NCBI GenBank assembly: GCA_030998015.1
Contig: JARWMV010000251.1
Location: 776,457-840,456, forward strand
Direction: 5' to 3'
Source of the DNA: Ceratorhiza oryzae-sativae
Taxonomy: Eukaryota > Basidiomycota > Agaricomycetes > Cantharellales > Ceratobasidiaceae
Length of the DNA stretch: 64,000 nt
The notes under the pieces were generated by a model, which was not told the DNA's origin, did not search any database, and was given only the letters and a program-made list of their open reading frames with translations. Each line of letters starts with the position of its first letter. Within the stretch, counting starts at the first letter, position 1. The position numbers and the translations under genes are program-made. Of this stretch, positions 1-64,000 are shown piece after piece.

Positions 1-2
1 TT

Positions 3-3000
3 TTACGTGCCGAATCAACAAACGACGCGAGGCGACTTCAACTAGCGACACATGGTCAGTGGAGCCGAACGTCCCAAAGATCGGAGGCTTCAACATCCCT
101 GAAACTGGGTCGGAGCGGCGCCTCGCGTCCTTCTATTTCGACTCCCCTGGATGCAAGCAATCTCCCATCTCAAATGATTCATACTTTTCCCTGGGAACAC
201 ACGTCCTTGGGAGCTCGGTCCGAATGGCCTCAAAGTCTGAACACGATGGTTCACTTCATGATGGCTAAACCAATTCCTGTCCGTAGATTGTACTTATGAT
301 TTGGCCGCGGCTTGAGTAATCTAATTTATTTCCCTATAGACAACGATCTACTGGGGCTGGCCCGAGTAAGTTGATACCGCATACATACTGCCTTTGGGGC
401 GCTTAAATATAGCAAAAGCCTCATCATGATATATAATGATGCATATGCGCGCCTTGTTGGGACTAAACACCCCTCTATCTTTGGTCAAAAAGCTGCTATT
501 GCCGTACGTCTACCTTCCTCAAATATTTAGTTCCATGACTTCTTGATATTTTCGTTAGTGGAGCGATTTGTGGGAGGTCATTAATCCAGTCGCTGAGGCC
601 TGTCGACAAGGCAAATCAACTTACAAAGCTGACGGTGGGGCGCTTCACACCGTGACCATCTTCCATCTCACTTTGGTTCAATGCTAGACCCTCTTTTTTT
701 CACGTCTCTCACGGATTTTGGATTGCCACAAGAGATCTACCAGTAAGTGAATATTCTGGTTCATTTTGTGGCTAACACATCGCGCTCTTAGTACCTGGCA
801 TTGGTGCCCGATTTGGAAAGAAGATGGGAGCGTCGGCGGCGCACTGAATAGTTCTATTGAGACAACCCAGAGGGTCATTGCCGAAAGACGTCTGGCCTGC
901 GTATCTAGCCTTATGTTGGAACTATCTAAGACCACAACGCAGAACTCGTTGATGGAGACCGTCCTTAAGGTGCTCTCAAAGTACGAAACCGAGTACGTTC
1001 TCCGTCTGTTATTTCTAAGGCTGGTGGGCTCAATTATTTTCAGTTTGCCTTTTGCTGCGCTATATTCCTGTAGTGTAAGCGAACCAGAGCCGGATTCCTC
1101 TACTCACTTGAGCCGAGTGGCTAAGGATTCGACAGTGGCGAAACGACTTTTCTCGAAATCTTGGCTGAAAGTCATTCTGTCTCGCTTCGGTGTAGTAGGG
1201 ATCCCGGAGCAGCACCCGGCTGCGCCTGACATAATCGAATATAGTCTCAACTCATCTACTTTGACTGAGCACTCAAATATCCCAACGGAGGCGCTTGCTC
1301 CTCTCACAACGGATGATACACACTCCACATCCATAACACCAATGCTCGCAGAGGGTCCGCCTGCATCCACTCTCTGGCCGATCCCCAATGCTTTTGCATC
1401 TGGCATGATCGAGATCGTCAATCCCGTTCCAGAGGTACTCGCAGAGGGCCTAGGCACCAGGGGGTTCGGCGATGTGCCGAACATTGCTGCGATCGTTCCT
1501 ATCCCCAAGTATCAGCCAAACCCCGGTCCAAATCTCCCATGCGCAGTACTTGTTGTCGGTCTCAACACTCGACGGCCCTACGATGCTGAATGCAAAAAGT
1601 GGCTATTGGCGATCGCTTCCGCATTTTCAAGTCGGCTTTTGGCAGTCGAAAAGTTGGAGGCGGACGCAGAAGTCATGAAAGAAAGGATCAGGCTGGACAA
1701 GGCCAAGTCAAAGTTCTTCATGACAGTCTCCCATGGTCAGCTTTATTTAGCAATTTTCAGCCAAGAGAGAGCCCTTACGTGTTTTACAAACAGAACTTCG
1801 GACACCTCTGTCGCTGATCCAGGCCCCCATCGAGCAGATAGTGGAACTCCAAGATCTCCCAGCGCCAGTAATTCGCAGAATCGAACTAGCTACACGAAAC
1901 ATCAAAAGATTGAGAAGGCTAGTAGACGTTTGTGTTTATGATGGCTTGTTTCACCGGTGGGATCTGACAATAGTTGCTAGTCTATACTGGACATCAGCAA
2001 ACTGGAAGCAGGACAGCTCGTTGGGCGCTTTCAACCGGTTCAACTAGACAGGTTAACGGTCGATATGGCGTCTCTGTTCCGCACTATGGCTGAGAAAAAG
2101 GGGGTTAAATTGCAGCTAGAGGTTGAAAACCAGGAAGGGGCGAAGCCACTGACATATGTAGATATTGGTGAACATTATTTCATCTTCGTATTTTGGAAAC
2201 CTATATTAATTTCCTTGTATAGTGCTGTGGGAAAGGATATTTTGCAACTTGTCCGTTAAACGACTAAGTATATGCGGGTTATGGCTGACAGACAACGATA
2301 GGTTATCGAATGCTTTCAAGTATACGAGCAAGGGAAAGGTCACGATTTCTGTTACATACGATTATACATCCGCTTATCTTCGTGTATGCGATACCGGTAA
2401 GTGGCAATGGCCACCTATGATTATTCGCGTAACCCGGGTCTACAGGAATTGGTATACCCCAAAGCAAACAGCAAGAGGTATTCCAGCATTTTCAGCGCCT
2501 ACACGATTTAGTAGGGTTTATCCTTTGACTTGACGAAGCCAACTTACCGATGCATACCATGAAGTCTATTGAAGGGACTGGAATCGGTCTTGCTCTGGCC
2601 AAGGTGACACGTCCGCGCAGCTATTCAGAATTCTTTTCTAATCAATTCATATCAGGAACTTGTGGATCTACACGGGGGACGATTATCAGTTTTATCCCGC
2701 GCAGAGAGCGAGTTTCCCAGCGACACGGGTAGCATCTTTACGGTCACGATCCCGTTGGGCACCAGCCACCTCCCTGCCAGCAATGTTGTAGAACAGCCCG
2801 TTCCGGCCCCAAAGAATGTGCGCGATTTGGATTTGCAAGAAATTGAATAGTAAGTTAGCTCAAAATAGAATACCGAAGACTAACGGTACGGAATCGGTAG
2901 CTGGATGGAGCTTGAAGCCACAACATCGTCAGCCAACAACGATGATGAAATCCAGTCGGCTTCCTCAACACTATTCTTCGAGCCAACGGATGTTGTGTTG

Positions 3001-6000
3001 ATAGTAGACGATGTAAGTGCTACTTCGATTACAGCCCTTACTCTAACCCGCTTTCGTAGAACAAGGATATGAGGGGTTTTATACGGAGTATTTTTATACC
3101 GTACTTAACTGTCGTGGAAGCGGCAAACGGCATCGAAGCACTTGAGGTCGTGAACAAACATGCCGTCAATCTAATACTCAGGTATCTTCTAAGTCGCGTA
3201 TTGAGCGTGGCACGAGCTAAAGCATTTAATCAGCGACGTTGTTATGCCAAGAATGGGGGGTATGGATTTGTTATCGAAACTTCGCGAGAACCAGAGTACT
3301 GCGTTGATTCCTGTGATATTCGTGACCGCTGTCGCGGACGATGGTGCGGTTTGCGCGTTAAATCGACTAGAGTGATTCGTAGTACTAACCTCGCCTGCAC
3401 CCTCAAGTTGGTCTGTTTGATGGGCGAGAGGAAGGCATAGTGGATTGCATTATGAAGCCATTTAGAGCAAGGTATGTGTGCATCATTTTCAGAGATTATC
3501 CGGCACTACATCTTAGTCTAGGGATCTTTTGGCGAGAGCTCACCTGCAGCTCCAGATCGGGAAGCGTAGAATAGCTCTGGAAACAAATTTCGCCGAGAGA
3601 ACCCGGGAGCTACAAACGCTAACGGATCTGTGCCCAGTAAGCCAATGCGTTTGAAATCCCATCACTTTTGTGTAGCTTACTGGCGCAGGTCGGAATATTC
3701 CGCGCCGATGCTAATGGAGGGTGGGTGTTTTTATCGTCCAATTTACTTCATCAATGTATACCCGATTTTCAGCATTGTATATGCGAACCCAACGTGGTAC
3801 CAGATTATTGGGGACCCACAGGAACAGGACAAAGACGATTGGCTCGAGTTGTATGTCACAGAGCCACCATTCTCTGTTCCAATGAGCTGAACCTTGTGCC
3901 TGTAGAACTACCCCAGAAAGTTATACCTCGGCTCTGAAAGCATGGCGCAAGTGTTTCCTTGACAAGGAGTCATCCAGCACGGTAAATCAGTTGTTCCAGC
4001 TACCTATGCAGTATTATTCATTGACATGTTTTCACCAGAGACTGCAGTGGAGAAGCGGCGGATGGACACATTTCAATATTTCCCCCCTTCTTGGACCGGA
4101 AGGCTCCATTTTAGGCGCGTTTGGAACATTGACAGATGTGACCGACTTGTACAAGCTCGAGGAGACTAAACTCGCCCTCGCAGAAGAGCGTGAACGGAGC
4201 GCTGCGATAAGGGCTGAAGATGCCGAACTCCGGAGACGAGGAGAAGAAGAGAGAAGGCGAGGACAAGGTGCGCATATAGTTGGTTGTCTGTCTAGGAAAT
4301 CACAACCTATGAATATTAGAGCTACTCATCGATGTCACATCACACGAACTCAGGCGAGTCCTACGCACAAGTTCCACCATCGGGTTATAACAGGATTACA
4401 GGCAACCAGTTTCTGCCATTTTACAAAACGCTGTAAGTATAATCAAAGTTATAGATTGCTTCCTCATAGTGTACTAAACTCCTTCAGGAGTTTGTACGAG
4501 CCAATATGCAGAGTTTGCGGGATATTCTGCATAACTGTCAGGTGCACGCCATTGGCTACAATCCCACTGAGCAGGCGATCAAAGACCTCGATGAAGATCT
4601 ACAAGCCATGGATAGTATTCGACAGTGAGTGAATGGCTCTATCCCTACGCGCAGCTTGACGTACCCATCCTTCGTTCAGATGCGGATTGTCCCAAGGTAT
4701 GTTATCCGTTCACCAGGAGAGAGAAAAGGCCTTACATTGGTACAGCTCGTATCGTAGGTGACGTCTTGAGCCTCTCCAGAATCCAACTCGATGTAAGGTC
4801 GAACCAATACTCATATTTGATACTCTCATACACCTTGTTTGCCTCAGGCACTATCTATACACCCAACCCCGTTCAATCCTAGGCATCAGATCCAACAGAT
4901 TCTATTGGTTTTCAAGAACGAACTAGCATCGTTAGTAGGCATGTGGATGTTTGACTCGTGGTCTTAATGTTTCAATGGCTTGCAGAAAGGACATAGCTCT
5001 TGTTACGGAATTTAGCGAGCGCGTTGATCAGCCAATCTTCTCAACAGTTTCTACCGACCGCGATCGCTTTTCACAAATTATTACCAACGTAGGTTTTATA
5101 TCCGCCCTTCGTTAATCATGCTGATACTTAAGAAGCTTATGTCGAATGCGATTCGCTTTACCGAAATGAGTGTCGGCGTTCGTGAAATCAAAATCACGAT
5201 TGATGCAGCGTTAGATCCTCCCTCGGATGAATCATGCTCGCCCCCAACAACTAGCAGCCAAGGGATTACCGAGCACATACAAAAAGAGCAGTTTGCCTAC
5301 ATCTATATTTCTGTCCAGGATTCGGGGCCAGGCTTACAGAAAGAGGACCTTGCTCTCCTATTTCATAGGCAAGTGATACCTGTAGTCAGTTATAATTAGT
5401 TGCTAATTCACCAATATAGATTTCAGCAAGGATCAGTCAGTGTGTCCCGTAAATCGCCCTAACCGGAAGCTAACGATCAGCATAGAACGCTCATCACGTA
5501 TTTGGGGGGTCTGGTTTGGGTTTGTTTGTCTGTCGTCAGCTGTGTGGTAGGGATTTATGCACTAGCGTCATTATATAGCTGACTCACTTTGCTAGGTCTA
5601 ATGGGGGGAAGGATAGAAGTAGAAAATGTGGCAGATGAACAACCAGTCTCAGCTCGATCCGGAGCTAAATTCCTTTTCTTCATATCAGCAAAAATAGGCA
5701 TAAACCCCACTGAACAGACCGGGGAAGTTGCCCCTCTAGCACCAAGGCAAGGCAAGGCGATACCTAGAATTTATGGATCGCCCCGGCGTTCGACTTCTAA
5801 TAGACCACTGCACGTCCTTATAACAGAAGACAACAAGATCAATCAGGTGAGTTCTACATTCTCCAACACCCTAATAGTCCAATCGTGCGATCATATACAC
5901 AGGCTATTATGATGTGAGTAACGATCGCTATGGGCTAAATATGCTGGGTAATTGAGACCAGAAACAGAAGGCAGATGAAGCGGGCCGGTTTCACGACTGT

Positions 6001-6484
6001 CCTAGCGTCTAACGGCGCCGAAGCGATTGAAGCGGTCGAAAAAACTTCGCATACTTTCTCCACTCTACCATTCGACGTCATACTGGTTAGTTGATTGCGG
6101 CTCATTTGATATATCCCGCTCACTCTCACAACAAGATGGATCTTGAAATGCCAGTCATGTACGTCATTATCACAGCGGCTTGCAAGTCTACCTATTTTTG
6201 ATCGCATCACCCGTACAGGGATGGATTCTCTGCCACTCGCCGAATCCGTCAACTGGAAAAATTGGGGGCTCTTCGTTCATATAATGTTATCATCGCTGTA
6301 ACAGGAAATGCACGTCCCGAACAGGTTCAAGCGGCCGAAGAAGCTGGGGTTGATAAAGTTATCATCAAGGTAGTGTATATTTGATCTACCCAAGTTGGGA
6401 CGATGTGCTGACGAGTATTCTCAGCCCTATAACCTTGAAAATTTGATAGATGTTATGATGGCTGGTGTTAAACAAAGTGATTGA
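3..6484 (+). CDS. Dual hybrid histidine kinase (two kinase cores, two receivers), 5' partial
   Basis: The reading frame is open to the window edge at base 3 without a clear start, so the N-terminus probably lies outside. Order seen after joining short introns: N-terminal PAS-like domain (WPQSL near 215, YNDAY near 440, spliced across 279-339); linker to about 1700; first HisKA with H-box VSHELRTPL split by an intron 1736-1793; HATPase with LSNAFKYT near 2305 and GTGIGLALAK near 2580; receiver 1 (IVDDNKDMRGF near 3010, KPF near 3450); second PAS (VGIFRADANG near 3695, IVYANPTWYQII near 3775); coiled linker; second HisKA with VTSHELR near 4335; second HATPase (LMSNAIRFTE near 5140, GLG box near 5515); receiver 2 (EDNKINQ near 5830, MDLEMPVMDG near 6140, KPY near 6425). 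Such proteins autophosphorylate on His and relay to Asp, usually towards the HOG pathway. No unexplained frame break was found, although the gene has more than twenty exons. Exact exon boundaries are not all certain. Confidence 0.85.
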
Positions 6485-7525
6485 TACTGCTTTCGCAAGC
6501 TCGATTTATGATTTAAGCCTATGTCACACATCGATTCTTTCGGGGTTGGAAAACAGATATATACACGCTTCACATTGCTAGTGCTATCTACTGTACGTTT
6601 GAAAGTGCACAATTATGTACTATAGGGTACTGGTTTCTTATTTTGAGCTACTCTCAAAGCAACTAGCTTATGCTCGCGCTCAGCACTGAACCGTACTTTC
6701 CCTAGAATTCATATAAACAAGACGACCACATGCTAGGCGTTTCAATAAGCCTCAATTACATACATAGGGGGCCTCCCGGTAAGTCGACAGTTGCAAGGGG
6801 CAGCGTGAAAACGAGGTCGCCTCGTCAGTATGTTTAAGTCGAAACTGACACCCTGTGTAGGTCCGCACGTTTGAGCTGTGCGAAAGTGTCGTTACCACGA
6901 GGGCTCTTCGGTTGAGGCTGAATACAAGTTAGGTCGAACCAACACGCAGCACTCTCGCCTCGCATAAATTCGCGTAAAACGTATATGTTTGCTACGTTAT
7001 TCATTATTTTATAAGCAAACACATACTTAGCGACGACCACATCGCTACTTCTACCAAGCAGATGCCTCATTTCGTTGATAGGTGGGATCATCAAATAGCG
7101 GATCCTCAGCTAACCCCCAGAAATCTAGCTGGCATATACAATAGACTTCCGCTTGATGCTCGTTGATGGGCGTTAAGCGAGAGCTTGCTTCGCAACAGAC
7201 GCACGCGGCTTTTGGGTCGGTCAGCGATTTGTGATAGTAGTGCTTTTTGCTCTCCCATACATATTTCTGTTTATCACTAACCAAGTAAAACGTATAAAAA
7301 TTGGATAGATAGAGCGAAGGATATTTACTGTCGCTCTGCCTGCAATTACAGTATCGCGACTATCATACCCACCAGTCAAGACTTTATAGCGGGCGAGTGG
7401 TTCGGCGCTTCAAAACATGGCTGTGACCAAAGAGCCATCAAGCGGCAAGTTGACTGATGCCATCAAAAACAACGAGCGTGTAGCGAGCGAGCAGCGGCTA
7501 AAAGTCTACTGTACTAGCTCCACAG

Positions 7526-7619
7526 GTCTAAGTATGCTTCTGAGCACTCACTAGCTCCGAAGTAGCACGGGCTACTGGCGCTATCGGCATCTGGTTAGCG
7601 CTCAGAAGCATACTTAGAC
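7526..7619. repeat. Perfect 20-bp inverted repeat (hairpin)
   Basis: Bases 7526-7545 are the exact reverse complement of 7600-7619. The 54-base loop contains a second small stem (agtagc at about 7560 and gctact at about 7571). It could be a snap-back relic of a MITE, a transcription terminator-like structure or a small-RNA precursor. The sequence alone does not decide. Confidence 0.75.
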
Positions 7620-7954
7620 AGTGAGGGCATTGCCACGTGCTAACTAGATTTTCGGGGGTTGACCAGGACCCAGGATCAACGCCATAACATAGTCAGCCTC
7701 AACTAGCCCGATCAGATCCGGTTTGTTCCTAGGCTGCAAATACCCCAATGATATAAACCTTGGCTACCAAGTTCTCACACTGGGCCCGACAGCATGAGCC
7801 CAGTACTAATGATAGCACAAACTCATATAGGCACAAAGAATTACTGCCATGGTTCACTTTCGCGCTCAATTTTAAGAAACGAGAGTCGACAGGGGGATAG
7901 AGAGCCGGGACAACCTGGTGTTGCGGGTTGAACAATCTGTGTCGCATATATGCC

Positions 7955-7983
7955 TTTAAATTAGTCTCTTCCACATCCGGTTT
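7955..7983 (+). repeat. Left arm of inverted repeat flanking the RecQ-DUF6589 pair
   Basis: This segment matches the reverse complement of 14572-14601 at about 26 of 29 positions, with the core tagtctcttccacatccgg identical. The two arms lie 6.6 kb apart and enclose exactly the helicase and the DUF6589 gene. They may be terminal inverted repeats of a mobile element or two copies of a dispersed repeat. Confidence 0.6.
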
Positions 7984-8335
7984 GAGATCCGCTCGGTCGG
8001 GTTGCGTGGATTTGATATACCCCACACCCCCCAATATCAAACCCCCCTCCCTCGCTACTCCCAAACCGTCTGTATTGAAAACTCTGAGCACAGGCTCAAC
8101 TTAGAGGTTTTGCACGGATGGACGAAGCGCCGACCATGAGCATTAAGCGCTAACCATAGCTAGCCCATGAAATTGTGTTGGGATCGCTCGGTAGCATACC
8201 GCATAAATCGCCATAAATAACAAATAAGCTTATATGCGATACAGGAGCACAGTTTATAATAATACATAAGTTAATAGCCCAAAAATGCGACTAAACTGAG
8301 GGATGGTTCAGGGGGCGCCTTGGGTCGTGAGTGTT

Positions 8336-11130
8336 TCAGCGGTTAAGAGTTAGTGTATGCGAGGGCCGTAGCTGGCTATCCGACTGATGCGATGCTGATA
8401 TACGAGGAGCAAAGGTAGGCGCACGTGGGATGCCAAAGTATGTAAAATCGACCAGCCTGATTGGTGACGGGTGCTGTATTGCTACTGCCACTGGAGCTCG
8501 GTAGATTTGATGAACGGCGGGGGATGCGAACCACGTGGACGGCGGTATAGGAGGAAGGTGTGGGCGTTGGGATGGCACAATCATGCGTCCAACTGGACGC
8601 GCAGGAGCTCGAAAGGTGGGTTGGGCGTAGGTAGACATAGGAGGCGCAGTATTTATGAGAGGTGTTGGGGGCAATCGTGCTGGAGATCGGCAAGAGTCGC
8701 CCTGATAGTCAAGACGTGGACGCTTAGATGGGCGAGTATCTTTGGTTGATTCCTTCGGCACCTGCGAATTTCCAGCAAAAAGTCGCTGGAAATCGTCCAT
8801 AGTGGATCGACGAACCTCATAGTTTCGCTCTTCTCTCCACCAGATGTCGTTGGCGGAGATTCGGGTTGAGCTCCCGGGGACTACAGCGCTGGATCTAGGA
8901 CTGAGCGCATTTCCTCTGCGGCGCCGAGACTTGGCGGAGCTCGACTTAGTTTGAATGGTGGCCGGCCTAGTGGTCGGCGCAGTACGAGTTTTCGGAGTTG
9001 GCTCAGGCTTTCTCTCTTCTACAGAATCATCAGGAAGCGCGAAACCGCCAGCTTTAAGTGCTTCCCACATTGACTCGAGCTGCGAATCGATGTGGCGCCA
9101 CTTGACGAGATAGGTTCGAAGGTGAGCAATAGAGCGAAGCGGTGCGCAGCGAGAGATTCGTTCGATCTCATCGTTGCTAATCAGCACAGATGCGCCAAAC
9201 AGAGAGGAGCAACCGAAAGCGGAAGGGAAAACTAACTTTCGCCAAGTGCGAAGGCACGCAAGCATATCAGGATTCGATTGGCCGGAGACGCGAGCAGCCC
9301 TTGGCTGCCCTACTTTGGGGGGGAACTTGTGCTGCACAAGTCGAGTAGCGGAGTTTGGGTCGCATAGATCGCAGCATTTGTGGGGAAACTGGTATTTCTG
9401 TAGCCCAACAACTTTAGCAGAAGAAATCAATTAATCGTATACTTGAACTAGCTCACCTCTAGTCGGGTTATTATATACTCGATCAAGAAACTCACGGCGA
9501 CATTTTATCTCAGTCACTAGCTTCTGCATGAGCCGGTCGCATTTTCGTTCGGTTTTGCTATTGGATGTGTGCTGGCTGCCGTTGTGGGCCTCGGGTTTTC
9601 CGTTACCTGTGGGCGTCTTCCCCTTCTTGCTGGTTGAAGCCTTTTCCTTGCCTTCTGTAACCTTGTTTTGGTTACAAGTGGGCACCCATTTCTCGTAGAT
9701 GAGCCATCCTTCGCCTGTCCTGTCTGGTCCCCGCCAAGCGCGCCCAATTCGCTGCATGAAGGCGTCTGCAAAACGATCATGTTTCTAGTCATCATTTAGA
9801 TAATGTATACTGTTGATATCATTCACCTATTGAACCACAAACCCCAAACTGGATCACACGTTTAATGTTCGAAATATCGCATCCCTAGAGCCCAGTCAAG
9901 GCAAGTTGGTTTGAAAATGTACTTTAAAACTCACCATCCCTGCTGCCTCTGTAGCAAATATGACTCTGACTTCTCCTGCTGCGAATTTTGCCATCGCCTC
10001 GCTGTGGTATTTCGGTGTCATCCACGCATGCACTGGCATGACCAACGCTTTGCCTCGTAGCAAGGGGTGAAGCCATTTGTATAAGGCAATGACGCCAAAC
10101 GTTACATTGTTTACATTGTCAATGTAGATGATGGTGGAGGGTATCTTGTAAGGATCAGTCTCGTTGGGATCGAAATGTCGCAAGATATCTTTGAAGGACG
10201 ACGCTGGATACTGCATCGGACAAACCCCAATAAAAACATTGTCTCTTTCATTCCCAACATTGATGTCGGTTTTGATGACATCTGAAGCAAAACCAAGTGT
10301 TGACATCGCATCCTGCTTGACGTTTGGCCGAAGTGTAGCGCTCACGAGCGACACTGGTACTCCCTTAGGTAATCGAGCACGAACCCGACCTAGTCCTTGA
10401 TAATCCTTCCGGAAGTCACCTCCCCAGAGCGAGATTGTATGTGCCTCATCGATATGGATGGCAATCAAAGCCTTTCGAAAAATGTTGTTGTCAAATGTCT
10501 TGTGCACGTCTTCGCTATGTAGAGCCATTTCGGGGCTAAGCAAAATAATCTTGTATTTCCCTTCAGCGATTTCCTGCCAAGGCATCAAGCAGGGACCAGA
10601 AAGTCAATCAGAACACACTGGCAATCATCAACCAAATGAACAACTCACCCTCCAAGTCTTAGGATCAATGTGGACCTCTTTGTTGAGTGCAATTGCGCTA
10701 ACTCCCATCCTTTTCATTCGCTCTTGCTGCTCACATCTTATTCATTAACATATCAATATGCATATAATCTTGACTTACCTGATCATTCTGTAAAAGAATG
10801 AGAGGTGATATGACAATCGAGACTTTGTTCTCTAGGACAAAATGAGGAGCGATGAATATCAATGTCTTCCCACTACCTGTTCCTGCATGCACTACAAGAT
10901 CATCACCATCTAGGACAGCTTGCGCCGCTTGAACTTGGAACTCTCGAGCCTCAAATCCAGTTTTTTCAAGGATTCTCGACACAAGGCAACGACGCAATGC
11001 CAGATCTGGAAATGACGTATTAGGTAAAAGAGAACCAGATTAGCTTTGGGAAGTGTATGCACTCACTCTGTGGATTCTCAGTCTCTGAATCTGAATCTGC
11101 CTGGATTTCAGAACTTGAAGATGGTGGCAT
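8336..11130 (-). CDS. RecQ-like DEAH-box DNA helicase
   Basis: ATP-dependent 3'-5' DNA helicase of the RecQ type by motif content. Start ATG at 11128-11130 (MPPSSSSEIQ) and first intron near 11063-11005. Motif I HAGTGSGKT lies near 10880, motif II IDEAH near 10450, motif III VSATLRP near 10345. Motif V GCDISNIKRVIQFG lies near 9865 after an intron, and motif VI QRIGRAWR near 9745. Introns join in frame throughout, including one at about 9465-9415 that leads into a C-terminal region with a short Cys cluster (CCDLCDP near 9365) and a basic, Pro/Ser-rich tail. That tail has no RQC or HRDC domain I can recognise. The gene runs back to back with the DUF6589 gene, the two starts being only about 110 bp apart. 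Helicases of this kind are often multicopy in Agaricomycete genomes, which, with the flanking inverted repeat, suggests a mobile cassette. The helicase appears intact. Confidence 0.85.
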
Positions 11131-11239
11131 GCTAAGAGTGAGTGGTTGTACAAAATAGCAAATTGCACAGAGACTTAGCCTTTTCTAGTAATATTTGTCA
11201 TATAATTTTTTCTCCTCTCGACATCATCATCAACCAGCA
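11131..11239. promoter_or_regulatory. Short divergent promoter region
   Basis: Only 109 bp separate the helicase ATG (minus strand) from the preferred DUF6589 ATG at 11240 (plus strand). An in-frame upstream ATG at 11195 would shrink it to 64 bp. The segment is AT-rich. Both genes must share this interval as promoter, which fits co-expression as one cassette. Confidence 0.5.
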
Positions 11240-14200
11240 ATGTCTAGCCATGAACCTTCTTCACCGGTAACAGACATGTCTGAGCTTGAAGATAGCCCAT
11301 TTCATGACTCTAAAGGTCCAAAAAGTGATGCTGCACGTATACAAGAGATTCGTGGACGAGTTCGTCGAGGCGGCCTTGAAGAAGCGACACAGATCCCTCA
11401 CATTAGCCCTGAGCGTTTACTCCCGACTCGCCCAAAGAAACGGCCTCGAACAAGTATTCCTACACAGCCCAACACTATCTACCAACGAATTGACGCTGTC
11501 AGGCAGTCGCTTGGGCACCATAACCTTACTATTGCTGAAATGGTTCGGGTGATGTGTGCATATGACTATGGGGAAAAGAGAGCCAAGGAAGATTTCGATT
11601 TTCAGCTATCTAGAGATGAAGCCAAAGATGCACAAAATGTACAAACCTGGGCAAAGGAGATAGCCTGTCAAGAGATTCTACGGGAAGGAAAGCGAATGGA
11701 GAAGCTACATTTCCTCAACACAAATGGTAAGTTAAACTTATTCGATTTCAAGCTAAGAAAAATGACAATAATGTATGCATATAAGCCAACTTCTCAACGG
11801 TGGATTCGCTTAAAGACTGGTCGCCAAATGTTGTGTATCAGCATTTGTGTAATCACATGCCCTATCTTGTATCGCTTTTGGAATCATTCATCAAAGACGG
11901 CGAACACTCATCTGAAACTAAGCAGGACGAAGTTCCAACGGTGAGAAATTCGCGCTATTATCAGCTCGCATTACAACTAACTTTGAACAATTGAAACTTA
12001 GACGGTATCTGTCGTTGGCTCTATACTATGGATCAAGAGGTCACAGCGGGCAAATCTACTCGCGAAAGGGTTTACAACATACCTATACAGCTCCGGAGTT
12101 CGTGCTGCAACTATCAACGTTTTGAATCGCCTTGGATTAGGTGTCTCATACAGCACGTTGCTGGATTCGCTCTCGAGCCTCAATCGTTCCTGTACTGAAC
12201 GATTTCGAGAGGCAGTTGCCCCTTGCCGAGCTATGTTTTGCTGGGATAATGTCAATTTTGAAAAGGAGTCCTCGGAACAACGTATCAAAAACTCCGGTAA
12301 GCTATTTTATTCGATTTACATCCCTCCTATCGATCCTTATGAATCAATAGGATCGTTCGAGAGCGGTACTGCTGCTACGGTGATAGAACTCCATCCACCG
12401 CCTGGGTGCGAGCCAGAGGCAATTGACGAAGCGCTGGACCTCGATAAGTACCTTGCTGCGATCGAGAGTGCCTCTGATTTAAATATGGACGACGTGGTTC
12501 CGACTCTGGAAGACGAAGAGCACCTTGTAACGAGTTTGTGTATGAAACCATTAATGTTCTTGTCGAACACGCCGGCGAGTTGTTTAAAGGATTTAAAAAG
12601 AGTGAGCAGTGCATCTATCTATTCCTGCAAGCTCTCCTCCTGATTGCTCTGAAATAGCCAATGATAAATTTCGCCCTTTGATTCGTCTGCTACTTCCTCT
12701 TCGGGTCTCAAAGGTACATCCACTACCAACGCTTCATATCGAACAGGCCTCAGCGAACGGTAATGCGACCGTAACTGAGGAGTTGCGACGAATCACTCAA
12801 ATCGACAAGTCCGAAGTGTTTAAGCGTCGTATACTCATAGCTACTGGTGATCTACTCACAATTATGCGTTTGCTTTCTGTCAGAGACGTTCGAACCTCTA
12901 TATGCGTACGCCTGCGCATATGAGGACAAGCACGAGAACCTAAGCTATCTTGTACCTTTTGCGAGTCTCTTTCACATTCGAATCGCTGCGGCAACCGCAA
13001 TTCTACAGACTCACTTCGGAAAACCGAACGTTCGCCCGGAGGATGGTCCAGCTTCACTCTGGCGACATAACGAGATCTTGAAGCGTAAAAATATCCCGTT
13101 GTCTCAGGCTTTCAAGTACAGAACTGCTCAGGATCTTACGTTTCACTCGCTCTATGCCCGGCTGCTAGATGTTGTTCGAATTGAGTCTGGATGCGAATCG
13201 CTTCATAGGTTCGGGGACCAGATTGCAAAACTCCCACACGACGAGGCCTGGAATCGACTCAAATCTGTTGTATCTGCCGCAATACTTCGCTTTACGACAC
13301 CTGAGGAAGCTGGCACCGACGATGTGCTACGAAACAGCGTACTCTTCATTCGCGATGCTCTCTTATTTCGCTGTTTTGTGACTTCGATCAAATGCGGTAA
13401 TATGGCAATGATCGAGCTCATCCTCAAAATTTGGGTGATTTCTTTTCGAGGCTCGGGGCGAAGCCAATACGCTAGCGAGCTCCTTCGACTGCGTCACAAT
13501 CTTGTACATGCGTGGCCAAAGCCACTTCGGTATGTATTTGACGTCGCCCATTCTACCGCCTTATTCACTTCTAAACTAAGGGATCTTATACTTTCAAACA
13601 TGCTCGTCAACACGACTGGCAGGGCAAACGGATGGAAAGAAATTGACCTTCTCCAGGAACATATGAATTATTGGATCAAGGCTCGTATATCCAGCTACGC
13701 GTTTTGTGGTTATCTAATGGCTTTATACTAGGTTATATACAAAGCCCGTGGCTCCAACGCATCTTGGAAGTGGCTGGGCGAAATATCTACCTGTATTTCT
13801 ACCCTACGTGAGTTGGCGACCCAAGTTAATACGTCGCTTGCCCCACGCAACTCAAGTCGCCATACAACGCCCAACCTTGAACCTGACCTCGAACTACTCG
13901 TGAAGTCGCTTGTCGAAGCTAGGGTTCACGAACGCGACCCAGCCCGGCATCTCGATAAGACTCTGCGAGCTAAAGATGCGTTAGTCTCGGGACTTCACAG
14001 TATTGAAGGTAAATAGCGTCGACATTCTCATTTCAAGCTTTGAACAAGTTCACACCAAGCACGGAATTCAATCAACGAGTTCAACAAATATCGATTCGGC
14101 GCACGAAGCGCGCCCTTCGGCGTAGCCCCGCCTTCAAATACTGACGCTAATGAATGCGATGACGACATTGTTGATGGCCAAGGTATTTTATTTATTTCTC

Positions 14201-14335
14201 TCGTGTTCGGTCTCATTCAAAAAAGGCAAATAAACTACCACAGAACCTCAGACTCAAGGATTGTTTAACGTCGTGGTCCATGACGGTGATGGCAACGGTG
14301 ACGATGAGGAGATAGACCCATTTGATTTTGACTGA
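11240..14335 (+). pseudogene. DUF6589-family gene, probably decayed
   Basis: The family is expanded in Agaricomycetes and its function is unknown. Recognised from several blocks: SLGHHNLTIAEMV near 11510, a WDNVNF block near 12240, FGKPNVRPEDGP near 13015, and the C-terminal NLVHAWPKPLR near 13500 followed by LLQEHMNYWIK near 13650. GT-AG introns near 11727, 11940 and 12602 join the frame well. Two changes of frame are not explained by introns, one near 12515-12540 and one near 12850-12885. The intron near 13681-13731 would need a poor GC donor to keep the family sequence. The tail ends IDPFDFD, then TGA at 14333. I therefore call it a pseudogene, although assembly indels could produce the same picture. 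It is paired head to head with the RecQ-like helicase inside a 30-bp inverted repeat. Confidence 0.7.
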
Positions 14336-15084
14336 TTGCATTTTGTACATTTGCATTACAATCTGTACTAATCAAAAGTCTTATCCGATGGAGACCGGTT
14401 GAATCTCGCTAAGTCCCCGCTCCCATGGAAAGCCACTCCCGAAATTTCGCTAAGTCCCGCCTGTGCTCCAAGAAATCCTGACAGACGGTTTGGGGAGACC
14501 CGAGGCACGAGGGTTCGGTCGCGAGGTACGAGCAATCCGAACCCTGACGAAGCCGTGGGGTAAAACGACCTAAACCGGATGTGGAAGAGACTACCTTTAA
14601 ATCATCTTACAGCAGAGAAAGGTCTAACTGGGCAATTTATAATATCCCACGGAAGCATCAACTTTGTCCTACCAGAAGTCGCACAGTCTTGAACCGCCAG
14701 ACATAAACGGTTTAAGATTCCGGTAGTTTCGGATACTCTACGTGTCACAGAGGTCAGCAACTTCACGCAAACCGATCCTACAAGACAATGGGATTATTGA
14801 TGAATTTTTCGAAACACGAGTAGGATTTTCGCGATCAAGTGCAGGTGTCAGATCGCAGATCGCGCCAATTGAGATATATATCACCATTTTAACACGGGGA
14901 AGTACGACAGACTATGCCATTTATGAGGGTTACTTTGTTGGGACAAACAGCACGTGCATGGTGCAGATCAGGGGTCACTCTCTTAAAATGGGCCCTTTCA
15001 AGGCGGCACCGACTGTGATTTTCTTTAGCGGTTCCTTTCCGTAGTTCTTTTTGACTCGGAATCAGGTCATACCATTCGCCAGCA
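14336..15084. other. Intergenic region with right inverted-repeat arm
   Basis: Holds the right arm of the inverted repeat at 14572-14601. An open frame at 14742-15044 has no recognisable domain and no support from splice signals, so it is not called. Confidence 0.5.
14572..14601 (-). repeat. Right arm of inverted repeat flanking the RecQ-DUF6589 pair
   Basis: Reverse-complement partner of 7955-7983, differing by a 1-base indel and two substitutions in the outer AT-rich part. Bases outside the arms do not match each other, and no clear target-site duplication was seen. Confidence 0.6.
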
Positions 15085-16321
15085 ATGGGAGTCTTTGCTT
15101 ATTATGACACCGATACTAGTGGAACTGTATACCACGTTATACCAAGCCCCCAGTCAGAACTGTCGAGCCTGCATTCAGAAACAGATACGGCTTCGACTGG
15201 GTCGACGATTCAATCCGATGACATCCCTGGTAAGCCGGACTGGGCGATGGAGGCTTTGAGCAATTTCCCATTCGACGCTCTAGGGTATTTTATTTTACAT
15301 CATGGCCGTCCACAGCCGGCCAGTGAAAGGGCGGCGCGATGGTTTCCTCCCGACAATATTCGACGATACGTGGTCCGGTATGTTGTTAGGAAATCTGTGT
15401 TTGGTGGTGACTATGCTGGCCCGGTAAAGGAAATGCTCGCTCCCACTCCCGGGCGAGAGCGGCGAGCACTAGAACTGGGAACCAGGGCCGGAACATGGTG
15501 AGCCTTCGATAATGCGTCATACTCTATCCTTTAGTTCTCTCAAAATCTGACTATTCCAAGGATACAATCCATGTCTGTTGCGTTTCCACATGTTCAATTT
15601 CATACTGTGGACATAGTACCAATAATTCCCCATGTACCACGTCACAACGTTATATTCGAGGTGTACGATTTTACGAAAAAGCTCTTTCTGGAGGATAACT
15701 CGCAAGACGTGGTGTTTTTGAATGGAGTTTTGGAGACAGTAAGCTATGCTTATGTACAAACGACATTGATGTCTTTAATGGTTCGTTTAGGTGAAAGACC
15801 ATCAGGCTATGCTCCGCGAGGTCTATCGAGTGCTCCGTCCAGGAGGACTCATCCATTTCAGCGACTTTAATCCACAATTCTGGGATCCTGATGATATATC
15901 TATTCCGGCATGGCGGACAAATCCTCGAGGCTGCCAACTTTTCGATATCAGTCGTCGACATATTTCCACCATCGGTAGTGATCCCAGCATGTGCGATAAG
16001 CTCCCGCAATGGTTGAGCCCAAACTCGGAGATGTGGACCGAAGGTCAGCGCGGATTCAAGGACGTAGCGTCAGTCGTGCGAACATACCCCGCATACCCTC
16101 ATGACGGTTGCTCGTGCATGGACCGAATCGACCCCGCAATATCGACGTATATAAGACGCCTATTTGTTGATTCAACGCGAGATATACTGGGACTACTAAG
16201 GGATGCAGGAATGGGGGACAAAGAGGCGTGCGCGTTGATTGAGGACACGATTGAAGAGATGAAACAACCAGAGAGGTGCGGCATGATCAAGCTGCACCGC
16301 ATACACGCAGTCAAAATGTAG
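15085..16321 (+). CDS. SAM-dependent methyltransferase (class I, LaeA-like fold)
   Basis: Three exons join cleanly: 15085-15497, 15561-15738 and 15791-16321, giving 373 residues. Class I Rossmann features: motif I ALELGTRAGTW at about residues 129-139, post-motif acidic end VDI, motif II region QDVVFLNGVLET, and motif III REVYRVLRPGGLIHFSDF. The N-terminal 90 residues are Ser-rich and probably disordered. Basidiomycetes carry many such paralogues with unknown substrates, and some are grouped with LaeA regulators of secondary metabolism. Motif I lacks the usual third glycine (GTRAGT rather than GxGxG), which might lower SAM binding. No biosynthetic genes lie next to it, so no pathway can be assigned. 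Confidence 0.8.
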
Positions 16322-17946
16322 GGGATATGTAGCGTATGAAAGATATAATCCGTCTATTCGCTTGTCAGGAACAATACAGGGACACTTTCGAGACCCCCAA
16401 TTCAGAGGGTGTCGGGGGTCAGTAATCAATCTCTACTGGTAACTCGCACCAATTCGGCCCACCCGAATACGTTGTAGTTTATAGTCCTGGAGAGGGTAAA
16501 AGAGCTGGATGACGCAAGACGCTTCGATATGACCACATGCGCGTGACAATACGGTGTGATACTGACATGTGGTAAACAGAGGAGGATGAACGTGACACGG
16601 CTCAGCTTGACTGGTGGGTCTTGTGCGCTCTGTCTCTAGCACGCCTTTAGGCCGCCTGACCTCTGCCCCCCGTTCCGCCCCTTTTGTGTTCCGTCTTGCT
16701 TATCTGTGTTGCCGTGTTAGACCGGTTCGACCGTAGTGTTCGTTAGGTCTCTAAATATGTATGCAAAACAAATAAATGGAGGGTCACATGCCTCGATTCA
16801 TATCCGTAAACACAACTAGAGACTTATACGAACACTACGGTCGAACTGGTCTAACGAAACGACAAGCACGAGAGGGAAAATAAAGTGCTCAGGGGGTAGA
16901 GCGGGGACAGAGGTCCAACGGCCAAACGGCCAAACGGCGTACCAACGGCAGGGCGAGGTCACCAAGACAAAACAGAAAACAGGACTAAATATCAGAACGA
17001 TCCCGAGGGAAGCGGAAAACGGAAATATTGGGGAAGTCGATGAGAGCCAAAAGGTCACCTCCTAGGGTCAATATTATTTGAAATGTCCAGGCAAAAACGT
17101 GTGTTACACCAAGTTACATGTTGATTTACTGTAAATGTGCTTTGAGTGCACTAGAGCACTGTCAATGAGCCTCATCAACTCCCGACCGACTCGCATCATG
17201 CCACAGTAAGTCGTTTTTTCTACACAATCGCTGGCAAATTTAAAGGGTAGCTGAATCCTATAGGTGCTTTCACCCTAATAAATTAGCGCTTAGGCGTTCT
17301 AAGCCTATAAAATACTCATTCTTAGATGGTGCGTCGAATCGCTCCCTGTTCCGGCTGTTGGAAAGCTCATGGTCATCCGTGGCATGCTTGCCACCATTGT
17401 ACCCCCCCAAAAGACCCTCAGCATTGACGTCGATTCCTTTACACTTGTCGTCCTGGAGATTCCGAGCTCGTCCCTAGCATCAAGCACTTCTATGGGTACT
17501 ACCGGAAAGCAGAAACGCCAGCTGATTGCAGCTCGCCTCCAGACCCAAGCCAAGATGGTGAAGTCTGCCACGCATATAGTGAAGAAGTCGAACACCTCCT
17601 CGGAAGTCAGCTCGTAAATATTGCGAATTCTTAATGATATGAACTGAATCCCAACGTAAACTGAAGCCTGAACCGTAATCTCGCCCTCTCGGTCCCAATG
17701 GACCCATCTTTACTTTGCCTGTTGTTTGTATGCCTGATTCGAGTATCAACAGGATTATCTGCAACTTTTAAATTTGAAAAGCAGAAGCGTAAGATCAGGG
17801 GACCTGGGCGGGCCGCTTCTAGTCATTTATCGTGCCAAAAACCTTGCCTATATCCAGCGAGGAGCCTTTACGTAGGAGTCAGCGTCACGTGCCTCGAATC
17901 CTTCCCTTTTTTTAATGCATATTTAACGAGCTACATGAACACAATG
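16322..17946. other. Intergenic region with an imperfect inverted repeat
   Basis: No gene is supported. Bases 16716-16855 form an inverted repeat. A plus-strand open frame at 17369-17617 (82 residues) has no domain and is not called. Confidence 0.5.
16716..16855. repeat. Imperfect inverted repeat, arms of about 37 bp
   Basis: Arm 16716-16752 and arm 16818-16855 are reverse complements with three or four differences and share the core gttcgaccgtagtgttcg. Weaker similarity continues outwards (a gacctctg block near 16660 and its complement near 16905), so these may be two inverted copies of a longer old repeat. Confidence 0.6.
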
Positions 17947-19436
17947 TCAAACCGCTCGGAGTAGAAGACGCATAGAGGAGCGAGAAGTGTAAGAGGGACA
18001 GTAAGCAGAGGGCGAGGAAGAGACGGGCACGTCGTACAAATCCGGAACTAAGATAAGAAAAGGGAAAGAGCAACCGAAATCAACAAGGACCAGCGACATA
18101 ACTTTTGCGAAAGAATCATAGTGCGAAATGGAGCCGATGAGAGCAGAGAGGCCTTTCTTCGTGTTGAAGACGCGTAGGAGTGGGAAGGGGACGCGGCGCA
18201 AAGCGAGCTGAGCCTCAGAATGAACAGTCTCGCAAAGAATCAAGGCGCGGCCCCGGCCTGGTCGCGAAGAGTGGGCCCGGGCAACACCCTGCACCGGGGG
18301 TACAGGCGGAGTGAAAGTAACACGAAGGGGAGGGCGAGTCCGAGCGAGACGCCTGAGGTGAGTCACGTGGGAGGAGGGTAACATTATGGCAGAGCACAAA
18401 GAGCGCAGCGTCCGAGAGCAAGGGAAGAAGAGAAGAAGGAGGAAAGTACGGTGCGCGAATAATGGGGAGTTATTGCCGTTTCACAATAAGATGGCGTGGC
18501 GCTTACGTTTTGATCAAATACCCAAGACTTTAAGCTCGCTCGATCCGATGTTTTCATACTGAGGGTACATGAGTGGTGCCAAAATGCTCGTACGGGTCAG
18601 GCGAATCAAGCAACAGAACGAAATTGAGCCTAGACAGACACTTAAGATATGATTCAGCATCCCAAATTCGGAATTCCTGAAATTTCTCCTTGTTACCCGA
18701 TTCTCCTCCCCACTTCGATCATTCTTATGTATCTGAGACTCAACGCCGGGTGTAGAACGAGGCCAAAGTCGTATATATTTATTTGATCAAAACGTAAGCT
18801 CCCCGCCATCTTATTGTGAAACAGTAAAAACCAAAAGGGTTGCCTTGTTTGGTGAAGGCGTTCGTGCGTCCGAGGAAAACTATGAGTTCGTCGATCCTAT
18901 TGTCGTGCCGAGGATATCAGGTAGGGTGAGCATATCTCTGTGATCTGTGGTAAAGAGGCGATGAAAGCCAGCGTAGTTGGGGAAATCTAGGAGTATATGC
19001 TGTCTAGTTTAAAGAGGCTCACCACGAGGGCAATATATGATCTCATTTGGGACGAACCGTTCATAGTATTATCCGATGAAGATGTGACCTGTGAGTACTT
19101 GAGCGAGGCGTGAAAGGAAGGATTTTGGGGTGTTGAGGGGGAGTTTGCTGGGTTTGGTCGAGGGTGCTGTTCGGTTTGCGGGTGCGAAGAAGCCGCTAGG
19201 TTCACGATTTGGCCAAGTTTCGAACCAGTCGTCTGTCGTTTTAGCCTTAGATTCGCGCTTGATGTTAGTAAGTAATTTCCTTTCGATTCTTCTTCTGTGG
19301 GATGATGCTCGTTGAGCCATCTTGTCGGCGAGTTCACGGCCTCGTCAAACCCTTGGTGACGCGATACTAGTAAGCACATGTCATCTACTACACATGTTTC
19401 CCAATTTTGAAATAAATGTGTTTCAAGTAACATCAT
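17947..19436 (-). mobile_element. LINE (non-LTR retrotransposon) 3' remnant, copy 1
   Basis: Aligned by eye to 50775-51560 over several hundred bases, in two blocks (18229-18420 and 18840-19340). The minus strand encodes the region after the RNase H domain of a LINE ORF2: KLLTNIKRESK and DWFETW near 19240-19200, then LTGHIFIGE near 19080. A block with Cys/His (LLDCP-like in copy 2) follows. The reverse transcriptase is missing, so this is a 5'-truncated, dead copy. Frame breaks are common. A 345-bp MITE-like element has inserted at 18478-18822 and splits it. Confidence 0.65.
18478..18822. mobile_element. MITE-like element with 43-bp terminal inverted repeats
   Basis: Bases 18478-18520 and 18780-18822 are reverse complements with about three mismatches. 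Both begin gtttcacaataagatggcg and run to a tgatcaaata block. The 345-bp length and lack of any coding frame fit a non-autonomous DNA transposon. It sits inside LINE copy 1: the two flanks correspond to adjoining sequence in LINE copy 2 near 51020-51050. A TA duplication is possible but not clear, because both flanks are AT-rich. Confidence 0.75.
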
Positions 19437-20196
19437 CTGGATTCTTTCGTGGCATCATATGATCTACACCAATTTGGGCCTGTCGATCCCGCCGTTACAC
19501 ATTTACACGCCGTAAACTCTTCAGATTGTGGATGAGATTGTGGATGAACGTATTCGGATCGCTCGTGAAACGGACAAGTGAGCGCCCCCGCGGGATGGGC
19601 TACTGATCATACCGACTTTGTAGACTTCACTGGTTCATGGCGAATTTTCAAACTGCCGCCCATATCTCGACGAGTATTCCCCGAACCACGGCTAGCAAAG
19701 AAATCGTCATATGTGCGACCAGGGATAGTCACCTCTTTAACTCATTTGGGCGTATTGGGCGCCAGCTTGCTGTCGGCGTATCAAACAACCGATGATTGTC
19801 GCCCTGAGCATTATCCTCCGGGCTTGACCCATTTCAGCCTCGTCGCCGCCCAAGCGCCCTTTGCGCAACGAGTGCGAACACAGTTCCGAAGGCTCCCGCC
19901 CAGCGTTGAACCAGGAACTGGATGGTACGACCCGAGTTGGTGCGCAGCGCCGACTAAGGTTTGGGCACCGCTGGCTACTCGATAGGATTGACAGACTGGC
20001 AGTGGGCCAGCGGGGCGAGCCCCAGGGTAGCGAACTAGGCGAGGCAGTTCCATTGAGGCGCGAGATGTCGGCCAAGGCCGTGATCGTGGCGATGCCGTAA
20101 TATGAGCGAATATATTTGGGCCGATCACACACGCTCACTGCTATATCAGCTCACTCCACGCGCAGCCAACCCCGCTCTCCAGACGACCACCTCGGC
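19437..20196. other. Intergenic region upstream of the GT-B gene
   Basis: About 760 bp. Open frames on both strands between 19578 and 20138 are GC-rich shadows without recognisable domains. The last 200 bp probably hold the promoter and 5' UTR of the gene starting at 20197. No TATA box was seen. Confidence 0.4.
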
Positions 20197-22322
20197 ATGG
20201 CGCGCAACGTCGTCGCGTACTACTGCTCAGGCCACGGCTACGGACATGCGACGCGCGTGTCGGGTGCGTATCTTTCGCCGTCGTCGGTGACATCATGCGT
20301 GCTTACATGTTGTTGCTCCTAGCCTTCACAACACATCTTCTCCAGCTCGGGGACCGTTTTGAAGTCTACATTGTGTCTTCTGCGCCCGCCCACATCTTTT
20401 CCGACTGCCTCAAAATCTCTGAGCGCTGTCACTACCGGTTTGCCGAAATAGACCCCGTGGTTGTGCAGCCCCTAGCGTACCGGTATGTATCTCATGGTAA
20501 CGCGACATTGCTTGGCATAAGCTGATGCCTCACATACAGTGTTGACCGAGACAAGAGCGTTCGAGTGCTTGAGCGGTTCCTTCGCCAGCGAGATGCGAAA
20601 ATTGCCCAGGAGCTCGAATGGCTCCAGGAAACGCGTGTGACATGCGTCCTTAGTGATTCGGCCTTTCTCGCCTGGTACGTATCATGGTGATCCTCCTCGT
20701 GTCTTGGCATTTGTTTCTTATCTTTGCAATACAGTGCTGCTGCCAACGCAGCTTCACTCCCTTGTGCGCTCGTTACCAATTTCACCTTCGACTCGGTTTA
20801 CTCGTATCTCGGCACCTTGTTCATCGACGAATCCACATCTACCCAACCCCACGACGCTCATTTGGACAAGCCGACCCAAGAACTCCCGCCTGACATCCCC
20901 ATCCCTGAATCGATCCTCGCGCCTCTGGTCAACCGGATTGTGGCCGACTACCGATGTGCAGACTTGCTTCTTCGCCTCCCCGGAGCGATCCCAATTCCAT
21001 CATTCTCCCCTACGCACCCTCTCCCTGCCCCTGACTGGGTTTCACTCGACACGTGCAGGTTCAAGCCCGAAGTGACGAGCACGTTGCTCGAGCCCGTGTC
21101 AGAGCTTGCTTTGTACCCCAGCGTGCCATTCCCCTCTGGGAAACCCAAACCGGTCGGAAGGGAAATGAGGCAAGCACCGCTCCTGGTTAGGCACCCGACA
21201 CCGGACATGGATCGAGCCCAACTTCTCGAGTACATTGGCGTTCCCGCAACGTACCACGCGCACAAGGTCTTGATTGTCTCATTCGGTGGTCAGGTGATCA
21301 AGCGTCCGACTGGCACGCGCACTCCTTCTCGTGCAGCATCACCGAACCAATCTCCACCCCCAGGCACTCCTCCCGGAACGACCATCTCCTTACAGACGCC
21401 CACACCTGCAAGGCGCCCTGGCCATACGCGCAACACATCAAGTGTCGCCTCATTGTCACTGACAGCACCCGGCGGTGACCACTCGCAGCAGCTCCAAGCG
21501 GCGTTGGCTAGCCCGCAACGAATTGCGACTCCATCACACATCTATGTGCCGGGTGCGCCGCCTGCGTCGAACCCAACCTCGCCGATGCTTTCGAATGGGA
21601 GACAAAACTCGCTCGGCGCCGGCCCCGCGTTTTCGAGCTTCTTTACTCCACCCAGCCCTGCTACGGAGGACGCTCCTGGTGCACTCGCCCCAGGTGCGTT
21701 TATCGAGTCCACCAACCCAAGGAGCTCTTACAACCACCTTCATATCTCCTCCCAACTCCAGACGATTCGAATGCGTCTTCTCCGACCGAGGAAATGGGCG
21801 AACCAGATTTGTATACCTTACTTCCTGAGGGCTGGATTGCGATTGTGTGTGGAGTCGCCAAGAATTGGGGCGAGGAAGATTTACCTGAGCGGTTCTTTGT
21901 GGCGCCGAGGGATGTGTATATGCCGGACGTGACGGCCATTGGGGATGTGTTGCTGGGCAAGCTGGGATATGGGACGTGTGCAGAATGTGTGGATAGCTGC
22001 ACACCGTTTGTATATGGTATGTCTCGTTTTCGCTTCCGCCTTTGGTTATAATTAATCTATGTTTTGACCAGTTCCTCGAGCGCTCTTTGTCGAAGAGCAT
22101 GGTCTCCGCATGCTGATGGAGACAGCCGGGACGGGCGTCGAGCTTCCTAGAGACAGGTACGAAGCGGGTGATTGGGCGTCGACGATTGAGCAGGCGTGGG
22201 AAATGGGCAAGGACAAGAAGATTGCTCGTCGGTTGCTTGGTGCACGGGGCGATGCGCGGAGGCGGAAGCAGGTGCAGGAGATGGCCAAGGATTTTGAGGA
22301 CTGGTTGGGCTTGTGGAACTGA
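20197..22322 (+). CDS. GT-B-fold protein resembling the L-arabinokinase N-terminal domain
   Basis: Six exons join in frame: 20197-20263, 20323-20482, 20540-20674, 20735-21693, 21762-22016 and 22072-22322, giving 608 residues. The N-terminus YYCSGHGYGHATR followed by FEVYIVSSAPAHIF is the nucleotide-sugar-transferase-like start found in plant L-arabinokinase and MurG-like GT-B proteins. A Pro/Ser/Thr-rich insert lies between about residues 320 and 450. The C-terminal Rossmann half resumes with LLPEGWIAIVCG and ends with LMETAGTGVELPRDRYEAGDW, a typical GT-B donor-side motif. No GHMP kinase domain follows, unlike the plant enzyme, so activity is more likely glycosyl transfer than sugar phosphorylation. 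No signal peptide is visible, so it is probably cytosolic. Acceptor unknown. Confidence 0.75.
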
Positions 22323-22519
22323 ACTTTAATCGGACTTTGAACGGACACCATCTGAGTGGGAGATGAACATTAGAAAACGGACATTGTATTGAACATTTTC
22401 GCCCGTGTATCGAGTTGGCTTGTCTTATTCTTTTGTATGGATTTGAACTTTGCGTCTGGTTAGATACGTACTACCTACTGAATGCACTAGCCGCTGCTCA
22501 CCTTGAACATTTTACATCT

Positions 22520-23454
22520 CTACTTGAACTCATTCGCACCAAGCACGATCTCCAGAAGCCCTTTCAAGCCCTTTTCCTCCAAGAACGCCCTGACTTCGCC
22601 CATGTCGCCCCTATTTGCTCTCGCGCCTCGAGTCGAGATCATTTCCGTCACTTCTTCCATTCCTTCGAACGCCCTCTTTACGCCTGACTCTCTGTGACGT
22701 TCGGTGATCTTTTTCTGGTGCGAGGGGATGTCTGCCCAGCTCTCCGTCTTGATTCGGGCGATGAAAGCATCGGGCCCGAGGGGTTCAGGGGATTCAACAC
22801 ACAATAACCCGGGTTTCCCAGCTAGGACGAAGCCCGTGATGCGGTGTGGTGGTGCCAAGTTGACAATGTCTTCACGTTTAGAGCGAGTCGAGAGCGAGGG
22901 GAGGTAGAACCATGCGCGCGTAACCATGTCATTTCGGGGGAGTGCTGGGCTTACGCAAGTGGTTGTTGAGGGAGATGGTCGAGGCCGAGGCTGTAGTTTG
23001 GATTTGATGGTATCTGATTGAAGGTGCTCGATGGTTTGCATGAGCCAGTCTCGACCGTCTTCGGCGCCCTGGACGTCTGGTTTGTGTGATCCGGTGTATG
23101 GGGGGAGTGAGGATAAAAGTTCATCGTATGCCGGACGAGAGAGCCAACTTGATATTTGATTGATAATTCTAGTAGTGGCGCTATGGTCGCCGAAGTAGGA
23201 GCCCGTGGTTGAAGGTGCAGAACTACAGTAAGAGTAAGTGGGCAAGATTCTGAGATGGCGAGGGAGACGACTATGTGTAGGTTCCTGAATGCATCTGGAG
23301 ATGCCGAGGCAGAAGAATCGAGAAAGTCTCGTAGGGCGACGATCGTCTCTGTAGTTTCATCGTCGATCTCGAGCTCGCCCTCGCCGTAGAACATGGATGA
23401 AAGGAGGTCAGCGATGGACAATTGGGCCTCGAGTGTTTGGTTATCCAAAGTCAT
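22520..23454 (-). CDS. RWD-domain protein (RWDD2-like, DUF1115 C-terminus)
   Basis: ATG at 23452-23454 starts MTLDNQTLEAQLSIADLL, a typical RWD opening with a predicted helix and an acidic stretch after it. The first half ends in a beta-rich SCPLTLTVVLHLQP near 23225. The second half, from WLSRPAYDELLSSLP near 23150, is in another frame. It ends with a DUF1115-like region: WFYLPSLSTRSKREDIV near 22900, GFVLAGKPGLLCVE near 22830, and WADIPSHQKK near 22740. The switch between 23150 and 23250 is not explained by a good GT-AG pair and may be a 1-base frameshift. Family members are small cytosolic proteins of unknown biochemical role, with RWD acting as a protein-binding module. Confidence 0.7.
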
Positions 23455-24329
23455 ACGATGTTTTGAAATTGTGGATTGCGAGAAGATATATGCGTTTGGG
23501 ACGGTGTGGGCGACTGAAGTCAGCGTCAGGGAACCCAAGCAAGCGTGGTGGCGCCGAGCAAGATCATGGCACAAAACTCTGACTAGCCCTGACGTCAGGA
23601 TGGTGGATAAGGCTCGGCCATAATATGACCCAAGAAAGATTCGATGCATCTCCCTCTTCGTAAATCATTTCGGAACTGATGAATTTCATCTACAATCTGG
23701 CAGCACATTCAGACAATGATACAATGCCGATATTGGTGGCGGGTTTCGAAGGATCACGTGCTTCAGCCTGGTTTCTTCCGTGCCATCGTAACCACACCCA
23801 CCCTGGAAACTGTAGAAATCCTGCACGGCTGGGCTCTCTGAGCGAATATTGAGTGGATTCGAGAGCTAGATCCTTGGATGATTTTCTGAATTAAGCGACG
23901 CTTGGCCCGGAAGATATCTCCCAGTTGGAAACGGAGCACGTTGCTGTTTTTACTGCGTTGGTTCAAGTATCAGCGGAACAAAGCTTGATTGATGAAACCT
24001 GATCCGGTGTGATTTCGAGTTGGAGCTGCTAGGCGCGAACGACGTTTCTCAGATGAACACAAGTTGTGCAAGCACTCGCTCGTTCAACGTTGGTGTGTCT
24101 GGTGAAGCACCAAATGGAGAATGCATCGAACGTGCATGCACGTGTTCTCCGTAACTTCGTTTTCGGGAGTATTATATCGTAAGATCTGCCTGGTTCCATC
24201 AAAGGTATGGTGATGGTTCTCATAAAAATACTTCTATAGAGTTTTTGTCCTACCTATTCCGGTGTCTAGCCCAACATGGTTAAATATCAAAACAACAGCT
24301 CGGGATCAATTCGTACGGTGACTATTGCT
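23455..24329. other. Intergenic region, nothing recognised
   Basis: About 870 bp between the RWD gene start and the beginning of the palindrome. Short open frames at 23763-23966 and 24029-24223 show no family signal. Confidence 0.5.
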
Positions 24330-24629
24330 TCCCGTTGCCATGTTTGTCTCGCCAAGGCAGGCCATCCAGAGCTCATGTGAGTTCTTCGCCCGCCCCGCAT
24401 TGCCAATCGCCCACTCATCTGTTGCGCTTCTGGCGCGGATGTAGCATCCATCTGCCTTCCCGCCTTTGTATATTCCTCTCACAGCACGGTCTATACTCGT
24501 GATAGAGTGTGCCACACGCCGTGGTCGTGACTACCCGCACTGCCTGCCCCGATGCTTCGCGCCCAACGGCCGCCGCGGAGGAAACCCATGAGGACTAGAG
24601 GTGTCCGTTCGCACAATGCTGCCCACTGC

Positions 24630-24637
24630 TATATAAA
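24630..24637 (+). promoter_or_regulatory. TATA box of Egh16-like copy 1
   Basis: The octamer tatataaa lies 216 bp upstream of the ATG at 24853. The same octamer occurs at the mirrored place in copy 2. Confidence 0.6.
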
Positions 24638-24852
24638 CTTGCGCTCGCCCAACACTCTTTCCTCACTCTGGTAGTCCTCTCCTGTTCGACACGACATTTC
24701 TTCAGCTCCAGTGCAGGTTCACTCTTCGTCTTTTTGCTCTCTACTTTGCATTCGCATCCAAGGTCTGTCCTTCTTTCATCGTTCCGTTGCGATTGGACTG
24801 ACACGGCCTAGTGACCGGTTCACATCTACTCCAATCCTTCTATAGTTTCAAC

Positions 24853-26078
24853 ATGTTCTCCAAGTCTACCCTCGTCTCTGTCTTGTTCGCGCTCAGCGCA
24901 GTATCCTCGGTCAGCGCTCACGGCGTCCTGACCGCCGTCACCGGGTCCAACGGCGTCACCGCCCAGGGTTTCGGAGTTGTCGAATCGACTCCTCGCGACG
25001 GCACTCGCCGCAATCCGTTCCAGGTCAGTCCGGTCCGGTCCACATCCGTGTGGTGTTTGTCCACTGACTGGTTTCGCCGGAACAGACCGACAGTTCAATC
25101 ATCCGAGACAGGGAGATCGCCAGCGGCAAGGCTAGCGCCTGCGGTCGAACTCTGGCTGGCGGTGTCAACGACATCGCCGCTCAGATGGATGGTGGGTGCC
25201 ATAGTTACCCTGTCGTGTTCGTTTGCTGACCGTCGGTCATGGACTGGATGTTTGCAGCCGCCGCATCGGCCGGGATGCCCGCCGCCAACCCTGACGGCAC
25301 TGTCACAATGACGCTCCACCAGGTCAACGGCGACGGCGCTGGGTGAGTTGATCGTTCTATACAGAGCGTAGCCGCGGCAATCCTGACACGGACCTGGAAC
25401 GCATATAGCCCTTACACATGCGACGTGTCGACCGACGGTACCGGCCAGACCTTCGTGGCCATGAAGGTCGTGACCAACGTGCCGGGCACCAACTCGCGAT
25501 CGAACGCAAAGGCCACCGACTTCCCTCTGGTGGCTCAGATGCCTGCGTACGTCTTTGGTACTTTGGATGTCGATAGTATCTTGTAGCTAATGGTGTGATT
25601 GTTCGTTCGACAGCGGTGCGGCTTGCACAGGTGGACCAAACGGTGACGCCTGCCTGGTGCGATGCCGAAATGCGGCACGAGCTGGACCATTCGGAGGATG
25701 CGTTGCGGTGACCGGACCTGATGCGGCGACTGGCGGAAACGCAACGACTCCCGCCGCTGGTGCCGGTGCCGGTGCTGGTGCTGGTGCGGCCCCCGCCGCT
25801 GGTGCTGGTGCTGGTACTGGAGCCGGTGCTGGTGCCGCAGCCGGAGGTGCCAAGGTTAGTCTCCCCATTCTCTCTCCGATCCCTCGTACTTATCGGCGAT
25901 CCCCATCTAGGCCGGCAAAAAGGTCACCCGATCCAACGACGTCTCCCTCGAGGACGCCGATGCGGCCCTCGCCGAGGACCTCTACAAGCGCGCCTTGGAC
26001 GTCGTCAAGTCCTTCGAGAAGAGGCGCGTCCTCAAGACCAGGATCGTCGGCGCCGCCAAGGCTGGCAAGTGGATCTAA
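24853..26078 (+). CDS. Egh16-like secreted protein, copy 1 (gEgh16/GAS1-MAS3 family)
   Basis: Six exons join in frame: 24853-25023, 25086-25191, 25258-25342, 25409-25546, 25614-25854 and 25911-26078, giving 302 residues. A signal peptide covers about residues 1-22 (cut before HGVLTAV). The core has family blocks GVTAQGFGVVESTPRDGTRR, IIRDREIASG, TLHQVNGDGAGPYTCDV, GTNSRSNAKATDFPL and CLVRCRNAARAGPFGGC, whose cysteines probably pair. An Ala/Gly-rich linker with GAGAG repeats follows, then a charged tail (RSNDVSLEDADAALAEDLYKR). Relatives in Magnaporthe and Blumeria are induced in appressoria and linked to host penetration. Their biochemical activity is unknown. Copy 2 lies in mirror orientation about 3.4 kb away with an intact frame, so both may be expressed. 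Confidence 0.88.
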
Positions 26079-27703
26079 GCCACACGTGTTGGAGTATTGG
26101 TCGCTGTTTCTGGTTTTATATTTCCTCTATGTATGCGTTTGCAAAGGACAGCTGGAGCATTTAGATGTTGTTTATTTCACTGCTGTATATAGTCGTTAGC
26201 TAGTCAATGGAGAGACTGTCACGATTCGCGGTTGTGGGATCATTGAGCCCATTTCGTTCTAGTGTCGCCCGACGAGACTGGTGCTTGGCGACTCTTTTCA
26301 ACGGGAAGTAGGTCCTGGATTGGAGCTGAATGACGAAGGCCCGAGCTACTTGTCTAATGCCATCGGCACGAAGTTTATCCACCTGAATCAAAGAGACAGA
26401 CATTTCACCTTGACATAATAGTTGAGGTTCCCGTACCGGGTGGTGCACCTTACTTCTCGAGGGCTTGAGGGGGGCGACTGGTTGGCCTTGATTGGAAGCT
26501 CTAGGATTTGAATATCGCCAACGGTGGCCGTAAAGTGAGACACCGCTTTTGGCTGCTTGATGAGTTTATGTGAGAGGTTAGACGTCGCCTCTGCAATTGC
26601 CCCTTCAGCTCAGGTGAGGAGCTTGATCGCGTTCAAACGTAGTCCATCACCCGAGCAACTGAATCCGCCTCCCAGCCCAAAAGCAGGGATACTTATGATA
26701 TAATCATCAAATAACTTGCATTAAACAAGCATATAATGAGGTACAACACGGAAACGATTACATCGTGGGTTGAATAGCGGTTTCAGACATGAACTTAGAA
26801 TGGGGTGGCCCCGCTAATGCTAAGGCAGCCTATGAATAAAAAGCAATATGCATAATTAGCAAACAGGGGTCGTGTGGATGGCAGAAGAAAGAAAAAAAAG
26901 GGAAAGCAGGGAGCTCACGATGGACAGGATCGGTGTGATGAGACAGGGAGTAGGGGGCGTACATCGGTGTTGGGCGCGGAAAGGCAGCGCGGAGTGCAGC
27001 GGCTTCGAGCCACGCGACATCCGACGAAGCGTATAGGGGGCTACCTCGACACAGTCCCTGTGGGTGAGCACCCGATGTCCCTAGCTCGCGCGGACGCCGT
27101 AGCGCCAGGACCAGGTGCTCAACCCGGCGGACACACGTGTTTCTCGAGGGTTTGACTAAGCTAGCTGCTCGAGAGGGAGGATGTCTAGAGCGAGGGGAAA
27201 AGTCAGGCGCAGGAGATAGGGGCAAGTAGAAGATGAGCTCACCTCCCCGGCAGCCGCTGGATACTAGGGGATCCACGAGTATTGGAAGCCTTGGTAAGGC
27301 GCCGAGTTGCGCTGGGGCGATCGTCGCTGGTCTATGACATGGCCCGTTATCAAGGGCGGTCAGCTTCGAACTCGTGGCACAGGAGAGGGACATACGCATG
27401 CCGCGCGACTCGCAGTCGCCGATGGGAAAGCGGGTAGGAGGTGAAGGGTAAAGCCGCAGCCACTCGAAGTGAGAGGCAGGCGGTTGGTGGTGGTGGTTGA
27501 GGATGAGTCGCTAGGTGGGGGAGGGGAGATTTTATAGCTACCAAGGTCCATGAAGATCCAAGCAGATGAACACAACGGACTCACGTGAGTGCGGCCAAGT
27601 ACGATGAGCGGTCGAGGTCGCTGGCCGGAAGCAGGACCTCAGGCCAGGCCGGTCGGTCTGGACTTGGCCTCTATGCTTTTGCAACGTCTCAAGGCCACCC
27701 AGC
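26079..27703. other. Non-genic part of left palindrome arm
   Basis: The mirrored copy is 27903-29511. Minus-strand open frames (26830-27399 and 27350-27544) recur in both arms but look like chance frames in GC-rich sequence, and no domain is seen. A TATA-like attttata at 27529-27536 (minus strand) is followed by a CT-rich stretch like a fungal transcription start. A transcript leaving the centre is therefore possible. Confidence 0.4.
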
Positions 27704-27902
27704 AGTTTTAATAATCTCACAAAAGCCCCAGTTAGTTTTAAAGTGATAAGACGCATAGTTCGCATATAAATGCTTGGATTCGTATGTCGGGATTTGTGTA
27801 TCGGCGTTGACATATATGCGCTAGCGTATAGAAAACTATTAGGAAAGAGCATGCATATATGTAATTTTCATTTATTTGAACTATTGAAGGAGGCTTAATG
27901 CT
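27704..27902. other. Spacer at the centre of the palindrome
   Basis: About 200 bp of AT-rich unique sequence between the arms. No gene or repeat is visible. Its presence means the palindrome is not a perfect snap-back. Confidence 0.7.
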
Positions 27903-28069
27903 GATAAGTGGCCGTGAGACGTTGCAAAAGCATAGAGGCCAAGTCCAGACCGACCGGCCTGGCCTGAGGTCCTGCTTCCGGCCAGCGACCTCGACCGCTC
28001 ATCGTACTTGGCCGCACTCACGTGAGTCCGTTGTGTTCATCTGCTTGGATCTTCATGGACCTTGGTAGC

Positions 28070-28077
28070 TATAAAAT
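28070..28077 (+). promoter_or_regulatory. TATA-like box facing outward from the palindrome centre
   Basis: tataaaat followed by a CT-rich tract. The mirrored box lies at 27529-27536 on the other strand. Together they look like divergent core promoters whose transcripts would converge on the Egh16-like genes. No coding gene downstream could be supported. Confidence 0.35.
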
Positions 28078-29511
28078 CTCCCCTCCCCCACCTAGCGACT
28101 CATCCTCAACCACCACCACCAACCGCCTGCCTCTCACTTCGAGTGGCTGCGGCTTTACCCTTCACCTCCTACCCGCTTTCCCATCGGCGACTGCGAGTCG
28201 CGCGGCATGCGTATGTCCCTCTCCCGTGCCACGAGTTCGAAGCTGACCGCCCTTGATAACGGGCCATGTCATAGACCAGCGACGATCGCCCCAGCGCAAC
28301 TCGGCGCCTTACCAAGGCTTCCAATACTCGTGGATCCCCTAGTATCCAGCGGCTGCCGGGGAGGTGAGCTCATCTTCTACTTGCCCCTATCTCCTGCGCC
28401 TGACTTTTCCCCTCGCTCTAGACATCCTCCCTCTCGAGCAGCTAGCTTAGTCAAACCCTCGAGAAACACGTGTGTCCGCCGGGTTGAGCACCTGGTCCTG
28501 GCGCTACGGCGTCCGCGCGAGTTAGGGACATCGGGTGCTCACCCACAGGGACTGTGTCGAGGTAACCTTCCTATACGCTGCGTCGGATGTCGCGTGGCTC
28601 GAAGCCGCTGCACTCCCCGCCGCCTTTCCGCGCCCAGCGCGATGTAAGCCCCTACTCCCTGTCTCATTGTACCGGTCCTGTCCATGGTGAGCTCCTTGCT
28701 TCCCCTTTTTTCTTTCTTCTGCCACCCACGCGACCCCTGTTTGCTAATTATGCATATTGCTTTTTATTCATAGGCTGCCTTAGCATTAGCGGGACCACCC
28801 CATTCTAAGTTCATGCCTGAAACCGCTATTCAGCCCACGATGTAATCGTTTCCCAGTTGTACCTCATTATATGCTTGTTTAATGCAAGTTATTTGATGAT
28901 TATATCATAAGTATCCTGCTTTTGGGCTGGGAGGCGGATTCAGTTGCTCGGGTGATGGACTACGTTTGAATGCGATCAAGCTCGTCACCCGAGCTGAAGG
29001 GGCGATTGCAGAGGCGACGTCTAACCTCTCACATAAACTCATCAAGTGGCCAAAAGCAGTGTCCCGCTTTACGGCGACCGTTGGTGATATTCAGATCCTA
29101 GAGCTTCCAATCAAGGCCAACCGGTCGCCCCTCTCAAGCCCTTGAGAAGTAAGGTGCACCACCCGCTACGGGTACCCCAATTATTATGTCAAGGTAAAAT
29201 GTGTGTTTCTTTAGTTGAGGTGGATAAACTTCTCGTCGATGGGATTAGACAAGTAGCTCGGGTCTTCGTCATTCAGCTCAAATTCAGGGTGAAAAGAGTC
29301 GCCAGGCCCCAGCCTCGCCGGGCGACGCTGGAACGAAATGGGACCAATGATCCCACAACCGCGAATCGTGACAGTCTCTCCATTGACTAGCTAACGACTA
29401 TATACAGCAGTGAAATAAACAACATCTAAATGCCCCAGCTGTCCTTTGCAAACGCATACATAGAGGAAATATACAACCGGAAACAGTGACCAATACTCCA
29501 ACACGTGTGGC
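28078..29511. other. Non-genic part of right palindrome arm
   Basis: Mirror of 26079-27528. The plus-strand frame at 28207-28647 differs in its C-terminus from its mirror frame, which argues against coding constraint. Nothing else recognised. Confidence 0.4.
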
Positions 29512-30725
29512 TTAGATCCACTTGCCAGCCTTGGCGGCGCCAACGATCCTGGTCTTGAGGACGCGCCTCTTCTCGAAGGACTTGACGACGTCCAAGGCGC
29601 GCTTGTAGAGGTCCTCGGCGAGGGCCGCATCGGCGTCCTCGAGGGAGACGTCGTTGGATCGGGTGACCTTTTTGCCAGCCTAGATGGGGATCGCCGATAA
29701 GTACGAGGGATCGGAGAGAGAATGGGGAGACTAACCTTGGCACCTCCGGCTGCGGCACCAGCACCGGCTCCAGTACCAGCACCAGCACCAGCGGCGGGGG
29801 CCGCACCAGCACCAGCACCAGCGGCAGGAGTCGTTGCGTTTCCGCCAGTCGCCGCATCAGGTCCGGTCACCGCAACGCATCCTCCGAATGGTCCAGCTCG
29901 TGCCGCATTTCGGCATCGCACCAGGCAGGCGTCGCCGTTTGGTCCACCTGTGCAAGCCGCGCCACTGTCGAACCAACAACCACCCCGTCAGCCACAAGAA
30001 ACTATCGATATCTATAGCACCAAAGACGTACGCAGGCATCTGAGCCACCAGAGGGAAGTCGGTGGCCTTTGCGTTCGATCGCGAGTTGGTGCCTGGCACG
30101 TTGGTCACGACCTTCATGGCCACGAAGGTCTGGCCGGTACCGTCGGTCGACACGTCGCATGTGTAAGGGCTATATGCGTTCCAGGTCCGTGTCAGGATTG
30201 CCGCGGCTACGCTCGGTACAGAACGATCAACTCACCCAGCGCCGTCGCCGTTGACCTGGTGGAGCGTCATTGTGACAGTGCCGTCAGGGTTGGCGGCGGG
30301 CATTCCGGCCGATGCGGCGGCTGCAAACATCGAGTCCATGACCGACGGTCAGCAAACGAACACGACAGGGTAACTATGACACCCACCATCCATCTGAGCG
30401 GCGATGTCGTTGACACCGCCAGCCAGAGTTCGACCGCAGGCGCTAGCCTTGCCGCTGGCGATCTCCCTGTCTCGGATGATCGAACTGTCGGTCTGTTCCG
30501 GCGAAACCAGTCAGTGGACAAACACCACACGGATGTGAACCGGACCGGACTGACCTGGAACGGATTGCGGCGAGTGCCGTCGCGAGGAGTCGATTCGACA
30601 ACTCCGAAACCCTGGGCGGTGACGCCGTTGGACCCAGTGACGGCGGTCAGGACGCCGTGAGCGCTGACCGAGGATACTGCGCTGAGCGCGAACAAGACAG
30701 AGACGAGAGCAGACTTGGAGAACAT
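29512..30725 (-). CDS. Egh16-like secreted protein, copy 2
   Basis: ATG at 30723-30725 and TAA at 29512-29514. Same six-exon structure and family blocks as copy 1, with intact frame. Differences seen: S to A at residue 6 and a linker shorter by one GAGA unit (12 bp, near 29795). There are also substitutions within introns, notably around 29960-30010. Signal peptide, cysteine positions and C-terminal charged tail are kept, so a functional duplicate is likely. It faces copy 1 tail to tail across the palindrome centre. The TATA box is conserved, so expression could be similar. Confidence 0.87.
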
Positions 30726-30945
30726 GTTGAAACTATAGAAGGATTGGAGTAGATGTGAACCGGTCACTGGACTAGGCCGTGTCAGTCCAATCGCAACGGA
30801 ACGATGAAAGAAGGACAGACCTTGGATGCGAATGCAAAGTAGAGAGCAAAAAGACGAAGAGTGAACCTGCACTGGAGCTGAAGAAATGTCGTGCCGAACA
30901 GGAGAGGACTACCAGAGTGAGGAAAGAGTGTTGGGCGAGCGCAAG

Positions 30946-30953
30946 TTTATATA
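30946..30953 (-). promoter_or_regulatory. TATA box of Egh16-like copy 2
   Basis: Minus-strand tatataaa, 221 bp upstream of the copy 2 ATG, in the mirrored place of the copy 1 box. Confidence 0.6.
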
Positions 30954-31459
30954 GCAGTGGGCAGCATTGTGCGAACGGACACCTCTAGTCCTCATGGGTT
31001 TCCTCCGCGGCGGCCGTTGGGCGCGAAGCATCGGGGCAGGCAGTGCGGGTAGTCACGACCACGGCGTGTGGCACACTCTATCACGAGTATAGACCGTGCT
31101 GTGAGAGGAATATACAAAGGCGGGAAGGCAGATGGATGCTACATCCGCGCCGGAAGCGCAACAGATGAGTGGGCGATTGGCAATGCGGGGCGGGCGGAGA
31201 ACTCACATGATCCAGGATCGCGACTTCTTGGCGCGAACGGGATGGCAACGCGCGACTCGCTCGGGCACAGTAGTACGAAGCACAGGCTTAAGGATCCAGC
31301 ATCATGATCATAACGATAAATAACAAGTTTACTGATGCCGAATTTGACCTGAAGAAGTCTACGTCATCCATCTACAATTGGCCTTGGATGCACTGTATCA
31401 TACAAGTTTATCTTTATCTGTTACACACACAAGTACCAACACTGAAACGTCGCGGATCG

Positions 31460-32908
31460 CTACTCTTCCCATCGTACGTGATATTTCGCACCAGGAACGC
31501 CACAAATCCAAGGGCCTTCGGGAACCGAACCTGAAGATCTCACCACAAATCCATTTTCCGATGTGCCGATGAATACGTTGTCGATCTCCTGGACCTCGTC
31601 ACGAGACCCGATCGAACCTATCTCAGAATCTGAGATGGTGTTGAACACTATCGTTGGGGTTGGTTGATTGACCAATGGCAATGCAGGAGGGGACTGTGTC
31701 TTAGCAACAGCAACAAACTAAGGATCGGGATGATCAATGGGGAGCTGCGGGCGATGACAACCTACTTGCCTGTACTTTAGTTCCCACTGGAGGACCCTCT
31801 GTTGTATCCAGCAGCAACGTTCCTTTCGTGGGCCCGCCAGCAGTCACCTTGTACACACGTCGATATGGGAGCCTCCTTGTTCTTTTTCGGTAAACTGGTG
31901 AGGTTTCATCGTCAATAACCCCAAGGTATATATCGTCGTCTTTGTTAATTGGACCCAAGGAGTTCATAGCGCGCAACAGGGCCTCGACCGGATTTCCATT
32001 GTCAAGGGCCTCCACCATGTTGGTTTGTGCTCTACGATAGAATTTTAGCCGCGAACACACAAGTAGGTAGGAGCTATGGATACTGGGTCACCTCTAGTAT
32101 CGGAGAGAATGCTTGCAAATTTTCGAAAATGATATCATGTTGCTTCTTGTTTTGGTCAAATAAAGCCAGTCCCACTGCACCATCAGCAAAAATATCGGTA
32201 CGTTTGAACAGAGTGACCGGCCGACCCGTGATGAATGGAGTTGAACTTGCAATCAAGCCCAACTATGGATTCATCAGAGGCGATGGGCGAGTCTAGATGA
32301 ATGCGAGCACGTACTTGGCTCGCGGCGGGAAAATGATGAGACAACGATTGTACAAGCCCCTCAGGCGCAGTGTCGCTCAAGTACAGAAAGGAAGAAACAC
32401 TGGATTTATTACTGTTATCAAGCGCACCCGCTTGTAAATACATGCTACTCCCGATGCACAAAGTTACACACCCGATCCCCTGGAGTTGAGGCGGTAGCTC
32501 AAACGACCCACTCGCGCTCAACGCATCGTTCCAGTTGCTTGCCCCATTACTGAGCATACTTTTAAGCCGAGCCTCAGATGCCTGATCTTCTTTGGTTGGT
32601 CCTCGAGACATGCGGACACGGCCCACTTCGGCCCGTCGGACCCCAGGAATAGTTGACCGGAAAGGACGGCACATCGAACCCGGAAATGAGACGACAGAGA
32701 GTTGAACTCCGTTATTCGAGGACGTGGTCAGTGCACCGATTGATTTGGGGCGTGAAGTCATATAAGAAACCGCGGATTGGAGCTTGTCGGCTTGAGCTGA
32801 GATGGTGAAAAGGTTGACGTTGTTGCGAACAGTTGGTGATTTTGCAAGGTGCTGTAGCAAAGACCGAGTATTTGGGGCGATGTAAGTTTTCACAGTAGGC
32901 CATGTCAT
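31460..32908 (-). CDS. FIST-domain protein
   Basis: Start taken at 32906-32908 (MTWPTVKTYIAP). The body contains LIASSTPFITGRPVTLF and DGAVGLALFD near 32150-32260, the signature of the FIST sensor domain (F-box and intracellular signal transduction). The FIST_C part includes MNSLGPINKDDDIYLGV near 31940 and a C-terminal ENGFVVRSSGSVPEGPW. At least three introns join it. The last one, 31718-31769, begins GCAAGT and ends TAG, so it is a GC-AG intron, and the frame is kept across it. Eukaryotic relatives include FBXO22, but no F-box was seen here. The domain is thought to bind small ligands; ligand and partner are unknown. Divergent from the Dsc1-like gene. Confidence 0.65.
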
Positions 32909-33238
32909 TTGAATAATAGGAATCTATAGTTGCGTCAGTAAAGGTGAATGCAAGCTAGTGTCAATGGCGAAGATCAGACAAGATTAAAAAGGTAGCGTGA
33001 TATTTTCTACACGGCGATGGGCTCCATCACCAGTACGTTCAAGCCAAATGCCTCACAAACATCATATTGAACTCGCGAAGGGATTGAGAGCAACACTCAC
33101 CCAAAAGGATATGGAAGTTGAGAGGAAATTTTGGAGCTCGGGGGTTTATATAGCACCTGACAAGCGCCAAGGGTCCTCGCGTTACGGGTTCTTGCGGGTT
33201 ACCCCACACCCCGCCGTTGCCCCTAGCTCTCAACATCG
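32909..33238. promoter_or_regulatory. Divergent intergenic region between FIST and Dsc1-like genes
   Basis: 330 bp must hold both promoters. A tttatatag TATA-like element lies at about 33145, roughly 90 bp upstream of the plus-strand ATG. No other motif stands out. Confidence 0.4.
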
Positions 33239-36201
33239 ATGGAAGCTCCGCTGCCTGGAGCCACAGCGACAACTCCATTCAACCCCAACCAAGCACGCAG
33301 CTCTGTCACATCTCTTCTGCTCATCAGTATTGTTTTATTCCTGCTTAGTGGCGATGATTCGTCTCTACAGACCCAGAAAGGTTCGCGTCTCATAGTCTTG
33401 GTCAACGAAGGGCGTATCACCCACTACGTTCCGTAGAGGACACTCTCCGCTCTTTAGAATACCAGCATGGAAACTACACAGCTTGGCTAAATGGAACTGC
33501 TTCCAACTTTACGTTGGTAAGCGGACTCGCGTCCTTGAACGTTGAAAGCCTAATGAGATGCAGGAAGATACAACCAACCTTACCTCGCCTATCGTAAATG
33601 CTCTGCTGCATCCACGGCCACCAATCGATCTTTCCGAGCAATCGTACTACACGAATATCACAGGGTTTATCAACGGACCGGCGTCCTTCTATAACCTATC
33701 AGATACTCACTCTTCGAACGGGACACAGAACTGGAGCCGCATTGCCGGAGCACTGGTATCCAGTTTGAACCAGACGAAAGTACGGTCCAAGCTAGGTGAT
33801 TTTGACTGGCTGGGTATCGATAAGATTGCCGGCAATGTGCGGGAGCAAAAGCTGGATAGTCCCCTTGCGTTTTCTTTCTTGACGGTGAGTTACGCCATCT
33901 CCACACGGTGTACAACACTAAAACCCAAAAAGGGCCATATCGATTTTGTTAATTCGAAGGATGATGTGCTTGTCAACTATCAGCTGGACGGCGTGCACTT
34001 TTATGAATACGGTGCAATATATGGGCTTATGGAGCCTCGTGGGTACGCAACTCGATAACTTTAATGCGGAAATCTTAACTTTCTGGCATACCAGTCTCGA
34101 CCCTGATATCCGTCAACTTTCCCCGCTGGTACCAGCTAAATTTCAAAACCTCACGGCGTATGCCATCAAGGACGAGCTCGAACGCCAGATTCACATTTTG
34201 CAAGACAGGATCAAGAATCCTAGAACTGAAGGGCAATCCGAAGGTACGCAAAGCTCCTCTCAGTTGACATAACATTAGAGATTGTTCACGTGGAACAGAC
34301 AGCAACTCCGTTACCAACTGCTCTTTCCAGTTATACGCACATATCAAACCATCCAACTTCCCCGCTTATCTTATGAAAGAACTTGAGGCCGAGACAGAAG
34401 ATCCTACAGGGGTGCGGACCGTTAAGCGACCACCGCTCCAACTGGATGGTTTGATCCTAAGTCCGGATTGTGCAGTTGCATTGAAGTTCAATGAGGCAGT
34501 TGGCATGCAGTAAGATATTACCCGGTGGTACCGATATCCTATTCTAAATTCCAGGCAGGGCGACCATATTTTGGCATAAATCTACGACATGTGCGTCCGA
34601 ACCATGGGTTGTCCGTTGCACAACGACCCATAACTCCATATTTCAGACTCTTTTGTAGCATCGCTGTGCTACTTTATCATCCTCAATCTTCTTGTCCGAC
34701 AAATGGAAATGTCCCGTACGCCCTCGTCCATCGCCAAGATATCTCGGTGGACATTTGCTTCTCAAGCGATTGCAGACGCATACTCATTTGTCGGGGTGAG
34801 TATGATCCTCAGCTCAGACCCCTCACTCAATCTCATCTCAGCTTGCTTCGGGTATAGCATGTTACGGTTGGAATTGTCTCGGAGAGCCGATCGTCATTGT
34901 CTATCATTGCACCGGGTTTCTTGGCAGCGGCGTTGTTCCTCGTATTCGAAGTGGTATGTCCTCGACCCTTGCGATTTACACCACCATCCTAACGCTTTGC
35001 TTTAGCGCTTTTCGATGCTCATCCATCAAATTCAAGGCCCAGAAGACGCGGTAATGCGAACACCGGCTACGCCAGAAACGCCAAATACAACCAACCCTGC
35101 AATAACTTCGGATTCAGCAATGGCTGTGCCACCCCCGCCCAGTCAAGCAGAGCGAATTGAGAGTACTTTGGCAAGACTGAGACATGCGTTTGGTGTTATA
35201 CAGTCATTTACGAATAGCATGACGGATCCAGACTCGAAATTTTGTGAGTTTCGTAATTGATAACACCCATCGTACACGAGGCTCATCGAGATGTGGGCGA
35301 TAGGGGTCATGATACTGTTCGCGTTCCTATTCCTCGTTCAAATCACGGTATCCCCCCGGCTGGTACTCTACGCTATCGGCGCCTTGTACTCGTTTTGGGT
35401 TCCTCAGATCGTCCGAAATGTCAAGCGAGGAACGCGCAAGGCTCTGCAAAAGCGTTATGTGATTGGCACTACGTTATGCCGGCTGTTCTTTCCCCTGTGT
35501 GAGTCTGCTCATGGGTGTCCTTATCAAGAATCGATCTACAATTTTTGAGCCAGATATCTTTTTGTGCCCAGGGAACGTCTTATTTGTGGAGCGGCAACGT
35601 GGGTCGTTTCAAATTGGCTAGGATGAGTTTGTGTGATCAACTCCGTCATTCGTTTAGCTTGGATTTGGGTTGTGGCTGGCTGGGCATTGTTGCAGTGTGT
35701 CGTGTTAGTCGGGCAGGAGTACCTCGGACCGAGTTTCTTCCTCCCCAAAGGTGTAAGTGGCCGCCTACGGGAGTAAAAACATATGCTAACTCGTTTTACT
35801 CTTAGCTCGTGCAAGTCGAGTTATACGATTGGCATCCGCCGCTCGCTCGCCCGGACGCCGAGGCGCCAGGTGCTTCCCTTGGAGACTGCGCCATATGCAT
35901 GGATGATATCATACTGCCAAGCTCGGATATTGGGGGAACAAAAGAGTCCTCGTCGCTCCTTGTGGGCGTGGGCACCAAGCGTGTATATGCTATTGCACCC
36001 TGCCACCATATGTTTGTAAGCTTAAAATGCCACAATCACTTGATCAATACTAACAAGGCACTACACAGCATACAAAGTGTCTCGAGCGCTGGCTTGCTAT
36101 CAAGGTTAGTGTGCTGCTTTCCCGAGGATGTTCGCGTACTTAAACGACCTATATGACAGAATATATGTCCACAATGTCGAAGATCTTTACCACCCTTGTA
36201 G
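33239..36201 (+). CDS. dsc1: Dsc E3 ubiquitin ligase subunit 1 / Tul1-like transmembrane RING-H2 protein
   Basis: Membrane E3 ligase of the Golgi/endosome Dsc complex, which ubiquitinates membrane proteins and, in some fungi, triggers SREBP cleavage. A signal anchor (SLLLISIVLFLL) lies near residues 25-36. It is followed by a lumenal domain with several N-glycosylation sequons (NYTAW, NGTAS, NFTL, NLTS). Multiple hydrophobic segments follow from about 34640: SLCYFIILNLLVRQ, the ASQAIADAY region and MILFAFLFLVQI near 35310. The C-terminal RING-H2 has CAICMDD near 35890, APCHHMFHTKCLERW near 36000-36095 and CPQCRRSLPPL at the end, stop at 36199. About ten introns join in frame. The RING is complete, so the ligase should be active. 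The family usually ends with this RING, as here. Confidence 0.87.
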
Positions 36202-36386
36202 TTGCTCTCCCGTTCACCAAATTCAATTTGCTCATTTCAAAAATTCGTTTATTGTGACACCCAGTTTCTCGGACGCGCCCCCTTTCCGTAACAAACTTTA
36301 AAGGAGACTTGGATTAAACTATCAACAGGGCGATCCAGATTGCGCGGTTCCTTTTCCAGAGCTAGGCTGAAGCTCATTCTGCAAGG

Positions 36387-38056
36387 TCAACCTGGCAAAA
36401 CTGTACAACCATACCGTGTGAGCCGCTTCAGGGAGAACTGCTGGACATCTCTGTCGCAAGACTGAATTTGCTTGTGCCTGCCCAGAGGGTTGGTCCGAAT
36501 TGGTTCTTCATCGCCTATCGGCCCATCTCCATTTAATGAGCCATGGTAATGCCGAACCAGTATCGGCGAGAGCCACGCGAAAAGACTGTAGGCGATCGCC
36601 CACATTGATAGAGTGCCTATATGCGCCAAGTTAGGACACTGACTCAACGTTCGCCCATATTTGGTTTGGACTTATCCACAAAACTGAGGTGATGAGGCTT
36701 CCCCACGGCTTGCGTTGATAAACCGGACACAAATTGCCCATGTCAAATGCTGGTGGATAGTGATTCGACTCCTGGATAATAGGAAGCGTGATATTGTTGA
36801 CTGGCGAGTTGGTTCTTGTCAACGCCTGCGCTCATGTCAGATTGGCGTCGCTCAACGCGCTAGACGTAAGTGATCCTGCAACGCCAATCGTACGATTCAA
36901 GAATCTCTGCGAATAAATCTCATCCAAATGTTGAAACTCTTGCGTGGGGCGGATAGCTGCATTAAAAGCAGCTTTATTAATGGATATATTCTCGCTGGCG
37001 ATACGGCCAACGTCTATGCTGACCAGAAATGAAGAGCGGTATTTCAATCCTACTGCAAACACACAAGATGGCGACGTACTATAAAGTATCCCGCAGGGCG
37101 ATTAACAAGTTACCTGCCGGATGAAAGGACAATTAGGATAATGAAGACGGCTGACAGCTTTTTGCCATACATTCTCAGCCACGATAGATGTAAGTGTTGT
37201 TCTTATGTAGCATAGATGATATGAGCTTAGCGTTGTCATCCCAGTCGGTTGTGAGTAGCCGTTGAGTAAAGATGTCTTCCGGGATAAGATGGTTTGGCTG
37301 GTCTGTTAAATCAGAACATTTCACGGCATCGATCCAGGTATACACTAGTAGCTTCAATATAGTATGTAAGTCTGCAGAAAGAATGTCCAATACCTCGACC
37401 ACGTTTGTTAGAGATGCCCGATCTGAACTGCTCCCCTTAAAGAGATCGCCTGCCGAGTAAGTTCCCTGAACCCAGTTGGAGAAGATGTAGCTCAAGATGG
37501 TGTCCTTTTCATGGAAGTTAAAATTAGTTTGAGGTGGAGATGTCGTCGGGAGCATAAGATTCCGAGGGAGCTTCTTGGCTTGTTACAGTAAAGCTTCATC
37601 TGATGAAATATGTCTGAGCGATAATCCGAAAAATGTAACCCTACGCTGGAGCGAATGCTACTTACCCGAACCTCGATCGCATCCTTCAGAGGTTCTAACC
37701 AGAGGTCCATGTTTTGAACTCGGCAACCGTCAAGAGGATTAGCTTGATAATGCATGCTCTGGTCGAAATATGCCGCGGCATTCGGCGTTGTTCCACCAAA
37801 GCTGTCAAAGTAATCTGCTACCTATTATGCACATGCTTCGTGGTGGAGAATTCAACTTACAGCAAGTAAATAAAGCCAAAGAGGGGTTGGTCTTCAAAGC
37901 TACGCTGCGATCCAGCTGCGCCTCTTGACACAGCCCAGGCCGGGTTCGAATCCTAAGCGACTGGGGTATGCTGCTTGGGGGCCACCAGTGGTCATAGTCT
38001 GTCGCATTTGGATCCTTACTCAAAATGGTGACAGGGTCATAACCACCGAGTATCAC
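36387..38056 (-). CDS. Uncharacterised membrane protein of Agaricomycete type
   Basis: Read on the minus strand as exons near 38056-37860, 37815-37680, 37560-37175, 37165-37075, 37060-36832, 36822-36670 and 36620-36387. The ectodomain-like part has YDPVTILSKDPNATDYDHWWP near 38035 and YFDQSMHYQANPLDGCRV near 37770. It also has VLDILSADLHTILKLLVYTW near 37380 and N-glycosylation sites. Near the C-terminus a YQRKPWGSLI motif leads into a hydrophobic segment (MWAIAYSLFAWLSPILV near 36580) and a basic tail. I recognise this as a family repeated in Agaricomycete genomes with no known function. The 5' end is unsure: a membrane anchor is expected upstream, and weak hydrophobic frames exist at 38060-38257. 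Some introns lack clean borders, so the gene may be degraded. Confidence 0.5.
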
Positions 38057-39736
38057 TGGTTACATCTTGGCCAAGGTGAACGAGTATATCGCTTCAACAA
38101 AACAGCCTATCATTCTCAGCGAAGTAATCAAAATAAATAAATAGAAGTGATGCAGAAAATTGTGCGTATATGCTTGAGAAGATATGGCTGTTGAAGGATA
38201 CGAAAGCGTTAAATGCGTTGGCGCACGCATTGCTCCTTGGGGGTGGTACAATCTCATGATGAGACCTTGACTTATCTACGCAAACATACATTTGGTGGAA
38301 CCAGTATAGATCCGGCCCCATCAGTGGCAAGGGTTGTTGGGCCATTCCCCATCATATTTTGGGGTACTGACGGGTTCCTAAATATTGCAAGGGTTTTGCT
38401 TGGGTAAATTGAAAACAACGTTGAATTTTGAGGATATCCTACTTCCGGACACGATGTCCACCCTAGTCTTATGCATGTCTTGACGGAAGACCTAGCCGGT
38501 AATCCTTGTAAGGTAAATAGAAATACGTACGAGCACCATCACATGTTTCATCTCTTAGTATGGCTCAAACGTGACCCACGAGTGTACTGCTCCCAATGGC
38601 TCCAGGTGCGCTATTCTGATGGCACTCGGAAAATGAGGCCACATTGGCCGTGATTGGCTGTGCAATCGAAACTGTCAAGACCTCGCGTGACATCTATGTC
38701 GAGAGCTTCTCGATGTGAACGAGGCTACCCACGTGTGATACTTGCATCACATAGCCGTCGAGGTTCTTATATAATAAGCCACTCTCGAATATTAAACGGC
38801 TAACTACCAATATTGTTTGTAAAAGACCTCTTTTATTCAACCTACCTCTAAATCTAGTTTCTGGGCCTTACCCACAGCACGCTGATGAAATGGTCTTACT
38901 CGCGGCTCAAGGTGGGGGGGGGGGTAAGCAAAATATTGGTGATTGCATTTGACACTGCATCTATTCGTTGGCCCGATTGTCGCGGTAGAATCTCAAGATA
39001 CTGCTTCGTAATCAAACCGCGACTCATAACTTGTACTGCAGGTATCACCATCGAATTTATCGGTTGGGTAAGACCCCAACATCTTCGGAACTGGCTAGAA
39101 AGATTGCTGAGGGCAAAAACTAGTGATATCTCCCACCGAGAATCAACAGAATTGATGCAATCACTAAGGGAGCAGCATTATGCATGGCTAATAGCATCGA
39201 CACGGAAGTGCACAGCTTATATACTTCATATTGGCACTTTGTCTCTGATCGAGAACATTACAGCAGCCGCATGCGATCACAACGACAGCGCTCTATCACA
39301 GTAGCTAAATGTCGAGCCATGATTCAACTATTTCCAAGTAACGACATAGCTATAATAGCATGAGACTGTAGTCCTTCCGCGCTATTCCTCATCATCGAAC
39401 TATGGCCTTGAAGAGTTGAAAGCTGTCTTGTTTTTTTCCTTTTAGTCGAGCCTCGTCCCTCTGAGGAGTTCAAGCGCTTTGAAAATGCCTGAGGGGGTGA
39501 GGCAGATATGTTTGAGAAAGTATGTGTGTTCTGAGGGGATGATCGCCCTAGAGTAGGTGCTCGAGCATATTCTATTGACCCTGATACGGGCGAGGTGATT
39601 GAAACGGGCCTACGTGCAAAGGGCTCGGCTGATTGTGGATTCTGTGGTTGAGAAACAGCCGAAGGCTCCTGGAACTCAGTACATCTTGCACGGCGAACTG
39701 AACCTGTGGGGAATCAATAAGGGCACATTTATACAA
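38057..39736. other. Intergenic region, no supported gene
   Basis: About 1.7 kb. Open frame 38885-39304 (139 residues) has no domain. A run of eleven G near 38915 is notable. The segment 38330-38410 is rich in short gggtt/gggt motifs. Confidence 0.45.
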
Positions 39737-41359
39737 CTATACACGCTTTATCTCACCGCCGATAACCGCTTTCTGCTTGCAAACACTAAACACTCGGGAG
39801 TCAGGAGTACTGACATCGGAATTGGCAGCGAAAGCATGGTTAGGCTGATTGAGGGTTGCGAAAAGACGACCATCCAGGGGATCCTCTGCTCGAGCTCCAC
39901 TTTCCGGCTCTTGAGAGTCTTCGGATATATGCGTAAGACTATCGGGCTCTGGAGGTGGAGACAGGGTGGTTGATTGGGACTCGCTCTCAGTTTGAAATGG
40001 GGCGATTGAAGAGCACAAATGAGAGTTATCCATTTCTGTAGAGCCATTGCCGGGAATATGTTCCATCGCTGGTGGTGTTGACAAGGATCCCCAAGGTGCA
40101 ACGTCTTCGCCGGGGTCCCCTTCTTCGACCGGCGAGTACTGAGGAATAGGCGGTGGCACCTTGTCGACTATAGCCCCCAAATCGGCTGAGGTGTTTGCGG
40201 CAGATGCATATTGTGCGTCTCCACGCGCCGAGTCTGCCGGACGGGATGAGAGCAGGGTACGCACCTCCTGTTGATGCAAGGACAATACAGCCAACCAGTC
40301 GTCTCTGCAATTCTGTATGTCTCCTTTCATGCGTCCAACTACATCTTCAAGAAGCTTTCTCCGCGCTTGATCCCTAATATCAAAGAACCCAGCCATACCA
40401 GCTAAAGTCGCCTGTGTCTGTGCCTCGCATAACTTTTCTAGTTCAAGTCTCGTATCCCGGGCAGTGCGCAGTGATTCGCTTTGCAGCCGTTCTACTCCAA
40501 TTTTGGTTTCAAGGTTTGCGTTGGCTATTTCGGTAGGGATCGCCTGTAAGAGTGGGATCGTCGGAGAAAGGGCAAGAACGGCGGAGTGCGTTTGAGTTAT
40601 GCGGTCCATAAGCTCGGCAATCTTCTGTAAACGCGACAACCGTTAGCATCAGGCAGTACCGCCTATAGATAGATGGAAGTTCTCGTATTCGAGGTGCACG
40701 TACCAATTGGTTGGATACGCACAGTTGGGATAACCCGTGAATCGCTGCGGCTTGCGTACCCAACGAAGCCTCGAGATTCGCTATCCGTACCGAGGCAGCC
40801 TCGAGGGAAGATGTATGCGCTATATTTGCCTCGCATACGTTCGTCATCGCTTGCTTCACTATCCATAGCGCGTGGTCAGCCTAAAAATAGTAGGGTTGGC
40901 CGTTCCTCTCAAAAAGGGAACTGATTGGTAGCCTCTTCAGCCACTCGCTGAATGCGCCAGAAACCAACACTTGCTTCGATTGATGCCATTACTTATTTAC
41001 TCACCCGCAGTCTGAACCTGCTTCAATATCTCACCCTGAGCTTCCTCTACTCCCCGGGCCGCCTCGGCGACCTCTCGGCGTGCGTTGGCAGCTTCGTCAG
41101 CCACACGCTCCACCCGGTCGGACAGCTGTTGCAGTGCCGCTTTCGCGTCGCCAAGCATAAGCCGAGCCGATACGGCGCTGCGATCCAACGGACCCGTAGC
41201 TGGAAGCGAAATGGAGATAGATGGCGAGCGCTGAAGGGTGGTGTCTGGATCGGGCGTTGAAGAAATGGAAGATGACCCTGGTGGGCGGATGTAGTCCCAG
41301 AGGCCGCCTCTTTTGCGGCCGGCTGTGCCTTCGACAGCCACTTGTACAGAATTAGACAT
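39737..41359 (-). CDS. Coiled-coil protein of unknown function
   Basis: ATG at 41357-41359 (MSNSVQVAVEG). The first exon has a Ser/Pro-rich head and a strong heptad region (LQQLSDRVERVADEAANARR near 41130) that ends near 41009. Further coiled-coil follows at about 40850-40740 (VRIANLEASLGTQAAAIHGL), then from 40625 a long helical region (LQSESLRTARDTRLELEKL, DQARRKLLEDVVGRM). From about 40250 the tail is acidic and Pro/Ser-rich, probably disordered. Exon 1 to exon 2 joining is not resolved. No known family recognised. A structural or scaffold role is only a guess from the coiled coils. Confidence 0.5.
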
Positions 41360-44300
41360 TGATTGTAGTGCTTGCCGCGTCTAAACTCTATCGGATAACG
41401 TCGTGTGGTAGTCGCGAACGAAATCAAGTCTGCTTCCGTCCGCCCGCCACGGAAGGGCCGAGCAAGCGCCGAGGCGCCACAACGCCGGGTGTTGAAGCCA
41501 AGCTTAGCACTATTGCCGCCTAGAGATATCCTCTCCACGATGAGTATCTAATTCATTTCTTTTAATGAAATACCAAAATTTCCCAGAGCATTTCTTCATA
41601 TATATGGGCAGCGTAAGGAGATAATTACGCACCAATGCGCATTCCGCCACGACAAAGCTACCGATTTCGTGAGCAGTACGTTACGGATCAAAGGGGCCTG
41701 AACTGATGAAACCTTGCACAACTGACAGGGTTGGGAGAATAGAGTGGACGTTGATGTACACGGTAGGCACATACTAGCCACTAGGAGGATTAGGCCAGGT
41801 AAAACAACACCCCTGGCACAACGAAGATCATTCCTTCAACTGCGCCCATGCGAGTATTGAAATGCCCAGGCCAAAAGTCTAATGCAGATGCCGCTTCACA
41901 CCCAGTGTGCGTCTCGACCCCCTAAGTGTCATCAAGGTCCGTTTAACCCCCAGCTGCTATCACATGGCTACTGAGATGTTGAGCGTACTACATCACATTT
42001 TCCCGACGCATTGCCATATCAGTTCGTTCGTATCTTCCTAATCTGGTATATTATTTAAATTAACACGATCTAGTTGCTTCTTCTGGCTCGATTCGCAGAT
42101 GCGCTCTTGCCTCTCCTCTTGCCGTACTGCGTCGCTCACTCACAAATGCACACAATACCCCTAACGACCACGAAACAAAAGATGCTCCACTCCACCTCGG
42201 AACGCACAAATCTCCATCCCACGCCGCAGCCCCACTCGACCATCCAAGCTTCATGAAGGCCTGAGAAGTGTCATCCAAGCGCGCTCCCGCATATCTACCT
42301 TGTGACCGGCCTTCCTTTTCTCATTCCTAGGCCCTGGCACGCATATACAGCCAGCTAATGCAGGGTCAGAACGGACGTGATCGAGTCGTGTGAGAGAACG
42401 GGGAGTGGGAATCGGGGCGTACTGAATCACCGACGGCGGACATCCAAGCTACCTGCAAGGTTTGTTCCCCAGGTCGCCCCAGGGCAAATGTGCAAGGGGC
42501 ATGGGGGGATGGTAGTGTCGCTTAGTATGGCGTGCCTAGGGTCGGGACCGGGAACCCGAAGACCGACGCTGTTGAGCAACTGGCGCACCAGAACCTAGAT
42601 TAGAACCACGAGTCGCGATCGATACACGCGCCCATCGACATTCAGCGTACTCTCCTTCCGTGTAGATCCGCTTAAAAACATATAGGAGACATTGCAACAA
42701 GAATTAAATTAGATGGGACGGCTAGTCGGACGAGGGTGTCTTCGCGATCATGTGGCCACATTTGGCCCGGTAAATAAGCGCGGTCCGGTCTCGGTGTTTA
42801 GACGTCAAGCTTGGCGGATCGTAAAACAGGTTCCTGTATTCGTTACAATCTGATGCGAAGAAAGTGGCCAAGTGGAACACAATGATTCCGACACGGAACT
42901 GAAGCCAAAGCCGTGTGGTGCGTGTGCGAGAGAATATGGACAATATCCCACCACAGATCGACAATGAGATTATCAGATTACAGGTGAATTGCCAAGGATG
43001 AACGTCCGACTCGACGCCGAAGCATCGAGGCTCCGAAACTCTCTTCTTAATTACCAAATTACCAAAGCCTCGACGTGTAATGGGGATCATGCGCAAGGTG
43101 CCCCGCCTCGTGTGTGTGTGTGTGTATGTGTGTACGCGTGCATGCTGCAAGCCCAAGAATACAATACATCCCAGACCCATCGTTCTCTGCTTCTCCTCCG
43201 AGGCTCCAAGATGCCATAGAGAACCCTCCAGCGAAATGCCCTCAACACAGCAAGGCGTTGAGGCGGATGTATGCGTAGATGAACGGCCCAGCTGGCCATC
43301 CGGCAGACTAACAATAGCAACACTGGCCTATCGCCCGCTTACAATCCGGCGTGGCTGGCCGCAGATCTTCTCGACAAAAATCGACTCAGTCAACCTATCA
43401 GGGAGAGATCAACAAAGACACTCGACGAACCCAGCCTCCCTGTTTTGCGGAAGAACGACCTGGCCACGCTCAGCATATCTGCTCTCCAACAAAAGGGGGG
43501 CCAGACGTCCAATCACCTCAGCGGCCACACCTGCTCGGCGGGGATAGCGAAATCATCGGAAAATACCACGCACACAATTCGCTCATCCCATGCAAGAAAG
43601 GACCTCTCACACGCACAACGAGAGAATTCGAAGAAAGGACACACACATACACACACCAGTACCAAAACAGCCCAAGCCGCCCACCTTGAGGCTTCCCGAC
43701 ACCAGCCACACCAATCTGCCGTCTAATAATAGACCGAAGATCATTCCAACATAATCTAGATCGACGTATGACGAGAGTGGAAAGAGAAGAGAAGCACGCC
43801 AGTGACTCAATGATAACTCGTGCACCGAACAACGAACACACATGTCTGTATTGTGCTATTTTTATCTATCCAGCCTTTCAATCATGTCACCGCCCAAGCT
43901 TCGATTATATGAAAAGCACTACGTTAGATAGACAGGCGCCCATGTATCGTGAGCCAAACTGGCGCTCGCGAGCACGGCCCGAACGGACGCCGAGAAAGGG
44001 ATGATTGACGATCCGACGTCGAAGGTGGAGGGATCGACGAGCGGGAGAAGCTTGTCGAGCACGTAAATAACACCTATTAATACTCTCGAGAGCTCCGGAA
44101 TCGTGAGAGTGACAGACCAGCCGGGTTGATCGCATGAGTTGCAAGCGTACTATATATATATGACGATCACCAGCCGGAAAAATCAAGCTGAGAATGAAAG
44201 AACCAACAACGAAGCACGGGAGAAGCTCATTGCGCAGCCCTTCTTGGTGAAGAATTAAAAACCAGACGAAGGAACCTTAATTGACTCCGCTGAAAACACA

Positions 44301-45220
44301 AGTCAAGGTGGAGCTAGGATGAAACTAATCTTATTTCTTTTGTAATTGATCCGGGCACGCAGAAATGCCTTTGATAATTACCAACTACGGCACAGACCAC
44401 CGCCGGTCAGGGCGAAGCCAAACGAGGAAATCGAACGAGACTGGACATGGCCCACTTGTCATCGTACGAGCAAGCTGAAATCCCATCGTACCGTAACCGT
44501 TATCCCAGATCTATTCGCAGCGGCGATTCAGCCTCATCATCCACGCACGACCATTGATTCAACTCTAAAAAACCATTGACAATACAATAGTCTCACAATG
44601 CGCCTACCAGCGGTCTTGTGACGCAAGTCCCCAACAAAAAAAGTCGGCCAAGGAGGCTAGAACCCAATAAGATGGAAGTATGACGATAATCGTAAGCTTC
44701 AGTACGTACTCGAGGCAAACCCACTCGAGGCCGATCATTGGATTAGCCTTAGTCCGAGCGCCCCCCCGAAGAAACAATGCCACATGACCGCCCGTACCAC
44801 TCAGGCTCGGTTTGTTTGCCTAGCCTGGCAGTTGGCATCAAAGCCTAGCCAGTGACATCAGGCCCTCAAAGCATCAAGCCCTAGATAACATCTAGAAGCA
44901 AAAGAAAATGATGTGCATAACGAACAAGGACATAAGCTAATTACAACAAGTAAAAAAAGAAGACTATGAGAACACAGACGATGCCCAGTGTACAAGCAGC
45001 TAAACCCAGTATAAACAATCAAACGATACACTCGCAAGGAAACGCGATAAAGACAAAACAGAGCGGGGATTCATGGCGAGTGCAGGGAGTGAATAAATAG
45101 GTCACAAGCATGCGGGTACGAGAGGGAAAGAGGACGGAAAATGGAAGACGACGAATAGCGGTGATAGCCTAGATAGTGGGACGAGCATATGATGAGATAC
45201 GGTTTTTTTGGGGAGGTTGC
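41360..45220. other. Long intergenic region with microsatellites, no gene seen
   Basis: Nearly 3.9 kb. Contains a GT-rich microsatellite at about 43108-43130 and a CA-rich one at 43639-43660. A short TA run lies near 44151. Open frames (such as 43080-43547) overlap on both strands and carry no domain. Confidence 0.45.
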
Positions 45221-46756
45221 CTAGTCGAACGAGATTGATCGCAGCAGCTCATGGCTCGGAAGTGCACGCTCTAGGTCCTCAACACGCGCTAGGGCGTCAT
45301 GGGCGGAAAGGCCCGTCTCGAAGGCGTCGCACAAGTCCTGAATGATCGGCCGTAGATGATTGAATGGCATCTGTGAGAAAGAGCAAGGTCAGATGATGCC
45401 CACCATGAGCGCATGAGTGCAGCCAACTTACCTTGCCAAATACCAGATCGAGCGAATTGCCAACGGCGACCAGGTCGACGGCCACGCTCGCCTCCCACAT
45501 ATCGTCATCGACCACTCGGGAGAGGGCATTGAGCTCACGCAAGCGGAGCACAGACTCTTCCTCATCGTCGTCTGCCTCGTGCGTCACGTGCTGCTCACCC
45601 ATCGCGGATGCTTCGAGATCGTTGTCTCGCGTGCTCAATCGGCGCACGCGATGCAGGCCGCTGGTAGCAGTGAAATAATAGCGCACAGGGAAATCCCCGC
45701 GCGACCAAGCCACGGATGGCAGGTCCTCTGGTTCGGTTGATGGGGTGACAGGGGCTGAAGTGGATTTTCGGACAGGCGGGTTAGGGGGAGCAGTGGGGGC
45801 CAGACCAGTGTCCATCTGGATGTTATGCGGCCTGACCGCCTCTGCCAAGTTTGTAATCTGGTTCTCGTGCAAAAACGCCACACCCTGTACGTACAAGGCA
45901 AGAAAACAGGGTCAGTCAGAAAGAGGGGTTGATCGCCGAGATGCCAGACACGCACCTCCAGAACCTGTTTAGTATAGTCGATGCAATCTCGAACGTTTTC
46001 AAACGGGAGGCTCCACCAGTCGTGGAGACGTTCTGTCACAAGCGTGGCTCCGGTGGTGCGGTTGGCAACGGTGTGTTCGCGAATGTGGACGATGGGAATA
46101 GTGTGGTTCCATGGGTCGGAGCGCACGGGCTCGGCGTTCAAGAATCGCGCCAGGGCAAGGTGGTGCCGGTGAGCATCGGACGTGCCGATGCGCTGCAGGG
46201 TCTGGATGGCCGCATCGTTGAGGGGGGAAGCCGGGCGAGGTGGGAGCGCGCCTTCGGGTGACATTGCGTTCGAGAACTGAAACGCTGTTAGCCACTGATA
46301 CCCGAGTGCGGGGTAGCGTGCACCTACCCTGCGCATCACTTTGGGCGTATCACAGTGCTCGACACCAGCGAGATCGCCGGCGTTGGACAGGCGACGCGCA
46401 TGCTGAAAGTGGTCGCTGAGCGAAGAGGCACTCGAGGCGCAGGGAGAGAGCCCGACATCCTCGTCGTCGTCGTCGTCAAAGATCACTGGGTGGTGGAGCG
46501 GGCCGTCGTCGTCGTCGTCGTCAGACTGGCAATCGCAGTCTGGGTCGTTGCACGAGCTGGACGGGAGATAGTCGCAGGAGGGGTAGCTCGAGCTCGCGTA
46601 GCTCTTGGTGGAGGCCGAGTCGTACGAGTAGTCGGCATAGGACATGCGCTCGAGCGGGGCGCCAAAGTGGACGTCGGGGAGGGTTCCGTCGGAGGCAACG
46701 CTGACGGCGTCGTCGTCGACGGTGCGCAGCGGGGCGAACGAGTCGAGGGCAGCCAT
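45221..46756 (-). CDS. Kinase-like protein, probable pseudokinase
   Basis: ATG at 46754-46756 (MAALDSFAPLRTVDDDA) and TAG at 45221. The N-terminal half has Tyr/Ser-rich and Asp runs (six D near 46510 and five D near 46465). The middle resembles the C-lobe of a kinase family common in basidiomycetes: DWWSLPFENVRDCIDYTKQVLE near 46000, GVAFLHENQITNLAE near 45870, and VAWSRGDFPVRYYF near 45700. The end (MPFNHLRPIIQDLCDAFE near 45350) matches the helical tail. Where relatives carry the HRD catalytic loop, this protein has no HRD, and no DFG was found. Introns near 46270-46320, 45895-45950 and 45371-45433 join in frame. Likely a binding or regulatory protein rather than an enzyme. Confidence 0.65.
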
Positions 46757-49700
46757 TGGGAGAGCGGGAGGAGACGGCGATCCGGGCGGGCAGCCAGGCC
46801 ATAATATACTCGACCAGTGGCGGCCCAGAAAAGCAAGACAGCCTTCGTGCGTGTGGGTCTGTTTGGCCGCCAGCCGTGGCCCAACCCCCGGGCCCCACCT
46901 TCCGCTTTCGGTCCCGCCGGGATCCTGATCAAACTTCCAAACTCGGCCACCGCCCTGTGCGCCATGTTCCGCCGCACGTTTCGGCGCAGCGGCCCCAGCG
47001 CGCGTGACCAGCAGCCAAGCAGGCACCTGCCCCTTCATCCACACAGGCGGCAGTGGCGGGTCAGCCCCATTGCATTTTGCACAACTCGGCCCTAGCAGCG
47101 AAATTGGCTCAGTTACCTGTTCGGGTGACGTGTCGTGCGTTTGCTCCGAGCTTTCCAGACGTGCGCGTGAGTTGTTAGGCAACCTCCGAAATATTCGTCG
47201 AAACTTTCAGAGAAGCTAATTCTCCTAATTGCTACATTGCGCGCCTTCTATCCACCCCGCACCCCGATGCCGTTTGGCGATCGCAGACTACCGACGTCCT
47301 CCCGAGGATATATCCCGACATGCTCGTACGCAGCGGCCAGTGTCAATCCGACAGGGCTGAGAACACATATACGCCGGTGTCTGTCCCTGCGACACGCAGA
47401 GAGACGCCTACCATCCGTCCCGTCCATCTAGATCGGACACTAGATTGCCACAGATACGTTCGACCCTCACCGTGAGCTCCGTGCCAAGAAGACCTGTCGC
47501 TTCTCCGTCAATTCAGCCTGGCCATATTGCCCCCTCCCTCGTTGTCACCGTGGCGAGCAGCCCACAGTGCGCTCGAGAGACCGGCCAACAGCGTTAGTGG
47601 TGCTCGACCAAACATCAAAAAGGGGCTCATATCGATACACGTGTTAGGGGAATAAGAAGGCGGCCCACCACGATCAACGATGCGCTCATCCGTTCAAAGT
47701 CAGCGGCTTGGAGCGTTGGCTCGTTTCGGTCCGTTCCAAGGGACAACGTAGGCGCCCGTGGCTCATCTATCCTCCCCATTTCCACTCTCGGCGGACGAGT
47801 TAGGAGTCTACTTGCTATAGCCGGAACCAACCCGAACATCACACGCAGAACCTTGAAAACCTTGTTGCGTTTGTATTTCCAAGCCAAACCGTATGCGAGG
47901 GCCATTACATCTCCTCGTCCTTGTCCCTGACCATGGGCTAGGCTCAGACTGAAACAACTGCGTGCGCGCCCCATCCACTGTCACAAAAGCCATCATCAGT
48001 CCCATCGCCGCTTGGTGCACACCCGCAATATAATTCCCAACCAACAGACTACCGCCCCATCCTGGACAATCAACACAAAAAAAAGCCACCACCGGAATTG
48101 ACTGACTCGCCTCCGGAATAATCGGAAACCGTCTGTATCGCCTGGCCAATTTCTCACAAGAGCGCCCCTCCACATTTTTTTGTTTTTCACGCTCACTCAG
48201 TCATTGCGTCAGCGGATTATTCAAGTGCGGGGTTGATAAGCTATCCCGGATGGCCTGTCGAGATTAGGATGGCCGATACAGTGACGCGCAGTAGCCGAAA
48301 CTCAAGTGCCCTTTGTCTGCAGGGCCGTGGCGGAAATAGTCTAGTCAATAACTGGTACGGTTTAACTCGTCTCCATGACCAAGGTAAACTCCAATAAATG
48401 ACCTCGATGGGATAAAAGATAACCATCGTAAATCCTAATCTAAAGCAGTAATGCACCCCTAACCGTCGCGGTCAGGTAAGGCTAGGATACAGTTCAGTGT
48501 GTGTGTGTGGTTCTAGGTGTTGTGTGTGGTGGGTGGGGTAGGAACTAACCAGTGTGGCGTGTCGATCGGTTGGTCGTGCGGGGTACTCGGACTGATGATC
48601 GGAAGGGAGGCTGCTATCGAGCTCCCGAGGCTTTGATCATGGCAAACAAATCGCGTACCGTCCTACCATGTGACCAGAGTGTGTCACATACCCCAGGCAA
48701 GAGTATGAAGGAGAGAGGGGTGCGCGCTTGGTGTTCACAGATACAACACGGACATGGGTGAATCAGTCCAAGTCTAAAATGACGTCTATAATGACGTGAT
48801 AAGGGACACATAATATACATCCGCTTCGAGCAATGATCTACAATCCATTTCATAACTTCTCTATGAACTTCGAATTGGCCGCCGTCTGAGCCTCACTTGT
48901 CCAGACCGACGATACCGACAAACCGACGTGATGATCAAAGCGTATCGACTCCAGATGGCGGCACCGACTCATTTGCCATTCGTGACCACTCTGGAATCCA
49001 GAACGTGACGTCGCAGTCCATGCTGCCAGGTGAAGGTCGAGCATGAGTCCTGATGGGAACTCATCTCCTAAGCAACACCGACTGCGTACCATACCCCGCT
49101 GCCACGTACGGATCTCTCAATGGTGATGCGATGGGACTGTGCCGAGGTAAGCGCGCAGGGGTTGCTCCATTGCCGGATTTGATCCGTTGATATTTTTATT
49201 TGAGTCTATTGCTTGCATGCAGTCGGTTTGGTCGGGGCTAGGTGTCTGAGGCGAGATGGCGGTACGTAGGCATCGAATCGTTGGCAGCTCGTTCTCGACC
49301 ATGCACACCTATCGTCCGTCACCTCACCAGTCTCCTCAATCTCGCTACTCGACGTAACCGTATGCCTACCATGTCCCTCGTTCATACAACGTGTACACTC
49401 TCATTCAGTCGATCTTTTCACACAAACGAGCTGAGAGCACAAGGGGGGGAGCTGGATTCGGGGAAGGGTGTCCGCATGGATACACATTCGGTGCGATAAG
49501 ATCTAACTAATTATAGAGACGCCCGGATGCATGACCGAATATGCCAAGTCTCCTATTTGCGGAGTCAGCTCAAGACTGCATGCCGTCGCCGAAACGGCCA
49601 ACTCGTCGCTCCCTTCTCTGCCGTCGTGTCCGAGACACAAAGCCCCCCCGAGTTGGCGCTTCCAGTGGCCGTGCTTTGAACACCATTTCAGCGGATCCAA

Positions 49701-50774
49701 GAATGGCGGACACAGCCTGGAACTGTGTCCTTGGTTCTCCGAGATGGTGGCTTTTGGCTTTGGGGGGGTGTTCTATGTCTAGAACCCGCGTTGGTCCTCA
49801 TCTCAGACCGAGCAATGTTAATATGATCGTTCTAATTATGGCTTTCATGGTTGATCTTGGAACGACTCTGGTGTAAGCCCCTGATGTTCTCGGTCCTCGT
49901 GATTGGCTTCGGCTGCGCTTGAAGATCCGGTTTACCATGCATGCGACATACTAGGGAGTGTGGACGAAACCCTAGAAATCGTGGAACGTGTAAAGTGTAA
50001 AGTTCCCCTCTGCCGGCGACACGACGGGGTGGAGAGTATTGGCGAGAGTGGTACAATGCATGCATTCCCATGCGAAGCGTCTGTACACCGGTTCAGAGGC
50101 CAGGCATCATGTGATTGCTGACGGCTATAGACATGTTCTTCAGCTATTTGTTAAAAACTTTCCATCTGCTGGAATCGACGATATGAAGACATTCTACGTT
50201 ATGGTCCGGCAACGGTCCGCCGTTGCAAATACATGATCACAATCGGTCGCTTATAGCCGGTTCTTGCGGGTACGTAGTCTGGGGTAGCTTCACAAGTAAT
50301 TAATGGTGTATGATAGAAGCTGCGTCGCTCGTGAATACATGGGATGGGCGGGGTCAAAACACGTTTTGCGTTCCGGAGCAACAACTCGGCGTTTCAGCAT
50401 TTGAAACCAAGTTACCGATACTTTAGCGGAAATTTTTCGTGGAAAAACAGCAACATCGTAGTGGGTCCACCGAACCACGGCTGAGAGCAACGAGAAGCCA
50501 AGAAGGGTGATTTCCTCTAGGTCGGGACATGTGGTTGGTGATCGTCGGGCTGAAACCCATGTCGTGTTCCATCCGTGCTGGATTAATTGTCCACCATGTA
50601 TGGGTCAAGGGGGGAGTGGATAGGGGTTAGTTTGTTGATATCTGTCTGTTTCAGTGTACCTCGATTGAGGTCAGCTACATCCACGTGTGCCCAGCCGACA
50701 AACAAATCCCGACATTAGTTTGATCTCCAGTTACTGATGATGATGATGAAATCTATTATTTATATACAGCTAGC
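46757..50774. other. Gene-poor region, no supported gene
   Basis: About 4 kb. Minus-strand frames at 47627-48196 contain a few hydrophobic stretches but no recognisable transporter or other family. A GT-rich tract lies at 48499-48540. The first few hundred bases are the probable promoter and 5' UTR of the kinase-like gene. Confidence 0.4.
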
Positions 50775-52195
50775 AGTCTCACAAAGAGCCAAGGCGCGGT
50801 CCTGGCCTGATCACGAAGATGAAGACCTGTAGACACCCTGCACCGGGGGTACAGGGAGAGTGTATGTAACGCGAGTAGAGAAACGAGTCCGAGCAGGACA
50901 TCTGAGGCGAGTCACGTGGGGGGAGGGTAACCTTATGGCAAGGCAAAGAGAGCGCGGCGACCGAAACACAGAAACAGGACAAAAGAAGAGATGAGAGAGG
51001 CCCTTGTGGGGTTCGTGTGAAAAGTCGGGTTAGCCAAAAGCGTTATTTTGTTTGGTGAACGCGTTCGTGTGTTCGAGGAGTGTGATAAGTTTCTTGATGC
51101 CTTTTTCTTTGCCGAGGATATCGGACAGAGAGAGCATGTCTCCTCGGCCTGTAGTGAAATGTTGGTGTAAGTCACCGTAGTATGGGCAATCTAGGAGTAT
51201 ATGCTGTCTGGTTTGACGCGGCTCGCCATACGGGTAGTAAATATTTTTGTTTGGGACGAACCGCTCATGGTATTCTCCGATGAAGGCATGGCCTCTGAGG
51301 ACTTGAGTCAGGCGAGATAATATAGGTCTTGGGGTGTTGAGGAGGATTTTGCTTGGTTTGCACTAGGGGGGAGTTCGGTCTGCCGGTGCATAGCGCCCGC
51401 TAGGTTCTTGAGCTAGCCACATTTCGAACCAATCGTCTAAGGTTTTAACCTTACATTCTCGCTTTATGTTAGTGAGGCTTTTCCTTCCAGATACGTTTCT
51501 TTGTGGGACGACGCCCTCTTAGCTAGTTTGTCTGCGAGGCCATGGCCTCGCATGTCTTCGTGGGCATGGCAGTATTGAATCGAGAAGTTTGTTTTCGGGA
51601 TGTTTGTTGATGAAGTTGAAGATTTGTTTGCGGATTGACATGCAAGTTTTATGACCTGCTCTTGTGTGACCCTCTAATGTGACTTTGATAGAGGAGGTGT
51701 TGGAAAAAATGCGTAAGCTTTTGGGGGGCGGCTCTACTCTGGATCATATTTCGATTGCTAATCCCGTGGCTATTTTGATGGCTTCCAGTTCAAGGTCCCA
51801 AGGTTTTACTTGGTTTGATGGCATTTTTAAGAGAGTGTGCATGCAGGAGGATTTATTGAATATTGTTACCCCTATACCTGCTCCAATTTGGTTTTCTCCT
51901 ATGTCGGTTCAGTGTGAAGTGTCGGCATAACATACTAGATGGTCGGCGTTGTTTTCCCAACGATCGATTAGGTGTTTGTGTAGTTCTCTTGGAGTCGCTT
52001 TCAAGGTGCGCCCATTATACGGGGATAGTGTGGTTCTGTTGCGCAGTTCTGGGTTGGAGTGAGTGCGTTTACATGAGGGGAGTAACAGAGGGTTGCAACA
52101 TTTATTCTGGGGATCGTTGAACTTTACCAGTTTGTATAGTGCTGTGTAGTCTCTTTGTTGGATTATTGGGTTTATGTATGCATCTAGGATAAGCA
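50775..52195 (-). mobile_element. LINE remnant, copy 2, with RNase H region
   Basis: The minus strand encodes the C-terminus of a LINE ORF2. The RNase H part reads VCYADTS near 51925 (first acidic residue) and LELEAIKIATGLAIE near 51790 (second). It is followed by HEDMRGHGLADKLAKR-like sequence near 51540 and a LTQVLRGHAFIGEYHERF block near 51280, then a zinc-finger-like LLDCPYYG near 51190. The 3' tail ends near 50775 next to a TGATGATGA run at about 50737, a common LINE terminus. Reverse transcriptase is absent: the homology stops abruptly at about 52195 where unrelated sequence begins. Copy 1 is at 17947-19436. Confidence 0.7.
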
Positions 52196-53335
52196 TGCCA
52201 GACCAAAGTTTCGCCGAAATTTGGCACCGGCGTGCCGACTTTCGGTGGGTTTGGACCTTGTCTCCTCCTGCTCCTGCTCTGGCATGCCAAAAGCCAAAAT
52301 TCCCACATCATTCCTGCGTGTGCCAAAAGCTCCTGCATTCGCCAGAATGTTAATGCAGGAATGCAGGAGTAGTGGGAGCGAGAACGCTGTGGTTTCAGGT
52401 AGAGGGTAAGTACGCCAGAAGGCTGAACTGCTGGATAGCACGTGAACTAGACATGTCGCAGAGGAATCCCGCCTGCCAGAATTCCAGCTGCTGCCAGCAA
52501 AAATTCTGGCGACTTACAGCGACACCAGTGCCAGCAGCAACTTTGTTGCACCAGTTCCGGCACCAGATTCTGCCGGATTCCCATGTGGGAAGTACCAAAA
52601 GATGCGTTGGAGCTCCCGCTTTCTGCGTTATCTTTTGTTTAATTTTCTGTGCAGTTACCATTGAGTTATTCAAAAATACTACAACTCAGTAAAAAGTGAG
52701 AAATGCAAACTGGGTGAGATACTTAAAACCATTGGCAAGATACATAGCTTATATCATTCGATGCGCCTGAAAGAGCTGAGTCCAACAGTTGTGCTTCCAT
52801 TTGTATCAGAAAAGTGCAGCTTGAGCTACAGGGGGTTTAAGGGGGACCACCCCTGACAGTGCCACATGCACTAGTAAAAGCAGCTGTGCAATCGCCGCCC
52901 CTGTGCACGCAATCAGTGCGATGCAGGTATTTCAGAATTGCTACAAATTCTTTGGTCCATCAGACAAGTTCCAGGGGGTGAAATTAGGGGAACATAGCCC
53001 CTCATGGCTGAAATAATAGCACTATCCCCTCTACAGCTTTTCTGAGAGGTTTGAAGTGTTTCTGATGCCATATATGAGCACAGTGCACCATTTTAACCCA
53101 ATCACATGTTCTGGAAATGCTTGAATAAATAGAATCCCATAAGTTTCTTTGCACAGACTTTGAGAGTTGCATATCTGCCCTGGTTTGTAGCACTGATAGG
53201 GAGTTCACATGGATGCAGGTTACTTATTATTGTTGTATTAGTCATTTTGGGGATTCCCAAGGCTCCTGAGCTGATCTGTCACACTAGTGTTGGTTGAATC
53301 TGGCCCCTTGGCTGTAAGACAGAGGTATGCACATT
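52196..53335. other. Unassigned repeat-like block between LINE remnant and LTR
   Basis: About 1.1 kb without coding potential. The part 52196-52620 is built of short related words (gccagaattcc, gctgctgccagc, tgcaggaatgcaggag), suggesting a non-autonomous element or degraded repeat. No terminal repeats could be fixed. Confidence 0.4.
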
Positions 53336-54115
53336 GTCATGACCCTCTGGAGGCTCCCTTGTGGAGCACTTAAGTAGTGGCTGCGTTGACGGTTTGGTGC
53401 TATGCAGTATGTATTGAGCGTTCTAGTTACAGTGTTTTGCTATGGTCTATGGTGGTTGACGAGATAAAGCAAGCTGAGGCATTCAGTCTTGCTTTACTCC
53501 CCTTATATACATGTGACTGCGGTTGCTGTGGTGGCCCCCCTTTCCTAAGCGCCGTCTACAGCAGTTATAGGTTCCATATAGTACTAGGTCTTAGGTAATC
53601 GTTTATCCTAAGTTTGTGCAGCTCCAAATCTTATAGAGCTGCGCAAGGTCCAAGGGTCATGTGACTTTTGGACTTAAGCACCTGGTGCTTAATCGCTGGA
53701 TAAGCGCCAAGGTCACGTGACAACTCACTCCTTGCTCCAAGTAACATGGGAGAGAAACGCTGGAGCGAGTTCAGGGTAACCACTGGTGCTTGATCGCTGA
53801 GTAAGCACCAAGGTCACGTGACAACTCGCTCCTCGCTCCAAGTAACATGGGAGAGAAATGCTGGAGCGAGTTCAGGGTAACCACCGGCGCTTAATCATTG
53901 GGTAAGCGCCGAGGTCACGTGACAACTCGCTCCTCGCTCCAAGTAACATGGGAGAGAAATGCTGGAGCAAGTTCAGGGTAACCACCAGCGCTTAATCGTT
54001 GGGTAAGCGCCAAGATCACGTGATCCTGTTCATGGTTTGTTCCGCTTCGGGAAAAATGCCATAAATCTGTACAATATTCGGTTGTTAGGTTATGTCTGCT
54101 AGGCGGGTCATAACA
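53336..54115 (-). repeat. 3' LTR of the gypsy element (complete, 780 bp)
   Basis: Bounded by inverted ends tgtcatgaccc and gggtcataaca and followed by a polypurine tract. The inner part (about 53640-54030) has a tandem repeat of about 101 bp in four copies, each with a cacgtg core and a ctccaagtaacatgggagag block. Confidence 0.85.
53690..54030. repeat. 101-bp tandem repeat inside the LTR
   Basis: The ggtcacgtg core recurs at about 53711, 53812, 53913 and 54013, a spacing of 100-101 bp. The right LTR shows the same unit at about 63768, 63866 and 63967. Located in the promoter-bearing U3 part, it could act as a repeated enhancer. Confidence 0.8.
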
Positions 54116-54129
54116 TTATCCCCCCCTTT
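54116..54129 (-). promoter_or_regulatory. Polypurine tract of the retrotransposon
   Basis: On the minus strand this 14-mer reads aaa, seven g, then ataa, directly against the 3' LTR start TGTTATGACCC. This is the expected primer site for plus-strand DNA synthesis and fixes the element's orientation. Confidence 0.75.
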
Positions 54130-54193
54130 GGACATGTCTTGGGGGATCTCAAGGCATGTTTCTTTTCTGGGTTCTAAAAGTTTCCAAAAGGTA

Positions 54194-54315
54194 TCTCATA
54201 TATTGAGGAGGTTAAGGGCGCTGGACTCGAACCAACGACCTTCCGTTCGATGTGTAATTGCTCAGCTAGGAGATGATGAGTCAGGCTAGACCCCTTAACC
54301 TCTACGCTACATGAG
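54194..54315 (-). other. tRNA-like Pol III box pair within a long stem
   Basis: On the minus strand a perfect A-box-like TAGCGTAGAGG (54299-54309) and a B-box GGTTCGAGTCC (54223-54233) lie 76 bp apart. The outer arms (ggttaaggg near 54210 with its complement near 54292, extended by atctcat near the edges) form a stem. A clean cloverleaf cannot be folded, because the D and anticodon arms do not pair. I regard it as a tRNA relic or tRNA-derived promoter rather than a working tRNA gene. Confidence 0.35.
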
Positions 54316-54411
54316 ATTACTTTCTCCTTGCTTATTTCCTTGTTTAAGCTTACTTCTCAACACATGGTCTGTGAATAAAACAGCTTATACAAAGATAATT
54401 TATTTTTATTT

Positions 54412-55587
54412 TTAAGGAAAAACAAAAAATGGCTTCCCTCCTGAGTATACCCAGTCTACGTTTTTGGATACCCATAAGTCCCCTTCTTCCCCCTCTATGT
54501 CCGTCCAACACTTCATTATGGCCGACCGGCTATTCCCCAGGATCACCGTCAGCTGTACCTTCATTGACTTCACATGAGCATATCTGCCTGTGAAGTCTGC
54601 CTCATACTGGCTCAGGGCTTTGAGCAAGTACTTCCCGTTTGACTGGACCATGTCATCCAGGATCCAGATGTCGGCGTCCTCCGACAGATTCCCCACGTTC
54701 CAGATGTTGCACATCCAGCTATGGGAGCCCTTGGATCGCGCATACGCCGTCTTCCCAGTTCCTGTTTCGCCTTCAATCACCAGGATGCGATGGCGCATGC
54801 CCCTCCCTCTCTTCTCAGCCTCTTCCGCAAACCATCGGTCCACCCTGTCAATGTGCACCCGGTCTTCTGGGACTTCCAACTCCACTGGGATTGCAGGCAT
54901 GCATCCCCGGTCCTCCTTATATGTGTACTCAGCATATGCTCATACCGAGTTCCACGTCATCACCATCTGGAGGGGGTGCAGGCGCTTGAATGCCTGGTAG
55001 TACTCTTTTTTTGTTGCCAAGGCAACAATCTCCGCCCTGTCCTCCAGGTCCGCCTCCGCCCTTGACCTTTTCCTGCCCTTCCCCTTCACCAGGATTTCCT
55101 CCAACCTTTCCAAGGTCAGGTCCCCCGCCATCAGCTCCTCTACCTCCTTGCCATTAGCTCCAACATCCTTCCAGAGGTAGTTGAAAGCCTCCCTTGCAGG
55201 GTTGCCTCCTGGTCCGTCCTTGAGGTCCTTCGGCAGGATGTTGGGGTGTTGCCCCTCGAAGTCCCAGAACCAGGTGTTCTGGGTGTTCCAGCCGCCCTTC
55301 CGCTCCTGACTGATGGAGAGGGCGTGGACATGGAGGGGCCGGGCCGGGTCGTAGTTTGGTTCCTCAGGGTTGTGGTGTTCCACCACTGCCAAAGTCGCCC
55401 AATGATTTGGCTGTTGGCGGCAGAACACCTCGTATCGGGCAATGAGCCCACTTGAGGGCTGATCGCGTAGCTTCAACCAGGTCAGCAGCACCGCCCTGGT
55501 CTGGACGCGGAACCGAGGGGCCGGCGCGGTTTCAGTCAGCTCTTCAGACCCTCGATCCGTCGGCGTAGGCCGCATAGAAGCGGGCAA
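54412..55587 (-). pseudogene. Rep-like replication initiator (HUH endonuclease + SF3 helicase), one in-frame stop
   Basis: Two halves in the same frame. The first (55587-54940) has the rolling-circle motifs of CRESS-DNA Rep proteins: motif I VLLTWLK at residues 33-39, motif II HVHAL at 86-90 and motif III YLWKD at 137-141 with the catalytic Tyr137. The second (54900-54412) has SF3 helicase features: Walker A GETGTGKT, Walker B-like IWILDD and motif C-like VILGN. Only a TGA at 54940-54942 and a short linker part them. A 30-nt intron there would be too short to trust. Rep nicks DNA at an origin and unwinds it during rolling-circle replication. Endogenous Rep copies are known in some basidiomycete genomes. 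The long open frame suggests recent activity or recent loss. No canonical nonanucleotide origin was found nearby. Confidence 0.8.
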
Positions 55588-55741
55588 GGGGGCTCAGCTT
55601 GATACCAAGGGTGCTGGCGATGGCGATGGCGACCTCCGCCCTTTGCTTGATTCGCTTGGCTGGGGTGTTGCCGCGTTCAATCCATTTCCGCTTAGCATCG
55701 TTTACAGTTTTAGAGGTATTTGGGGACTGGGAAGAGAGCAT
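55544..55741 (-). CDS. Small basic ORF overlapping the Rep start
   Basis: 65 residues (MLSSQSPNTSKTVNDAKRKW start), rich in Lys/Arg and Ala, with a helical middle. Overlaps the Rep start by 44 bp in another frame, as for coupled genes. No family recognised. It may simply be a leader ORF or an unspliced first exon. Confidence 0.35.
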   Translation of the reverse strand: MLSSQSPNTSKTVNDAKRKWIERGNTPAKRIKQRAEVAIAIASTLGIKLSPLARFYAAYADGSRV

Positions 55742-55860
55742 GAGAGTGCGGGTTATCTCGGGCCTTGTGCTTGTCTATATAAGCTGCAAGGTCCGTTTTG
55801 ATCGTCACATGACTCCGTCTTGCATTTGTTGTGATCACATGACCTTATTTCAGTGATGAC

Positions 55861-56250
55861 GCATCTCCGAGGGGTGCCCTTCCATCCGTTCCTCTGTGTC
55901 AGCCTTAAACCTTGCTGCGCTCGGGGCCTCCGCTCCTCCACTCCAGTCGGTGCCCCCTCTCCGACCCCTCCAGTAGTTCAGGGGATAGCAGCCATATCAT
56001 GTGACATTGTCTGGATCACATGACCTTGTTGTTTTCTTCGTCTGCTTGGGACACATGTTCGCTTTGTGTCACGTGACTCGTTTGTTTTCTTGCTTGTCCT
56101 TGTATGTCTTTCCCTTGTGACACATCTCCAAGGGGTGCCCTCCCATCTGTTCCTCTGCGTCGGCCTTGATCCTCACTACACTCGGGGCCCCTGCTCCCCC
56201 ACTTTGGTTGGTGCCCCCTCTCCGACCCCTCCAGTAGTTAGGGGATAGCG
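55861..56250 (+). repeat. Duplicated block of about 129 bp
   Basis: Copies at 55861-55990 and 56122-56250, roughly 85 percent identical by eye. Both run from catctcc to ccagtagtt(c)aggggatag. A stretch rich in TCACATGA/TCACGTGA sites lies between them. Confidence 0.8.
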
Positions 56251-56255
56251 TATAT

Positions 56256-56384
56256 TCACGTGACTAGGCTAGGTCATGTGATTCCTGTGCTTTGTTGTTT
56301 GTTTTCTGGCAGGTGGTCACGTGACTAGGCTAGGTCATGTGATTCCCGTGCTTTGTTGTTTGTTTTCTGGCAGGTGGTCATGTG
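56256..56384 (+). repeat. 61-bp tandem repeat, about 2.1 copies
   Basis: Unit starts tcacgtgactagg at 56256 and 56317, with a partial third start (tcatgtg) at 56378. The units carry cacgtg and catgtg cores. Confidence 0.8.
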
Positions 56385-56499
56385 TCTGTTGGTGTCACCT
56401 GACCAGACCTTGTTTTGATGTTTGTGCAAGTTATTGTGTTGCACTGTGATTTTTAATGTTTGTGGTTTTGTTGTTTTCCTTCCTCATCCTGTCTTTACT

Positions 56500-57041
56500 A
56501 TGTGTGTTATTTCCCTTAACTACAATCCCCTTGACTGCACCTGCTGGTCTCTCCCTGAGGGGGAGTACTGTGCCTACTGTGATGCTGTGTGCGACGCCTC
56601 CCTTGAAGACTTCTATCAAGGTGTTGGGGACTGGTTCTTCTGTGGGGTGCCAGGTATGTGTGTTTGTTCTTCGTCGTTCTCACGTAGCTAACTTGTTCTG
56701 TAGAAGAGTGCATCCTCCTTGATGGTCGGGCCCATGAGGCCACCCTTGAGCGTGTCTGGGCGCTCGTTGATCAGGACTACAAGTCCTTTGAGGAGTGGTC
56801 TCACCAGGCCGCTCTTGCCGAATTCTTCGAGGAGGGCTCTGCTCCCTTGTTTGATGAGGCTTCGCCCTTTGCAGCGTCTGGTTCTGGGTGTTTCCAGAAC
56901 TACATGGCTGACTTCCCAGGGGGGGAGGCTCCTTGGCTGCAGCCCACTACCCAGTCAGTTGTTCAGACCAATAAGAAGGATAAAAGGGGCAAGAAGCCCT
57001 ATACCCGGCCCCTCAAGGGCAAACGTAAGAATAGAGAGTAA
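56500..57041 (+). CDS. Spliced gene of unknown function, opposite strand to Rep
   Basis: Two exons, 56500-56653 and 56704-57041, join with GT-AG borders to 163 residues. The N-terminus is Cys-rich (CTCWSLPEGEYCAYCDAVCD), followed by an acidic, aromatic middle (DQDYKSFEEW, AEFFEEGSAPLFDEA). The end is strongly basic (KKDKRGKKPYTRPLKGKRKN), like a nuclear signal or nucleic-acid-binding tail. The clean intron and sharp charge segments support a real protein. In ambisense CRESS genomes this position encodes a capsid protein, but this protein is short and its basic part is at the C-terminus, so I do not call it a capsid. Neighbours: Rep module on one side, accessory ORF 57122-57977 converging on the other. 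Confidence 0.55.
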
Positions 57042-57121
57042 AAGGAAATGTATTAAGTTTGGTGTGTAAAGAAAATAAAACTCTTATACATTCGGGAGAC
57101 AATTTGTGGGAGGCAAAGTGG

Positions 57122-57977
57122 TCATATGGGGGTTGGTTCCAACAGTGGCACCTCCTCCAGAGCTTTGACAAGCTCGTTTTCCCACTGGTCCCAGTCCTGT
57201 TTGGCTTCCTCCGCAGCTGGGTCCAGGGTGGGTTCCTTTATTTCTGGCTTGGCTTCTTCCTCAGCCACGACCAGTGATTCTAGGCTTGATGTAAGGCTTG
57301 TCATATCAGTGTCGTAATTGGTGTTTTTGTTTGGGTGCACCTTCACCCAATTTCGGAAGTCACTTATGTTTGCCTGCTTCATCCTGATAGCAGTAAACAT
57401 CTCATCAGTGGTAGTTGCTTCGAGCAGTCCCACATATGGTGCAGCTGGTGTCAACTTCCATTCTTCCAGCAATGCCTTTGCCCGGCGCTCCACCTCCCAG
57501 TCCCCTCTGTCTGCCATTTGGCCTGTGGCCCTCCTCTGTTGTCTTGCTGCCTTGGTCACCACATCGACTGTTGGTCCCATGATATTGTCGATGACATACA
57601 TTTGGTGTTCTTAACAAGGCATTTCTTGTTGTTGGCTTCCGGCTTCCATGCCATGTCAGGACCCCTAACCTGGGATCCAGGTACTTGTCATCGTCAATCC
57701 AGTTCCTTTCATCCCTTAACTTCTTTGGGATGTACACTAGGTTAGCCCCTGGCAACAGTCGTTCGGCGTACCTCTGGGCGTCTTCCACACTGGAGCAGTA
57801 CATCCCTGGTTTAGGACGATTTTCCCTGCCAGGGTAGGGTGCTGGCCGCCTGGTGGTGGGTGGCTGCCGAAGTGGGGCCACCTGATTTTCAGCAAGTGGG
57901 GTGTAACGGTTGGGATGTGCAACTGGGTGAGTGACGAAAGGCATGTTTTGGGGTTTCGCAGGTGTGTTGTGGTGCAA
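57122..57977 (-). CDS. Accessory ORF downstream of pol, unknown function, one frame break
   Basis: Two overlapping frames, 57977-57405 and 57601-57122, appear to be one protein with a frame change near 57600-57650. The first part is Pro-rich, then CSSVEDAQRYAERLLPGANLVYIP. The second has an Arg-rich helix (ARQQRRATGQMADRGDWEVE) and an acidic C-terminus (EEEAKPEIKEPTLDPAAEEA). No domain recognised. It starts right after the chromodomain ORF, on the same strand, so it could be a third retrotransposon gene or part of the inserted module. Confidence 0.45.
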
Positions 57978-58031
57978 GTGAGTTGGTAGAGCAGGCTCTG
58001 GACTCTCTTGGGTATCCTGGATGGCTCCTTT

Positions 58032-61000
58032 TTAAAGCTTTCCAGATCCTTGTTTGGTTCTCTTTGGCCTGCCTTTCGAGTCACCTGAGTGCTGACTTGT
58101 CTTGACTGGCATTGGTGCATCTGGTAAGCGCCTTTGCAAGTCATTTAGAACCTCTTTCATGTCAGCAAACTTGCTGGCACGTTCCATTGTGTCTTCTATT
58201 GGGTCGTAGCCCTTCCATCTGATTTGGTAAAACAGCTCGCCATTCCGCCATTCATAATTTGCAATGTGGTCCACCTCGTATTCCTCCTCTCCTTTTTCCG
58301 TTATGATTGGTGGTGGTTTGGCCTGCCTTCTTTGGAAGTCTTTATCTTCTGTGAATGGCGAGAGGAGATTTACATGGAATACATTGTGTACACGTATGGT
58401 TTTAGGTAGGTCCAGGCGATATGCATGGGATGAGATCTTTTCTGTGATTTCAAAGGGCCCCCCTTTTCGGTTGTCCAGTTTCTTGGAGGGTCTCTTGGAC
58501 GAGAGGTTTGTTAGGAGCAGCCAAACCTTGTCTCCTACCTTGAATTCCCTCCCTTTCTTTTCCATTTGTTGGTGTAATTCCATTGAGGCTCTTGCCTCAT
58601 CCCATACCTTTTCCATTTGATTACGCATGTTGTCTGCAGCGGTGCCTCAGATGGTTCTTCTCCCTCTCGGACAACCCATCTTGGGTTTTTTCCATATACT
58701 GTTTCAAATGGGGTTTGTCCTGTTGTAGCATTTACGTGGTTGTTATGGCAGAATTCGGCAATGGGTAACCATTTTACCCAATCATCTTGTCTATAATTGC
58801 AGAAGGTTCTTAAGAACCCTTCTACCCATTGATTTGTCCTTTCCGACAGACCATCTGTTTCTGGATGGAAAGCAGTGGAGAATCTGGGCTTTGTCCCAAT
58901 TCCTTTGTATAGGGCTTTTAGGAATTGGCTGTTAAAGGTTGGCCCTCGGTCTGAGACAGTGGTTTCTGGGGTCCTGTGATGTCTCCATACTTCCCTTATG
59001 AATATTTCTGCCAGTTCTTCTGCATTGGTGCTCTCCAGACATGGTACAAAATGGGCCTGCCAGGAGAAGCGATCTACAACTGTCAAGATACTGTCGTACC
59101 CTTTGAGACAGGTAATTTGACAATGAAATCATATGCGACATCTGCCCATGGTTTCCATGGGATTGGTAAGGACTTCAGGGGAGAGCCTTGTTTGTGTCCT
59201 TTGCTTCTTTGACATGTTTCACAAGATTCCACGTATCGGTTTACTTGGGCCTTCATTCCTGGCCAATAGTAATCCCTTGATAGTAATTCTAGTGTTTGGG
59301 CTTGTCCCTGATGACCTGCCACTGGGGCGTCATGGCACTCCTCAAGGAGACTCAACCTCAAGTCCTTGTCATCGGGATGTAGAGCCTATCGTCATACCTT
59401 AATAGGCCCTCCTTCATTTCATACCGTCTAAATTCCTTCTGTACTGAGGGCGGTAGTTGTTCTTTATTTGCCACTCAGCCTTAAGGATCTGATAGATTCG
59501 TCTTCTTCCTGAGCTTCTTTAAGCTCTTCCCAGAAATTCCCCTGTACTTCTGCCATGAAACCTATGAACCTTTCTTCTGGAATCATGATCTGTGGTTCCA
59601 TAGGGGTATCCCCATGGTCGCTCCTTCTGGAAAGGGCATCTGGCTTCTGTGAGAGTTTCCCTGGTCTATACACAATCTGAAAATTGAAGGGTGCCAGAGT
59701 GAGATACCATCTGGCATGCCTTCTATTCCACATCTGGGCATTTTGCCAGTACTGGAGGTTCCTATGGTCAGTGTATATCACAATAGGTTCCTCTGTCCCT
59801 TCTAAGTATAACCTCCAGTGCTCTAAGGACCTAACAATTGCAAGCAACTCCTTGTGTGTAGGTGTCATAATTTTTCTCTGGTGGGGTGAAGCTCTTCGAT
59901 AGGAAGGCAATTGGATGCAATCGGTTGTCATCACCCTTTTGGCTTAGTACCGCCCCCATGGCCACTCCTGAGGCATCTGTTTCCAGTATGTATGGCCTGT
60001 TTGGGTTTGGGTGGATCAGGACTGGTTCTCTTGCTACTGCTTCTTTGATAGCTTCAAATGCTTCCTGTTGTTTTCTTTCCCACCGGAATTTGACATCTTT
60101 TTGGGTGAGATCTGTGAGGGGTTTGGCTAAGGTACTAAACTTCTCTATCCACCTTCTATAGAACCCCACGAAGCCTAGGAAGGCTTGGACTTCTTTTACT
60201 GTGTTAGGTTCTGGCCATTCTAGAACTGCCTTTACCTTTTCCTTTTCCATCGATATCCCTTCTGGGGATATGACAATTCCAATGAAGCTTACCTCCTTCA
60301 CAAAGAACTGACACTTGTGTGGTTTGAGGAAGAGGTGGTTTTCCCTCATTCTTCTTAACACTTCCCTGACATGTTGTATGTTCTTCCCTGTTTCTGGAAA
60401 ACACTAGTACATCGTCCATGTAGATTACCACATAATCGTCTATTATATCACGGAACTTTTCCATCATGAACCTGGTAAAGGTTCTTGGTCCTTCTTTTAC
60501 TCCGAATGGCATGACCAAGCATTCAAACTGGCCTTCTCCTGTCCTGAAAGCTGTTTTCCATTCGTCTCCCTCTTTTACCCTGATGTTGTTGAACCCCCAT
60601 CGAACATCCATTTTTGAATAGATGGTTGCATCCTTCAGTCTCTCAATCAATTCTATTTGGATTGGAAGTGGAAACCTGTCTGGCTTGGTGATGTCATTCA
60701 TCTTACGGTAGTCGACTACCAACCTAAGCCCTCCATCTGCTTTGTTCACATAGAAACAGGGTGCAGCTACAACTGACTGGCTGGGCCTTATTTTCCCGTT
60801 TCTTAGTTCCTCCTCTAGGTACTCCCTGAGCGCCTTTGTTTCTGCTGGCGACATACTGTACCTCTTTGCAGGCTTTGGCAGCTCGCTCCCTCGATCAGGT
60901 CCATTTTGAAGTCTAGGTTACCTTGGTGGGGTGGAAGTTCTCGGAAACCTTCTTCCCCAAATAGGTCTTCAAAATCCCTAAATTCTTCTGGGATTTGTAG

Positions 61001-61436
61001 GCTTTCACTTGCTGCCCTTGCCTTGATTTTCTGGGTATGAGATGGTAAGGTCTTTCCAATCTATGATAGGTTCTGCTTCTTCAAGCCATTCTTTCCCTAG
61101 GACTATGTCTGTGTCACCTAGGGTCATTACATAAAGGGAGCATTTTAGTGTCTTCCCTTCCACTTCGATGTTTAGTTCTGCCCTTTCTTCTATGGCATCC
61201 TTGATTTCATTTCCATCAATGGCCACAATTGATTTCTTGTGTTTGAGGGGAGTGGTTGGAATCCCTTTTTCCCTTGAATAGGCCTTATCGATGAAGTTGG
61301 TTGAAGATCCTGAGTCAATCAGCGTCTTAGCTGGTTCCATGATTCCCTCTACCGTAGTGTATATTATTGATTGATTACTAGACTTCTTGAGGTAACATAC
61401 ATCTGCGGTAGGGGTTATATTGGGGTCCTCCAACAT
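58032..61436 (-). pseudogene. pol: Gypsy pol: protease, RT, RNase H, integrase, chromodomain (frameshifted)
   Basis: Protease with LIDSGSS near 61320. Reverse transcriptase with PLPIQIELIERL near 60665, VMPFGVKEGPRTF near 60505 and active-site YMDD near 60420. RNase H with ILETDASG near 59980 and YTDHRNLQYW near 59775. Integrase zinc finger (HH...CETCQRS near 59225) and catalytic core with VVDRFS near 59075, VSDRGPTFNS near 58960 and HPETDGLSERTNQ near 58860. The C-terminal GPFEITEKI region is followed by a chromodomain (YEVDHIANYEWRNGELFYQIRWKGY near 58285-58210). Order and chromodomain mark a Ty3/gypsy chromovirus. At least five frame changes separate these blocks (near 61.0, 60.35, 59.85, 59.1 and 58.6 kb), so no full polyprotein is encoded. 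Confidence 0.88.
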
Positions 61437-61453
61437 GGAAGTGGTAGGACCAA

Positions 61454-63279
61454 TTAGTTTTCCGACTCAGAGCTGCTTTCTTCCTCAACTTGTCTGCTGG
61501 CCTTCCCTTGTATCTTAGCTTTGTCGTAGGTCCACTGGCCTCGGCACTCCTTCAGGACATGCCCTGATTTACTGCATTTGATACAGAGTCCTTCTTTCCT
61601 TCGCCTGTCCTTTTCACTGTTTGGTATCCTTACCATGTTGTTGGTTTGGGTATTCCCCTGTTTGCCGCTGGTCCCTAAAGGCTTGTTCCCCCCTTGTTTG
61701 TATTTGCTGGTGCCCAGGTTGAATTTGATGAGTTGCTGGTCCTTGTATTCATTTTCTGGTTGCAAACTGCATGTCCATTTTGCAGGCAAAGTCAATTAAT
61801 TGATCTAAGGTATATGATGGACCTTCAGCCTCATTTGCCAGTACTTCAATCCTTAAGATCTCTTGTCGTACTTCGGGTTTTAACCCTTCCCTGAATTGGT
61901 CCTTGAGGGCTTCCTGGTTCCAGTCTACCTCTTGGATCAGGATCCGGAATTGGGTAGCATAATCCAATGCACTCTTGGTCTGTGTTAATTTCCTTAGTTT
62001 CCGGATGGTCTTTTCCTTTATGACTGGGTCATTAAAAGCATCCAGGAATCCCTTCCTGAAATCCTTCCAGGATGCAAGAATACCTGTGTGTTCGCCTGCT
62101 AGTAGTTTCCGGCGGTAAGGTTGTGCCCAGTTTGCTGCTTCCCCATCCTCCATGTTCATTAGCACAGCAGATATCTTTTTTCGGTCATCAAAGGCTGATT
62201 CGTCATAGTCAGCAAAGAAAAGTTCCATGCTGATTATGAAGTTCTCTGCTTCCTTCCCCTTTTTCCCATTAAATTTGCTGGGTCTCCCTAGTCTCGCCTC
62301 CTTAGGAGTGTGGTTTGCAGCAAGGGTAGGTTGGTTTGCTTGGGATGGAGGTTCTGTTCGGGGTCTTATTGTGGACTCAGCCTGGAAGGTTCTTCCCAGA
62401 AAGGGTGTTCGTACTGGGGAGGCTGAGGGGGATCGTGAGGGGCTTCCTATGACCACCCTAGTTCTTCCCCTGGTTTCTTCTGTCCTTTCCCTTGGCCTTC
62501 CTGCTTCAGTTGTTTTCCGGAGCTCATTTCCTAGATCGGTTACCGTTGTTCTAGTGCGATTAGGATCTCCCCTGTGTTTTCGGTTTTCTTCTCTAAGCTT
62601 TCGAGCTTTCGCTCTTGCATTCCCAGTACCCGGTTTATTTCCATGGAGATGTCCTTTAATTCTTTTATCAGGTTCCCCATTTCTGCTTTTAGGTCGTCCT
62701 GGTTCTTTGCCACATAGAGGACATTTTTGTTGGATGTTTCCATTGACCTTACCATCCAGTCCACGTTTCCTTCTTGTCGGGTTAGTGATATTTGACACTG
62801 ATTTATACCTGTGATTGCCTTTTCTAGTTCCCTATGATTATTGTCTCTAAGTTCCTTGAGCCCGCCCTGATGGCTGTGGCAATGGTGTGAATAGGGTTGG
62901 CAGTGGCTATGGCTGGGACCTGGCTGGGGTTGTGTCCTTGCCTTCTTCGCCAAGGCCGTGCCTTGTTGTATATGGTTCGGGTCATATCTTCTACCTCATC
63001 CCTCTCTGGATTTGAGATATCTTCTGGGTCTGGATTTATCAGGTGAATTGGCGGTTGAGGGCTGCGGAGTGGTATTCCCCCTATTTCCCCTCCCAGGATG
63101 GGGGCCCGAGTGGGGTTGGGTTGAGCCACTGGTCGTGGGTTTTGTGGCAACCCCCCTGGCATTCCTTGGAGGGTCTCATCTGGGTTACCTTCAGCCTCTG
63201 GGGAAGCAATGGGTTTGGGTGATTGTGGCCTACTATTTGCCACTCTGCTTTGAGATCGAGTTTGTGGTCTCTGTGACAT
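61454..63279 (-). pseudogene. gag: Gypsy gag with CCHC zinc knuckle (frameshifted)
   Basis: Starts MSQRPQTRSQSR at 63279. It contains a Pro-rich head, a coiled-coil region near 62830-62560 (QDDLKAEMGNLIKELKDI), and a capsid-like core near 62270-61800 (RPSKFNGKKGKEAENFIISM, SWKDFRKGFLDAF). The nucleocapsid part has CIKCSKSGHVLKECRG near 61580. Three frame breaks (about 62.85, 62.55 and 61.77 kb) interrupt it. Confidence 0.82.
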
Positions 63280-63400
63280 AGTTTCTTTATGTTCTCTTAT
63301 GTATCACAGGAGTTAGCTGGTTTTCTCGTGTACTCAGCCCTTAGTATCTGTGCAGTATACTTATGTTCGCCACTAGTTAAGTTAAGAGCTTGCTTTATAA

Positions 63401-64000
63401 TGTCGTGACCCTCTGGAGGCTCCCTTGTGGAGCACTTAAGTAGTGGCTGCGTTGACGGTTTGGTGCTATGCAGTATGTATTGAGCGTTCTAGTTACAGTG
63501 TTTGCTATGGTCTATGGTGGTTGACAAGATAAAGCAAGCTGAGGCGTTCAGTCTTGCTTTACTCCCCTTATATATGTGACTGCGGTTGCTGCGGTGGCCC
63601 CCTTTCCTAAGCGCGTCTACAGCAGTTATAGGTTCTATATAGTACTAGGTCTTAGGTAATTGTTTATCTAAGTTTGTGCGGCTCCGAATCTTATAGAGCC
63701 GCAAGGTCGAGGGTCATGTGACTTTTGGACTTAAGCACCCAGGGCTTAATCGCTGGATAAGCGCCAAGGTCACGTGACAACTGCTCCTGCTCCAAGTAAC
63801 ATGGGAGAGAAATGCTGGAGCAAGTTCAGGGTAACCACCAGCGCTTGATCGCTGAGTAAGCACGAGGTCACGTGACAACTCGCTCCTCGCTCCAAGTAAC
63901 ATGGGAGAGAAATGCTGGAGCGAGTTCAGGGTAACCACCGGCGCTTAATCGTTGGGTAAGCACCGAGGTCACATGACAACTCGCTCCTCGCTCCAAGTAA
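63401..64000 (-). repeat. 5' LTR of the gypsy element, partial (window end)
   Basis: Direct repeat of 53336 onward, 600 bp visible. Starts tgtcgtgacc. Differs from the other LTR by single-base losses and substitutions (for example tgtttgc against tgttttgc). Next to it, on the inner side, about 120 bp of leader with the expected primer-binding position precede gag. Confidence 0.85.

What the first reader, a model, noticed from the sequence alone, without database searches (positions are those of the whole stretch)
53336..64000. Gypsy retrotransposon carrying a Rep (HUH-SF3) module between pol and 3' LTR
Sequence shows a chromovirus with both LTRs, PPT and gag-pol, plus a Rep-like gene with all three HUH motifs and an SF3 helicase, inside the LTR borders. 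Ty3/gypsy elements are not known to encode a rolling-circle initiator. Either a retroelement captured a CRESS-type replication gene, or a Rep-based transposon or viral relic inserted into it. In the first case one element would combine two replication chemistries, a possible new composite transposon class.
Basis: partly seen in the sequence, partly recalled or inferred. Interest (0 to 1): 0.92.

Follow-up and report, generated by a model that had tools for sequence, protein, structure and literature searches.

The report
Retrotransposon with a virus-like Rep gene
A common jumping element of this genome, which copies itself through RNA, also carries as a lasting and selected part a gene that looks like the DNA-replication starter of geminivirus-type circular DNA viruses.

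Summary
The window's last 10.7 kb is a sushi/Tf1-like Ty3/gypsy chromovirus on the minus strand; its 5' LTR is cut by the contig end. Between pol and the 3' LTR lies a 428-codon Rep gene with HUH and helicase motifs; this copy has two stops. The block belongs to the family: of the 40 best RT matches, 34 of 38 testable ones have Rep downstream. Ten of ten Rep places drawn at random have the LTR beside them and 8 of 10 the pol end. Of 15 copies with both outer LTR ends, 12 have perfect 5-bp target duplications, so the composite integrates as a unit. Between subfamilies Rep dN/dS is 0.10-0.12 over the conserved part; the HUH, YxxK and Walker lysine residues are kept in 20 of 20 copies. Rep and pol have similar divergence across lineages; the closest named relatives of both are in Ceratobasidium. 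Best reading: a chromovirus lineage captured a geminivirus-type Rep long ago and kept it under selection. Rep identity rests on motifs and one weak family match; the fold could not be modelled. Rep's action, and any second replication chemistry, is untested.

The parts
53335..54115 (-). 3' LTR (TGTCATGACC...GGTCATAACA in + orientation)
   Evidence: Direct repeat with 63401-64000; LTR ends and target duplications in other copies
53675..54023 (-). About 101-bp tandem units in the U3 part of the LTR, 3.4 copies, each with short hairpins; unit number varies between the two LTRs of one copy
54116..54131 (-). Polypurine tract next to the 3' LTR (CCAAAGGGGGGGATAA on the minus strand)
   Evidence: Sequence; TTATCCCCCC or TGATCCCCCC next to the LTR in all 10 copies
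54180..54330 (-). tRNA-like hairpin between Rep and the PPT, with Pol III A- and B-box-like sequences (box names from recall)
   Evidence: Fold z-score -3.7; stem arms largely kept in divergent copies; ARAGORN and Rfam call nothing
54412..55698 (-). Rep gene (428 codons plus stop; two in-frame stops in this copy): HUH motifs, part resembling the geminivirus Rep central domain, SF3-type helicase motifs
55699..56499 (.). Intergenic region between the divergently oriented Rep gene and ORFx, with 136-bp and 61-bp direct repeats
56500..57041 (+). ORFx, small two-exon gene (exons 56500-56653 and 56704-57041, 50-bp GT-AG intron inferred from sequence), Cys-rich N-terminus, basic C-terminus, no family match
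   Evidence: codon-position test not significant (10 and 11 sites)
57122..58031 (-). ORF-A, about 300-aa sense ORF after the chromodomain, broken in this copy, open in several others, no family match
58032..61466 (-). pol: protease, RT, RNase H, integrase, chromodomain (in several frames in this copy)
   Evidence: domain order of relatives
61749..63303 (-). gag (Retrotrans_gag and Ty3_capsid matches at 61749-62831)
63387..63398 (-). Putative primer-binding site: 12 nt complementary to the LTR 34 nt after the start of its TATA-like sequence, as in self-priming Tf1/sushi elements (group feature recalled)
63401..64000 (-). 5' LTR, incomplete (contig ends)

Best explanation
This is a chromodomain Ty3/gypsy (sushi/Tf1-like) retrotransposon family that long ago took up a geminivirus/genomovirus-type Rep gene between pol and the 3' LTR and has kept it as a selected gene. 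Shown: the composite is one unit bounded by LTRs and 5-bp target duplications; Rep stands at the same place in young copies, in a second 3' subfamily and in an old subfamily with about 65% identical pol; between subfamilies Rep evolves under strong purifying selection and its HUH and tyrosine residues are kept. Inferred: the element moves by ordinary self-primed reverse transcription and integrase. Rep, made from its own divergent promoter region, acts as a nickase and helicase on element DNA, most plausibly unintegrated or circular cDNA whose number it raises before integration. Likelihoods: captured and selected Rep as a core gene 0.93; Rep a true HUH-SF3 protein 0.88; catalytic action on element DNA 0.5; a mainly host-directed role (cell cycle, DNA methylation) 0.3.
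For: Of the 40 best-scoring RT matches (of 333 candidates, so the copies closest to this one), 26 have a listed Rep 3.8-6.6 kb downstream on the right strand; of the other 14, 8 have Rep or part of it, 2 run off a contig, 4 show none. Ten copies picked as block matches all have the LTR, ORFx and integrase end in the same order, and 9 of 10 have RT (L025 does not). Ten Rep places drawn at random from 61 whose context was not yet seen: LTR beside Rep 10 of 10, pol end at the expected offset 8 of 10. Perfect 5-bp duplications in 12 of 15 copies, 4 of 5 bases in one, none in two. dN/dS 0.10-0.12 for residues 66-428 in six between-subfamily pairs, stop codons skipped; sites with transversions by codon position 18/14/47 there, p = 1.7e-6 for third positions, against 6/16/11 and 1/2/2 in two non-coding stretches. 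HUH, YxxK and Walker-A lysine in 20 of 20 aligned copies. Among the main family, the old subfamily and AG-Ba, Rep is 69-77% identical (63-68% to the outlying P0027) and RT-INT 65-72%. PF08283 (geminivirus Rep central domain) matches weakly in 6 of 17 Rep homologues, best E 0.001, nearly full length and between the HUH and helicase motifs. FWDFEGxHPNI resembles the geminivirus GRS motif of recall.
Against: No Rep member passes a Pfam cut-off. PF08283 does not match the proteins of this genome, and unrelated families reach similar E-values (Jiv90 0.0048, 0.00083). The HUH part alone matches no Pfam family in 7 members, PF00799 does not match, and no Rep of known structure is found. The fold could not be modelled. 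Walker B is changed in 3 of 20 copies (L057, L062, L068) and the residue after the Walker lysine in 3 (L017, L062, L069). No TAATATT-type origin in the element; the LTR hairpins are not kept in the second subfamily. Four RT copies showed no Rep in the stretches read. Within the young family constraint is weak (dN/dS 0.41 and 0.65 in two pairs). The Rep tree does not resolve the lineages (support 0.53), so co-phylogeny is not shown. Adjacency of Rep and pol in Ceratobasidium was not seen.
Confidence: 0.82

Rival explanations
1. Nested insertion: a separate Rep-based transposon or viral relic inserted into a gypsy copy, and the block is not part of the family.
For: Rep and ORFx form a divergent pair around an intergenic region, like a small virus genome; Rep is richer in CpG than RT (observed/expected 0.63 against 0.30).
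Against: Same place in the main, second and old subfamilies read; duplications lie outside the LTRs; no inverted-repeat pair of 30 bases or more in 45-64 kb; 10 of 10 random Rep places sit beside the LTR.
Confidence: 0.04
2. Rep is kept for a host-directed role, not for copying element DNA: like geminivirus Rep it may push cells into DNA synthesis or damp DNA methylation and so relieve silencing.
For: Copies bear heavy CpG decay (86% of Rep differences in CpG context), so methylation pressure is likely. Lowering of MET1/CMT3 by geminivirus Rep is cited in PMC6338049 (passage seen). Retinoblastoma binding of Rep is recalled.
Against: The HUH and tyrosine residues needed for nicking are kept in 20 of 20 copies, which a binding role alone would not need.
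Confidence: 0.28
3. Rep defends the host or the element against ssDNA mycoviruses (interference by a look-alike Rep).
For: Geminivirus-related DNA mycoviruses exist (PMC10224137, passages seen).
Against: The gene is spread by and selected within the element, with nicking residues intact; no ssDNA virus was found as a close relative in the searches made.
Confidence: 0.07
4. Neutral passenger sequence, recently picked up and amplified.
For: Many copies have stops; within-family constraint is weak.
Against: dN/dS 0.10-0.12 between subfamilies; codon-position bias absent in two non-coding controls; 69-77% protein identity across lineages with the motifs kept.
Confidence: 0.02

Closest known systems
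Tf1/sushi-group chromoviruses (Ty3/gypsy) of fungi
   Same: gag, PR, RT, INT, chromodomain, LTRs TG...CA, 5-bp duplications, putative self-priming site, PPT; nearest pol is a 'Retrotransposable element Tf2 protein' of Ceratobasidium sp. AG-Ba at 71%
   Different: Carries ORF-A, an antisense ORFx and a Rep gene before the 3' LTR
Geminivirus/genomovirus-type Rep (CRESS-DNA virus HUH-SF3 initiators)
   Same: Order of motif I, HUH, GRS-like FWDFEGxHPNI, YxxK, Walker A, Walker B, motif C; weak PF08283 match in relatives
   Different: No Pfam cut-off passed; no capsid gene recognised; no canonical origin; sits in a retroelement
Geminivirus-like transposon of Tuber melanosporum (Liu et al. 2011, PMC3198968, section 8 read)
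   Same: Geminivirus-like Rep gene in many copies in a fungal genome, carried by a transposable element
   Different: That element has 37-bp terminal inverted repeats, two transposase ORFs and no obvious target duplications; here LTRs, reverse transcriptase and 5-bp duplications
Retrotransposons with a captured viral SF1 RNA helicase in insects (PMC6338049, passages seen)
   Same: A viral replication-type domain kept in a retrotransposon
   Different: There an RNA-virus helicase, mostly in LINE-like elements; here a DNA-virus-type nickase-helicase as a separate gene of an LTR element
Helitrons (features recalled)
   Same: HUH-type initiator in a eukaryotic transposon
   Different: Here an SF3-type motif set, LTR borders and target duplications

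Membership tests
Ty3/gypsy chromovirus (Tf1/sushi-like) | Pol order PR-RT-RH-INT followed by chromodomain | tested here: met
   PR, RT, Tf2-type SH3 and chromodomain by Pfam in this order; RNase H and integrase core by homology to relatives with those domains
Ty3/gypsy chromovirus (Tf1/sushi-like) | LTRs TG...CA and short target duplications | tested here: met
   12 of 15 copies perfect 5 bp, one 4 of 5, two none
Ty3/gypsy chromovirus (Tf1/sushi-like) | Self-priming PBS complementary to the RNA 5' end | tested here: inconclusive
   12-nt complementarity at the right place, but the RNA start was not mapped
CRESS-type Rep (HUH-SF3) | HUH motifs I, II, III in order | tested here: met
CRESS-type Rep (HUH-SF3) | Walker A, Walker B and motif C of SF3 | tested here: met
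   GxTGTGKT, ILDD and ILGN in the homologue alignment; Walker B changed in 3 of 20 copies; motif level only
CRESS-type Rep (HUH-SF3) | Match to a curated Rep family | tested here: inconclusive
   PF08283 in 6 of 17, best E 0.001, below cut-off, none in this genome's proteins; PF00799 none; HUH part none
CRESS-type Rep (HUH-SF3) | HUH endonuclease fold | not testable with these tools
   Structure prediction not accepted
CRESS-type Rep (HUH-SF3) | Nicking and joining activity | not testable with these tools
   Needs a bench assay
CRESS-DNA virus (Geminiviridae, Genomoviridae) | Stem-loop origin with TAATATTAC-like nonanucleotide | tested here: not met
   No TAATATT in 53.3-64 kb on either strand; divergent origins not excluded
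CRESS-DNA virus (Geminiviridae, Genomoviridae) | Capsid protein gene | tested here: inconclusive
   ORFx and ORF-A pieces match no Pfam family
Tuber geminivirus-like TIR transposon | Terminal inverted repeats and transposase | tested here: not met
   No inverted pair of 30 bases or more in 45-64 kb; no transposase among the pieces scanned
Helitron | Helitron ends and no target duplication (recalled) | tested here: not met
   Copies end in LTRs with 5-bp duplications; Helitron ends as such were not searched for

The most novel reading that the evidence does not exclude
A transposable element with two replication chemistries: it integrates by reverse transcription and integrase, but multiplies its unintegrated circular or LTR-joined DNA by Rep-driven rolling-circle replication between jumps. 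The hypervariable U3 tandem units, whose number differs between the two LTRs of 14 of 15 copies, could be its footprint.
Probability: 0.25. Interest if true: 0.96.

Novelty: new variant of a known kind. Interest (0 to 1): 0.82.

Why it matters
LTR retrotransposons are known to carry accessory domains (chromodomain, exonuclease; PMC6338049, passages). A DNA-virus-type replication initiator kept under selection as a gene of an LTR element did not turn up in the listings of nine literature searches. It links two kinds of mobile DNA thought to be separate, gives geminivirus-type Reps a second kind of home in fungi besides the Tuber TIR transposon, and makes a clear question testable: what does a rolling-circle initiator do for an element that copies itself through RNA?

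Tried and rejected
One-off nested insertion: rejected by copy comparison and duplications. Canonical CRESS origin: none. LTR hairpins as origin: present in the main family, not kept in the second subfamily, so not adopted. Fold of the intergenic region: not unusual (z -0.75). tRNA gene at 54.2-54.3 kb: ARAGORN and Rfam found none, although a tRNA-like hairpin is there. Relatives in IMG/VR: none by protein; a DNA pattern for the GRS-like motif gave 23 contigs that I did not study. Plasmids by tblastn: none. Pol search for locus-tag neighbours of Rep in AG-Ba: the listed AG-Ba pol names carry no tags, so adjacency there stays unknown. Structure prediction: tried four times, not accepted. One search stopped at its gag segment and before ORFx and the non-coding control; these two were run (ORFx 5/1/5 and 3/1/6 sites, not significant). 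ORF-A gave 28/19/40, p = 0.01. Papers PMC4112212 and PMC3411680 were searched for terms (passages only); no precedent in the passages seen.
Full report
The finding. The window's right end was said to hold a gypsy element with a Rep (HUH-SF3) module between pol and the 3' LTR. I checked the sequence, then copies of it in the same genome (48.8 Mb, 253 contigs, unnamed). That the host is a fungus near Ceratobasidium is inferred from the closest relatives of Rep and pol.

Anatomy. On the minus strand lie gag, protease, RT, a Tf2-type SH3 domain and a chromodomain; RNase H and integrase core are placed by homology. The 3' LTR is 53335-54115. The window ends at the end of its contig, so the 5' LTR is incomplete. 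A 12-nt stretch next to the 5' LTR is complementary to the LTR 34 nt after the start of its TATA-like sequence, the mark of self-priming Tf1/sushi elements (recalled). Between the chromodomain and the PPT lie ORF-A (sense), ORFx (antisense, two exons inferred) and Rep (sense, 54412-55698), with 800 bp between the divergently oriented ORFx and Rep.

The Rep protein. Five of 11 copies have an open 428-codon frame; the window copy has two in-frame stops. Among homologues from Ceratobasidium and metagenomes conserved columns spell LLTW, HVH or HIH, FWDFEGxHPNI, YLWK, GxTGTGKT, ILDD and ILGN. The motif string occurs in 0 of 20,000 shuffles and 0 of 120 pol proteins, and in 9 of 11 Rep proteins. Pfam gives only a weak match to the geminivirus Rep central domain in 6 of 17 members, best E 0.001, below the cut-off, none in this genome's own proteins; unrelated families reach similar values. 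The HUH part alone matches no Pfam family, and no Rep of known structure is matched. So 'geminivirus-type Rep' rests on motifs, their order and one weak family match.

A fixed part of the family. Block and Rep searches hit this genome tens of times (lower bounds). Ten copies chosen as block matches have LTR, Rep, ORFx and integrase end in the same order; 9 of 10 have RT, and in 6 the outer 5' LTR was in the stretch fetched. The test that does not start from Rep: of the 40 best RT matches (333 candidates), 26 have a listed Rep on the right strand 3.8-6.6 kb downstream. Of the other 14, 8 hold Rep or part of it, 2 run off the contig and 4 show no Rep in the stretch read; two of these four were read further and stop being element sequence at 56692 and 57090. 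The test that starts from Rep: ten places drawn at random from 61 whose context was unseen all have the LTR beside them, and 8 have the pol end at the expected offset.

Integration as one unit. In 15 copies with both outer LTR ends, 12 have perfect 5-bp duplications outside the LTRs, C247 matches 4 of 5, C233 and C19 do not match. LTR pairs are 95-99% identical in 14 of 15 and 86.5% in C11, whose 5' end was badly placed; in the six, 135 of 149 differences are of CpG type by a loose test. The copies are young.

Age and selection. A second subfamily (L057, L062, L067-L069) has Rep 81-85% and LTR about 80% identical to the main one, with pol 95-99% where read; L056 is intermediate. Between the two, dN/dS is 0.14-0.18 over the whole of Rep and 0.10-0.12 over residues 66-428 (six pairs; the second-subfamily copies bear stops or gaps, which were skipped). 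Transversion sites there fall 18/14/47 on codon positions, against 6/16/11 and 1/2/2 in two non-coding stretches. Within the main family the ratio is 0.41 and 0.65 in two pairs, as expected of dead copies that decay by CpG transitions (86% of Rep differences). HUH, YxxK and the Walker lysine stand in 20 of 20 copies; Walker B is changed in three. An older subfamily (C20:293937, C12:303363) has Rep 69-72% identical to the main family, and C20 has RT-INT 65% identical, with LTR and pol again in place beside it. The nearest named relatives of both proteins are in Ceratobasidium sp. AG-Ba, Rep 74-75% and pol 71%. No Rep match is named as Rhizoctonia solani (72 matches, 7,996 candidates scored, some unnamed), although many pol matches are (best 120 of 1,999). 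The pol tree groups the two own lineages with AG-Ba P0075-P0077 (support 0.89-0.96) and the unnamed P0080 (1.00); the Rep tree does not resolve their order (0.53). So Rep and pol show similar divergence, but co-phylogeny is not shown.

How it works. Shown: one integrating unit with a selected Rep. Inferred: ordinary self-primed reverse transcription and integration move it. Rep, with nicking residues kept in every copy aligned, most plausibly acts on element DNA outside the chromosome. Against this stand the missing canonical origin and the LTR hairpins that the second subfamily lacks. A host-directed role, for instance against DNA methylation, is the main rival, since the copies show strong CpG decay.

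Comparison. Liu et al. [quoted passage not shown] PMC6338049 (passages) reports viral RNA helicases captured by insect retrotransposons. Here the carrier is an LTR retrotransposon and the gene a DNA-virus-type initiator. Nine literature searches listed no Rep-bearing LTR element in the titles and abstract starts I saw; each listing shows only the best papers, and the library lacks most subscription papers.

Verdict. A real, repeated and selected composite: new variant of a known kind, interest 0.82.

Noticed in passing
53675-54023 and 63739-64000; loci L011-L030, L072-L091: The two LTRs of one copy differ in length by about one to three U3 units (101 or 113 bp; C64 only 81 bp net) in 14 of 15 copies: 3' longer in 9, 5' longer in 5, equal in 1. 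Leaving out C233 and C19, which lack duplications, 12 of 13. More frequent than I would expect from reverse-transcriptase slippage alone; cause open.
   Followed up: partly
54180-54330: tRNA-like hairpin with Pol III A- and B-box-like sequences between Rep and the PPT; stem arms largely unchanged in copies whose loop has diverged.
   Followed up: partly
55500-55698: In the N-terminal part of Rep a second frame (FYAAYADGSRVRRAD) looks at least as conserved as the Rep frame between species, and first codon positions of the Rep frame hardly vary there between subfamilies. Some Ceratobasidium gene models join it to Rep. Possible overlapping exon; few sites.
   Followed up: no
57122-58031 and 56500-57041: ORF-A has two lineages about 71% alike at DNA level that are shuffled among copies with nearly identical pol and Rep (L025, L027, L029 against the rest), so modules recombine. 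ORF-A shows weak codon constraint (p = 0.01); ORFx not significant.
   Followed up: partly
53335-63300: CpG observed/expected rises from 0.30 in RT to 0.63 in Rep and 0.72 in the LTR; Rep copies differ by 5.9%, RT copies by 0.8%.
   Followed up: partly
L101 / G000:C143:10368-16085: Two Rep-bearing 3' ends lie 3.9 kb apart in tandem on contig C143, perhaps a truncated tandem element.
   Followed up: no
L090/L091 and L080/L081 (C19, C22): The copies on C19 and C22 share the same outer right flank, and C19 lacks a target duplication: possible recombinant between copies.
   Followed up: no
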